NCBI GenBank assembly: GCA_022451965.1 | Contig: JAKUNJ010000007.1 | Location: 84,914 to 127,975, forward strand | Length of the DNA: 43,062 nt | Reading direction: 5' to 3' | DNA from: Dehalococcoidia bacterium | GTDB lineage: Bacteria > Chloroflexota > Dehalococcoidia > Lucifugimonadales > Lucifugimonadaceae | Translations under genes and position numbers: made by a program | The notes under the pieces: generated by a model | Database searches by the model: none | Seen by the model: the letters and a program-made list of their open reading frames with translations, nothing else | What the model was told of the DNA's origin: nothing | Shown: positions 1 through 43,062 of the stretch, piece by piece | How positions within the stretch are numbered: the first letter of the stretch is position 1 | Layout: every line of letters begins with the position of its first letter

Positions 1-453
1 GAAGCATTAGTTGTAACTGGACAAAGAGCAGCTGAAGGTGAAGATGTTTATGTTGTTGGATACGATTATGAGTTCACTTGTGAAACAGCTCCTGATGTTT
101 GTTTAGGTGTTCCTTACTACAATTGGGGTCCAGATTATCTAAACGCTGCAATGAATGCTGCACATGGAGAATTTGAAGCAGAATGGATATGGTCAGGACC
201 AAATTGGGAAGACATGAATGATAAAGACAGCTCAGCAATTGGATGGCAAATGGGTGATGGTTTATCTGATACTGAAGCAGGTGAATTGGGAAGTTTTATG
301 AGTCTATTAGCTTCTGAAGAGCTAAACCTTTTTACTGGACCAATTAATTTTCAAGATGGATCTGTTTATCTAGAAGATGGAGTTGAAGCAACAGATAATG
401 AAATATGGTACACACCTCAGTTATTAGAAGGAATGTTAGGGGATAGCGAATAG
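1..453 (+). CDS. BMP-family ABC transporter substrate-binding protein, C-terminal part
   Basis: The reading frame is open from base 1 to the TAG at 451-453, so only the last 150 residues are in the window and the true start lies upstream. The tail, with an LFTGPINFQDG stretch, then a turn and a final tryptophan-containing segment before LLEGMLG, matches the C-terminus of basic-membrane-protein (PnrA/Med-type) periplasmic lipoproteins, which capture nucleosides for ABC importers. The three downstream genes are exactly the ATPase and two permeases expected for such an importer, which supports the call. Ligand specificity cannot be judged from the C-terminal half alone. An ATG at 151 is internal and not the start. 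Confidence 0.85.
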   Translation, partial: EALVVTGQRAAEGEDVYVVGYDYEFTCETAPDVCLGVPYYNWGPDYLNAAMNAAHGEFEAEWIWSGPNWEDMNDKDSSAIGWQMGDGLSDTEAGELGSFMSLLASEELNLFTGPINFQDGSVYLEDGVEATDNEIWYTPQLLEGMLGDSE

Positions 454-461
454 TAAATTTT

Positions 462-498
462 TTCGGGCTTCTTATAATAAAACATTAAGAAGCCCGAA
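462..498 (+). terminator. Perfect 13-bp hairpin after the binding-protein gene
   Basis: Bases 462-474 (TTCGGGCTTCTTA) pair perfectly with 486-498 (TAAGAAGCCCGAA) around an 11-base loop. The stem starts 8 bases after the stop codon and ends 7 bases before the ATG of the ATPase gene. What follows is TTACTTT rather than a run of T, so it is a poor intrinsic terminator. It occupies the place where a Shine-Dalgarno sequence would lie. A role as partial terminator or 3'-end stabiliser of the binding-protein mRNA is inferred. Confidence 0.75.
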
Positions 499-505
499 TT
501 ACTTT

Positions 506-1942
506 ATGAAAATTGAAATAAATAACATTTCTAAATCCTTTGGTAATGTTGATGCAAATAAAAATATATCTCTCAAATTATCTTCTGGTATACATGCTCT
601 CCTAGGGGAAAATGGTGCTGGAAAATCTACTTTGGTTAAGATTATTTCAGGTCAAATTTTGCCCGATAAAGGTAATATCTTGATCAACGACAAAGAAGTT
701 ATTCTTGGTTCGCCTAGAAGTTCTATAAATGTTGGAATTGGTTTATTAAATCAAGATCCCCTAGATTTTTCTAATCTTTCTATCTTTGAAAGCTTCTTGA
801 TTGGAATTAGCGAAAGTAATCCTTATAGAAAGATTGTTCAAATAAAATCAAAAATTGAAAAATTATTTGATAATTATAATGTCAAAATAAATCTAAATAG
901 AAAGACTAGCTCATTATCTATTGGAGAAAGACAACAAGTTGAACTACTGAGACTTCTATATAATGGGGCAAAGTTAATTATTCTGGACGAACCTACTAGC
1001 GCATTTTCTCTTGAACAAAAAAAAATAATGTTTGATACATTAAGGAAATTATCAAAAGAGGGAATAATAATAATTTTTGTTTCTCACAAATTAGATGAAG
1101 TTTTTGAGATTTGTGATTCAGCTAGTATTCTAAGGTCTGGTAAATTGATAGAAAATATTAAACAGCCATTTGATTCTAAAAAAATCCTGTCGATAATGTT
1201 TGAAAAAAGTGAAATTAATTCTCTTGCAATAAAAGATTTCGATAGAGAAGAAAACTTTATTATAAATTTTTCAAAAAAAGATCTAAATTTAAAATCTGAA
1301 ATCTCCAGTTCACACAAAATAAAACAAGGAAGTATTATTGGCATTGCTGGTCTTCAAGGTTCCTCTAATGATGACTATGTAAAAAATTTTTTTACTGGTG
1401 AATTTTCATCAACAGGAATTGAGTTAGAAAATAATTTAAAGTTGAGTAAAAATGAAATCTACTATATGCCTGCTGATAGGTTAGAAAAAGGGCTATTTAG
1501 TGATATGACTCTAATTGAACACTTCGGATTATCAGAAACTGTAAAAAAAAGAATAATTAATTGGAATTTTGTTAAGGAAAAAGCAACTAATAAAATTCAA
1601 GAGTTTGATATAAGAGCTAATTTAGATAGCCAAATAAATGAATTATCTGGTGGTAATCAGCAAAGAGTAATGCTCTCTCTAATGCCTTCAGAAAAATCCT
1701 TTCTTTTGTTAGAGCAACCAACAAGAGGATTAGACATAAATTCAGCTAATAAGATTTGGGAAATGATATTGGAAAGAAAGGAAAAAGATTACGGAGTATT
1801 TTTTTCCTCTACAGATATTGACGAGATATGGGATTATTCTGACATAATTATATCGGTTTCGGGTGATCAGATAATGAATATTGATACAAAGAATAATTTA
1901 CAAAAAGATAGAATTGCAAAATATATATCAGGAATAATATAA
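506..1942 (+). CDS. BMP-type (nucleoside/sugar) ABC importer, double ATPase subunit
   Basis: This 478-residue protein is a tandem ABC ATPase of the MglA/NupO type. The first domain has Walker A GENGAGKST (34-42), a Q-loop near 83, signature LSIGERQQ (137-144), Walker B LIILDEP (157-163) and H-loop His194. The second domain has a degenerate Walker A (around 280-300), an intact LSGGNQQRV signature (380-388) and EQPTRGLD in place of a canonical Walker B. The Gln is common in the second half of BMP-type ATPases, so only one hydrolytic site is likely. The gene sits between the binding protein and the two permeases. It has no Shine-Dalgarno sequence because the hairpin at 462-498 fills that position. 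It powers uptake at the inner membrane. Confidence 0.92.
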   Translation: MKIEINNISKSFGNVDANKNISLKLSSGIHALLGENGAGKSTLVKIISGQILPDKGNILINDKEVILGSPRSSINVGIGLLNQDPLDFSNLSIFESFLIGISESNPYRKIVQIKSKIEKLFDNYNVKINLNRKTSSLSIGERQQVELLRLLYNGAKLIILDEPTSAFSLEQKKIMFDTLRKLSKEGIIIIFVSHKLDEVFEICDSASILRSGKLIENIKQPFDSKKILSIMFEKSEINSLAIKDFDREENFIINFSKKDLNLKSEISSSHKIKQGSIIGIAGLQGSSNDDYVKNFFTGEFSSTGIELENNLKLSKNEIYYMPADRLEKGLFSDMTLIEHFGLSETVKKRIINWNFVKEKATNKIQEFDIRANLDSQINELSGGNQQRVMLSLMPSEKSFLLLEQPTRGLDINSANKIWEMILERKEKDYGVFFSSTDIDEIWDYSDIIISVSGDQIMNIDTKNNLQKDRIAKYISGII

Positions 1943-1943
1943 G

Positions 1944-2990
1944 ATGTTTGATTTATATAACTTAAGAATAAATTTATTGAGACTTTTTCTTACATTAATT
2001 ATTATTTTTTTTACCCTAATTTTATTTGGAATTTCACCATTTCAAGTATTTGAATCTATTATATATGGATCTCTAGGTAGCTTACCTAAATTAATTAGAA
2101 CACTTATAGTTTGGACTCCAATTTCTTTAGCATCTTTGGCTCTTATTTATACATTTTCTGCTGGTATGTGGAATATTGGAATTGAAGGTCAGATAATTAT
2201 GGGTGCTGTAGGGTCCACGCTGGTAGCAAGATCATTTTTAGGTGATGATTTTATTTCTCCTTATTTACAAATAATCCTAGCAATTATTTTTGGTGGACTT
2301 TGGGGTTTGATTTCTGCAATTTTGAAAGTCAAAGGAAATGTACATGAAATCTTTAGTGGATTAGGATTAGACTTTGTAGCTTCGGGAATAGTAATTTATT
2401 TGATTATTGGACCTTGGAAAAGAGCAGGGATTGCTTCAACTGGAGGAACAGATATTTTTGACAAATCATCTTGGGTTCCTACAATAGGTAGCTCTAACTT
2501 CCCATTATTTTTACTAATAATTATATTATTTCTTTACATATCAAGTGCCCTATTGATCAAGTATAGTTCTATCGGAATAAGACTGAAGGCAACAGGTATT
2601 AATATTTTTGCAACTGAAAGATTTTATTTTACATCAGATAAATATATTATTCTTTCCTACTTATTAGCAGGTGGAATTGCAGGTATAGCTGGATTTTCTC
2701 AATCATCAGCCGCCTATCATAAATTAGTACCATCCATATCAGGAGGATTTGGCTTTTTATCTATTTTGATTGTCTTAATTTGTTCCAGAAATATTTATTT
2801 CTCTTTTATAGTTAGTTTTCTTTTTTCAGCTCTAATTGTTGGAGGTAGTCAATTACAAATAAGGATGGGACTAGACCATAGTATTATAGGAATAATTCAA
2901 GCTACATTCGTTCTTAGCTGGCTTGTTTTGCAAAAACTAGAATTAGAAAAGATTATAACTAAACAAATAACTAAGGTATTTACGAGATGA
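1944..2990 (+). CDS. BMP-type ABC importer permease 1
   Basis: This 348-residue, very hydrophobic protein has about eight to ten membrane segments. The central GMWNIGIEGQIIMGAVGS stretch (about 75-92) is a hallmark of the first permease of nucleoside/BMP ABC importers (NupP/YufP type). The start lies one base after the stop of the ATPase gene and the end overlaps the next permease by four bases (ATGA), so the genes are translationally coupled. It should form the heterodimeric channel with the next gene. Substrate identity is inferred from the BMP context and the neighbouring Hpt gene, and points to nucleosides or purine-like compounds. Confidence 0.9.
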   Translation: MFDLYNLRINLLRLFLTLIIIFFTLILFGISPFQVFESIIYGSLGSLPKLIRTLIVWTPISLASLALIYTFSAGMWNIGIEGQIIMGAVGSTLVARSFLGDDFISPYLQIILAIIFGGLWGLISAILKVKGNVHEIFSGLGLDFVASGIVIYLIIGPWKRAGIASTGGTDIFDKSSWVPTIGSSNFPLFLLIIILFLYISSALLIKYSSIGIRLKATGINIFATERFYFTSDKYIILSYLLAGGIAGIAGFSQSSAAYHKLVPSISGGFGFLSILIVLICSRNIYFSFIVSFLFSALIVGGSQLQIRMGLDHSIIGIIQATFVLSWLVLQKLELEKIITKQITKVFTR

Positions 2991-3943
2991 TTTTTTTTGA
3001 AAATACTTTAGTAACTGTAATATCACTGAGTACCCCGCTTATTATTGCAGTAATCGGAGAGACTATTTCAGAGAAAGGAGGAGTAATTAATTTATCTGCT
3101 GAGGGTACTATAATGATCTGTGCTTTATTTGGATTTATGATGGGGTTTATTACTAATATTGCAATAATAGGATTTATATTTGCTATATTTTTGGGTGCAT
3201 TTATTTCATTTTTCATTTCATACTGCGACATCAGACTTAGAATGGATCAAATAGCTGTTGGATTTGTTCTCACCATACTATTAGCACGTTTGAGTAGTTA
3301 TTTAGGCCAAGACTATGTCAGAATAAATGGTCCTATGATTACTAAAATTGAAGTACCCCTGTTATCAAAAATTCCTTTTTTGGGAGAAGTTTTATTTAAT
3401 CATTCCATAATTACGTACTTTTCAATTATTTTAATTCCGCTTTCTTGGTTTTTCTTAAATAAAACAACTTTTGGTTTATCTATAAGAGCATCAGGGGAAA
3501 ATCCTACAGCAGCTAGTTCAAGAGGTATAAATGTAAAAAGAATGAGATTATATGGAACTCTAATAGGCGGAGCTTTATTAGGTTTAGCTGGTGCATCTTT
3601 TTCTTTATACACTAAATATGGGTGGTCAGAAGGACATACTACTAACTATGGTTGGATCGTATTAGCAATAGTTATATTTGGTGGATGGAATCCTTATAGG
3701 GCAGCTGTAGGCGCATATTCATTTGGGCTTTTACAAGTACTTGCTATCAAGGCCCAATCTGTAACTTTAGCTTTATCTCAAATTCTCCCATTATTACCAT
3801 TTCCATTAATGATTTTTATTTTAATTTTCATACAATATATTAACAGAAAAGAAAGAAGCTCAATACCTAAATTTTTAGTTTCTTTAATAGGTGGTAATCA
3901 ACCAGAAGCATTAGGTAAGAAATTGCCTGAGGATATAAATTAA
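2987..3943 (+). CDS. BMP-type ABC importer permease 2
   Basis: This 318-residue hydrophobic protein is the second permease (NupQ/YufQ type). The ISEKGGVINLSAEGTIM stretch near the N-terminus (about 25-43) and the ENPTAASSRGINV stretch near 180 are typical of this subunit. It starts inside the stop codon of permease 1 (ATGA at 2987-2990) and is followed directly by the phosphoribosyltransferase ATG at 3944. It would pair with permease 1 in the membrane, with the double ATPase on the inside. No truncation is seen. Confidence 0.9.
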   Translation: MIFFENTLVTVISLSTPLIIAVIGETISEKGGVINLSAEGTIMICALFGFMMGFITNIAIIGFIFAIFLGAFISFFISYCDIRLRMDQIAVGFVLTILLARLSSYLGQDYVRINGPMITKIEVPLLSKIPFLGEVLFNHSIITYFSIILIPLSWFFLNKTTFGLSIRASGENPTAASSRGINVKRMRLYGTLIGGALLGLAGASFSLYTKYGWSEGHTTNYGWIVLAIVIFGGWNPYRAAVGAYSFGLLQVLAIKAQSVTLALSQILPLLPFPLMIFILIFIQYINRKERSSIPKFLVSLIGGNQPEALGKKLPEDIN

Positions 3944-4504
3944 ATGAGAGATATCACAACAAAAGATATAGAAGTTTTATGGGATAAAAATTCTATAGAT
4001 AGAGAAGTCAAAAGAATTGCGAAAGATATAAATTCGAAATTTAAGTCCGATAAAGCAGTTAATCTTATCCCAATTATGACAGGTGGTCTTATGTTCGTTT
4101 CTAATCTAATAGCAGAATTAGAGATACTCAGATCGGGTTGTTATCATATGTTCCCACTGATAGCTAAAACTTATGGTAATTCTACTGAATCTCAAGGTAC
4201 AACAATTTATGGATATGACTTTCTTGCTGAAAATATTGATATAGATTCTCCAAGCGTTATTGTTGATGATTTAATGGATTCTGGTGAGACTTTATATAAT
4301 CTTTCAGAAAAATTAGAAAAAACCTCAAATAAAAAAGTATATTCTGCTGTTCTATTGGATAAATTGGGTAAAAGGCATATGGAAATTGAACCTGATTTTA
4401 ATTGTTTTATACTTGATGATAAAAGATGGGTAGTTGGGTATGGAATGGATTATAAAGGGTTATTCAGAGGTCTAGATTATGTAGGAACTATAAATATAGA
4501 TTGA
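3944..4504 (+). CDS. hpt: Hypoxanthine-guanine phosphoribosyltransferase-like protein
   Basis: At 186 residues it has the usual length of bacterial Hpt, which joins hypoxanthine or guanine to PRPP. Visible motifs are the MTGGLMFVSNL loop (about 47-57, the pyrophosphate-binding loop), the PRPP-binding strand and loop IVDDLMDSGETL (about 105-116), and a C-terminal VVGYGMDYKGLFRGLDYVG stretch, where Hpt proteins have VGYGLDYN...RNLPYIG. The second motif carries Asp-Asp. The ATG follows the permease stop with no gap, so it belongs to the importer operon. The arrangement suggests that a purine brought in by the transporter is trapped as a nucleotide. Exact base preference is not decided by the sequence. 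Confidence 0.85.
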   Translation: MRDITTKDIEVLWDKNSIDREVKRIAKDINSKFKSDKAVNLIPIMTGGLMFVSNLIAELEILRSGCYHMFPLIAKTYGNSTESQGTTIYGYDFLAENIDIDSPSVIVDDLMDSGETLYNLSEKLEKTSNKKVYSAVLLDKLGKRHMEIEPDFNCFILDDKRWVVGYGMDYKGLFRGLDYVGTINID

Positions 4505-4510
4505 TTTTAG

Positions 4511-5629
4511 ATGAAAATTTCCAAAGTTATAATAGACATTATTGAAAGAGATACTGGACCACTAAAGGTAATAGATGAAAGATCTGATATTGGAGGTAAG
4601 ACTACTCAAGGAATCCTAAGAATAATTACAGACGAAGGATTTGAAGGTAATTCTTTAATTGGAGATCAGGCATCAGATTCTACAGATAGAATCAAGATTA
4701 TCAAGGATAAAATTGCTCCTCAAATAATAGGAATGCCATTTGAAAATAGAGAGTGGTTATGGTCGAAAGTTGATGATACAAGTGGACATGGACTTCCAAT
4801 ATTTTCCTCTTGGGCACCAGTAGATGTTGCATTATGGGATCTGGCTGGCAAATTTTTTAATAAACCAATATATAAACTCTTGGGTGGTCAAGATAAAGAA
4901 ATACCTTTATATGCAACTTTCCCACCTAGACACATATCTCCAGATGGATTTATCAATGAAGCAGCACAACTCCTGAGTGAAGGATACTTAGCCTATAAAA
5001 TTCATCCTGGAGAATTAAGTGTTAATGAAACAATAATTTCAATAGAAAAAATAAGAGAATTAGTTGATGATAAGATGACTTTAATGCTTGATAGAAATCA
5101 TGGATATTCACTTCAAGAAGCTATTTTAGTTGGGCAAGCATTAGATGCAAATAATTTTTATTGGTATGAAGATCCAATCGAAACCTCAAATATTAGAGCT
5201 ATAAAAAAATTGAAAGAAACTCTTATAACTCCCATAAATATGAGTGACTCAGCAGAATTTCTAATAAAACAAGCAGCTAATTATATGAGTCAGGACTTAA
5301 TTGGTATGGTAAGAGGAACCACAAGAAAACTTGGAATAACTGGACTCATTAAGCAATCCGCTATGGCAGATGCTTTTGGGATAAATTGTGAAATTGGTTT
5401 AGCAGGTAATTCTATGATGAATGCAGCTAACTTGCACGTAATTGCTTCAGTTAATAATAATTCTTATTATGAATACTGGAGACCAGAGCATATACACCAA
5501 TGGGGTGTTACGAACGAAATTTCTATAAACAAAAATGGAAAACTAGACATACCAAATCAGTCTGGACTAGGTATGCAATTAGATGAAAATTGGATTGATT
5601 TTCACAAAGTAGAATCTGTGGAAATATAA
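4511..5629 (+). CDS. Enolase-superfamily (mandelate racemase-type) enzyme, function unknown
   Basis: This 372-residue protein has an N-terminal capping domain with a DVALWDLAGK stretch (105-114), then a (beta/alpha)7 barrel. On the barrel, Lys163-Ile-His165 lies where MR-type enzymes have K-x-K or K-x-H. Probable metal ligands are Asp194 and Glu220, with Asp246 in the third-ligand region. After the seventh strand the sequence reads CEIGLAGNSMMNAANLH. I do not see the catalytic His commonly found just after CEI in related proteins; a Gly (296) is there. Such enzymes abstract a proton next to a carboxylate, often as sugar-acid dehydratases. It lies 6 bases after hpt and 2 bases before the oxidase, so it is in the same operon. 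The substrate cannot be named. Confidence 0.8.
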   Translation: MKISKVIIDIIERDTGPLKVIDERSDIGGKTTQGILRIITDEGFEGNSLIGDQASDSTDRIKIIKDKIAPQIIGMPFENREWLWSKVDDTSGHGLPIFSSWAPVDVALWDLAGKFFNKPIYKLLGGQDKEIPLYATFPPRHISPDGFINEAAQLLSEGYLAYKIHPGELSVNETIISIEKIRELVDDKMTLMLDRNHGYSLQEAILVGQALDANNFYWYEDPIETSNIRAIKKLKETLITPINMSDSAEFLIKQAANYMSQDLIGMVRGTTRKLGITGLIKQSAMADAFGINCEIGLAGNSMMNAANLHVIASVNNNSYYEYWRPEHIHQWGVTNEISINKNGKLDIPNQSGLGMQLDENWIDFHKVESVEI

Positions 5630-5631
5630 CT

Positions 5632-6765
5632 TTGAAAAAGAATATATATGATGTTATTATAATCGGACTTGGTGCTATGGGAAGTTCTTCCTCATATTAT
5701 CTGTCTAAAAAAGGTGCAAAAGTATTAGGTTTAGATATATATAGACCACCTCATGAATTGGGATCATCTCATGGTCATACAAGAGTAATTAGAGAAGCAT
5801 ATCATGAAGGAACTTCATATGTACCAATAGTGCAAAGAGCTTATGAACTTTGGAATGAACTAGATAATGAATCTGATGAAAAATTAATATTAGAATATGG
5901 TGGATTATATTTTGGAAATAATACAAATTATATTAATAATGCAAAAAAATCAGCAAAAAAATATAATATACCCCTGATAGAATATTCTCCTACCGCAATA
6001 AAAGAAAAATTTAAGGTATTTAATCCATCTGAAAAATTTAATATATTATTTGAAAAAAGAAGTGGAGCAGTTTTCCCTGAGAAAGCTATATCAACTTTTT
6101 TATCTAAAGCCCAATTATTAGGTTCTACACATAATTATAATGAAAAAGTAATTGCTTGGGAGAAAGTGTCTGACTTATATAAAATTTCAACTGATAAAGA
6201 AATTTATTACTCAAAAAAATTGATTTTTTCTTCTGGAGCATGGTTAAAAAATTTAGTACCTAAACTAAATCTTCCACTGAAAATAGAAAGACAAGTTCTT
6301 TTTTGGTTTTCTCCTAAAAACTCTCAAGATCTATTTAATTATTCTACTCTTCCCAATACAGGGTGGGATTTAGATGACGGTATAGAGTTTTATACTCAAC
6401 CAAACATTGAGGATAAGGGATTTAAGGTTGCAAAGCATCATGATGGTGAATTTATTGAAGAAAATGATTTGAAAAGGGGGTCAAATGAAAAAGATTTATT
6501 GGAAGTAAGGGAATTTCTGGAAGAATATATTCCTTCTGCAAATGGTAAACTTCTAGATTCAAGAGTATGTGTTTATACAGATACACCTGATTTTGATTTT
6601 TTAATTGACTTTTACAATGATGATGAAAATATAATTATATGCTCACCTTGTTCTGGACATGGATTTAAGTTTGCTCCTGCAATAGGAGAAATTTGTTCTG
6701 AATTAATTACAAAAAAACGATCAAACTATGACATCAGTATTTTTTCAACTAAAAGATTTATGTAA
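5632..6765 (+). CDS. Sarcosine-oxidase-like FAD-dependent amine oxidase
   Basis: This 377-residue protein has the length and architecture of monomeric sarcosine oxidase / N-methyltryptophan oxidase. It shows a dinucleotide-binding GLGAMGSSS stretch (12-20), the GSSHGHTR motif (44-51) typical of the family, and SGHGFKFAPAIGE near the C-terminus. Cys313 in RVCVYTDTPD lines up with the Cys that carries covalent FAD in this family. The enzyme oxidises secondary amines to an imine with release of H2O2. The start is a TTG two bases after the enolase stop, and no better start is in frame nearby. Last gene of the importer operon; the substrate may be an N-methylated or cyclic amino compound, which is inference. 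Confidence 0.85.
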   Translation: MKKNIYDVIIIGLGAMGSSSSYYLSKKGAKVLGLDIYRPPHELGSSHGHTRVIREAYHEGTSYVPIVQRAYELWNELDNESDEKLILEYGGLYFGNNTNYINNAKKSAKKYNIPLIEYSPTAIKEKFKVFNPSEKFNILFEKRSGAVFPEKAISTFLSKAQLLGSTHNYNEKVIAWEKVSDLYKISTDKEIYYSKKLIFSSGAWLKNLVPKLNLPLKIERQVLFWFSPKNSQDLFNYSTLPNTGWDLDDGIEFYTQPNIEDKGFKVAKHHDGEFIEENDLKRGSNEKDLLEVREFLEEYIPSANGKLLDSRVCVYTDTPDFDFLIDFYNDDENIIICSPCSGHGFKFAPAIGEICSELITKKRSNYDISIFSTKRFM

Positions 6766-6923
6766 TACATAATAAACTTTTCGATACATTGAATAAAATT
6801 TACATTTCTGTAATAAAAAAGGTGTATATTATCTCTTAGAAACATAGTGTTTAATTCAGTGAATCCCGGACATGTGTCGCTGGTGTCAATCTCTGAAAAT
6901 TTAAAAAATTGAAAGGAGATATT
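6766..6923 (+). promoter_or_regulatory. Upstream region of the amino-acid importer with a GC-richer island
   Basis: This 158-base gap separates two plus-strand operons. It has a -10-like TATATT/TATTAT stretch at 6825-6832 without a convincing -35. A clearly GC-richer patch at 6865-6887 holds two copies of GTGTC. A strong Shine-Dalgarno (GAAAGGAGA, 6911-6919) follows, 4 bases before the ATG at 6924. The patch would lie in the 5' leader if the -10 is real. No known riboswitch was recognised. Confidence 0.4.
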
Positions 6924-8006
6924 ATGTTTTATTTGCGGAATAAATTAGTAGTCATAAGTATGCTACTAATGTCAGTCTTAATCTTTGCTGCTTGTAGTGA
7001 AGAGACTGTTGTAGAAACTGTAGTTGAAGTACCAGTTGAAAAAGAAAGTACTTTGACAACAATTCTTGATAGAGGTGAATTAGTTTGTGGTGTTAACGAT
7101 AACCTGACAGGTTTTGGAGTAGTTAATTCTGCAGGAGAATTTGAAGGCTTTGATATAGACTTCTGTAAAGCTGTAGCTGCAGCAATTCTAGGAGATTCTA
7201 GTAAAGTTGAATATGTTCCTTTGACTGCATCAGCTCGATTCGAAGCTTTAGCAGCAGAAGAAATTGATTTGCTAATTCGAAATACAACATGGACTGCAAG
7301 TAGAGATAGAGATTTGGGTAATGACTTCACTGCTGCAACTTTTTATGACGGACAAGGAATGATGGTTAAAGCAAGTAGCGGTTATGACTCTATAGAATCT
7401 ATGACTGGTTCAACTGTTTGTGTGTTACAAGGTACTACCACAGAGCTAAATCTAGATGATAGATTTACATCTGCAGGAATTCCTTATACTCCACTAACTT
7501 TTGAAACTAATGATCCCTTACAAGCTGCCTATGAAGAAGGTAGATGTGATGGGTGGACTACTGATAAATCTGGTTTAGCATCCAAGCGTGCTGGATTTGA
7601 TAATCCTGATGATCATGTTGTTTTGGCTGAAACTTTATCTAAAGAACCACTAGGTCCTCTTACAAGAGATAATGATAGTGAATTTTATGATGTAGTACAG
7701 TGGGTGGTCTTCGGAATGATGCAAGCAGAGGAAAGTGGCATAACTAGTGCAAATGTTGCAGCTATGGCAGCAGATCCAGCAGATCCTGGTATGGCAAGAT
7801 TACTAGGTGTTGGTTTTGATGGTGGTGAAGCTACGGACTTCTCATTTGGTATTCCATTAGACTTCATGCAAAAAGTAATTTCTCAAGTTGGAAATTACGG
7901 AGAAGTTTATGATGAACATTTAGTACCTCTAGGTTTGACAAGAGAAGGTAGCTTAAATGCTCAATGGACAGAGGGTGGATTAATTTACGCTCCTCCATTT
8001 AGATAG
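6924..8006 (+). CDS. aapJ: General amino-acid ABC transporter substrate-binding lipoprotein
   Basis: The ATG at 6924 is chosen because GAAAGGAGA lies just upstream and the product then begins with a proper lipoprotein signal peptide: hydrophobic residues 8-22 and lipobox FAAC with lipid Cys24. An upstream in-frame TTG at 6909 would include the Shine-Dalgarno. A short Val/Glu-rich tether follows the Cys, a style common in Chloroflexota. The mature 336 residues show GFDIDFCKAVAAAILGD, RFEALAAEEIDLLIRNTTW and FYDGQGMMV, matching AapJ/BztA family receptors for L-amino acids. It works outside the membrane with the two permeases and ATPase that follow. Confidence 0.88.
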   Translation: MFYLRNKLVVISMLLMSVLIFAACSEETVVETVVEVPVEKESTLTTILDRGELVCGVNDNLTGFGVVNSAGEFEGFDIDFCKAVAAAILGDSSKVEYVPLTASARFEALAAEEIDLLIRNTTWTASRDRDLGNDFTAATFYDGQGMMVKASSGYDSIESMTGSTVCVLQGTTTELNLDDRFTSAGIPYTPLTFETNDPLQAAYEEGRCDGWTTDKSGLASKRAGFDNPDDHVVLAETLSKEPLGPLTRDNDSEFYDVVQWVVFGMMQAEESGITSANVAAMAADPADPGMARLLGVGFDGGEATDFSFGIPLDFMQKVISQVGNYGEVYDEHLVPLGLTREGSLNAQWTEGGLIYAPPFR

Positions 8007-8029
8007 AAAAATCTAAATACACAATAGTT

Positions 8030-8064
8030 TATAATCTACAGGGTATTTCACCCTGTAGATTATA
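8030..8064 (+). terminator. 15-bp perfect hairpin between aapJ and the first permease
   Basis: Bases 8030-8044 pair perfectly with 8050-8064 around a 5-base loop. The outer part is ATAATCTACAGGG against CCCTGTAGATTAT. No T-run follows. The stem ends 9 bases before the ATG at 8074, where no Shine-Dalgarno is present. This is the same arrangement as at 462-498, after a binding-protein gene and before the membrane subunits. A role in differential expression by partial termination or mRNA 3'-end protection is inferred. Confidence 0.78.
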
Positions 8065-8073
8065 CTAATATTA

Positions 8074-9276
8074 ATGTTTACCTCAATATTTGAACAATTA
8101 AGATCCAAAGAATCATTTGGAAAAAAGATTCGAGTTCTTTTTTATGATCGAACTTTTAGAAATCTTTTAGTACAAATGATATTTTCAATCTTAATGATAA
8201 TGTTTCTCTGGTATCTAGTTTCAAGAGCTCTAGAATTAGATCTTGGCTTTTCTCACCTTAGAAGTAGGGCAGGATTTGGATTGAGTCATACTTTTCTTAT
8301 TGACTACACAAGTAATGATTCTAGGTGGCAAGCTTATTTTGCTGGAATTATAAATACTATAAGAGTAAGCATTGTAGGAATTTTACTTGCAACCTTGTTA
8401 GGTGTAATTATGGGCTTGGCTAGATTATCTAAAAACTTCCTAATAAGTAAAATTGCAGCAGGTTATGTTGAATTTATAAGAAATACACCTCTGCTTGTTC
8501 AAATCATATTTTGGCAGCTAGTTTTACTACAATTACCTCAGATTTCAAACGCTATTACTTTCGGTGGACTTTCAGTTTGGTCTAATAGGGGAATACTATT
8601 GCCATTCATTAATTCTGTAGAGAACGGCTCTTTGTGGTTTCTTGTTTTGTTGATTAGCTTAATATTTTGTTTGTTTATAAGGTCTTATCTAAATAAAATT
8701 AGGGAAGAAAATACCAATTTTTTTTCCCCTAATATTATTTCATTATTTATTTTCATTGGAATAGGGATAATTTTCTACTTTATATTAGGAATTGATCTGT
8801 ATTCGGATATTCCAACCTTAGAAGTAAATCAATATGGAACATATATTCAATCGGGAGGATTTTTACTTTCACCTGAATTTGCTGCTATATTATTTGCTTT
8901 AGTGATTTATACAGGTACATTTATCACAGAAATAGTTAGAGGAAGTATTCAAAGTCTTCCTAAAGGTCAAACAGAAGCAGCACTGGCTCTAGGTCTAAGT
9001 TCTTATCAAAGAATCACTCTTATAATTTTGCCTCAAGCTCTAAGATCTATAATTCCCCCCTTGACTAATCAGTATCTAAATTTGACTAAAAATTCTAGTT
9101 TGTCAGTTGCTATTGCTTATCCTGATGTTTTTATGGTTTCAAGAACTATTATGAATAATGCTGGTCATGCTTTACCTATGTTATTTTTGATACTAATTAC
9201 ATTTCTAGGTTTGAGTCTATTTATTTCCTTATTTATGAATTTTTTAAATAGAAGAGTTACTAGGATAGGGGCATGA
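8074..9276 (+). CDS. aapQ: General amino-acid ABC transporter permease (AapQ type)
   Basis: This 400-residue protein begins with a first membrane segment around 29-50 and a long loop, then the conserved RVSIVGILLATLLGVIMG membrane region. This extended N-terminus is typical of AapQ rather than of short HisQ-type permeases. Near the C-terminus, SLPKGQTEAALALGLSSYQ followed by ILPQALRSIIPPL is the EAA loop that docks on the ATPase. The membrane partner is the next gene, four bases on. The start codon is preceded by the hairpin and not by a Shine-Dalgarno. Confidence 0.9.
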   Translation: MFTSIFEQLRSKESFGKKIRVLFYDRTFRNLLVQMIFSILMIMFLWYLVSRALELDLGFSHLRSRAGFGLSHTFLIDYTSNDSRWQAYFAGIINTIRVSIVGILLATLLGVIMGLARLSKNFLISKIAAGYVEFIRNTPLLVQIIFWQLVLLQLPQISNAITFGGLSVWSNRGILLPFINSVENGSLWFLVLLISLIFCLFIRSYLNKIREENTNFFSPNIISLFIFIGIGIIFYFILGIDLYSDIPTLEVNQYGTYIQSGGFLLSPEFAAILFALVIYTGTFITEIVRGSIQSLPKGQTEAALALGLSSYQRITLIILPQALRSIIPPLTNQYLNLTKNSSLSVAIAYPDVFMVSRTIMNNAGHALPMLFLILITFLGLSLFISLFMNFLNRRVTRIGA

Positions 9277-9280
9277 TCAA

Positions 9281-10426
9281 ATGATAGCTTGGATAAAAGA
9301 AAATCTTTTGGCAACAAAAATTGATATGCTTCTGACAATTTCTGGTGCTTTTGTAATATATTTTATTGGATCATTATTTTTTACTTTTGTTTTTACTTCA
9401 GATTGGACTTTGATTGAAGTGAATAGAAAAATACTGTTGGTGGGACTATTTCCAGAAGAGGATTTATGGAGAATTTGGACAATTTTTTATATATCATCTT
9501 TTCTAATATCTTCAACTATAAGTTTTATTTATGGATTTCAAATCAAAACTTCGATTCTTTATATTGGAATGCTTATAATCCCATTTCTAATATTCACTAC
9601 ATCTTCCATGCTAATAAATGTGGTATTACTTTTATTTTTTTCACTTATGTTTTATATTTCCATATATTTCATAAGGACAAACTATAAAAAAATAATTTCA
9701 AGAGGCCTAATTATTTCATGGATAATATTTATTCCTTTTATGTTTTTCCTGCTAGCTATTGCTGGTGGTCCAAAGGTTACACTTTGGGGAGGTTTTTTTG
9801 TTAATATTATTCTTGCAATAATAGCTATATTAGCAGGGTTTCCTCTAGGGGTAATATTTGCTTTGGGTAGAGCTAGTTCCTATAGAACAATAAAGCTTGT
9901 TTCAATTGCTTTCATTGAAACATTTAGGGGCGCTCCATTGATTGCATGGCTTTTCTTTGCATGGTTTGTTCTTCCAAATTTTCTTCCAGATTTATTCTCA
10001 TTAAGTGATATAAATTTAGTTATCAGAGCAATGATTGTTCTTTCATTATTTTCCAGTGCATATATAGCAGAAGTAGTTAGGGGAGGGTTGCAATCTATTC
10101 CTAAAGGACAAAAAGAAGCTGCTACAGCTCTTGGTTTAAGTACGTATTTAGAATTACTTTTTATTACCTTACCGCAGGCAATTAGAATTGTTATTCCGGC
10201 AATTGTCAGCACATTTATAGCTATTTTTAAGGATACATCCCTAGTGTTTATTTTAGGTATAACCGATCTACTAAGAATTGGTAGATTGATACCTGAGCAA
10301 CAGCAAGAATTTTATGGTAAATCTATAGAAGTTTTACTTATAGTAGCACTGCTTTTCTGGTTTATTTCCATAATTCTTTCACAAATAAGTAGATCTATAG
10401 AAAGGAAGCTTAATGTTAGTCAATAG
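9281..10426 (+). CDS. aapM: General amino-acid ABC transporter permease (AapM type)
   Basis: This 381-residue second permease has several N-terminal membrane segments (about 15-160) before the common permease core that starts near [15 protein letters not shown]. The EAA loop reads [20 protein letters not shown] and is followed by [14 protein letters not shown]. An [10 protein letters not shown] stretch is also typical of this family. It starts four bases after aapQ and ends 11 bases before the ATPase gene. Together with AapQ it should form the translocation pore for L-amino acids. Confidence 0.9.
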
Positions 10427-10437
10427 GGAGGGAAATT

Positions 10438-11175
10438 ATGAATAAAAAAATATCTGTAGAAACTAAAGAAGTCACAAAGTTTTTTGGCTCCTTTCAGGCT
10501 CTAAAAGGAATAACTGCTGATATATATGAAGGTGAAGTAGTGGTTGTTCTTGGTCCGTCTGGATCAGGAAAATCAACATATATAAGAACTATTAATGGTT
10601 TGGAAGAGCATGATTCTGGTTTGATTAAAGTAAATGGAACAGAATTAAATAATAACTTGAAAAATATTGAAAAAATCAGGTCAGAAGTGGGTATGGTTTT
10701 TCAACAATTTAATCTTTTTCCTCATTTATCAGTACTCAGAAACATAACATTAGCACCACAAAAAGTAAAAAAACTTCCCAAGTCAGAGGCTGAAGATTTA
10801 GCAATGAGTTTATTGGAAAGAGTAGGTATTCCTGAACAAGCTATGAAATTTCCCTCACAGCTTTCTGGGGGACAACAACAAAGAGTAGCAATTGCTAGAG
10901 CTTTGGCAATTCTGCCTAAATTACTGTTATTTGATGAACCTACTTCTGCTTTAGATCCTGAAATGATAAAGGAAGTTTTGGATGTTATGACTGAGTTAGC
11001 ACAATCAGGTATGACTATGATTTGTGTAACTCACGAAATGGGATTTGCTAAAGAGGTAGCTGATAGATTTCTTTTTTTTGATGAAGGTCTTATAGTAGAA
11101 TCAGGAACCCCAGAACATTTTTTTGAAAATCCTCAAGAAGATCGTACTAAATTATTCTTAAGCCAAATATTATAA
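10438..11175 (+). CDS. aapP: General amino-acid ABC transporter ATPase
   Basis: This 245-residue single ABC domain is of polar-amino-acid type. It shows Walker [10 protein letters not shown] (39-47), Q-loop FQQFNLFPH (88-96), signature LSGGQQQRV (142-150), Walker B LLLFDEP (162-168), D-loop SALDPE and an H-loop in [15 protein letters not shown]. The Q-loop and H-loop forms match GlnQ/HisP/AapP. A strong Shine-Dalgarno (GGGAGG, about 10426-10431) precedes the ATG. It is the last gene of the importer; the 76-base gap behind it contains a promoter candidate for the next operon. Confidence 0.93.
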
Positions 11176-11184
11176 ATTTTTCTA

Positions 11185-11214
11185 TTGTCATTTATTTTAG
11201 AGTTATATTATTAT
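11185..11214 (+). promoter_or_regulatory. Candidate sigma70-type promoter for the PanE-like gene
   Basis: TTGTCA (11185-11190) and TATTAT (11209-11214) are separated by 18 bases, in the only gap between the amino-acid importer and the next gene. In such AT-rich DNA, promoter-like boxes occur by chance, so this is tentative. Confidence 0.4.
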
Positions 11215-11251
11215 CAAATAAAATTTTAATAATTTAACTAAGGAAATAAAT

Positions 11252-12292
11252 ATGCATGAAAAGAAAAGAATAGCCGTATTTGGAGCAGGTGGTATTGGTG
11301 GAGTTGTTGGGGGAATGCTGTCTAAAGATGGTCACGATGTAACCTTAATAGATACTTGGCATGAGCACATAACTGAGATTCAAAAAAATGGTTTAGAAGT
11401 AACAAATCAAGATGAAGTTCACAACTGTAAGCCCAATGCTATTCATCTCAACATGCTTCAAGAAACAAAAGAAAAATTTGATATTGGAATAATATCAGTA
11501 AAATCATATGATACTGAATGGGTAACTCATGCTTTAAAAAATTACGTAAAGAATGAAGGCTACTTTGTTGATTTTCAGAATGGAATAAATGACTTAAAAG
11601 TAGCAGAGATTGTTGGAAAAGAAAAAACTCTAGGATGCGTTATTTTGATTAGTGCAATGGCAACAGAACCTGGAAAAGCATGGAGAACAGATAGTAGACC
11701 AGATGTTGCGTATAAAATAGGTGAATTAAGCGGTGGGTTATCCAATAGACTGAAGGAATTTGTAGATATGATGCAAGCAGTTGGTGTTTCTGAATATACT
11801 GAAGAATTGATTTCTGAGAGATGGTCAAAATTAATGATAAATTGTATGGTTAATCCCTTGGCTGGATTAACTGGTTGGGGTACTGCTGATGTTAGGTCAA
11901 AGACTATTACTCAAGATATTGCCATAAAAGTTGCAGCTGAGGTAGTAATGGTTGCTAAATCTGAAGGATATAAATTGGGTAAGATTGTAGGATTAGAACC
12001 AGATGATTTTGTAGAAGCTGCTAAAGGTGGTAAAAAAATTGAAGAAATAAAAAGTCAAATGTTAGAACAGGCAAGGCAAGCAGGTTCATCTAGTAGACCT
12101 TCTTTTGGTCAAGATGTACTAAAAAAGAGAAGAACAGAGATTGATTATCTTACAGGTTTTGTCAGTCAAGTTGGTAAAAAAAATAATGTTTCTACACCTT
12201 TTTGCGACAAAGTTACGCAGGTTGTAAACTCACTCGGAGTTGGTTTTGAACCTTCAGAAGAAAATCTTTCAGAAATAGAAAAATTACTATAA
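11252..12292 (+). CDS. 2-dehydropantoate 2-reductase (ketopantoate reductase) family protein
   Basis: This 346-residue protein starts with an NAD(P)-binding GAGGIGGVVGGMLSKDGH stretch (about 10-27) and has the ApbA/PanE C-terminal helical domain, where RWSKLMINCMVNPLAGLTG (about 190-208) matches the WxKLxxNxxxNPLxAL signature. Family members reduce ketopantoate to pantoate in coenzyme A synthesis, but many paralogues act on other 2-keto acids. It is longer than E. coli PanE by about 40 residues and sits with a glycosidase-like gene rather than with other pan genes. A catabolic oxidoreductase role is therefore equally possible. ATG at 11252 follows TAAGGAAA. Confidence 0.75.
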   Translation: MHEKKRIAVFGAGGIGGVVGGMLSKDGHDVTLIDTWHEHITEIQKNGLEVTNQDEVHNCKPNAIHLNMLQETKEKFDIGIISVKSYDTEWVTHALKNYVKNEGYFVDFQNGINDLKVAEIVGKEKTLGCVILISAMATEPGKAWRTDSRPDVAYKIGELSGGLSNRLKEFVDMMQAVGVSEYTEELISERWSKLMINCMVNPLAGLTGWGTADVRSKTITQDIAIKVAAEVVMVAKSEGYKLGKIVGLEPDDFVEAAKGGKKIEEIKSQMLEQARQAGSSSRPSFGQDVLKKRRTEIDYLTGFVSQVGKKNNVSTPFCDKVTQVVNSLGVGFEPSEENLSEIEKLL

Positions 12293-12297
12293 ATCAA

Positions 12298-13902
12298 ATG
12301 CAAATTTATCCCGATAGAGAATCTAAGGTTCCGAAATATAGCTACCCAAGTATATTTTCTGATCAAATTAAGGCTTTAGAAAAAGATGAAATAATAAAAA
12401 GGCTCAATGCTAGTAGAAATATCTACAAGGACGATCCTTTTAGGCCTAATTTTCATTATGTTAATCCAGAAAACACACTTAATGATCCTAATGGTTTGTG
12501 TTTTTGGAAAGGATATTGGCACCTTTTCTATCAGGCTTATCCTCCTGAAGATACTAGACAACATTGGGGTCATGCTTATAGTAAAGATTTAGTTCATTGG
12601 GAAGATTTGCCATATGCGATTTATCCTAATCCAGAAGAGGCATGTTTCTCAGGTGCAACATATGTGGAAGATAATAAAGTGATAGCAATATATCACGGTA
12701 CTAAAGTTGGAAATATGATAGCTATTTCTAATGATGATTTACTGCTAAATTGGGAAAAAATAAATGATAATAGGCCGGTTATAGATATTCAGAGTGAAGA
12801 TGGTTCTAAGCTTCCTTATAGAGTATTTGATCCATGTATTTGGAAAAAGGATAATTATTATTATTCTCTGTCTGGTGGAACATTACCACATTTATCATCA
12901 GGCAGAAGGAGGAGGGCTAATTTTTTATTTAAGTCTGAAGATCTTATAAATTGGGAATATCTACATCCATTTATTGAGGGAGATAATTTTACTAAAATCG
13001 GAGATGATGGAGCCTGTCCATATTTTTGGCCTCTAGAAGACAGATATATTCTTTATTTCTTCAGTCATATGAGTGGAGGGCAAGCATTACTCGGTGATTA
13101 TGATAAAGATAGAGATAAATTTATAGTAACCTCCCATCATGAATTTAATTTTGGTGCAGCCCATCCCGGAGGTGTTCATGCACCCTCTGCTACTCCATCT
13201 AAAAATGGTAAAAATATAGTTATTTTTAATATGAATCATTCAAAAAATACTTATGGATGGGATCAACTTATGACACTTCCTAGAGAAATAGGTATAGCTG
13301 GTAAAGATGCTATTAATAGAGATGTCTTGACTATAAAACCAGCTGGAGAAATTGAATCTTTGAGAAAAAATCATATTTCTCTCAAGAATATAGAAATTTT
13401 ACCTAATCAGGAAAAAGTTTTCGAAAAGATTAGGGGGAACTCAATTGAAATTAAACTAGATTTACAAGTTAGTGATGCATCGATGTTTGAAATACGAGTA
13501 TTAAGATCGGAAAATAGTGAGGAATTCACTAGAATATCATTTTATAAAAATAGAGGTTTTAGAGATTGGGATAAGTATGATGGATGGGATCTCAAAAAAA
13601 GACTAGAAGCTTCCTACAGTATAATTTCTCTAGATACCTCATATTCAAGTCAAGATAAAGAAGTTATATCTCGACCTCCTGAGGTTGCTCCATTTTATTT
13701 ATCTGAAAAAGAGAATCTAAAACTAACAATTTTTGTTGATAAAAGTGTAGTGGAAGTTTTTATAAATGAAAGACAATGTATAGCCTCAAGATTATATCCT
13801 ACAAGAAAAGATAGTGTTGGTGTGTCAGTAATATCTCAAGGATCTAGCTCAAAAATCTTATCTTTGGATGCTTATGAAATGGAAAATATTTATAAAAAAT
13901 AG
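12298..13902 (+). CDS. Glycoside hydrolase family 32-like protein with an altered acid/base motif
   Basis: This 534-residue protein has the GH32 plan, a five-bladed propeller plus C-terminal beta-sandwich. The nucleophile motif NDPNG is intact (62-66, Asp63). VFDP (176-179) stands for the usual RDP, with the Asp kept. The acid/base motif EC is replaced by Ala-Cys at 239-240 (DDGACPYFW). The C-terminal domain carries LTIFVDKSVVEVFIN and a CIASRLYP stretch typical of fructosidases. No signal peptide is seen, so it is probably cytoplasmic. Family enzymes hydrolyse beta-fructosides such as sucrose; with the acid/base Glu apparently gone, true activity is uncertain. It begins 5 bases after the PanE-like gene. 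Confidence 0.75.
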   Translation: MQIYPDRESKVPKYSYPSIFSDQIKALEKDEIIKRLNASRNIYKDDPFRPNFHYVNPENTLNDPNGLCFWKGYWHLFYQAYPPEDTRQHWGHAYSKDLVHWEDLPYAIYPNPEEACFSGATYVEDNKVIAIYHGTKVGNMIAISNDDLLLNWEKINDNRPVIDIQSEDGSKLPYRVFDPCIWKKDNYYYSLSGGTLPHLSSGRRRRANFLFKSEDLINWEYLHPFIEGDNFTKIGDDGACPYFWPLEDRYILYFFSHMSGGQALLGDYDKDRDKFIVTSHHEFNFGAAHPGGVHAPSATPSKNGKNIVIFNMNHSKNTYGWDQLMTLPREIGIAGKDAINRDVLTIKPAGEIESLRKNHISLKNIEILPNQEKVFEKIRGNSIEIKLDLQVSDASMFEIRVLRSENSEEFTRISFYKNRGFRDWDKYDGWDLKKRLEASYSIISLDTSYSSQDKEVISRPPEVAPFYLSEKENLKLTIFVDKSVVEVFINERQCIASRLYPTRKDSVGVSVISQGSSSKILSLDAYEMENIYKK

Positions 13903-13916
13903 TTTATTTATTTAGA

Positions 13917-15110
13917 TTATTTTATTTCTATTTTTTCTTCTTTTTCTATTTTGTCGATATCCAATTCCATCCCTAATCCAACTAAATCAGTTTCATAAAA
14001 TTTTCCTTTATCAGGAGTTTCAGGAGTTTTCAAAAAATGCTGATGTATTTTATTCCATTTTATTAAGAACTCTTGGTAGGGAGTATGTATTGGTACTTGA
14101 GACAAGGAAAAATGTAAAGAAGCATTTGATGAATGACCATGTGGAATTGTTATTAGATCATAAGTAGTTGCTAAGCTGGATATTTTTATAACTTCAGATA
14201 AACCACCTGCCCAGTAAATATCTGGTTGAAGAAAATCTAGAGCTTTTTTCTCTATAAATCTAAGCATTCCCCATCTTGTATAATCATGTTCTGCTCCTGA
14301 AAGAGGAATAGAAATTTTATCTTTAATTTTTTTATAAATTTCAACTCTGTCATTCATAACTGTTTCTTCTAGCCAATATGGTCTGAATTCTTCTATATTT
14401 TTTGCAAGTTGTACAACATACTTATAATCCATAGACTGCCAACAATCTAACATTATTTCATAACTGTCACCAAGTGTTTCTCTAAGAGTTTTTACCATCT
14501 CAATATTTTTTTTCAATCCTTCATTTCCTGACATTGGTCCATATCTAAAAAACCATTTTTGTGCAGTATATCCTTGATCCTTAAAATATTTTGAACGTTC
14601 TTTTACTAAACCCATATCAGTAACATTAAAACCGAGCATAGATGCGTATGCAGGAACTTCTTTTCTAGTTGGACCACCTAAAATCTTAAAAACTGGAGTT
14701 TCGTAAAATTTTCCTTTTAGGTCCCATAAAGCACAATCTATAGCACTAATTGCCATCATTGTTATTCCTTGTCGACCATGAACATTAATCCTATGCATTT
14801 GATCCCACAATAACTCTATTGCTAAAGGATCCTTACCTAAGATAATTTTGGACAGAGATTTTTCTATAACGTCAGCCTGTAAAGAATCTATAGGACCAGC
14901 TGTTCCATACATATCTTTGTCTGTATGAATCTCCACAAATATAGAGTTTGTAGAAACATTTTTATTTTTTTGAAGAGACCAATTTTCGTGTTTTTCAATT
15001 TCATATTCAGGATATATATCTATGGGCCTAACTAGTCTTTCTTCCCAGAATTCTCCATCAGATTCAAAATGACCAGATAAGTTTCTAATTACTAATTTTG
15101 TTATTTTCAT
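13917..15110 (-). CDS. Enolase-superfamily enzyme, L-rhamnonate dehydratase-like
   Basis: This 397-residue protein is clearly of the acid-sugar dehydratase type. It shows DCALWDLKGK (125-134), Lys185-Trp-Phe on the second strand, and metal ligands Asp222 (LDCWQSMD), Glu248 (WLEE) and Glu274 (SGAEHD). Asp297 and His324 (IPHGHSS) fit the Asp-His dyad of rhamnonate dehydratase. The late NASLHFSLSQVP...YQEFL region also resembles that enzyme. The reaction expected is removal of water from an aldonic acid to a 2-keto-3-deoxy acid. The start codon lies 26 bases inside the upstream glycerophosphodiesterase gene, so both share a transcript. It is unlike the other enolase-family gene at 4511 in its catalytic residues. 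Confidence 0.82.
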   Translation of the reverse strand: MKITKLVIRNLSGHFESDGEFWEERLVRPIDIYPEYEIEKHENWSLQKNKNVSTNSIFVEIHTDKDMYGTAGPIDSLQADVIEKSLSKIILGKDPLAIELLWDQMHRINVHGRQGITMMAISAIDCALWDLKGKFYETPVFKILGGPTRKEVPAYASMLGFNVTDMGLVKERSKYFKDQGYTAQKWFFRYGPMSGNEGLKKNIEMVKTLRETLGDSYEIMLDCWQSMDYKYVVQLAKNIEEFRPYWLEETVMNDRVEIYKKIKDKISIPLSGAEHDYTRWGMLRFIEKKALDFLQPDIYWAGGLSEVIKISSLATTYDLITIPHGHSSNASLHFSLSQVPIHTPYQEFLIKWNKIHQHFLKTPETPDKGKFYETDLVGLGMELDIDKIEKEEKIEIK

Positions 15111-15855
15111 ATCTTAAAATTACTTCCTTTCCTCTAGTGGGCCAATCTATAGTAGTTCCTTTACTTCCTGAATTATAAGCATTTATTAAATCTTTTTCAT
15201 CTTTTATACCCCAATTCCTTACAGAAATATTTTTTTCATAAGCTTCTGAAACCATATTATATTCACTATTTGAAGCTTTTGGACAAATCATATCAATTTT
15301 ATTTTTACTACATATAATCAAATCATTTGGTGTAATTCGATCGATTAGCCAAGCAGTATTTTCATTTATACAAAAAAAATTAAATCGTATGATTTGCTCG
15401 ATATAAAAACTACTAATTGTTATGCCTCCAATTTCAAATATTTTTTTTTCAGAATGTAGCCAATTATATTTTTCCAAGTAATTGTAGACAATTTGTGATA
15501 ATTCCTGATCTCTTGATTTTAATTCAAGATGTAAATGAGCTTTATTTTTATATCTTATTAATACTTCATCAAGTTTGGGTATATAGAAACTTCCATTGGT
15601 ATTAAATTTATTTTTTACTTCTATGTGTCTTAATTCAGAATAATTCATATTAGAAATCACACCCTTACTACCTGATGTTCTTACTAAATTATGATCATGA
15701 ATAACTATGGGTATTTTGTCTTTAGTAAGTTGAACATCAAATTCAAAATTATAAAACCCTTTTTCTAGAGCTAGATCAAAAGAATGTATAGTATTTTCCG
15801 GAGATTCCTCTGAATACCCTCGATGAGCTATTAAGTTGAATTCATTATTAAACAC
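15085..15855 (-). CDS. Glycerophosphodiester phosphodiesterase (first of two)
   Basis: This 256-residue protein has the GDPD signature: His11-Arg12 in IAHRGYSEESPENT, Glu20, Glu38 and Asp40 (FEFDVQ), and catalytic His53 (VIHDH). It splits glycerophosphodiesters into glycerol 3-phosphate and an alcohol. No signal peptide is seen, so it probably acts in the cytoplasm. The start is GTG (complement of 15853-15855); no ATG is available before the HR motif and there is no clear Shine-Dalgarno. Its last 26 bases overlap the enolase gene. A shorter paralogue lies at 22977. Confidence 0.85.
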   Translation of the reverse strand: MFNNEFNLIAHRGYSEESPENTIHSFDLALEKGFYNFEFDVQLTKDKIPIVIHDHNLVRTSGSKGVISNMNYSELRHIEVKNKFNTNGSFYIPKLDEVLIRYKNKAHLHLELKSRDQELSQIVYNYLEKYNWLHSEKKIFEIGGITISSFYIEQIIRFNFFCINENTAWLIDRITPNDLIICSKNKIDMICPKASNSEYNMVSEAYEKNISVRNWGIKDEKDLINAYNSGSKGTTIDWPTRGKEVILRYENNKISN

Positions 15856-15970
15856 TTATTTGATAACTTTATGAAAATTTATGAAAAAATAAACTTCAAT
15901 TTTGATATGTTTTTTATGTAAACTAACTACCTTGATAGTATACTAGTAATATATACACTTTATAATTATT

Positions 15971-17065
15971 ATGTTCAATGACTATAAATTAAGTGATATT
16001 TCTGAAATCGAAACTCCCGAATTTCTAATATTTGAATCTAAAGTAGAATCAAATATAGATACAATAATTTCAATGATTGGAGATAAAAAAAGACTTGTCC
16101 CTCATGCAAAGACTCATAAGTCAAAATATATCTTAAATAAGTTAATTAAGAATGGAATTACTAGGCATAAAACCTCTACGCTTAATGAGCTGGAAGTTCT
16201 AGCTGATTGTGAACCAGAAGAATTGATACTAGCATATCCAATTTCATCCTTAAAGAAAATTGAAAGATTTCAAAAAATCATTAATAAATTTCCTAAAACA
16301 AAATTCTCAACAATTGCTTCTAATATTTATCATATTAACTTACTGAAAAATATTGAAGGTTTGCATGGAGTTTATATTGATTTAGATACTGGAATGAATC
16401 GAACAGGTGTATTAATTGACAATATTGATGAATTCTTACTTCAAATCTTTGGTACCGAAAATATTAATATTCTAGGTATTCATGCTTATGATGGCCATAT
16501 GCATGGAAAAACCGATATCGAAGAAAGAAAAATTGAATCTAAAAAAACTTTGGATGAAATTAGAATTTTGGAAAATAAGTTGAAAGAAACTTATTATCTT
16601 AATAATCTTGAAATTATAGTTGGAGGTTCTTGGTCATTTCATTTTTATATTGAAGAAAAAGATATTAAGTTATCTCCTGGTACATGGATATATTGGGATG
16701 CATCAAATATCAAGCAAAAAGAATTAGATTTTATAATAGCTGGAGTTGTAATAGGTCAAGTAATTGATGAAAATAAAGATAATGACACAGTAACAGTGGA
16801 TATAGGTGCAAAAGCTATTTCATCTGATCCTATTACTGAAAATAGATTTAATCTTGTTGATAAACCCAATTGTAAGTTAATTTTTCAAAACGAAGAGCAT
16901 GGAATTATAAAGTTGAATGGAGAATCTTTATCATTTGGAGATTATGTTTTGGCTCAACCTGGTCATGCTTGCACAGTATCACCTAAGTATTCAAGAGCTT
17001 TGAAAGTTAATGAAGAAGGGTTTGTGTCAGGAGAAATAAAGATTGATGCTAGAGATAGAGTCTAG
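15971..17065 (+). CDS. D-threonine aldolase / D-serine dehydratase-like PLP enzyme
   Basis: This 364-residue protein is a fold-type III PLP enzyme. The N-terminal alanine-racemase-like barrel starts with ETPEFLIF and has the PLP lysine region VPHAKTHKS (probable Lys47). DLDTGMNRTGV near 140 and IHAYDGHMHG near 175 are typical of the D-threonine aldolase family. The C-terminal domain ends with QPGHACTVSP, where the His-Ala-Cys at 332-334 corresponds to the divalent-metal site of these enzymes. The reaction would be cleavage of D-threonine-like beta-hydroxy amino acids or related D-amino acids. The gene is divergent from the glycerophosphodiesterase, has no Shine-Dalgarno, and has TATAAT four bases before the ATG. 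Confidence 0.8.
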   Translation: MFNDYKLSDISEIETPEFLIFESKVESNIDTIISMIGDKKRLVPHAKTHKSKYILNKLIKNGITRHKTSTLNELEVLADCEPEELILAYPISSLKKIERFQKIINKFPKTKFSTIASNIYHINLLKNIEGLHGVYIDLDTGMNRTGVLIDNIDEFLLQIFGTENINILGIHAYDGHMHGKTDIEERKIESKKTLDEIRILENKLKETYYLNNLEIIVGGSWSFHFYIEEKDIKLSPGTWIYWDASNIKQKELDFIIAGVVIGQVIDENKDNDTVTVDIGAKAISSDPITENRFNLVDKPNCKLIFQNEEHGIIKLNGESLSFGDYVLAQPGHACTVSPKYSRALKVNEEGFVSGEIKIDARDRV

Positions 17066-17115
17066 TATTTGATGGGTTATTTTTTCGATAATAATAAAAT
17101 AAACTTTATGGAAAA

Positions 17116-18732
17116 ATGAAAAAAATAAAAAAAGTAGAAAATAAGAAATTAGATGTAGTTATAGTTGGTGCAGGTTTTGCAGGTATGTATATGCTTTATA
17201 AATTACGTCGACTGAATTTGAAAGTTGAAATCATTGAAAGAGCGTCAGATGTTGGAGGTACATGGTATTGGAATAGATATCCAGGAGCAAGATGCGATAT
17301 TGAAAGTATAGAATATAGCTATTCATTTTCTGAAGAACTCCAACAAGATTGGGTATGGTCAAATAGATACTCTGATCAATCAGAAATATTAAGTTATGCT
17401 GGACATGTGGCTGATAGATTTAATTTGCGTAAAGATATCAATTTTGACCTTAGTGTTAATTCAGCAAGATATGATGAAAATTCAAAGAAATGGGAAATAA
17501 TTACTGACTCAAACCAAAAATTTACTGCAAGCTTTTGTGTAATGGCTACTGGAACACTTTCTTCCATCAAGGATCCAGACTTTGATGGATTAGATTCTTT
17601 TGAAGGTGATTGGTACTTAACCGGAAAATGGCCACATAGTGGAGTTGATTTTACCAATAAAAAAGTTGCAATAATAGGAACAGGCTCTTCAGCAGTACAA
17701 TCAATTCCTGTTATTGCTAAACAGGCAAAAGAATTAAAAGTTTTTCAAAGAACTCCGAATTATTCTATTCCAGCAAAAAATAGGCCACTAACAAAGAAGG
17801 AAATAATTAGAGCCAAATCTAGTTATTCAGATATAAGGAATAAAGCTAGATATACCAGGGCTGGAATCAGCTATAACCAATATGATGAAAAAAAACTACT
17901 AGATCTTTCAGAAGAAGAAAGAATAAATGAATTAAATAAAAGATGGCAAATAGGAGGACAAGAAGTTTTTCTTTCTGGATTTACTGATGTTGCAGTTGAA
18001 CAAGAAGCTAATGATCTTGCCGCTGAATTCGTAAGGCTGAAGATTCATGAAATTGTAAAAGATACCAAAACTGCGAATCTTTTATCACCAAAAAATACTA
18101 TTGGTTGCAAAAGATTATGTGCAGATACAAATTATTTTGAAACATATAATCGAAAGAATGTTGAACTATTAGATATAAACGTTGATCCTATTACTTCAAT
18201 AACTAAAAATGGTATTTCAACCAAAGAAAAAGAATTTAAGTTTGATGTGATAATTTTTGCTACTGGATTTGACGCAATGACTGGAGCATTATTATCCATT
18301 GATATTACTGGAAAAGATAATATTAAATTGTCTGAAAAATGGATTGATGGTCCTAGATCCTATTTAGGATTGTCAATTAATGGTTTTCCTAACCTTTTTA
18401 CAATTACAGGACCAGGAAGTCCATCAGTTCTTACTAATATGATGGTTGCAATTGAACAACATGTTGAATGGATATATGATTGTATTCATAAATTAACTAC
18501 TTCTAAAAATAATCAAATAGAAGCTACTATATCAGCTGAAAATGATTGGATGAATCATGTTGAGGATGTGGCGAGTAATACTCTAAGGTATTCTTGCAAT
18601 TCTTGGTATGTAGGTGCAAACGTTCCGGGTAAAAAAAGAGTTTTCATGCCATATATAGGTGGCCAAGATATATACAGAAATAAATGTAAAGAGATTTCTA
18701 ATAATAACTATCAAGGTTTTGTAATTAGTTAG
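17116..18732 (+). CDS. Baeyer-Villiger-type flavin monooxygenase with an altered fingerprint
   Basis: This 538-residue protein matches class B flavoprotein monooxygenases of the cyclohexanone-monooxygenase type. It has an FAD Rossmann motif GAGFAG (18-23), GGTWYWNRYPG (47-57), a second Rossmann motif GTGSSA (188-193) for NADPH, and a GCKRLCADTNYFE stretch around the catalytic Arg. The type I fingerprint FxGxxxHxxxWP appears as FEGDWYLTGKWP (162-173), so the His is replaced by Leu168. Such enzymes turn ketones into esters or lactones with O2. The ATG overlaps a three-codon frame (17108-17119) and has no clear Shine-Dalgarno. The 3' end overlaps the convergent esterase gene by 8 bases. Confidence 0.85.
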   Translation: MKKIKKVENKKLDVVIVGAGFAGMYMLYKLRRLNLKVEIIERASDVGGTWYWNRYPGARCDIESIEYSYSFSEELQQDWVWSNRYSDQSEILSYAGHVADRFNLRKDINFDLSVNSARYDENSKKWEIITDSNQKFTASFCVMATGTLSSIKDPDFDGLDSFEGDWYLTGKWPHSGVDFTNKKVAIIGTGSSAVQSIPVIAKQAKELKVFQRTPNYSIPAKNRPLTKKEIIRAKSSYSDIRNKARYTRAGISYNQYDEKKLLDLSEEERINELNKRWQIGGQEVFLSGFTDVAVEQEANDLAAEFVRLKIHEIVKDTKTANLLSPKNTIGCKRLCADTNYFETYNRKNVELLDINVDPITSITKNGISTKEKEFKFDVIIFATGFDAMTGALLSIDITGKDNIKLSEKWIDGPRSYLGLSINGFPNLFTITGPGSPSVLTNMMVAIEQHVEWIYDCIHKLTTSKNNQIEATISAENDWMNHVEDVASNTLRYSCNSWYVGANVPGKKRVFMPYIGGQDIYRNKCKEISNNNYQGFVIS

Positions 18733-19633
18733 TTAAGAACTTCTGGATATCTTTCATGCATAATTCTGCATTTGTGATATTTCCAATTTCTGTGTTGAAG
18801 CCGTGTAAAGCACCATCATAAATTTTCATTTCTGTATGAACTTTTTCTTTAATTTGATCATAATACTCTAATGCTTCTGATTTCAATACATCACATTCAG
18901 CTATAGCTATAAAAGTTTTTGGTAGATCTGTATTTTCAGTATCTTTGTTTAAGGCTGAAAATCTATTTATTTCATCATCTATATAGTGATCCCAAAACCA
19001 TTTCATAGTTTTTTTATCTAAACCATAGCCTTCCTCAAACTCTTTATATGATTCAGACTCAAAGTTATTATTAGTCACAGGGCAAAACAAAACTTGAGAC
19101 TTAATTATTTCCTTTTTCGTTTCTCTACATAATAATGAGACAGCTCCAGCAAGATTTCCACCAGCTGATGTACCACAAATGGAGATATTATTCTTATCAA
19201 TGTTAAATTCATTACTATTTTCATAAAAATAAATTAATGATTTGTAGCAATCTTGTAAGGGGATGGGAAATTTATTCTCAGGTGCTAATCGATAATCAAC
19301 AGAAATAATTTTGTATCCAGTTAATTTTGCTAATTTTCTACACATTGAATCGTCTGCCTCTAAATCACCTAACACCCATCCACCACCATGAAAGTTTACC
19401 AGAAGAGGTTGTAATGAATTCTCTATGTCAGAAAAAATTCTGATATTTATTTTAGTACCATTTACATTGATATTTTTATTTTCAATACTCTTAATACTAA
19501 TATTTTTAGTGGGAAAAAATAATTTTGATTTGTTAAATTGATTCCTAGCTTCGATTGGTTCAAGCTCATAAGTAAGAGCTGATTTAATTTTTTTTCTTTC
19601 TTTTAGTTGATCTAAAGATTCTTGGTTTAGCAT
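18725..19633 (-). CDS. Alpha/beta hydrolase, hormone-sensitive-lipase (family IV) esterase
   Basis: This 302-residue protein shows the oxyanion motif HGGGW (82-86), the nucleophile elbow GTSAGG with Ser156, Asp248 (AECDVL) and His277 (ALHGF). This full triad is typical of HSL-family carboxylesterases. No signal peptide is visible, so it should act in the cytoplasm on short to medium acyl esters. It is convergent with the Baeyer-Villiger-type gene, whose product would be an ester, and divergent from an MFS transporter across a promoter region with inverted repeats. Start is ATG (complement of 19631-19633). Confidence 0.88.
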   Translation of the reverse strand: MLNQESLDQLKERKKIKSALTYELEPIEARNQFNKSKLFFPTKNISIKSIENKNINVNGTKINIRIFSDIENSLQPLLVNFHGGGWVLGDLEADDSMCRKLAKLTGYKIISVDYRLAPENKFPIPLQDCYKSLIYFYENSNEFNIDKNNISICGTSAGGNLAGAVSLLCRETKKEIIKSQVLFCPVTNNNFESESYKEFEEGYGLDKKTMKWFWDHYIDDEINRFSALNKDTENTDLPKTFIAIAECDVLKSEALEYYDQIKEKVHTEMKIYDGALHGFNTEIGNITNAELCMKDIQKFLTN

Positions 19634-19656
19634 TTTTTTGTTTTAGTTTATTATAT

Positions 19657-19758
19657 AAGTATGATACATCAAGACAGGAGTTTTGACGGAAGATTTGGGA
19701 AATAATAGTATGTAATTAATCCTCAAGATTTTACCCCTCAGTATCATACTTGAGGATT
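19657..19758. promoter_or_regulatory. Divergent promoter region with two overlapping inverted repeats
   Basis: In the 150-base gap between the esterase (minus) and the MFS gene (plus), 19657-19667 (AAGTATGATAC) is the inverted copy of 19741-19751 (GTATCATACTT). Separately, 19718-19727 (AATCCTCAAG) pairs with 19749-19758 (CTTGAGGATT), followed by TCTGTTTT. The two right arms share 19749-19751, so both full helices cannot form together. This may be an operator pair, or alternative folds in a leader RNA read toward the MFS gene. No known riboswitch was recognised. Confidence 0.5.
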
Positions 19759-19783
19759 TCTGTTTTAAGTTAGGAAAATTTCT

Positions 19784-20974
19784 TTGATTAGTTATCTTAA
19801 AAATAATTCTTTTTTTTTATCAAAAAGTTTTCAATCATTAATATTTTCGCGATCATTTGCACAATATTCTGTGCATATTAGAGCTTTAATATTTAGTTGG
19901 TTAGCATTTGAAATCACTCAAAAAGATATATGGGTAGGTATAGTCCTTGGAGCTGGCTCTAGTCCAATTTTTATAACAAGTTTCTTGGGTTCATTTTTAT
20001 CAGAAAAATATAATATAAATAAATTATTATTTATTTCCTATTTATTATTTTTCTTAGCATTAATTCTTATGATATTTATTGACTATGATAATATTTATAT
20101 TCTCTTGATATTAAGTGTAACTTTTGGGGCTATACCTGGAATATGGCAAACAGTTTTTCAGACAATTTTAGTTAACACCAATACTAAAAAAGATCTTTCA
20201 AAAATAAATTCTTATTATTACTTAATTATTTTTTTTGGAGAAATGATGAATCCTATAATTTTTGCATATCTTATTACATCATTTTCAATAAATTATGTTA
20301 TAGTTTTTGCTTCAATCTACTTAGTTTTTAGTATAATTTTGGTAAATTTTCATCCTAAAGATCTTCAGGAAAAAAGAAAGAATAATTATATTAATTATGA
20401 TTCTTATCAAGATATTTTTAGGAATAAACCAGTAATATTTTGGGCAGTTATAATTGCAGCATTTCAATCAATTTTTGGAGTTACTTTATTTGTAGTTTTA
20501 CCTAAATATGCCAATATCCTTGATGTTGGAGCAACTGGTTTTGGTATTATGAATGCCTCTGTAGGAGCGGGAATGTTTTTTGGTTCAATGTTATCGATTT
20601 TTACAGGAGTATTCAGAAGTAGAATTACAATTTGGATTATATCTAGCTTAGGCTGGGATATAGGTCAATTACTATTTGCTTTTTCTGAAAATTATATTTT
20701 TTCACTCTTATGTCTTTTTTTAATGGGTATTAGTGGAGCATATTGGATGGTTGCAGCTACTCTAATTTTTCAAGATCAGACTGGAAAATTTGATAGGAAT
20801 AAAATTATGGGTCTTTTCTCTCTCGTGCTATCAATATTTTTTATAGGTTGGTTTGTAGGAGGAGTTATATCAGATATTACTAATGCTAAGATAGCTATAA
20901 TTATAAGTGCAGTGTCAGTTTATCCTGTGATTATTATTGGGCTTTCACTTTCCAAAAAATTAAGGAGAGTCTAA
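19784..20974 (+). CDS. MFS transporter (DHA3-type exporter family)
   Basis: This 396-residue protein has about twelve membrane segments and an MFS_3-like start, where SRSFAQYSVHIRALIFSWLAFEITQ resembles enterobactin- and macrolide-type exporters. It probably moves a small organic molecule out of the cell by proton exchange; the substrate is unknown. The start used is TTG at 19784, with AGGA at 19772-19775 at a good distance; no ATG is available before the first membrane segment. The gene is divergent from the esterase and is followed 58 bases later by an M20 amidohydrolase. Confidence 0.75.
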   Translation: MISYLKNNSFFLSKSFQSLIFSRSFAQYSVHIRALIFSWLAFEITQKDIWVGIVLGAGSSPIFITSFLGSFLSEKYNINKLLFISYLLFFLALILMIFIDYDNIYILLILSVTFGAIPGIWQTVFQTILVNTNTKKDLSKINSYYYLIIFFGEMMNPIIFAYLITSFSINYVIVFASIYLVFSIILVNFHPKDLQEKRKNNYINYDSYQDIFRNKPVIFWAVIIAAFQSIFGVTLFVVLPKYANILDVGATGFGIMNASVGAGMFFGSMLSIFTGVFRSRITIWIISSLGWDIGQLLFAFSENYIFSLLCLFLMGISGAYWMVAATLIFQDQTGKFDRNKIMGLFSLVLSIFFIGWFVGGVISDITNAKIAIIISAVSVYPVIIIGLSLSKKLRRV

Positions 20975-21032
20975 TCTTAAGTATAATGGAAAAATTATTC
21001 ACTCTTATAATAGAAGAAAAAGTGAGGTATGG

Positions 21033-22358
21033 ATGCTATCTAGAGAAGACTTAAAATTATTTGTTACAAATTTTATTGATTCAAATAAAGATTTGCCTAT
21101 TAAATTATCCAAAGAAGTTCTTTCTAATCCAGAAACAGGTTACAAAGAATTCAAGACCAGCAAAAGCGTAAAGCAAGCATTCCAAACTATGAATTTATCA
21201 ATTAAAGATAAAATTGCTGTAACTGGGTTATCTACAAGAATTGACGGAGCAAACCCTGGTCCTAATGTTGCTGTGATAGGGGAATTAGATGGATTACCTG
21301 TACCTGGACATCCTTATGAAGATAAAAAAACTAATGCTGCCCATGCCTGTGGTCATCATATTCAGTTAGGAAATATGCTAGCAAGCTTAATTGGTCTAAA
21401 TAACAAAGAAGTTCTTGATAATTTATCAGGATCAATAACATTTATAGCTGTACCTGCTGAGGAGTATGTTGAAATTGAGTGGAGGAGTAGTGAAAGAGAT
21501 AAAGGTAAATTTGAATTTTTAGGTGGCAAGCAAGAATTTGTAAAATTGGGACAATTTGATGATATCGATATATCTATGATGACTCATGCAAAAGGAAATT
21601 TTTCAGGCTTTGGATACGGAGGTACAGGTAATGGTCTAATAGCAAAGTTTATTGAATTTCATGGAAAATCATCACATGCTGGAGGTGATCCTCATTTAGG
21701 AATAAATGCATTAAATGCTGCTAATTTAGCTTTGATGGGTATCCATGCAAATAGAGAAACCTTTGTTGATGATGACCACGTTAGAGTTCATCCTATAATT
21801 ACTAAAGGGGGCTTTGTTGTTAACCAAGTACCAGAGATAGTTACAATGGAAACATTTGTTAGAGGAGCTTCAATCGATTCAATTATAAATGCCAACTTGA
21901 AAGTAGATAATGCATTAAGAGCAGGTGCTATGGCTGTTGGAGCTGAGGTTAAGATTACTACTTTACCAGGTTATTTTCCACTATCTCATGATAAAAACTT
22001 AACAAACATTTATAAAAAAAATCTTGAAGCATCTAAAAACCAAAATATTGAATTAGGTCATAGCGGTGGTTCGACGGATATGGGAGACCTCGCACATTTG
22101 ATGCCTGTTATTCATCCCTATGTTGGAGGAGCTACAGAGGCTTCAGCTCATACCTCTGGTTTTATCATAAAGGACTATAATTTGAGTGTAATAGAAGCTG
22201 GTAAAATGATGGCTCATACTGTGATTGATTTACTTTCAGACGGAGCAAATTTAGCAAAAAAAATTATTTCTAGTCATCATCCAAAGTATTCTAAGAGTGA
22301 ATATATAAAAGTTATGAGAGATCTAAGCAATATAGAAATTAAGAATTATAATTTATAG
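21033..22358 (+). CDS. M20-family metallo-amidohydrolase
   Basis: This 441-residue protein belongs to the M20D amidohydrolase / aminobenzoyl-glutamate hydrolase-like group. It has the metal-binding HACGHH (104-109) after GELDGLPVPGHP, the catalytic PAEE (141-144), a FHGKSSHAGGDP lid/dimer-domain stretch, and a late HSGGSTDMGDL with HPYVGG. These enzymes hydrolyse N-acyl amino acids or related amides. The ATG at 21033 is preferred because GAGG lies 5 bases upstream; the ATG at 21029 runs into a stop after four codons. The start and the exporter upstream suggest a common function, though that is inference. Confidence 0.85.
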   Translation: MLSREDLKLFVTNFIDSNKDLPIKLSKEVLSNPETGYKEFKTSKSVKQAFQTMNLSIKDKIAVTGLSTRIDGANPGPNVAVIGELDGLPVPGHPYEDKKTNAAHACGHHIQLGNMLASLIGLNNKEVLDNLSGSITFIAVPAEEYVEIEWRSSERDKGKFEFLGGKQEFVKLGQFDDIDISMMTHAKGNFSGFGYGGTGNGLIAKFIEFHGKSSHAGGDPHLGINALNAANLALMGIHANRETFVDDDHVRVHPIITKGGFVVNQVPEIVTMETFVRGASIDSIINANLKVDNALRAGAMAVGAEVKITTLPGYFPLSHDKNLTNIYKKNLEASKNQNIELGHSGGSTDMGDLAHLMPVIHPYVGGATEASAHTSGFIIKDYNLSVIEAGKMMAHTVIDLLSDGANLAKKIISSHHPKYSKSEYIKVMRDLSNIEIKNYNL

Positions 22359-22366
22359 GAATAGAT

Positions 22367-22531
22367 ATGAATTTATTTAAACTTAATTTATTCATAAGCA
22401 TATTTTCTTCTTTCTTAATTACTATTTACTTAGTTATTTTCACTGATATTGGTTGGGAGATTGTTATCTTACCAATATTTATAATTATAATCTCATTAAT
22501 GGTAATTTATTTGAAAGTAAGATCAAAATAA
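22367..22531 (+). CDS. Small two-helix membrane protein, 54 residues
   Basis: ATG at 22367 runs to TAA at 22529-22531. The AGGA of its Shine-Dalgarno (22357-22360) overlaps the stop of the M20 gene and lies 6 bases before the ATG, a good coupled arrangement. The product has two hydrophobic segments (about 6-25 and 31-48) separated by a short TDIGWE turn, and ends in a basic KVRSK tail, which would face the cytoplasm. I do not recognise the family. It ends one base before the stop codon of the convergent coiled-coil gene. Confidence 0.65.
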   Translation: MNLFKLNLFISIFSSFLITIYLVIFTDIGWEIVILPIFIIIISLMVIYLKVRSK

Positions 22532-22532
22532 T

Positions 22533-22928
22533 CTAGTCCGATCTAGATTCAATTCTGTTTCTTAAGATTTCTAGGTCTATTCTCTTAAGATCAAGATTTA
22601 AGTTTGACTCAAGTTGAGTTTTTTGTATTTTTAGTTCCTCAAGAACCGAATCATAATTTTTAGATTCTAAATTTTCAATCATTGAATCTATTTTAGATAT
22701 TTCCTTAGTTATTTCATCACTAATAAATTCTTTCTCTAATTCTAATTCTCCCTGTCTTATCTCAGATGAAGGTTCATGAAATCTTTTCATTTGAGAATTA
22801 GATTCTTGGGGTTTGGTTTTATCCGAATCAAAATAATCTATACTAAGTATAGTCGAAGAATAAATACTTATTATTAGAATAAGTATTGAAATTATAATTA
22901 CAGAAATCTTAAATATATTATTAAACAT
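22533..22928 (-). CDS. Membrane-anchored coiled-coil protein, unknown function
   Basis: The start is taken as ATG at 22928 (131 residues). TTG and GTG codons upstream would add residues before the membrane anchor. One N-terminal hydrophobic segment (about 6-27) is followed by a charged region, then a long helix-forming Glu/Lys/Leu-rich C-terminal half (about 60-131) with heptad-like spacing. This looks like a bitopic protein with a cytoplasmic or periplasmic coiled coil. No Shine-Dalgarno and no recognised family. It is convergent with the 54-residue membrane protein and divergent from the second glycerophosphodiesterase. Confidence 0.6.
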   Translation of the reverse strand: MFNNIFKISVIIISILILIISIYSSTILSIDYFDSDKTKPQESNSQMKRFHEPSSEIRQGELELEKEFISDEITKEISKIDSMIENLESKNYDSVLEELKIQKTQLESNLNLDLKRIDLEILRNRIESRSD

Positions 22929-22976
22929 TAAGAAATAATATACCACGTATACCAAAACTTTTATCTAGGGGAAAAA

Positions 22977-23693
22977 ATGAAATATATTGTTGCTCACAGA
23001 GGATTATCAAGTAAAGCTCCGGAAAATACTTTAGAATCATTTGATTTAGCAATTTTATCTGGAGTAACTCATATAGAATTTGATGTTCATTTATCAAAAG
23101 ATAATGAAGTCGTAGTAGTTCATGACGATACTGTTGATAGAACTAGTAATGGAGCAGGAAAAGTTAATTCTATGACTTTGGAAGAATTACAACAATTAGA
23201 TTTTGGATCTTGGTTTTCAAAAGAATTTTCTCATTCAAAAATTCCATCTCTTAGAAATATTCTTATGAGGTATAAATCTGTTAATTTAGTAATTGAAATT
23301 AAGGGTAAAGATAAATTTTTAGTTGAAAAAGTTTTCAAAATTATTCACTCTAATCAATATTGGAAAGAAAAGATATATAAGTCAAAAGAAGATGAGCCTG
23401 GAATAATTTTTTGCTCATTTCATACAGATCAGTTAATGAGATTGAGAGAGATTTCTAATGATATATTCATAGGGTATTTGGTAAAGGAAATTAATCAAGA
23501 TATTCTCAACTTTGCTTCAAGTTTGAGTCTTGATGGAATTTTTTCGTACTATAAATCCTTAAATAAGGAAAATATGACTTTATTAGATAATTATTATGTT
23601 AGTTGTTATGGATTTAAGAAACCAGATGAAGTTGGGGAATTATTAAATATGGGAGTAGATGCAGTTACTGTTGATTGGCCAGATAAGTTGTAA
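22977..23693 (+). CDS. Glycerophosphodiester phosphodiesterase (second of two)
   Basis: This 238-residue cytoplasmic-type GDPD has His7-Arg8 (AHRGLSSKAPENT), Glu16, Glu34 and Asp36 (IEFDVH), and His49 (VVHDDTVDRTS). It is closer to the common UgpQ-like form than the paralogue at 15085, which lacks the DDTVDRT wording. It would release glycerol 3-phosphate from deacylated phospholipids, a phosphate or carbon source. Shine-Dalgarno AGGGGA (22967-22972) precedes the ATG. A good hairpin with a T-run starts at the stop codon. Confidence 0.9.
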   Translation: MKYIVAHRGLSSKAPENTLESFDLAILSGVTHIEFDVHLSKDNEVVVVHDDTVDRTSNGAGKVNSMTLEELQQLDFGSWFSKEFSHSKIPSLRNILMRYKSVNLVIEIKGKDKFLVEKVFKIIHSNQYWKEKIYKSKEDEPGIIFCSFHTDQLMRLREISNDIFIGYLVKEINQDILNFASSLSLDGIFSYYKSLNKENMTLLDNYYVSCYGFKKPDEVGELLNMGVDAVTVDWPDKL

Positions 23694-23721
23694 TATTCAA
23701 ATCTTCTTGAATATTTTTTTT
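23692..23721 (+). terminator. Rho-independent terminator of the glycerophosphodiesterase gene
   Basis: AATATTCAA (23692-23700) pairs with TTGAATATT (23707-23715) around a 6-base loop, and the run of T extends from 23714 to 23721. The stem is AT-rich but perfect, and begins inside the stop codon. Confidence 0.7.
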
Positions 23722-23735
23722 CAATAAAATATAAT
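23707..23735 (+). promoter_or_regulatory. Promoter candidate for the membrane-protein pair
   Basis: TTGAAT (23707-23712) and TATAAT (23730-23735) are separated by exactly 17 bases, about 50 bases before the ATG at 23786. The -35 box is also the right arm of the upstream terminator hairpin, so the end of one unit and the start of the next share bases. Confidence 0.55.
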
Positions 23736-23785
23736 TTCACATTAATGAAACACTAAAGCTTTCAAGAAATAAGAAAGGAACTATT

Positions 23786-24457
23786 ATGTCTTCTACTAAG
23801 TTTGGTGGATTAGCACTTTTTTCAGCTGGAGTTATTAGTACAATCTTTTTTGTTATTCAATTTTTAGCCCAAGCTCCTGATACTTCTTCTGCTTCAAATG
23901 TTTGGGAAGTATTTGTATCTGATAACAATTCATTAGATGACTGGTGGTATGGCCTAACAACCTATATTCAAGTTTTTACTAATGCAATAATTGCTTATGT
24001 ATTTGTAATAATAGTGAATGAATTTGTAAGAAGTAAGATTAAATCAAATTCTATCAGAATGGGTAGTATTTTATTTCTAATAGGTACTTTAGGTTTTATA
24101 ACTGCAGGATCAGTCGATGTAGCTCTAAACTACACAGGTGAAACACCTAATGCGAATCAGTTCAGTTTATCATCTTTGCAATTTGGTATGTGGATGATTT
24201 TCACACCTATTGCATTTGCAGGTGGGGGACTAATAGCTCATGCACTATCTAAAGTCCCAGGATACAACAACCTGATATGTTTAGGAACTGCAATCATAAA
24301 TGCTATTGCAGCTATTGCAATAGTAGTTCAAGTTATTTTTATTTCTGATGCAAATGATCCCAGTACCATTTGGGGAATATTCATTCCAGTAGTATTGGCA
24401 TTTCTTGTGTCAAATTTATTCAATTTATATATTGGATATAAGTTAACAAAAGAATAA
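23786..24457 (+). CDS. Six-helix membrane protein, unknown function (tandem pair, first)
   Basis: This 223-residue protein has about six membrane segments (near 5-27, 56-78, 88-110, 130-150, 165-187, 194-216). A soluble loop, rich in Ser, Asp and Trp, lies between the first two. No motif of a known transporter or enzyme was recognised. A good Shine-Dalgarno (GAAAGGAA) precedes the ATG, and a strong promoter candidate lies at 23707-23735. The next gene, 10 bases on, has the same size, the same spacing of hydrophobic segments and a similar start, so the two look like an old duplication forming a pair or heterodimer. Confidence 0.6.
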   Translation: MSSTKFGGLALFSAGVISTIFFVIQFLAQAPDTSSASNVWEVFVSDNNSLDDWWYGLTTYIQVFTNAIIAYVFVIIVNEFVRSKIKSNSIRMGSILFLIGTLGFITAGSVDVALNYTGETPNANQFSLSSLQFGMWMIFTPIAFAGGGLIAHALSKVPGYNNLICLGTAIINAIAAIAIVVQVIFISDANDPSTIWGIFIPVVLAFLVSNLFNLYIGYKLTKE

Positions 24458-24467
24458 GGAGTATATT

Positions 24468-25115
24468 ATGGGAAAAATTTCTGCGGCTAAGTCTGCTGGT
24501 TACTGTTTAATTTTTGGTCCAATAATTGCATTAATTTGCTTTTTCCTTCAACCGGGTGGTGTTCTTGGTATCGGAGGTTCGCCTGAAGCACTTGATTTTG
24601 CTCAAGGAATGAATATACTTGTCGAAAATTCAGAATTAGGAATTATTACTGCATTTCTAATTACAATTGGATTAATAAGTTTATTATCTGGACAAATGTA
24701 TTATATTCAAAGTATGCAAGATGGTAATGGTTTTGGAATTGGAAGAGTTGCTATTCCATTTTTCTTCGTGGCAGTTTTTGGTTGGGTAATAGCTAATGCT
24801 ATTGCTATTTCAACAGCATCTGAAGTGTTAAATTCAACTGATATGCTTGCTTTATCATCTGCAATTAATACTACTTCACTCTTTAGTTTTGGAGTAGGAG
24901 GATTATTTTTAGCATTAGCTGCATCAACAAGAGATGAAATAAATAAAAATATAACTTATTTTGCAGGAATAGCAGCTATTGTAGTTTTTGTTTTAGCATT
25001 TATTGGAGCCTTTGCTCCTGACCAATCTAACACTTTGCAAGCAATAGCGGGTTTATGCTTCATAATATACTCTATTTGGAGCATCCTAATAGGTAGAGTA
25101 ATGCTTTCTAAATAG
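24468..25115 (+). CDS. Six-helix membrane protein, unknown function (tandem pair, second)
   Basis: This 215-residue protein has about six hydrophobic segments (near 8-27, 56-77, 87-107, 122-146, 156-176, 185-206). It begins MGKISAAKSAGYCLIFGPII, comparable with the first segment of the preceding gene, and has a similar loop of about 28 residues before the second segment. It has a strong Shine-Dalgarno (AAGGAG) and lies 10 bases behind its neighbour. The family is not recognised and function is unknown. Co-translation suggests that both work together in the membrane. Confidence 0.6.
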   Translation: MGKISAAKSAGYCLIFGPIIALICFFLQPGGVLGIGGSPEALDFAQGMNILVENSELGIITAFLITIGLISLLSGQMYYIQSMQDGNGFGIGRVAIPFFFVAVFGWVIANAIAISTASEVLNSTDMLALSSAINTTSLFSFGVGGLFLALAASTRDEINKNITYFAGIAAIVVFVLAFIGAFAPDQSNTLQAIAGLCFIIYSIWSILIGRVMLSK

Positions 25116-25277
25116 TTATTTTTTATAAGTTTATTATTCTTATGATATAAGTAATACTTAAGTGATTATAGTGTTATATATTTTCAATAATTATTTAAAC
25201 AAATAATTAATTACTTAGATTCAATTCCATAAATGGTGTAATATTTTAAAAGATATATTTAAAAGAGGGGAAAATCT

Positions 25278-25451
25278 TTGAAAAATAAATCATTTTTTTA
25301 TTTGATGCTTGCAGCAGCAATAGTTCCATTTTTAGTCTCAGTTTATTTTTGGTTTTTTACTGACGGTAATGAAATGGAAGCTATTTTTGTAGGAATATGG
25401 GTACCATCCATATTAGCATTTGCAACACTTTTGCAGGTTACAAAGAGCTAA
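25278..25451 (+). CDS. Small two-helix membrane protein, 57 residues, TTG start
   Basis: TTG at 25278 is preceded at 7 bases by a very strong Shine-Dalgarno (AGAGGGG, 25264-25270); the TAA ends at 25451. Two hydrophobic segments (about 6-28 and 34-53) flank a short acidic turn (TDGNEMEA). The last base of the stop codon is the first base of the next start (TAATG), so the two small genes are translationally coupled. No family was recognised. The 162 bases upstream hold no other gene. Confidence 0.65.
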   Translation: MKNKSFFYLMLAAAIVPFLVSVYFWFFTDGNEMEAIFVGIWVPSILAFATLLQVTKS

Positions 25452-25564
25452 TGTCTTCAGAATTAATAGTCATACTAGCTTTTATTGTTGTATTAATATT
25501 TTTTGTTGGCGGTATATTTACAGTTCTAGAACTAGGGAAAACAGAAGAAAAAGCTAAAAAATAA
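25451..25564 (+). CDS. Tiny single-helix membrane protein, 37 residues
   Basis: The ATG at 25451 overlaps the stop of the 57-residue gene (TAATG); TAA ends at 25564. One hydrophobic segment (about 5-25, with FFVGGIF) is followed by a charged tail EKAKK. Size, single helix and coupling recall small accessory subunits of membrane complexes, but no family is recognised. Being read by re-initiation after the previous gene is the best support. Confidence 0.55.
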   Translation: MSSELIVILAFIVVLIFFVGGIFTVLELGKTEEKAKK

Positions 25565-25640
25565 AATGGACCATAGCCATTATTATCGTTCCAGAGAGAA
25601 CAAGAATGCCTATCAATATTAGTGGGTTTTTTTGTTCCAT
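25554..25640 (-). CDS. Possible tiny membrane peptide, 28 residues
   Basis: On the minus strand, ATG at 25640 runs to TAG at 25554-25556. The peptide begins MEQKNPLILIGIL and is one hydrophobic helix (about 6-28) after a polar start, a composition that would be unusual for random antisense sequence here. It overlaps the end of the 37-residue gene by 11 bases, convergently. There is no Shine-Dalgarno, and at this size chance cannot be excluded. The rest of the gap to 25773 shows no other gene. Confidence 0.35.
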   Translation of the reverse strand: MEQKNPLILIGILVLSGTIIMAMVHFIF

Positions 25641-25773
25641 AACTTAATTTTACAATTAATATTTTTTGTTAACTAACGATTAAGAATCATTATATGTAGA
25701 AAACTAAGTTAAAAAAAAATCGAAATTAATGTTTTAATATAATAAGTAAACAAAAAAATTCAAAGGATTTTTA

Positions 25774-26016
25774 ATGGATATATATGTTGGTAATTTACCT
25801 TGGAGCATAGATGACGAAGGATTAAAAAATCTATTCTCTGAACATGGTGACGTAATAAGTGCAAAAGTTATTACAGACAGAGATACAAACCGATCTAAGG
25901 GTTTTGGTTTTGTTGAAATGGATGATGACTCAGCTGAAAGTGCTATAAGTTCTCTAGACGGATCAGAAGTAGAGGGAAGAGCAATAAAGGTAAATAAATC
26001 TAAGGGTAAGAAATAA
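25774..26016 (+). CDS. RRM-type RNA-binding protein (first of two)
   Basis: This 80-residue protein is a single RNA recognition motif with a basic tail. RNP2 is IYVGNL (3-8) and RNP1 is SKGFGFVEM (about 42-50), and both carry the aromatic residues that stack on RNA bases. The tail ends KVNKSKGKK. Such small bacterial and cyanobacterial RRM proteins act as RNA chaperones, often in cold response. Shine-Dalgarno AAGGAT precedes the ATG. A close paralogue is at 31042 on the other strand; the two share most of the core sequence. Confidence 0.92.
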
Positions 26017-26179
26017 AAATCCACTTTTAATCTAGTTTATAATCTTGATCATTAGAAAATAATTTCAAAGTTTCACTATTATAATTAATCTCCTAAGATA
26101 ACTATTTTTATTTATTCTTAGTTAAGTGTTTTCATAATCATTTCTTAGTTTCTAAATATCTAATATAATCATTATCTAT

Positions 26180-26950
26180 ATGGATCATGACTTAGTTAAA
26201 TTTACAGGAATATTCTCTGCTATTGTTGTGGGATTTTTTATTGGTATGCGACATTCTTTGGATGGAGATCATGTCGTTGCAGTATCAACGATGGCCAAGG
26301 ATATAAAAAGTTTTTTTAATACAATTTGGATAGGTTTTTCTTGGGGATTAGGTCATTCAACTCCTTTGATCATAATTGGTTTATTAGTTCTTACTTTAAG
26401 GGAAAGTATTATAGAGTTTTATGAACCTATTTCAGAATATTTTGAATTATTAGTTGCTCTAATGTTAATTTTTCTAGGATTGCAAGTATTTTGGAAACTT
26501 TACAGAGGTAATTTTCATTTTCATAAGCATGAGCATGATGGTGTAAATCATATGCATGTTCATAATAGTCATGCTAAAAATAGTTTAGAATCCAAAAATC
26601 ACAATCATAACATTATTTATAATCTATTATCGTTTTTTAGAATTAAGTCTTATTTGATAGGTACTATACACGGCTTAGCAGGAAGTGCAGCAGTGATACT
26701 TGCAATTTTACCCACTTCTCCAAGTTTCATTTCAGGATTTAGTTATTTGATTTTCTTTTGCTTAGGGACAATTGTATCTATGACATTAATGACATTCTTA
26801 ATAGCTACGCCTTTTGTTATTAGGAATGGATCAGATATTCTTCAAAAAATATTAATTTCTTTTGCAGGTATTTTGAGTGTTTTTTTGGGATTTGCATTGG
26901 GATCAGATTTATTATTCGATTCTAGTTTTACTGATGTATTGTGGTATTAA
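26180..26950 (+). CDS. Nickel/cobalt transporter (NiCoT/UreH-like) family protein
   Basis: This 256-residue membrane protein has the family signature H-x4-D-H in the first helix (His25 to His31, in MRHSLDGDHVVA) and a later GLGHS motif. A loop at about 113-145 holds many His residues (FHFHKHEHDG, NHMHVHNSH, NHNHN), a likely metal-binding sensor or donor loop. About six helices are visible. No urease, hydrogenase or cobalamin gene is next to it, so whether it carries Ni, Co or another metal, and in which direction, is unknown. No Shine-Dalgarno is seen before the ATG. The 163 bases upstream show no gene. Confidence 0.75.
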   Translation: MDHDLVKFTGIFSAIVVGFFIGMRHSLDGDHVVAVSTMAKDIKSFFNTIWIGFSWGLGHSTPLIIIGLLVLTLRESIIEFYEPISEYFELLVALMLIFLGLQVFWKLYRGNFHFHKHEHDGVNHMHVHNSHAKNSLESKNHNHNIIYNLLSFFRIKSYLIGTIHGLAGSAAVILAILPTSPSFISGFSYLIFFCLGTIVSMTLMTFLIATPFVIRNGSDILQKILISFAGILSVFLGFALGSDLLFDSSFTDVLWY

Positions 26951-26951
26951 T

Positions 26952-27407
26952 TTATAATCTATTATCAGATATTTGAGAAGCTCCTTCTAAAAAAGATGAT
27001 CGAAATTGTATTCCCCATTTATTATCTTTTTTAGTCATTATCCATAATGTCTTAAAAGAATGATATTCATCTCCATTTGATTTTCTTCGAGATTGATCTA
27101 AAACAAGGTGAACTTTAGTTAGATTTGATTGAATTGATTTAATATTTTTAGTTACTGTATGGTCCCAACCTTCACTTAATAATTTCTTAGTTTGAATATC
27201 AAACCCTTTTGAAAAATCTTCCTCAGTGCTAAAAATAGAAAATTCATTTTCCCACAATCTTATATGCGGGAAGTGTAAAAATTCTAAGCAAATGTCAATA
27301 TTTCTTTTATTAAAACCTTCTTCATTCCAGTAGATTGCAGTTTCTATAGCTTCTTTTTCAAAATCTTTCATATAAAGTAATAAGTTATTTTTACAAAAGT
27401 CTAACAT
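26952..27407 (-). CDS. NTF2/SnoaL-like small protein
   Basis: This 151-residue protein (139 if the ATG at 27371 is used) has the alpha-plus-beta pattern of the NTF2-like fold. An N-terminal helix (EKEAIETAIYWNEEGFNK) is followed by alternating strands that end with the KWGIQFRSSF strand typical of such domains. These proteins are small enzymes or binding proteins; no catalytic residues can be assigned. It is convergent with the transporter gene, one base apart, and divergent from the photolyase-related gene across an AT-only palindrome. Neither start has a Shine-Dalgarno. Confidence 0.55.
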   Translation of the reverse strand: MLDFCKNNLLLYMKDFEKEAIETAIYWNEEGFNKRNIDICLEFLHFPHIRLWENEFSIFSTEEDFSKGFDIQTKKLLSEGWDHTVTKNIKSIQSNLTKVHLVLDQSRRKSNGDEYHSFKTLWIMTKKDNKWGIQFRSSFLEGASQISDNRL

Positions 27408-27414
27408 AAATCTT

Positions 27415-27463
27415 ATAATTTTATTTTTTTAGAAATATATATAATACAAAAAAATAAAATTAT
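27415..27463. repeat. 16-bp AT-only perfect inverted repeat in a divergent promoter region
   Basis: Bases 27415-27430 are the exact inverted copy of 27448-27463 (core TAATTTTATTTTTTT against AAAAAAATAAAATTA), with a 17-base spacer. The element lies between two divergent genes. As it contains only A and T, low complexity may explain it. Confidence 0.5.
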
Positions 27464-27497
27464 TATAAAAATAAAATAATCTCACTAATATATATAG

Positions 27498-28964
27498 ATG
27501 GAAGTTACGTTTATATATCCTAATCAATTATTTGATAGTAATCCTGCTTTATCTAGGAATAGAAAAAATTACATAATCAGACATCCGAATTTTTTTTCAA
27601 AAGAAAATGATTATAAATTACATAAGCAAAAACTGCTTCTACATTTTTTGAGTACAGAAGATTATGCAAAAAAGCTTATTGATTTAGGTTATGAATGTGA
27701 AATAGTAGAACACAATGAGTATGATAATTTTGTAAATAGAATTTTGATTTCAGATGTCACTAGAATTCACTTATGCGTCCTTAATGATCACTCTTTAGAA
27801 AAATCTTTAATGGACAAATTTTCCCTCAAAGCCTCTATAATTTTTGTAGATTCTCCTTACTTTTTAGAATCACAGAAAGAAACATTAGAATATTTTAATG
27901 ATAGAAAAAAATTTCAATTATCTCATTATTACAAAAAACTTCGAATCAAGCATAATATTCTTATTCAAGAAGATAATAGACCCAAAGGAGGTAAGTGGAG
28001 TTATGATGTTGAAAATAGGAAAAGACTACCTAAGGGAAGTGTTATCCCAGAGAATATTAGACTAACTTATAATGAAAAATTATTAGATAAGTATAAAGCA
28101 AAAATCATTTCAGAATTCCCTAATAATCCAGGTTCATTGGAAAATTTTAATTATCCAATAAATACTTCTCAAGCACTTGAAGTTTTTTCGAATTTTCTCA
28201 TTGAAAAGTTTAGAAGATTTGGTGACTATCAAGATGCAATTTTGGATGAAGAAACTTTTCTATTTCATAGTATAATTTCACCATCAATGAATATCGGTCT
28301 ATTGACCCCAAGAGAAGTCATTAATACTACGTTGTCTTTTTCAAAAGATAATTATATAGGCTTAAATTCATTAGAAGGTTTTATAAGGCAAATTCTAGGT
28401 TGGAGAGAATACATTAGAGGAATTTATTTATCTAATGGTAAATTTCAGAAAAGTTCAAACTATTTTGAAATTTCAAATGACTTACCTCAATCTTTTTATT
28501 CAAGGATATCTCTAGCTCCAGTAGATAATTCAATTAAAAAAGCTAACAGTTATGCTTACTTACATCATATTGAAAGGTTAATGATAATTGGAAATATAAT
28601 GCTACTTCTCGAAATAGATCCTGTAAAAGTTAATAGATGGTTTATGGAATTATTCATTGATTCATATGAGTGGGTAATGGTGCCAAACGTATTTGGTATG
28701 AGTCAGTTCTCTGATGGAGGCTTAATGGCTTCAAAACCCTACATAAGTTCTAGTAATTATATTCTCAGAATGAGTAATCATACAAAAGGGGAATGGTCTG
28801 TAATTTGGGATTCTTTGTATTGGCAATTTATTTCTAATCATAAAGAAAAATTAGTCACTAACCCTAGAATGAGCTTAATGGTAAATATTTTTGACAAAAA
28901 AACTAACAAAGCAAAAAAAGATATTAAATCTATATCTGAAAATTTCAAAGAGTATATCTTTTAG
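27498..28964 (+). CDS. Photolyase/cryptochrome-related protein (PhrB/CryB family) without Fe-S cysteines
   Basis: At 488 residues it matches the iron-sulfur bacterial cryptochrome / (6-4) photolyase group (DPRP family). An N-terminal Rossmann-like part binds the antenna. KGGKWSYDVENRKRLPKG (163-180) and the FAD-binding C-terminal half follow, with GWREYIRGIY, YLHHIERLM (His356-His357, the pair used in (6-4) repair) and FSDGGLMASKPY. The family's four cluster cysteines are absent. The first aligns with Pro341, and the CxxC...C segment before LYW is replaced by a short NHTKGEWSVIWDS stretch. The only two cysteines (67, 93) are N-terminal. Function could be DNA repair or light sensing. Confidence 0.85.
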   Translation: MEVTFIYPNQLFDSNPALSRNRKNYIIRHPNFFSKENDYKLHKQKLLLHFLSTEDYAKKLIDLGYECEIVEHNEYDNFVNRILISDVTRIHLCVLNDHSLEKSLMDKFSLKASIIFVDSPYFLESQKETLEYFNDRKKFQLSHYYKKLRIKHNILIQEDNRPKGGKWSYDVENRKRLPKGSVIPENIRLTYNEKLLDKYKAKIISEFPNNPGSLENFNYPINTSQALEVFSNFLIEKFRRFGDYQDAILDEETFLFHSIISPSMNIGLLTPREVINTTLSFSKDNYIGLNSLEGFIRQILGWREYIRGIYLSNGKFQKSSNYFEISNDLPQSFYSRISLAPVDNSIKKANSYAYLHHIERLMIIGNIMLLLEIDPVKVNRWFMELFIDSYEWVMVPNVFGMSQFSDGGLMASKPYISSSNYILRMSNHTKGEWSVIWDSLYWQFISNHKEKLVTNPRMSLMVNIFDKKTNKAKKDIKSISENFKEYIF

Positions 28965-30298
28965 GATTCAAACTGCCTTAATCTAGGATCTAATTTATCC
29001 CTAAACCAATCTCCAAGAAAATTTAGAGAAAATACAGTTAATACTATTAGTGTTGTTGGAATTATCATTTGATATCTGTAAGGATATGTTCCATTTATCC
29101 AACCCTCATTCCAATAATCTGAAGCTAATTTTACTAAATTACCCCATGCTGTCCAATGTCTTGGTATTGCAATATTAAAAAAACAAAGAACAGCTTCTAG
29201 AGTAATTATCATTGCGCAATTAAAAGTTGCTATAACCATAATATCGTTTAGATGAAAAGGTAATATATGTCTGATAATTATTCTTCTTAGACTTGAGCCC
29301 GATATAAGAGCAGAATTTATATATTCACTATTACGCATAATTAAAGTTTTAGCTCGAATAATTCTTACAAAATTTTGCCAAGTGAAAAGAACAAGAATAC
29401 ATGCAAATACCCATATATCATTGCCTAGAATAATTGTTGTCATTATTGCTATTAATAAAATCGGTATAACGCTGGTAATATCAACTATTCGCATTATAAT
29501 TTCATCAATTATCCAATACTTTGGTCGAAATGCGAACCATCCAGAAATTATACCTAAAAAAGAGCCTATTATACTACCTACTATCCCTGTTAATATCATC
29601 AAAGAAAGGTTCCACCTAGCTCCATATATCAATCTAGAAAAATAATCTCTTCCAATTGTATCTGTACCTAAAAGATATAAACCACTAGGCCACCAATTCC
29701 ATTTTTTTGTATCCTCTCTTATCACTCTTAAATCAAGTGAAATAATATCATTGACATTATCTTGAATATCTTCATTAGCAATATATTCTATAAATCCTTT
29801 TGTCTCATCCTTATATATTTTTATAAATTCTAAGTTTGGCATAGGACATTCATTTTGAGATAGCCCTAAGCAATTAGAAAAATTATCAAATTTTATTTCA
29901 TCAATATAATTGCCATTCCTATTCACATCAACAAAGTTGGTATTTGGACCTAGCTTAAAATCTATTTTTCCTCGTTCCCCTTTCTTAATAATTTTATTTT
30001 CAGTATTTTCATTTTCTAACTCTAATAACTGTATCCATCTTGGTGTTTGACTAATTTGGCCTTCGGCTTTTATAAGATCAAAGTTTTGTAAATTATATAA
30101 TCCACTTACTATTCCAGGAGGCATTAATCTAGCTCTAGTATCAGCCACATATGGGTTATAAGGTGCAATTAATGGGGCAAATATTCCTAATAAAGATATT
30201 ATTATTAGAAAACTCAGAGAAAAAATAGGATATCTTCTGAAGAATAAAAATAGATAACTAAGAAAAAACTTAATTTTTATAAATGAAAACATATTCAA
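28961..30298 (-). CDS. Oligopeptide-type ABC permease (DppC/OppC-like) with a large periplasmic insertion
   Basis: At 445 residues it is about 150 longer than usual DppC/OppC proteins. The first helix lies at about 25-46 and ends in the usual APLIAPYNPY. The permease core begins with LLGTDTIGRDYFSRLIYGAR (209-228) and contains the membrane segments and a late EAA-like loop. Between them, residues about 60-205 form an added soluble stretch on the outer side. It contains a calcium-loop-like D-x-N-x-N-G (124-129) and two cysteines (143, 151). No partner permease, ATPase or binding protein is adjacent, so it is an orphan here. Its end overlaps the convergent photolyase-related gene by 4 bases. 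Confidence 0.85.
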   Translation of the reverse strand: MNMFSFIKIKFFLSYLFLFFRRYPIFSLSFLIIISLLGIFAPLIAPYNPYVADTRARLMPPGIVSGLYNLQNFDLIKAEGQISQTPRWIQLLELENENTENKIIKKGERGKIDFKLGPNTNFVDVNRNGNYIDEIKFDNFSNCLGLSQNECPMPNLEFIKIYKDETKGFIEYIANEDIQDNVNDIISLDLRVIREDTKKWNWWPSGLYLLGTDTIGRDYFSRLIYGARWNLSLMILTGIVGSIIGSFLGIISGWFAFRPKYWIIDEIIMRIVDITSVIPILLIAIMTTIILGNDIWVFACILVLFTWQNFVRIIRAKTLIMRNSEYINSALISGSSLRRIIIRHILPFHLNDIMVIATFNCAMIITLEAVLCFFNIAIPRHWTAWGNLVKLASDYWNEGWINGTYPYRYQMIIPTTLIVLTVFSLNFLGDWFRDKLDPRLRQFES

Positions 30299-30354
30299 AA
30301 TTATATATTTTATAAAAATAGTGACAATTCATCTTAAGGAACAAAAGCTTGGAC

Positions 30355-30507
30355 TCAACTAATTTTATTATGATCAATATCATATAAATGGTATAAACGA
30401 TTCTCAGAAATTTTCATCCAAGTTTTTTTATCTACAATTTTTCCATTTTTATCTTTGTAGATTATTGTATTATCTTTTATTAATAATGATTTTCTCATTT
30501 TATTCAT
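30355..30507 (-). CDS. Small basic protein, 50 residues, unknown
   Basis: ATG at 30507 (complement of 30505-30507) runs to TGA at 30355-30357. It is Lys-rich with a strand-turn pattern (LLIKDNTIIYKDKNGKIVD) and a C-terminal helix KTWMKISENRLYHLYDI. Its HLYDI resembles HLYDL near the end of the 145-residue protein just upstream, which may be a shared short motif. No clear Shine-Dalgarno; a second ATG three codons on is an alternative start. It lies in a 277-base gap between two minus-strand genes. No family recognised. Confidence 0.5.
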   Translation of the reverse strand: MNKMRKSLLIKDNTIIYKDKNGKIVDKKTWMKISENRLYHLYDIDHNKIS

Positions 30508-30575
30508 ATCTTAAAAATTATTTGATATAAAAATATATAAATGTAAGCAACATAACAAAACTGGATGTCTTATTC

Positions 30576-31013
30576 CTAATTTATTTCTCCTAGATCATAT
30601 AGATGCTTTAAAGCTGTTAGTTCTATTGAATCTCCATCATCGAAAATCCAAAATAATTTTGGAAATATATAAGAATTAAACTTAGACTTTGCTAAGTTTA
30701 ATTTATCATTATCTAGATCTTTATTTTGAAGAATAATTTTTTTTATATCTGAAAATTCATTCTTGGTAAATCTAAATAATTTTTCAGCATTATCAAGTCT
30801 TTTCTTTGATTGAGGCGTTATTTCCATACCTTCAAGATTAAGATTTAGTCTCTCATCTTGAATATAATTTGTTAATATTTCAAAGAAATTTTCTAGTTCA
30901 CTTAATGAATTTAGCAATATCTTAGATTCTACATGTTTTGGATTTTTAGTTATTTCTAAAAGAAAAATTTCCACCTGAAATATTATTTGTTTTTTGAAAT
31001 TTTCCTCACTCAT
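30576..31013 (-). CDS. Helical protein of unknown function, 145 residues
   Basis: The product is almost entirely helix-forming and charged, with no membrane segment. A first helical region (about 1-55) is followed by ERLNLNLEGMEITPQSKKRLDN and further helices, ending in FDDGDSIELTALKHLYDLGEIN. No recognised domain. The ATG lies 28 bases after the stop of the RRM gene on the same strand, which makes co-transcription likely. The start has no Shine-Dalgarno. Confidence 0.6.
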   Translation of the reverse strand: MSEENFKKQIIFQVEIFLLEITKNPKHVESKILLNSLSELENFFEILTNYIQDERLNLNLEGMEITPQSKKRLDNAEKLFRFTKNEFSDIKKIILQNKDLDNDKLNLAKSKFNSYIFPKLFWIFDDGDSIELTALKHLYDLGEIN

Positions 31014-31041
31014 TAGGAATTATTTTGAAAGTTAATTAATC

Positions 31042-31284
31042 TTATTGCTTACCTCTAGATTGATTAACTTTCAATGGCCTTCCATCCATCTCATACCCCT
31101 CTAGAGCGTCTATTGCTTTTTGTGCTGATTCATCGTCCATTTCTACAAACCCAAAACCTTTTGACCTATTAGTGTCTTTGTATTTTATTACAGTGGCACT
31201 TTCTACATCCCCATATTGTGAAAACAATTCTTTTAATTCGTCGTCATCAACCTTCCAAGGGATATTACCAACATAAATATCCAA
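31042..31284 (-). CDS. RRM-type RNA-binding protein (second of two)
   Basis: This 80-residue single RRM has RNP2 IYVGNI (3-8) and RNP1 SKGFGFVEM (42-50), with a short basic tail. It is the same length as the paralogue at 25774 and shares [15 protein letters not shown]. The start is TTG (complement of 31282-31284) with AAGGAT at a spacing of 6 bases; no in-frame ATG occurs before RNP2. It is probably an RNA chaperone. Gene order on this strand is RRM, the 145-residue protein, the 50-residue protein and the orphan permease. Confidence 0.9.
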   Translation of the reverse strand: MDIYVGNIPWKVDDDELKELFSQYGDVESATVIKYKDTNRSKGFGFVEMDDESAQKAIDALEGYEMDGRPLKVNQSRGKQ

Positions 31285-31374
31285 TCTTTTATCCTTATTA
31301 ACTTTTATCCATATTAACTTAATTACACCATTATTTATGTTAAAAATACATACTTTAACTTATGAATTTAATCT

Positions 31375-31421
31375 AGAGAACTGATAAATCTTTATTTAGT
31401 GGCAAGGAATATCAGCTCTCT
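31375..31421. terminator. Hairpin with one mismatch between ung and the RRM gene
   Basis: Bases 31375-31386 (AGAGAACTGATA) pair with 31410-31421 (TATCAGCTCTCT) with a single A-C mismatch. It lies in the 317-base gap 31285-31601, which otherwise holds the perfect hairpin at 31553-31590 and no credible gene. Its left arm starts with the same TAGAGAAC as that second hairpin. No T-run follows on either strand. Confidence 0.45.
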
Positions 31422-31552
31422 AAGAATGATTATAAAATATCATAAATAAATTATAAATTTGTATGTCATATTTGGGGATTTATGATGTTACATTAATGAG
31501 ACAAATTTTAAAAAATAAATATTATTCTTATTGGATGACCCAAAATATTTAT

Positions 31553-31590
31553 AGAGAACCGACTTTAATGTCCCTCAATGTCGGTTCTCT
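31553..31590 (-). terminator. Perfect 11-bp hairpin downstream of ung
   Basis: AGAGAACCGAC (31553-31563) pairs with GTCGGTTCTCT (31580-31590) around a 16-base loop, 11 bases beyond the ung stop on the minus strand. After the hairpin, read on the minus strand, comes ATAAATATTTT, a weak tail. It probably ends the regulator-bioY-ung unit. Confidence 0.6.
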
Positions 31591-31601
31591 TACCAAAAAA
31601 A

Positions 31602-32276
31602 TTACCAATTAATTTCTTTAATATTTTTTGACTTCAGATAATTGTTAGTTTTTGAAAAAGGCTTACTACCAAAAAATCCTCTGTGAGCAGATAAAGGGGA
31701 TGGGTGTACAGATTTCAAAATCAAGTGATCACAAACATCTATTTTTTCTATCTTTTTTTGAGCATGATTGCCCCATAGTATGAAAACTAAATTTTTTTTA
31801 TGTTTATTTAATATTTCTATCACTTTATCTGTGAATATATCCCATCCAATTTTACTATGTGATAAAGGTTTATTTTTTTCTACTGTTAGAGTTGTATTGA
31901 GTAGAAAAACACCTTGCTCAGCCCAGTTTTTTAAATTTCCTGTTTGATTTTTTTTTTCATAAGATAAATCTTTTTTTAGCTCCTTTAGAATATTTGTTAG
32001 AGAAGGAGGATTTGAAATATCATCATTAACTGAAAAGCAAAGTCCATTTGCCTGACCGGGACCATGGTAAGGATCCTGCCCTAAAATAACTACTTTTACA
32101 TCTTTAAAATCACAATAATTGAAAGCATTAAATATTTCAGATTTTTTGGGATAAATTTCCTTACCAGAATTATATGAATCTAATAAGAACTGTTTGATTT
32201 TAAGCATATATTCTTTTTCAAATTCATCTGCTAATTTCTCTTTCCATCCTTTTGGTAATCTTATTTTTTTTTTCAA
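31602..32276 (-). CDS. ung: Uracil-DNA glycosylase
   Basis: This 224-residue family 1 Ung has the water-activating motif GQDPYHGPGQANGLCFSV (66-83, Asp68), the SNPP-type NPPSLTNILKEL stretch and the minor-groove motif HPSPLSAHRGF near 191, with the catalytic His. It removes uracil from DNA, the first step of base excision repair. It starts 4 bases after the bioY stop, so the two are co-transcribed. xthA, which acts on the resulting abasic site, is on the other side of the putative regulator. Confidence 0.97.
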   Translation of the reverse strand: MKKKIRLPKGWKEKLADEFEKEYMLKIKQFLLDSYNSGKEIYPKKSEIFNAFNYCDFKDVKVVILGQDPYHGPGQANGLCFSVNDDISNPPSLTNILKELKKDLSYEKKNQTGNLKNWAEQGVFLLNTTLTVEKNKPLSHSKIGWDIFTDKVIEILNKHKKNLVFILWGNHAQKKIEKIDVCDHLILKSVHPSPLSAHRGFFGSKPFSKTNNYLKSKNIKEINW

Positions 32277-32280
32277 TACT

Positions 32281-32886
32281 TTATTTTTTATAAAGATAAT
32301 TTTTTAAGTTTGAATAACTTATTCCCATAGTTAACATCGAAGCAACTATAGCCTTAATCATATCGCCAATTAAGAAAGGGTATACTGCTTGAGATAAAAG
32401 CTCACCTTTATCTGGCCAACCAAAATCAAAAATAGAAAGCCAAATTAATGCTGGAATATATACAGCCATAGTCCCTACAATATATGCCCAGATACTTTTA
32501 GAACCACTTAATCCTTTGCTGACTAGTAATCCGACTAAAAGTGATGAAAGAACAAATCCTATTAAGTATCCACCAGTTACACCAATAGAGTAGTTCCATC
32601 CTCCATTTCCTCCCTGAAAGACAGGTAAGCCTGCTAATCCTATAAATATGTATCCTAGTGAAGCAGAAAAGCCCCATTTGGGTCCCAGAATACCACCCAT
32701 TAGTAATATTCCCATAGTTTGAAATGTTATTGGAACGGGATTTCCTGGAATAAAAAACCTAAATTGAGCGAATAAACCAGTAAGAAAAATCAACAAAATT
32801 GAAATAAAAAGCTTAACTAATACTGATCTATCGCTAACAATAAGATTAGATTTTTTTATAGTATTTGAATTTTTGTTAATTTTCAA
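32281..32886 (-). CDS. bioY: Biotin transporter BioY (ECF substrate-binding membrane subunit)
   Basis: This is about 200 residues with six membrane segments. FFIPGNPVPITFQTMGILLMGGILGPKWG is the BioY hallmark, followed by GLAGLPVFQGG and a GGYLIGF helix. It brings biotin across the membrane alone or with an ECF energising module, which is not seen here. The only in-frame non-AUU start is TTG (complement of 32884-32886), but the AAGGAGT Shine-Dalgarno ends right next to it. An ATT two codons later has ideal 7-base spacing, so the start is uncertain. No BirA-type site was recognised. Confidence 0.92.
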   Translation of the reverse strand: MKINKNSNTIKKSNLIVSDRSVLVKLFISILLIFLTGLFAQFRFFIPGNPVPITFQTMGILLMGGILGPKWGFSASLGYIFIGLAGLPVFQGGNGGWNYSIGVTGGYLIGFVLSSLLVGLLVSKGLSGSKSIWAYIVGTMAVYIPALIWLSIFDFGWPDKGELLSQAVYPFLIGDMIKAIVASMLTMGISYSNLKNYLYKK

Positions 32887-32939
32887 ACTCCTTGAGTAAA
32901 TTAAATTTATAATTATGATACGCTCATTTTAATAGTTTT

Positions 32940-33974
32940 TTATCTAAAATAACCTGCAAGTTTATCATTTAATAAATCTCTTTTAACAATTTTTTTGTTT
33001 TTATTGATTCTAGAAATTTCATTTCTAAGTTTTGCTAGTGACTTTTTTGAAATTTGCCAAGATAAGATGAATGCTGAAGGCATTGACTTGAGTATATCTT
33101 TTTCAATACTAGGTAAAATCTTTATTCTTTCTTTGATTGTTAAGTTTGTAGATCTTACAATTGTTTGCTTATCTATGAAACCTCCATCAGAATCCATCAT
33201 ATGAAAAAAATCAAAGAAATCATTTTTAGATAATTTAGGGGTATTAGATTTTTTTTCAAATAAGGATTTATTTATTTGATAAGATTCTTCCGATGAAAAC
33301 CCCAAATCTTTAGTTAATTTAGTTATATGATGAAATAATAATTCTTCATTCATAAAAAAGCTTAGTGAAAAAATTTCTTCTAAAGTAGGGTTTACTGCAA
33401 AAAGTGGAGTAGTTTTACAGAATTGGTAGCCTATTTGAGTTTCGATAACCTCTTTATTGTAAGTAGGGTAATATTTGAATTTTTGATCCTCCGATAAAAA
33501 AATTGTAATAAAAGCAGCAATCTTAAGAAGTACATTTTTATTAGTTATAGTTCTTTCACCATTAAGGTATCTGTAAAATTGCCTTTCATTTACATTGAAG
33601 TCCTCATAAAAAAAGTTTCTCAACTCGTCTGTTTGGTCGTAAATATACTTGAATATAAAAGATTGAGACTCTGCAATAAAGATCTTTTTTAATTTATTTT
33701 TATTTACCTTTATTATTTTTATCTGCTTGCCCCCTATATTTGATACAGGAAAGATATTATTCAAATTAGATACCGCACCTCTTATTGACCTCCTGGTGAC
33801 TTTTCCATCAGCTTTAGATTCTACAAGCTCTATAACTTCTCTATATTTAGCCTTATCCCCAAGTGAAATAGCGGTAAAGAGAGCAATCATACTAACCAGC
33901 TCCCTTTTTTCATGGGAAGTTCCATCTGAAAAAGCAGTTTTTTTATATGAAAATATGGTTTTTTTATTATGCAT
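32940..33974 (-). CDS. Putative DNA-binding regulator of unknown family
   Basis: This 344-residue protein has no match I recognise over its length. Residues about 25-90 have the pattern of a winged helix-turn-helix (YREVIELVESKADGKVTRRSIRGAV, then a GGKQIKIIKV wing-like strand pair). Residues about 126-152 (NVNERQFYRYLNGERTITNKNVLLKIA) resemble an XRE-type helix-turn-helix with the typical YLNGER turn. The rest is helical, possibly for dimerisation or sensing. It ends 53 bases before bioY-ung and is divergent from xthA across a promoter region with repeated sequence boxes, a setting typical of a local autoregulator. Start ATG at 33974, without Shine-Dalgarno. Confidence 0.55.
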   Translation of the reverse strand: MHNKKTIFSYKKTAFSDGTSHEKRELVSMIALFTAISLGDKAKYREVIELVESKADGKVTRRSIRGAVSNLNNIFPVSNIGGKQIKIIKVNKNKLKKIFIAESQSFIFKYIYDQTDELRNFFYEDFNVNERQFYRYLNGERTITNKNVLLKIAAFITIFLSEDQKFKYYPTYNKEVIETQIGYQFCKTTPLFAVNPTLEEIFSLSFFMNEELLFHHITKLTKDLGFSSEESYQINKSLFEKKSNTPKLSKNDFFDFFHMMDSDGGFIDKQTIVRSTNLTIKERIKILPSIEKDILKSMPSAFILSWQISKKSLAKLRNEISRINKNKKIVKRDLLNDKLAGYFR

Positions 33975-34011
33975 AATTATTTTATAAATTGTCTATTTAT
34001 TAAAAATTATA

Positions 34012-34039
34012 CTTATATATTACATTATATTTAAGTCAA
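34012..34039 (-). promoter_or_regulatory. Promoter candidate of the putative regulator gene
   Basis: On the minus strand, TTGACT (34039 to 34034) and TATAAG (34017 to 34012) are separated by 16 bases. Transcription would start near 34005, about 30 bases before the ATG. The -35 box lies in the first copy of a repeated decamer (34029-34038), so a bound protein there would block it. Confidence 0.5.
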
Positions 34040-34060
34040 TAAAAAATATTATTTAAGTCA
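34029..34060. repeat. Two direct copies of ATTTAAGTCA, 22 bases apart
   Basis: Exact copies occur at 34029-34038 and 34051-34060. The 22-base period is about two turns of the helix, so both would face the same side of the DNA. The first overlaps the candidate -35 box of the regulator gene. Confidence 0.6.
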
Positions 34061-34061
34061 G

Positions 34062-34128
34062 TTTTGGTCAAAAAAAATAGATTTTTAGAGCACTAAGCTT
34101 TCTTAATTGATAAATTTTTTGGTCAAAA
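34062..34128. promoter_or_regulatory. Two exact copies of the near-palindrome TTTTGGTCAAAA
   Basis: The 12-base box occurs at 34062-34073 and 34117-34128. It consists of TTTTG and CAAAA half-sites around a central GT. Both lie between the divergent promoters of the regulator and xthA and are good operator candidates. The binding protein is not known; the adjacent regulator is the natural candidate. Confidence 0.55.
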
Positions 34129-34152
34129 TCATTAGTGTAGTCTGAATTATAT

Positions 34153-34180
34153 TTTGTATTTTCTTATTTAAAAATATAAT
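34153..34180 (+). promoter_or_regulatory. Promoter candidate of xthA
   Basis: TTTGTA (34153-34158) and a consensus TATAAT (34175-34180) are separated by 16 bases, some 33 bases before the ATG at 34213. The -35 box is weak, which would fit a regulated promoter. Confidence 0.45.
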
Positions 34181-34212
34181 GTAAATAAATTATTGAAAAA
34201 AGGACCGGGTAT

Positions 34213-34968
34213 ATGAAGATAGTATCTTGGAATGTTAATGGAATAAGAGCATGCCTTAAAAAGGATTTTATGATATTTTTTGAGAATTCAGATGCTGATT
34301 TATTCTGCATTCAGGAAACTAAAGCTCAATCTTCGCAAGTAGAAATTAATACTCCTGGCTATTCTCAATTTTGGTATAGTGCTGAAAAGAAAGGTTACTC
34401 TGGTACCTTGATATTTGCCAAGAACAAACCATTGAATTCTATATATGGGCTTGGTATAGACAAACATGATAATGAGGGAAGAGTAATAACTTTAGAATAT
34501 GAATCTTTTTATTTAGTTACTGTTTATACTCCTAATTCAAAGAGAGATTTATCTAGACTGCCATATAGAGAAAATGAATGGGATGTTGACTTTTTGAGCT
34601 ACATTAAGGAATTAGAGAAATTTAAGCCAGTAATTTTTTGTGGGGACTTAAATGTCGCGCATAAAGAAATTGATCTAAAAAATCCCAAATCAAATGAACG
34701 TAATGCTGGATTTACAAAGGAAGAAAGAAAAGGTTTTGACAATATAGTTGCAGAAGGATTTATAGATACTTTTAGAAAATTCAACCAGAATAGTGATAAC
34801 TATACTTGGTGGAGTTATATGGGAGGATCAAGGGCGAGAAATGTAGGTTGGAGGATTGACTATTTCTGTATATCTAAATCACTAGAAAATAAACTTATTT
34901 CTGCAGATATTCATGCTGATGTTTTAGGTTCAGATCATTGCCCAGTAAGTATTGAAATAAATTTGTAG
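34213..34968 (+). CDS. xthA: Exodeoxyribonuclease III (AP endonuclease)
   Basis: This 251-residue member of the endonuclease/exonuclease/phosphatase fold has SWNVNGIRA (5-13), the metal-binding IQETKAQ (Glu near 35), GDLNVAHKEIDL with catalytic Asp and Asn, RNAGFT, the WRIDYF strand and a terminal GSDHCPV with Asp-His. It cuts DNA 5' to abasic sites and trims 3' blocks, the step after Ung. AAGGA lies upstream of the ATG at a slightly long spacing. It starts the operon xthA, DUF255 gene, trmL. Confidence 0.96.
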   Translation: MKIVSWNVNGIRACLKKDFMIFFENSDADLFCIQETKAQSSQVEINTPGYSQFWYSAEKKGYSGTLIFAKNKPLNSIYGLGIDKHDNEGRVITLEYESFYLVTVYTPNSKRDLSRLPYRENEWDVDFLSYIKELEKFKPVIFCGDLNVAHKEIDLKNPKSNERNAGFTKEERKGFDNIVAEGFIDTFRKFNQNSDNYTWWSYMGGSRARNVGWRIDYFCISKSLENKLISADIHADVLGSDHCPVSIEINL

Positions 34969-34977
34969 GAATAAATT

Positions 34978-37017
34978 ATGAATTACTTATCAAAGGAGAA
35001 ATCAGAGTATTTACTTCAACATTCTAAAAATCCAGTAAACTGGTATCCCTGGGTTAATGAAGCATTTGAACGAGCTAAAAATGAAGACAAGCCAATATTT
35101 TTATCAATTGGATATTCTAGTTGCCATTGGTGTCATGTTATGGAAGAAGAATCATTTGAAGATATTGAGACTGCTGAGATATTAAATAAAAATTTTATTT
35201 CTATAAAGGTAGATAGAGAAGAAAGACCAGATATTGACTCTGTATATATGGCCGCCATACAAATGATAACTGGTAGAGGAGGTTGGCCAGCATCAATTTT
35301 TATGAATAGTAAGGGGGAGCCTTTTTATGCTGGAACTTATTTCCCTAAGTTTGATAGACATAATATCCCAGCATTTAAGTCTGTTTTAGCTAAAATTATA
35401 GAAATTTATCATAATGATCGATCAAGTATTGATAATCATACTAAAGTGGTAATAGAAGGACTAAGAAAATTTTTTAATTCTTCGGAAATATCAAATATTC
35501 AGTCAGATAATATATATGAAAAAATAATTGATCAAATTAATAAATCTTTTGACTTTGAAAATGGAGGATTTGGAGATTTTCCAAAATTCCCAGAAACTAC
35601 AAAATTACAAATTCTATACTTACTTGGGAAAAAATATTCAAATAATGATTGGTTTAATATGGGGCAATTGAGCTTAGGTTCTATGATAAATGGAGGAATC
35701 TATGATCAATTAGTGGGAGGTTTTGCAAGATATTCAACTGATAAGAAATGGATAGTTCCTCATTTTGAAAAGATGCTTTATGACAATGCATTGATTTTAT
35801 CAATTATGTGTACTTCTTATAAGGTAACTAAAAACTCAAAAATTCTTGAAGCAATAGACCAAACATTTGACTTTCTAGATAATGAAATGAAAACTACAGA
35901 AAATCTATTTTTTAGTACTCAAGATGCTGATTCAGAAGGTGAAGAAGGTGCATATTACATTTGGGATTATAATGAAATAAAAAAAATATTAAATCCAAAA
36001 GATTTCAATATAATTTCTAGTTTATGGGATATTACAGAAGAAGGAGATATTGATGGTAAAAATGTCCTTAATGTTTCAAAATCTTTAGATCAAATTTCAG
36101 AAGAAAAAAACATATCTACTTTAGATATTGATTCTGCAATATCTAGAGCAAAGAATAATTTGATAGAAATAAGACAAAAAAGAATAAAGCCGAGAACGGA
36201 TAAAAAGATTGTTTCATCATGGAATGCATTACTTATATCTAGTCTTTGTAATAGGTACAATATTACCAATGAAAAGAAATATCTTGAGCAAGCAAAAAGT
36301 ACTGCAGAGTCTATTTTGAAATTCAATCTCAAGAATAATGTTTTGCTTCATACTACAGAAGGAGAAAATTCATTTCTAGAAGATTATTCTTATTTTATAT
36401 CCTCATTATTTGAACTATATAACTCTTCATTGGATCCCTACTGGTTCAATTTAGCTAAAGATTTTTGTGATGAAACTATATTAAAGTTTTGGAGTAAAAA
36501 AGAAAGTATTTTTTTTGATTCAGTTGAGAGTACTGAACTAATAATAAGACCAAAAGGCTTTTTCGATCCAATGGTTCCTAATCCTGCTGCAATTGCAGCA
36601 CAAAATCTATATAAAATTTACAGATTTACTGGAGAAGAAAAATATTTTAAAATAGTCGGAGAATCAATAAAAAAAGTTTCAGGACTTCTAGATAAAAGTC
36701 CCCTTGATGTACCTTCATGGTTTATGTTGTATTATCAAATGCAAGAACAAAATTATGAGATATTGATTTCAGGTAAAAAGGAAGATAATTTTTATGAAGA
36801 ATCAAAATCTCTTATATTGTCTTCTTTTATTCCTAACTTAATTTTTTGTTCTTCTACCGGAAATAGAAAAGAGTTAGATCTACCGATTATGAAAGGAAGA
36901 AGAAACGATAATAAAACTACTGTTTATATTTGTAAAAATTATGTTTGTAATTTACCCATAAACAATATTAAAGACCTAAATAATCAACTCACTAAAATAG
37001 TTGGAGTTTATAAATGA
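34978..37017 (+). CDS. Thioredoxin-domain protein of the DUF255/YyaL family
   Basis: This 679-residue protein has an N-terminal thioredoxin-like domain with a CHWC pair (Cys49, Cys52) in [11 protein letters not shown], followed by [10 protein letters not shown] and GGWPASIF. A long (alpha/alpha)-barrel-like part resembling glycosyl-mannosidase folds makes up the rest. This is the full YyaL / SPATA20 arrangement. Its biochemical role is not established; redox or sugar-related functions have been proposed. Shine-Dalgarno AGGA (34967-34970) overlaps the xthA stop, and the 3' end overlaps trmL (ATGA), so the three genes are coupled. Confidence 0.92.
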
Positions 37018-37472
37018 ATATTGTACTTTATGAGCCTGAAATACCTCATAATACTGGAAATATAATAAGGTTATGTGCAAATATTAATGCTGATTTACAC
37101 CTTATACAACCTCTTGGTTTTACTCTCAATGATAAAAATCTACGAAGAGCTTCTTTGGATTATTTTGATATTTGCAATGTTCATATTCATGAAAATTTTG
37201 AGAATTTTATGAATATGAAGGGGAAATCTGAGATATACCTGACTGATACAAAGGCTGAAAATAAATATACAGATTTAAATTATAATATTTCTGACACATT
37301 TGTATTTGGATCAGAAAGCAAAGGTATAAGTAAGGCTGTACTGCAAAAATTTCAATCAAAAAATAAGATTTATATACCTATGTTTCCAAACATACGTTCG
37401 ATCAATATTTGTAATTCAGTTTCTGTGATTGCTTATGAGTGTTGGAGGCAATCAAAATTTATTATTGAATAG
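37014..37472 (+). CDS. trmL: tRNA (cytidine/uridine-34-2'-O)-methyltransferase
   Basis: This 152-residue minimal SPOUT enzyme has [17 protein letters not shown] near the start (7-23), LIQPLGF, then FGSESKGIS and the knot [22 protein letters not shown] at the end. It puts a 2'-O-methyl group on the wobble base of tRNA-Leu with S-adenosylmethionine. The third motif usually reads RSLNLSNSV; here it is RSINICNSV, a mild variant. It starts in the stop of the DUF255 gene and its end overlaps the convergent NIPSNAP gene by 11 bases. Confidence 0.93.
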
Positions 37473-38076
37473 GAGAAAATTCACTTGGCATTACAATTTT
37501 ATTTTCCATAAACAATGGTGGTTTTGCTTCAGATTTTGGAGGCCATCCTATTGATGAAAATTTTTCTCTAGCCTCAGTTCTATGTTGAAGACTTTTATAT
37601 CCCCATATGTGCATAAATTTATTCACTTCTCCCACTTCTGAAACAAAAGCTCCAACTAATGGAGCTAGAGATTTTCTTGCTTCAATTTTTTCCTCCCAAG
37701 CTGGTAACATTTTATTAATTTCATTAAATGGGAAAGTATAGATTCTCATTTCAAAGAATGGACCAATATTTCTTTGTTCCCATTTTGGACTAAAAGATAC
37801 CGGCTTCCAAAATTCAGTATTCATTCTTAACATGTATTCTGCTGTATCTGGTGGCCAAAGATTTTTCTTTACAGCTTTTTCTCTACATTGATTTCTATGT
37901 TCCATATTTTCATAAGGCCAAACATGAACTATTTGATTTAATACACCAATTTCTGAATACCAAAAAGCTCCAATTTTTGAAATCGTATTTCTTCCTTCAA
38001 TTTTTTCTTGAAATTTACTTATAACAGTTTGTAATGAACCAGCTTTGATTTGGTAGGTCCTAAATTCATATATCAT
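37462..38076 (-). CDS. NIPSNAP-family protein, two tandem domains
   Basis: This 204-residue protein has two ferredoxin-like NIPSNAP repeats. The first (about 1-100) begins IYEFRTYQIKAGSLQTVISKF and the second (about 108-204) begins FFEMRIYTFPFNEINKMLPAWEEKI. Each contains a VHVWPYENMEHR or MHIWGYKSLQHR stretch with paired aromatic and His residues. The function of bacterial members is poorly known; many sit with catabolic genes. It is divergent from the nitroreductase across 75 bases. Confidence 0.85.
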   Translation of the reverse strand: MIYEFRTYQIKAGSLQTVISKFQEKIEGRNTISKIGAFWYSEIGVLNQIVHVWPYENMEHRNQCREKAVKKNLWPPDTAEYMLRMNTEFWKPVSFSPKWEQRNIGPFFEMRIYTFPFNEINKMLPAWEEKIEARKSLAPLVGAFVSEVGEVNKFMHIWGYKSLQHRTEAREKFSSIGWPPKSEAKPPLFMENKIVMPSEFSPIQ

Positions 38077-38151
38077 AATAGTCCTTTTTTTTAATTTAGA
38101 AAATAGTAAGAAAAGGTTACAATAAAACTAAGTAAAAGTATAGGAGAAATA

Positions 38152-38706
38152 ATGTCCCCAGATAATCCGATTTTAGTTAGAAAAAGTTCTGTAAATTTTA
38201 TGGAAGATCCAATTCAAGATAATGAGGTAAATTCAATTATTAAAGCTGCTATGTGGGCTCCATCATCAAGAAATGCTCAACCGTGGCGTATCATAGGTGT
38301 AAAAAGTAACTCAGTAAAGTTTAATCAAATTATTGAATGTTTGTCATCGGATAATAGAGTTTGGGCAAAAAAATCTGGATTAATATTAATATTTTCTACA
38401 AAAGAGATTGATGAAAAATTTAATCCAAAAATATTTCTAGATATCGGATTTAGTGGTCAAAATGCCATGATAGAAGCAACAAGGTTAGGATTAGAAACAC
38501 ATCCAATAGGGGGTTGGGATGAGGGTTTAGTAAAGTCTGTAGTTAATATTCCTAGTGAAAGCAAAGTTGGATTTTTATTGGTTGTAGGAAAACCAGGTAA
38601 TGAAAAAACATTGCCTGATGAACTAATTGATTCACACCAAAAAATTAGAGAAAGAAATGATGTTGAAATGAATTTTAATTATGATCAATGGGGAGAAAAA
38701 TTTTAA
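38152..38706 (+). CDS. Nitroreductase-family FMN protein
   Basis: This 184-residue protein has the family start LVRKSSVNFMEDPI (FMN phosphate binding), AAMWAPSSRNAQPWRI (about 33-48) and a late ATRLGLETHPIGGW. Such homodimeric flavoproteins use NAD(P)H to reduce nitro groups, quinones or enones, or dehydrogenate their substrate. A strong Shine-Dalgarno (AGGAGA, 38142-38147) precedes the ATG. The last four bases overlap the convergent aroQ gene. The specific substrate is not visible. Confidence 0.88.
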   Translation: MSPDNPILVRKSSVNFMEDPIQDNEVNSIIKAAMWAPSSRNAQPWRIIGVKSNSVKFNQIIECLSSDNRVWAKKSGLILIFSTKEIDEKFNPKIFLDIGFSGQNAMIEATRLGLETHPIGGWDEGLVKSVVNIPSESKVGFLLVVGKPGNEKTLPDELIDSHQKIRERNDVEMNFNYDQWGEKF

Positions 38707-39158
38707 GATCTAATAGAAGAAGCCAATAATTCTACAGCAGATCTATAGCTATTTTCGCCAAATCCCTGAACTGTTCCAATAACTGCTGAAACAATTAGTG
38801 ATTTTTGTCTCCATGATTCTGGTCTTGAGTATATGTTTGACATATGTACTTCGACACAAGGGTAACTAACTGATTTTATTGCATCATGCAGTGCAGTAGA
38901 AGAATGAGTTAGTGCACCAGCATTAATTATGCAGCCATCGATAGAATTATTTTTCCCATGCATAAAATCTAAGATTTCACCTTCATGATTACTTTGATAG
39001 AATTCTAAATTAACACTAATTTCTTTAGAAAATTCTTTTAGGTTATCATTTATTTCATCAAGTGTTTTTGAACCGTATATTTCAGGCTCTCTTTTACCAA
39101 GCATATTAAGATTAGGTCCATTTACGATTAATATTTTTAATTCATTACTCATAAGCAA
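38703..39158 (-). CDS. aroQ: 3-dehydroquinate dehydratase, type II
   Basis: This 151-residue protein has the complete type II signature: NGPNLNMLGKREPEIYG (with the Tyr and Arg of the active-site lid), SNHEGEI, INAGALTHSSTALHDAI and VEVHMSNIYSRPESWR. It forms a dodecamer and makes 3-dehydroshikimate in the shikimate pathway. No other aro gene is close. The start is ATG (39158), with an alternative two codons later. It is convergent with the nitroreductase gene and divergent from the FAH-fold gene. Confidence 0.96.
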   Translation of the reverse strand: MLMSNELKILIVNGPNLNMLGKREPEIYGSKTLDEINDNLKEFSKEISVNLEFYQSNHEGEILDFMHGKNNSIDGCIINAGALTHSSTALHDAIKSVSYPCVEVHMSNIYSRPESWRQKSLIVSAVIGTVQGFGENSYRSAVELLASSIRS

Positions 39159-39253
39159 CTTTATTTATTTGATTTAGATATATTCTAATATAATCTATGA
39201 TAATCGAAAACGTAAACTAAAAATATGATTTTGTATATATTGGAGAGTAAATA

Positions 39254-40285
39254 ATGAAATTAATTCAATTGTCAAATTCTGAAAACTCTAGAATAGTAGG
39301 GGTTTTATTTGAGAACAAAATATTTAACATAACTGAAATAAACAAAAATTTAAGTACTACATATGAATTAATTAACTATTCATTATCTAGCGACTTGAGT
39401 TTAGAAAATATTATTACTAATTTATTGGAAAAAGCGCCAGCTCTCAAATATTCTTATGATGAGATAATGCATTCAAATAAAACTGATAATTTACCAAAAA
39501 TATTAGTTCCCATAGATCATCCTGATCCTTATAAATTATTTATTTCAGGTACAGGATTAACTCACACTGGATCTGTAAAATCTAGAGATATGATGCATAA
39601 TGAAAATGAACTCAAGAAAGATCAAACAGATTCAGCAAAAATGTTTCAAATGGGTATAGAGGGCGGCAAACCAAAAGAAGGTAATACTGGAGTGGCTCCA
39701 GAATGGTTTTACAAAGGTAATGGGACTAATTTGAAAGGCCCAAATGAAGAATTAGAGATCCCTGATTTCTCACTAGATGGAGGAGAAGAACCAGAAATTA
39801 TAGGATGTTATATTATTGATTTTCAAGGCAATCCTGTAAGAATCGGATTTTCACTTGGCAATGAGTTTTCTGATCATGAAACTGAGCAGATAAATTATCT
39901 TTATTTAGCGCATTCAAAAATGAGAAATTGTTCTATTGGGCCAGAGCTTGACACAAGACTTGAATTTAAGGATATTTCTATTAGTTGTGAAATTGACAGA
40001 GATGGATCAAAAATTTATGAAAGTGGAATCTTGAAATCAGGAGAAGAATATATGTCTCACAGTTTAGACAATATGGAGTATCATCATTTCAAGTACGATA
40101 TTCATAGACGTCCAGGTGATATACACTTACACTTTTTTGGAACTAGTCAACTATCTTATTCAACAAGAGATTGGAAATTTAATTCTGGTGATGAGATTAC
40201 TATTTCTTCTCCGGAATTTATAGGGCAACTTAAGAATCGAGTAATTAAGAAAAAATCTAAAGAATTTATAATAAAGAAAGTCTAG
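39254..40285 (+). CDS. FAH-fold protein of the AraD1/GguC type
   Basis: This 343-residue protein has a short N-terminal domain and a C-terminal FAH-type barrel. The metal region GGEEPEIIGCYIID, GFSLGNEFSDHETE and the closing FGTSQLSYSTRDWKFNSGDEITI follow the GguC/AraD1 pattern more closely than plain FAH hydrolases. AraD1 proteins dehydrate 2-keto-3-deoxy-L-arabonate, a product of the kind made by enolase-family sugar-acid dehydratases such as the gene at 13917. That link is inference, as the genes are 24 kb apart. Shine-Dalgarno GGAGAG (39242-39247) precedes the ATG. Confidence 0.8.
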   Translation: MKLIQLSNSENSRIVGVLFENKIFNITEINKNLSTTYELINYSLSSDLSLENIITNLLEKAPALKYSYDEIMHSNKTDNLPKILVPIDHPDPYKLFISGTGLTHTGSVKSRDMMHNENELKKDQTDSAKMFQMGIEGGKPKEGNTGVAPEWFYKGNGTNLKGPNEELEIPDFSLDGGEEPEIIGCYIIDFQGNPVRIGFSLGNEFSDHETEQINYLYLAHSKMRNCSIGPELDTRLEFKDISISCEIDRDGSKIYESGILKSGEEYMSHSLDNMEYHHFKYDIHRRPGDIHLHFFGTSQLSYSTRDWKFNSGDEITISSPEFIGQLKNRVIKKKSKEFIIKKV

Positions 40286-40289
40286 GATT

Positions 40290-41591
40290 TTGACTTCTAA
40301 TATGTTTTCCAATAAATTTTATCTGATTGCATTAGCTATATTATTACCTACATCGATTAATTTATCTATTACTCAATTTCTAACTCCAATACTAAATGCT
40401 TTTATGGTAAGAAGTATAAATCCTGAATTATCAATTAGCGTGTTCTCTATTGCAATGTCCATACTTTTCTTAATTTCTCTTCCTCAATTAAGAGTTCAAC
40501 ATTTGACAATAGTTTATTTTAAGAACTATAGTAAATTCAAAATTCATTTTTTTGTTCTAATTCTTGCGTTCATATGTCTTTTATTTTCAGCTTTAATAAT
40601 TTTTTCCCCAGTTATAAACTTTGTTCTAGAAATAGTATTTGAAACTTCTGGTGATATGAGAAAAGAAGTTGAAAATGCATTAAGAATTTCTTTTTTTATT
40701 CCATTTTTATTAGTAATTAAAATGCATTTATATGCTATTTCAATTGTTTCTTCAAAATCAAACTATATTTGGATTGGAACTATTAGTGGATTTATACTGA
40801 GTATTTTTTTTGCATCATTTTTATTTTATTTAGATTTTGATAAATATAATTTGGGAATAACTTCCTATACTATTTCTTCGATAATTGAGACTATTATTAT
40901 ATTGTTTTTAGTAAGAAAAAAATTATTTGATTCAAATGATATTCTAAATAAAGATATCCTAAATATAAGAGAATTGACTAAATTTTTTACTCCCTTGCTT
41001 TTTGCTGCATTTTTACCTGCTTTTACAATGCCTGCAATAAATGCTTGCTTAACAAGATTTGATAATCCTGAAATAGCAATATCATCTGTCAATTTAGGTT
41101 TTGGTATTTTTGGTGCAGTTACATTTATGATAAATGGATGTCAATCAACTATTCTTTCACTTTTAGCTAATGGATATAAGTATAAAAATATTAGAGACTT
41201 TTCATATATTATTGGAATTATTACTCTTTTTGTATGTTTAGCTATTAGCTGGATTCCAATTTTAAGTAATCTTATATTTTTAACTATTTTCGGAATTAAG
41301 GGCTCTTTACTTTCAGGAACAATGGTTGTGTTTAGATTGCTTGCTTTTTTACCACCATTTTTAGTTATGGAACAAATTTATGTTGGAATTATTATGAATT
41401 CAAAATCTACAAATCCTATTTTTTATATAAATATATATCGATTTATAGTATTAATATTATGTCTTTCTACTGGTATATTATTCCTTAAGAGTTATGGTCC
41501 AACAGTTGGGGGAGCATCCTGGGCACTTTCTTTGTTTTTTGAAGCAATCTTTGCTTGGTATTTTGCTAGAAAAATTACTTTACCAAGTTGA
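40290..41591 (+). CDS. MATE-like / polysaccharide-flippase-like membrane protein
   Basis: This 433-residue protein has about twelve hydrophobic segments in two halves. TQFLTPILNAFMVRSINPE near the N-terminus and TMPAINACLTRFDNPEIAISS near 245 look like matching helices of the two MOP-superfamily halves. It is more divergent than usual MATE exporters, and a lipid-linked sugar flippase is equally possible. The start is TTG at 40290, only 2 bases after AGGA; ATG at 40302 is an alternative. It lies 4 bases after the AraD1-type gene, so they are probably co-transcribed. Confidence 0.6.
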   Translation: MTSNMFSNKFYLIALAILLPTSINLSITQFLTPILNAFMVRSINPELSISVFSIAMSILFLISLPQLRVQHLTIVYFKNYSKFKIHFFVLILAFICLLFSALIIFSPVINFVLEIVFETSGDMRKEVENALRISFFIPFLLVIKMHLYAISIVSSKSNYIWIGTISGFILSIFFASFLFYLDFDKYNLGITSYTISSIIETIIILFLVRKKLFDSNDILNKDILNIRELTKFFTPLLFAAFLPAFTMPAINACLTRFDNPEIAISSVNLGFGIFGAVTFMINGCQSTILSLLANGYKYKNIRDFSYIIGIITLFVCLAISWIPILSNLIFLTIFGIKGSLLSGTMVVFRLLAFLPPFLVMEQIYVGIIMNSKSTNPIFYINIYRFIVLILCLSTGILFLKSYGPTVGGASWALSLFFEAIFAWYFARKITLPS

Positions 41592-41606
41592 TCATGAGGG
41601 AAAAAA

Positions 41607-43062
41607 GTGATTTTCGGGAAAAAAAAATCTGTAAATAAATCTGGATACTCTTTATCTGAGCTACCTAAGAAAGATCAATCAATAATAAGAGCTTGGTGTA
41701 TTTATGATTGGGCTAATTCAGCATTTGCAACATCAGCAGCAGCAGCAATTTTCCCAGTCTATTTTGTTATTGCATTTCAGGAATCCTTCGGTGACGAAAT
41801 GAATATTTTGGGTATAACTTTTTCAGGTTCGTCACTTTGGGCATTTGGAGTTGCTTTGTCCGCTTTGGTTGTTGCTATTACAAGTCCTATATTAGGGGCA
41901 ATAGCTGATACATATCCACTAAAAAAGACTTTTTTAAAATATTACATGTTAATAGGAGCAGGATTTACAATTTTAAGTTTTTTTTCTGCTTATGTTGCAT
42001 CTTCATGGTCTTGGCTTATAGGTTGTTATTTCCTTGCAAATATAGGTTTTGCAGGTGCAAATGTATTTTATAATTCTCTACTTCCAAGTCTTGCTGATTC
42101 TAAATACGTAAATCAAATTTCAACAAGAGGTTATGCATATGGATATATAGGTGGAGGCCTATTGCTACTAGTTCACTTAATATTAATTCAAGCTTTTTAC
42201 GAAACTAACTATAGCGATTTAGTAACAAGATTAGCAATTATTTCTGTAGGACTATGGTGGTTTGGATGGTCTATATGGACATTAAAAGTAGTTCCAGAAC
42301 CGCAAATAGATACATATGTAAAAAAAGAATCAGTGGTAAAGCTTGTTTTATCAGCATTTGGTAGATTGAGGCAAACTTTTGGAGAGGTAAGAAAATATAA
42401 GTATCTTTTTGGTTTCTTAATTGCTTTTTATATTTTTAATGATGGTGTTCAAACTGTTATTGGGATCGCTGGAGCTTATGGAGCTGATGTATTAGGCGTT
42501 CAATTAATTTTTAATATGATAACTATTCTAATTGTCCAGTTTGTTGCTGCTCCAGGAGCAGTTTTCTTCGGTTGGCTTGCGGATAAATTAGGAACTAAAG
42601 AATCATTAATCGTAGCATTGATGGGATGGATTTTTGTAGTTGCATTTGTATTAGGATTTGCTCCCTTGAGCCTAAAAGATGATAGGGATTTTGATTACCA
42701 AATAGAATTTAGCTTAACTGAAAATCTATATGTTGTTAGTAGCGTCCCTGAATTATTAGATACTGCTAATGCAAGAGAATGGAAAAGAAGGTTTCATTTA
42801 GAAGAAGGGGCAATGTTAAGTGAATCACAATTAATAGAATTTTTACAAAATGTAGAATTACAAGATTCTAGTAAATATTCTGCTACGGTAATTGATGAAA
42901 ATACTAAAGTAATTAGTAAAAAACACCCAACTATACTTAGTGATAATCTTCTAGATAGATGGCCAAGTTTCTTGAGATCGGTGCTATGGGAGCCACTTTC
43001 AATATCCATAGGTTATCAATGGCTAATTTTAGGTGTTTTTAGCGGTGTAGTTCTTGGTGGGA
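41607..43062 (+). CDS. UMF1-family MFS transporter with an extra loop domain, 3'-truncated by the window end
   Basis: GTG at 41607, with GAGGG 6 bases before it, opens a frame that stays open to the last base (485 codons). The WCIYDWANSAFATSAAA start, ILGAIADTYPLKK and YNSLLPSLAD are hallmarks of the UMF1/Atg22-like branch of MFS transporters. After the segment ending near 42672 there is a stretch of about 110 residues that is soluble and charged (42673-43005), where relatives have a short loop. The membrane part resumes with YQWLILGVFSGVVLGG. Function of bacterial members is mostly unknown; efflux of amino acids or similar solutes is possible. It lies 15 bases after the MATE-like gene. Confidence 0.82.
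   Translation, partial: MIFGKKKSVNKSGYSLSELPKKDQSIIRAWCIYDWANSAFATSAAAAIFPVYFVIAFQESFGDEMNILGITFSGSSLWAFGVALSALVVAITSPILGAIADTYPLKKTFLKYYMLIGAGFTILSFFSAYVASSWSWLIGCYFLANIGFAGANVFYNSLLPSLADSKYVNQISTRGYAYGYIGGGLLLLVHLILIQAFYETNYSDLVTRLAIISVGLWWFGWSIWTLKVVPEPQIDTYVKKESVVKLVLSAFGRLRQTFGEVRKYKYLFGFLIAFYIFNDGVQTVIGIAGAYGADVLGVQLIFNMITILIVQFVAAPGAVFFGWLADKLGTKESLIVALMGWIFVVAFVLGFAPLSLKDDRDFDYQIEFSLTENLYVVSSVPELLDTANAREWKRRFHLEEGAMLSESQLIEFLQNVELQDSSKYSATVIDENTKVISKKHPTILSDNLLDRWPSFLRSVLWEPLSISIGYQWLILGVFSGVVLGG

Follow-up and report, generated by a model that had tools for sequence, protein, structure and literature searches.

The gene at positions 27498-28964 of the window (the whole 43,062-nucleotide stretch of SAR202 DNA analysed here) belongs to a large and previously described branch of prokaryotic (6-4) photolyases that carries no iron-sulphur cluster; it is an ordinary member, found here in an understudied host, and we predict, with a probability of about 0.8, that its product is a working light-driven (6-4) photolyase of this branch (subgroup M). 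The first-pass annotation of this DNA had recognised a protein of the PhrB/CryB family that has none of the four cluster cysteines, and had explained it by loss of the cluster, perhaps in adaptation to iron-poor surface water; the observation is confirmed here and most of the interpretation is replaced.

A PhrB-type protein without cluster ligands

The open reading frame encodes 488 amino acids from an ATG start, with no internal stop. Residues 5-219 match the Pfam family PF04244 (DPRP; E 8e-39), and its nearest solved relatives in a sequence comparison, each with E < 1e-70, are prokaryotic (6-4) photolyases from Caulobacter, Synechococcus elongatus, Rhodobacter (CryB) and Agrobacterium (PhrB). 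An AF2 model built from 34 sequences (the window protein and fetched loci) reached a mean pLDDT of 91.8 and a pTM of 0.92. Using VIA-align, its top matches were CryB 3zxs (Z 49.0, rmsd 2.0, 480 residues aligned) and PhrB 4dja (Z 48.7); all ten listed PDB entries of the PhrB/CryB group scored Z 43-49, class II photolyases came next at Z 29, and the Foldseek ranking agrees. The protein has both the DPRP N-terminal domain and the full-length PhrB-type fold, and its membership of the PhrB/CryB family without the four cluster cysteines, as first annotated, is borne out by PF04244, alignment and fold match. Its features are as follows (all on the forward strand; counts refer to homologues with none, "Cys-less", or all four of the cluster cysteines):

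27498..28964, forward: cluster-free prokaryotic (6-4) photolyase, 488 aa, predicted from ORF, PF04244, alignment, tree and structure match
27510..28154, forward: N-terminal DPRP (PF04244) domain, antenna side, residues 5-219, containing both cysteines
27519..27644, forward: altered antenna pocket, residues 8-49, with Arg28 (mostly Glu elsewhere) and two residues that hardly vary among Cys-less proteins, Pro8 and His49
28005..28007, forward: Asp170, equivalent to PhrB Asp179, invariant (91/91 Cys-less, 39/39 four-Cys)
28233..28235, forward: Asp246, equivalent to PhrB Asp254, invariant (91/91 Cys-less, 39/39 four-Cys); with Asp170 it forms what we take to be the Mg2+-site pair of PhrB (Asp179/Asp254)
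28518..28526, forward: Pro341-Val342-Asp343, with Pro in place of PhrB Cys350 (Pro 90/91 and Asp 91/91 in Cys-less proteins; Cys 39/39 in four-Cys proteins)
28563..28568, forward: His356-His357 pair with the catalytic His (PhrB His366), from alignment and PhrB mutagenesis (PMC4619345)
28677..28679, forward: Met394 near FAD N5 (PhrB Glu403), Met in 91/91 of the Cys-less clade
28740..28760, forward: Tyr415 to Tyr421, equivalent to PhrB Tyr424 (lesion binding) and Tyr430, invariant
28776..28817, forward: shortened loop, residues 427-440, the region of PhrB Cys438/441/454, with clade-specific Trp433, Trp437 and Asp438 (alignment; model pLDDT 93-97)

The only cysteines in the protein are Cys67 and Cys93, both within the N-terminal domain. 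In the alignment with PhrB (4DJA), the columns of Cys350, Cys438, Cys441 and Cys454 correspond to Pro341, Thr429, a gap and Val435, about 10 residues of the CxxC loop are missing, and His356-His357 fall on PhrB His365-His366; every one of these details that the first-pass annotation had given and that we checked, from the two cysteines to the His-His pair, agrees with the ORF and the PhrB alignment. The protein thus lacks the four conserved cysteines binding [4Fe-4S] by which an FeS-BCP is recognised. The loop, for which a structural model had been proposed, is confidently predicted, with block means of pLDDT 93-97 for residues 421-440; the preceding residues 401-420 are modelled less well, at 63-75.

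Beside the first cluster position, the Gly and Thr of a near-invariant turn (residues 335-337; 28500-28508) are missing, in frame, in the window protein alone. The photolyase region is flanked by genes for two very similar 80-aa RRM-like RNA-binding proteins on opposite strands (25774-26016 and 31042-31284).

The cluster-free clade and its SAR202 members

The absence of the cysteines, first taken as a peculiarity of one protein, characterises an entire published subgroup: among 110 prokaryotic (6-4) photolyases in seven subgroups, all have the four cysteines but the 20 members of subgroup M, PromaPL among them, and the name "FeS-BCP" is best reserved, according to the same authors, for the cluster-bearing subtype (PMC9178010). 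Picocyanobacterial Phr2 is likewise without cluster cysteines (PMC9426592).

As the first-pass annotation had proposed, we compared members with and without the cysteines by alignment and tree. The alignment of 131 homologues takes in SAR202 and other Chloroflexota, 80 loci of the genome collection, plasmid sequences, two contigs of IMG/VR and three PDB chains; all four cluster cysteines are present in 39 and none in 92, and zero proteins carry one, two or three. The four-Cys rows make up one side of a single branch in a 130-row tree (SH-aLRT 100), and the same branch appears in a 55-row tree built without the trait columns (100/100) and in 200/200 bootstrap trees examined. Depending on the root of the tree, the split may reflect loss of the cluster across the clade or its ancestral absence.

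The SAR202 proteins form one clade, with Fidelibacterota (L015) and an uncultured bacterium (L014) as nearest outsiders, nested among Bacteroidota, Planctomycetota, Verrucomicrobiota, Ignavibacteriota and others. PF04244 was found in 30 of 301 Chloroflexota genomes, the only Cys-less ones being SAR202 G000 (the window genome; 1.25 Mb, 97.8% complete) and G013. The protein of the closest relative with a name, SAR202 cluster bacterium OSU_BB06 (Chloroflexota; L013), is 69% identical to that of the window; homologues from four further genomes of the genus (48-70% identity) and from three genomes of another genus in the same family (52-54%) all lack the cluster cysteines and the loop. The concern that close relatives might have all four cysteines and this copy be a decayed allele is answered by these sequences, and a pseudogene or decay reading is ruled out by the intact ORF together with dN/dS of about 0.1 among relatives: 0.098 for L002 against L013 (dS 0.39), the closest informative pair, and 0.17 for L005 against L006 (dS 0.14), these being values from pairs of relatives, with pairs that include the window gene near saturation. 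Only in one genus member (G003) does the copy, L009, look broken, by a frameshift or by stop codons; it lies on a 5.9-kb MAG contig, where assembly error and decay are indistinguishable.

Recent loss of the cluster within SAR202, by decay or by adaptation to iron-poor water, is very improbable. A small-genome marine host would suit it, as would the four-Cys protein (L010) present in one genome of the same family (G019), but L010 is only about 30% identical to the window protein, and constraining it to group with the SAR202 proteins costs 147 log-likelihood units and is rejected (p-AU 5.7e-12). Moreover, purifying selection acts on the gene, and the SAR202 proteins lie within a multi-phylum Cys-less clade, apart from the four-Cys proteins of their own phylum. 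At the present sampling, tree and AU test reject a recent loss, and with it the idea that the cluster disappeared in the host's own line; since the SAR202 proteins are nested in the Cys-less clade and the grouping with L010 is rejected, the gene was, as far as sequences tell, already cluster-free on entering SAR202, which most likely obtained it ready-made by horizontal transfer from another marine bacterial lineage. Nor did iron-poor surface water hold up as the cause. Species from soil, the rhizosphere, fresh water and living hosts belong to the clade (among its named hosts are Chitinophaga rhizophila, Dyadobacter sediminis, Chryseobacterium, Epilithonimonas hominis, Hymenobacter frigidus and Fodinibius salsisoli), so scarce seawater iron cannot be the general cause, and G000 itself retains two SUF-core proteins of Fe-S assembly. 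PromaPL of Prochlorococcus marinus was reported by Ma et al. 2019, and an origin through iron limitation in the ocean is said to have been proposed for it in print.

Searches with the window photolyase gave no match among annotated phages and two in IMG/VR. One is a 6-kb contig (L093:504-5718) with a T4-type gp32, a helicase loader, a Cys-less photolyase and then a methionine sulfoxide reductase gene; this phage-borne photolyase lies deep within the Cys-less clade in the larger tree. The other, an 83-kb contig (L094:49-7373), carries the C-terminal part of a CPD-type photolyase and a Cys-less PhrB-type photolyase, and resembles a large eukaryotic DNA virus (DHFR-thymidylate synthase fusion, NUDIX), an assignment read from gene content.

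Conserved residues, proposed function and alternatives

PhrB residues His366, Tyr424, Tyr430, Asp179 and Asp254 are kept in 91/91 distinct Cys-less rows, the catalytic His and the lesion tyrosines being His357, Tyr415 and Tyr421 in the window protein; in PhrB, mutants of His366 and Tyr424 lost repair (PMC4619345). Ten columns sharply separate the Cys-less from the four-Cys proteins (91 against 39 rows). Six lie at or near the old cluster loop, namely Pro341 (90/91), Asp343 (91/91), Trp433 (91/91), Trp437 (90/91), Asp438 (89/91) and Ser419, and the others are Pro8, Phe33 and His49 in the antenna domain and Met383; none of the 39 four-Cys proteins has Trp at 433 or 437. Our literature search, which did not reach the main PromaPL report, found no description of the Pro/Asp/Trp433/Trp437/Asp438 signature. 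Mutants of the cluster cysteines of PhrB were insoluble or not expressed (PMC4619345), and the Cys-less clade must therefore stabilise this region in another way. Trp433 and Trp437 probably form a packed aromatic plug that replaces the metal at the old cluster site.

We propose that blue light would excite the reduced FAD, either directly or by way of an antenna, and that an electron would then move from the FAD to a (6-4) photoproduct bound by Tyr415, Tyr421 and both aspartates, His357 serving as proton donor. Where PhrB needs its [4Fe-4S] site for folding, a short loop with two invariant Trp, together with Pro341, Asp343 and Asp438, would probably pack the same region free of metal. Several features count against a working (6-4) photolyase: the missing Gly and Thr of the 335-337 turn, Arg28, Thr53 and the broken electron chain. 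The chain seen in subgroups A, B and G is interrupted here, Tyr334 and Phe382 standing in place of PhrB Trp342 and Tyr391. Of the pocket for DMRL or 8-HDF (PhrB Leu8, Gly9, Asp10, Glu33, Lys47, Met55) only Lys45 is kept, the changed residues being Tyr7, Pro8, Asn9, Arg28 and Thr53. DMRL synthase was not found in G000 (97.8% complete). As 7 of 8 genus mates possess the gene, an assembly gap is the probable reason, and a suspected riboflavin auxotrophy of G000 was dropped on that ground. CofH was not found in G000 either.

A switch of the cluster-free forms from (6-4) to CPD repair, guessed in 2022 for picocyanobacterial Phr2 from its missing cysteines (PMC9426592), seems improbable to us. That argument stands on the missing cluster alone, while all 91 distinct Cys-less rows retain the (6-4)-type catalytic His and the two lesion tyrosines, and PromaPL has been described as a cluster-free (6-4) photolyase. 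G000 moreover already has a CPD-type photolyase: a 473-aa protein encoded about 39 kb upstream on the same contig, closest to the Agrobacterium class III CPD photolyase 4u63. Four genus members, G000 included, carry a CPD-type photolyase alongside an intact gene of the PhrB type; as this is Agrobacterium's pair, the analogy would favour (6-4) repair for the window protein. Slightly less probable again is a light sensor (cryptochrome), after the regulatory role reported for R. sphaeroides CryB (gene regulation by CryB is cited in PMC9178010). CryB is the best structural match, but at Z 49.0 against 48.7 it ties with PhrB; the window protein retains all repair residues, and it has no C-terminal extension and no regulator adjacent to its gene. 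The first-pass annotation had left a choice between a kept function and a change to light sensing: with the repair residues invariant in sequence, the former probably stands, and nothing favours the latter.

Supply of the cysteines by a partner protein, also raised at first, is extremely improbable. The sole small Cys-rich candidate found is DUF2256 (PF10013; about 45 aa with four Cys). Its gene neighbours those of many such photolyases, but it adjoins four-Cys enzymes as well, it is absent from G000, and the cluster loop itself is deleted in the window protein; as a Cys donor it is ruled out by its company with both enzyme types and its absence from G000. DUF2256 adjoins photolyase genes of both types at 37 loci (including L132:1462-1611 and L064:3867-3995), and it occurs in 27 of 301 Chloroflexota genomes, often unlinked, 25 of these 27 being among the 30 DPRP-positive ones (hypergeometric P ~2e-29, relatedness ignored). 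It may be a dedicated partner of PhrB-type photolyases; our literature search found no paper naming DUF2256 together with a photolyase.

Relation to known photolyases and significance

The predicted cluster-free (6-4) photolyase of the window resembles PromaPL and subgroup M in its PhrB-type architecture, the absence of all four cluster cysteines, a Trp/Tyr electron chain that is not intact and a Met near FAD N5, as in the majority of proteins outside subgroups A, B and G (PMC9178010). It falls with the Cys-less members and shows the subgroup M pattern of Tyr334, Phe382 and Met394, a likeness to PromaPL by description and not by sequence, as PromaPL and other published subgroup M reference sequences are absent from our trees; it differs in its host, a SAR202 Chloroflexota. 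With the FeS-BCP PhrB (4DJA) and CryB (3ZXS) it shares 31% identity, the full-length fold (Z 49), the catalytic His, the lesion tyrosines and the aspartates, whereas these have the [4Fe-4S] ligands and a loop 10 residues longer, and PhrB has Trp342/Tyr391 and Glu403 where the window protein has Tyr334/Phe382 and Met394. The Cys-less photolyases of Bacteroidota, Planctomycetota, Verrucomicrobiota and Fidelibacterota are 38-49% identical to it and share the Pro/Asp/Trp/Asp signature and the loop deletion. The window protein deviates even from this clade in its antenna pocket, with Arg28 and Thr53 where most keep Glu28 and Met53, and many of the clade's genes adjoin DUF2256, which G000 lacks.

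The role of the cluster in PhrB-type photolyases was still called unknown in 2025 (PMC12082625). With a large natural clade whose members fold cluster-free and carry a clean replacement signature, the cluster's purpose becomes testable by swapping the two types of site; the significance comes from this clade-wide signature and not from the SAR202 gene itself, which is one ordinary member. It is unlikely that the Trp433/Trp437 pair takes over an electron-transfer or lesion-sensing role of the PhrB [4Fe-4S] cluster, but if it did, one enzyme family would have solved the same task in two ways, with a metal and with protein alone.

Follow-up and report, generated by a model that had tools for sequence, protein, structure and literature searches.

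The 238-bp spacer between a predicted 344-aa regulator and a divergently oriented xthA-like gene carries conserved boxes with the consensus TTTnGTCAAAA in the aligned spacers of nine genomes of the genus. On comparative sequence evidence, we consider it rather likely that these boxes are copies of one operator for the adjacent regulator, which would act chiefly, if not exclusively, at this divergent promoter. An earlier note on this DNA had interpreted the repeats in the spacer as an array of binding sites with autoregulation. That interpretation stands as the best reading, given the conservation of the boxes and their co-occurrence with the regulator gene; the binding itself is what we infer.

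The stretch of DNA analysed here (the window, 43,062 nucleotides) belongs to a 1.25-Mb genome of a marine, SAR202-type member of the Chloroflexota. The regulator lies on the minus strand (32940-33974, from the list of open reading frames), with bioY (32281-32886) and then a uracil-DNA glycosylase gene (ung, 31602-32276) behind it on the same strand. The xthA-like gene, which belongs to the PF03372 endonuclease/exonuclease/phosphatase family, occupies 34213-34968 on the plus strand and is followed on that strand by a DUF255/thioredoxin-like gene. The spacer itself (33975-34212) is 83% A+T. The regulator was found in all nine genomes of the genus, and in every one of them it diverges from xthA out of a single spacer. 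The order of the five genes (ung, bioY, regulator, xthA, DUF255/thioredoxin-like) is the same in all eight relatives compared, and genes for consecutive steps of base excision repair (ung and the xthA-like gene, 31602-34968) flank the regulator on opposite strands. The gap between bioY and ung is about 1 kb in two of these relatives (L020 and L021) and shorter than 20 bases in the other six. Elsewhere in the window, about 1.07 kb (25113-26179) holds no kept reading frame of at least 100 aa, and the rest is dense. Rfam, searched at the gathering score, returned no match anywhere in the window, this gap included, and the reading as an RNA element was dropped for that reason. A replication origin was also dropped as a candidate, since the GC skew tracks the gene strand and shows no lasting turn at the locus.

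Both exact repeats described previously are present on the plus strand. The decamer ATTTAAGTCA is found at 34029-34038 and 34051-34060, 22 bases apart, and the 12-mer TTTTGGTCAAAA at 34062-34073 and 34117-34128, 55 bases apart. They had been taken for two different elements, a reading that we reject, since the three conserved boxes can be aligned to a single motif and most of the second decamer copy varies. Box 1 (34029-34041, core GTCAA at 34035-34039) corresponds to the first decamer copy, whose end forms the box; box 2 is the first copy of the 12-mer and box 3 the second. The core of box 1 reads GTCAA in eight of the nine genomes and GACAA in the ninth. Box 2 keeps GTC in all nine, as GTCAA in six, GTCGA in two and GTCAT in one. 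Box 3 has GTCAA in six genomes and is missing from G006, G007 and G008. Over the 24 aligned boxes the G and C of the core are invariant and its T occurs in 23; in the flanks, T at -3 is present in all 24 and A at +5, +6 and +7 in 19, 21 and 18, respectively. Box 1 and box 2 lie 32 bp apart in 9/9 genomes, gap-free in the alignment, and box 2 and box 3 are separated by 55 bp in four genomes and 56 bp in two. Conservation in relatives, on which the earlier interpretation depended, is thus observed for the end of the first decamer and the first 12-mer (9/9) and for the second 12-mer in 6/9, and not for the second decamer. All these counts come from nine genomes of a single genus, some of them close relatives, so that they are not independent.

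The conservation is concentrated in the cores. Of 234 alignment windows, 2 are at least as well conserved as the core of box 1 and 5 at least as well as the core of box 2, their own windows counted. Over the full length of the boxes, conservation is only moderate (14 of 226 windows match box 1 and 20 of 227 match box 2). Judged by alignment columns box 3 is unconserved, with 72 of 227 windows as good; its conservation is that seen in ungapped comparison, the alignment program failing to line it up in all six genomes. In the second decamer copy, T34052 and C34059 are invariant, A34060 is kept in 8/9 and the remainder is variable. Its terminal CA abuts box 2, and without this CA its conservation is 0.694 against 0.671 for the spacer, with 99 of 231 windows equal or better.

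Read on the minus strand the boxes contain TTGAC, and they could instead be promoter elements. In that case the regulator would be transcribed from tandem minus-strand promoters with boxes 1 and 2 as their -35 elements (TTGACN), kept for RNA polymerase, and box 3 would be a relic or part of another start. Consistent with this alternative, a TAxxxT hexamer spaced 17 bp from box 2 on the minus strand is present in 6/9 genomes (third best of 161 offsets, z 2.9), and a weak one spaced 17 bp from box 1 in 4/9 (fifth of 161). However, the best conserved -10 among the 161 offsets (z 3.9) is a probable -10 of the regulator promoter on the minus strand (TAATAT, 34017-34022), with TA in 9/9, TAxxxT in 8/9 and T34021 and A34022 invariant. 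Only 11 bp separate it from the TTGAC in box 1, which places box 1 more likely inside the regulator core promoter than at its -35. The claim that the first decamer covers the -35 of the regulator is therefore doubtful, the 17-bp hexamer being present in just 4/9 genomes and the 11-bp one in 8/9. Box 1 probably lies within the predicted core promoter, the usual place for a repressor, but box 2 may be a -35. The conserved flanks (T at -3, A at +5 to +7) also extend past a -35, albeit in A+T-rich DNA, no -10 is found 17 bp from box 3, and tandem promoters would have no need of a fixed 32-bp spacing. On balance we regard the explanation by -35 elements as unlikely.

On the xthA side of the spacer, a probable -10 (TATAAT, 34175-34180, plus strand) is accompanied by a weak -35, and TATAAT is found 38-42 bp before the ATG in four of the nine genomes. 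In three of these four, box 3 is found some 65 bp upstream of the presumed xthA start, a position that would suit an activator or looping. Box 3 directly precedes TTGACA in G002 and G005, so the xthA side is not uniform; nor is the control of xthA expected to be, since box 3 is missing in 3/9. Close to the regulator, AAATTGTC at 33986-33993 includes an AATTG (33987-33991) that is invariant in 9/9 genomes and located 12-19 nt before the start codon. The minus-strand reading of this site is (G/A)(A/T)CAATT, and it is possibly a fourth box in inverted orientation or else an element of the 5' leader.

The strict 32-bp pair is nearly unique to this locus. Across the nine whole genomes it has seven matches, five at the regulator-xthA locus and two elsewhere (L048 and L049), and the reversed control has two; the four genomes with no strict match here owe this to a one-base change in box 1 or box 2. 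Exact TTTTGGTCAAAA occurs five times in the window's genome, against two for the reversed control, twice at the locus and three times inside reading frames. The density of sites is likewise high in the spacer, with 3 in 238 bp; the remaining intergenic DNA of the window, 3018 bp in all, has 2. The strict box TTNGTCAAAA has 50 matches in the window's genome and 46 in the reversed control, and is thus not enriched genome-wide; over the nine genomes, TTTNGTCAAAAA has 74 matches against 51 for its own reversed control. Among the 50 matches of TTNGTCAAAA, 46 fall in reading frames encoding 100 aa or more, two are boxes 2 and 3, and two are other noncoding sites. Of these last, L081 is located where two genes converge with their 3' ends, and L068 at a same-strand junction of genes that we read as argG and argH. 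A search for both boxes upstream of other repair genes had been suggested. No further clear promoter with the strict box turned up in the window's genome, and we reject a repair regulon for this pattern there, as only two matches are noncoding and off the locus and neither is at a clear promoter. The window's own box 1 fails the strict pattern, so weaker sites may be missed by such a search.

These results also bear on whether the boxes might be operators for some other regulator that acts in trans and controls the divergon by coincidence. DNA binding by the adjacent protein is predicted, and most of that protein has no confident relative, which leaves room for such a factor. Against it, no other clear strict-box promoter was found in the window's genome, and the boxes and the regulator gene travel together in the compared loci. 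We find this distinctly improbable.

Upstream DNA was compared at five of the 11 xthA matches outside the genus (L032-L035 and L039). Four of these (L032-L035) are sister-genus loci in genomes with no match to the regulator, and they contain no GTCAA/TTGAC in the gap before xthA. An opposite-strand reading frame opens 32-73 bp before xthA in these loci, and in two of them (L034 and L035) pentamers are found farther upstream, within that frame. The fifth locus (L039), from another family and also lacking the regulator, has TTGAC in the gap before xthA, at -191, with further copies upstream, which means that a lone TTGAC is not specific.

The earlier note had judged the repeats unlikely to arise by chance, which we estimated from 3000 dinucleotide shuffles of the 238-bp intergenic sequence. 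A repeated 12-mer of any kind appeared in 174 shuffles and one with at least three G/C in 4, so the 12-mer pair is unusual as claimed; the decamer pair is weak in this respect, with a repeated 10-mer of any kind in 1161 shuffles and one with at least two G/C in 100. A 12-mer repeat together with a 10-mer repeat sharing no common 6-mer was obtained in 46 of the 3000. In the nine spacers of the genus, GTCAA/TTGAC occurs 26 times; 500 sets of shuffled spacers contained 3.1 on average and never more than 9. Chance repeats within a spacer of 83% A+T, to which the frequency of 10-mer repeats in shuffles and the variability of the second decamer copy would point, are very improbable as the general explanation, already disfavoured by cores of boxes 1 and 2 that are kept in nine genomes with regulators down to 52% identity with the window's, and probably account for the second decamer copy alone.

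The regulator is present in 9 of 250 genomes of the order that were searched, namely all nine of this genus and none of the 241 others. The window's protein matched no Pfam family at E 1, and over the nine members the sole Pfam match was RPN1_RPN2_N in one member (E 0.00013). The best NCBIfam match had E 0.0053 (one member), the best PDB sequence E 0.28, and Foldseek gave nothing at E ≤0.001 for either model. Two origins or roles were considered and rejected: a phage source, as none of 106 pattern stretches in viral_contigs was confirmed and PHROGs matches were weak (E 0.014 at best; a single member matched one HTH family, at E 0.054), and a defence protein, as PADLOC had no match at E 1.

The AlphaFold2 model of the regulator has a mean pLDDT of 77.8, and its residues 20-90 follow the order helix-strand-helix-helix-strand-strand. 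The protein is predicted to consist of a winged helix at about residues 17-92, a possible second HTH at about 102-160 and a helical C-terminal part. In structure comparison the best winged-helix match was a cullin domain (Z 9.2, 73 residues, 2.5 Å), and MecI (2d45_B) scored Z 7.3 (69 residues, 2.6 Å); many of the proteins matched through the winged helix are not regulators, and those ranked highest include cullin and MCM domains. For residues 96-344 the sole row above Z 3 was PrgX, a weak match (Z 4.1, 57 residues of the N-terminal 60 of PrgX, 3.0 Å) that gives a weak hint of a second HTH, and no Pfam HTH model matched the regulator fragments tested. Near the C-terminus, KRDLLNDKLA (32943-33000) is invariant in nine regulators that are 52-75% identical to the window's, which suggests a functional tail. 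We raise only tentatively, as a doubtful idea, that the neighbour founds an undescribed family of two-headed regulators (a winged helix and an XRE-like HTH with a helical sensor), associated with one bidirectional promoter through which the ung and xthA steps would be coupled.

If the boxes are operators of this protein, the regulator would bind box 1 within its own core promoter, between -35 and -10, and shut the promoter, resulting in autorepression that would also lower bioY and ung should these be cotranscribed with it. Box 2, about three helical turns from box 1, would receive a second molecule on the same face of the DNA, and box 3, where present, would reach toward xthA and allow the regulator to modulate it. 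From the arrangement of boxes and genes we infer the binding by the 344-aa protein, the sign of control, the cotranscription of bioY and ung in an operon and the sensing of a signal. In favour of an autoregulatory operator, which we hold to be the best reading, we count the conservation of the core over 24 boxes, the excess of GTCAA/TTGAC, the rarity of the strict pair and of the 12-mer, and the density of sites in the spacer. The confinement of the regulator to the genus, the site-free xthA gaps of the four sister-genus loci, the winged-helix model and the -10 at 11 bp point the same way. Against it we count the asymmetry of the boxes, which is unlike the usual dyad of a dimer, the absence of box 3 in 3/9, the TAxxxT 17 bp from box 2 in 6/9 and the moderate full-length conservation, as well as the lack of enrichment of TTNGTCAAAA, the TTGAC of L039, counts drawn from one genus and the non-regulators among the winged-helix matches.

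At the level of search results, the literature on SAR202 transcriptional regulation and DNA repair yielded nothing on this locus or regulator. The repeat pair becomes a testable operator with a known spacing, and a likely DNA-binding protein without a Pfam family is named for it. If the operator is real, base excision repair in this lineage would be under a dedicated local switch and not part of a broad regulon.

BlaI/MecI with blaZ/mecA offer a known parallel, in which a winged-helix repressor acts locally on a divergent promoter and regulates its own gene. As in those systems, the regulator gene here diverges from its presumed target, repeated boxes occupy the spacer, one of them overlapping the predicted regulator core promoter, and structure comparison of the winged helix retrieved MecI/BlaI, among others. 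Unlike the MecI/BlaI chains of about 120 aa, the protein described here is 344 aa long and ends in a large helical part; the boxes lack symmetry and repeat directly at 32 bp, and the divergent gene is a repair gene. The winged-helix fold of MecI/BlaI is found in the model, a fold common to many families, and no penicillinase-repressor Pfam model matched over the nine members, the NCBIfam MecI model matching one member at E 0.071. PrgX belongs with the Rgg-type regulators. It ranks first among the structures matching residues 96-344 and, as in PrgX, helices follow; the match is weak, however, a winged helix precedes it in the window's protein, and Pfam HTH models gave no match in the fragments tested. 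Two sequence features of an autoregulated divergent operon are found here, with divergence kept in 9/9 genomes and repeated, conserved boxes of which one overlaps the predicted core promoter of the regulator. The locus represents a common type of regulatory arrangement, under a predicted regulator that is confined to the genus and belongs to no Pfam family.
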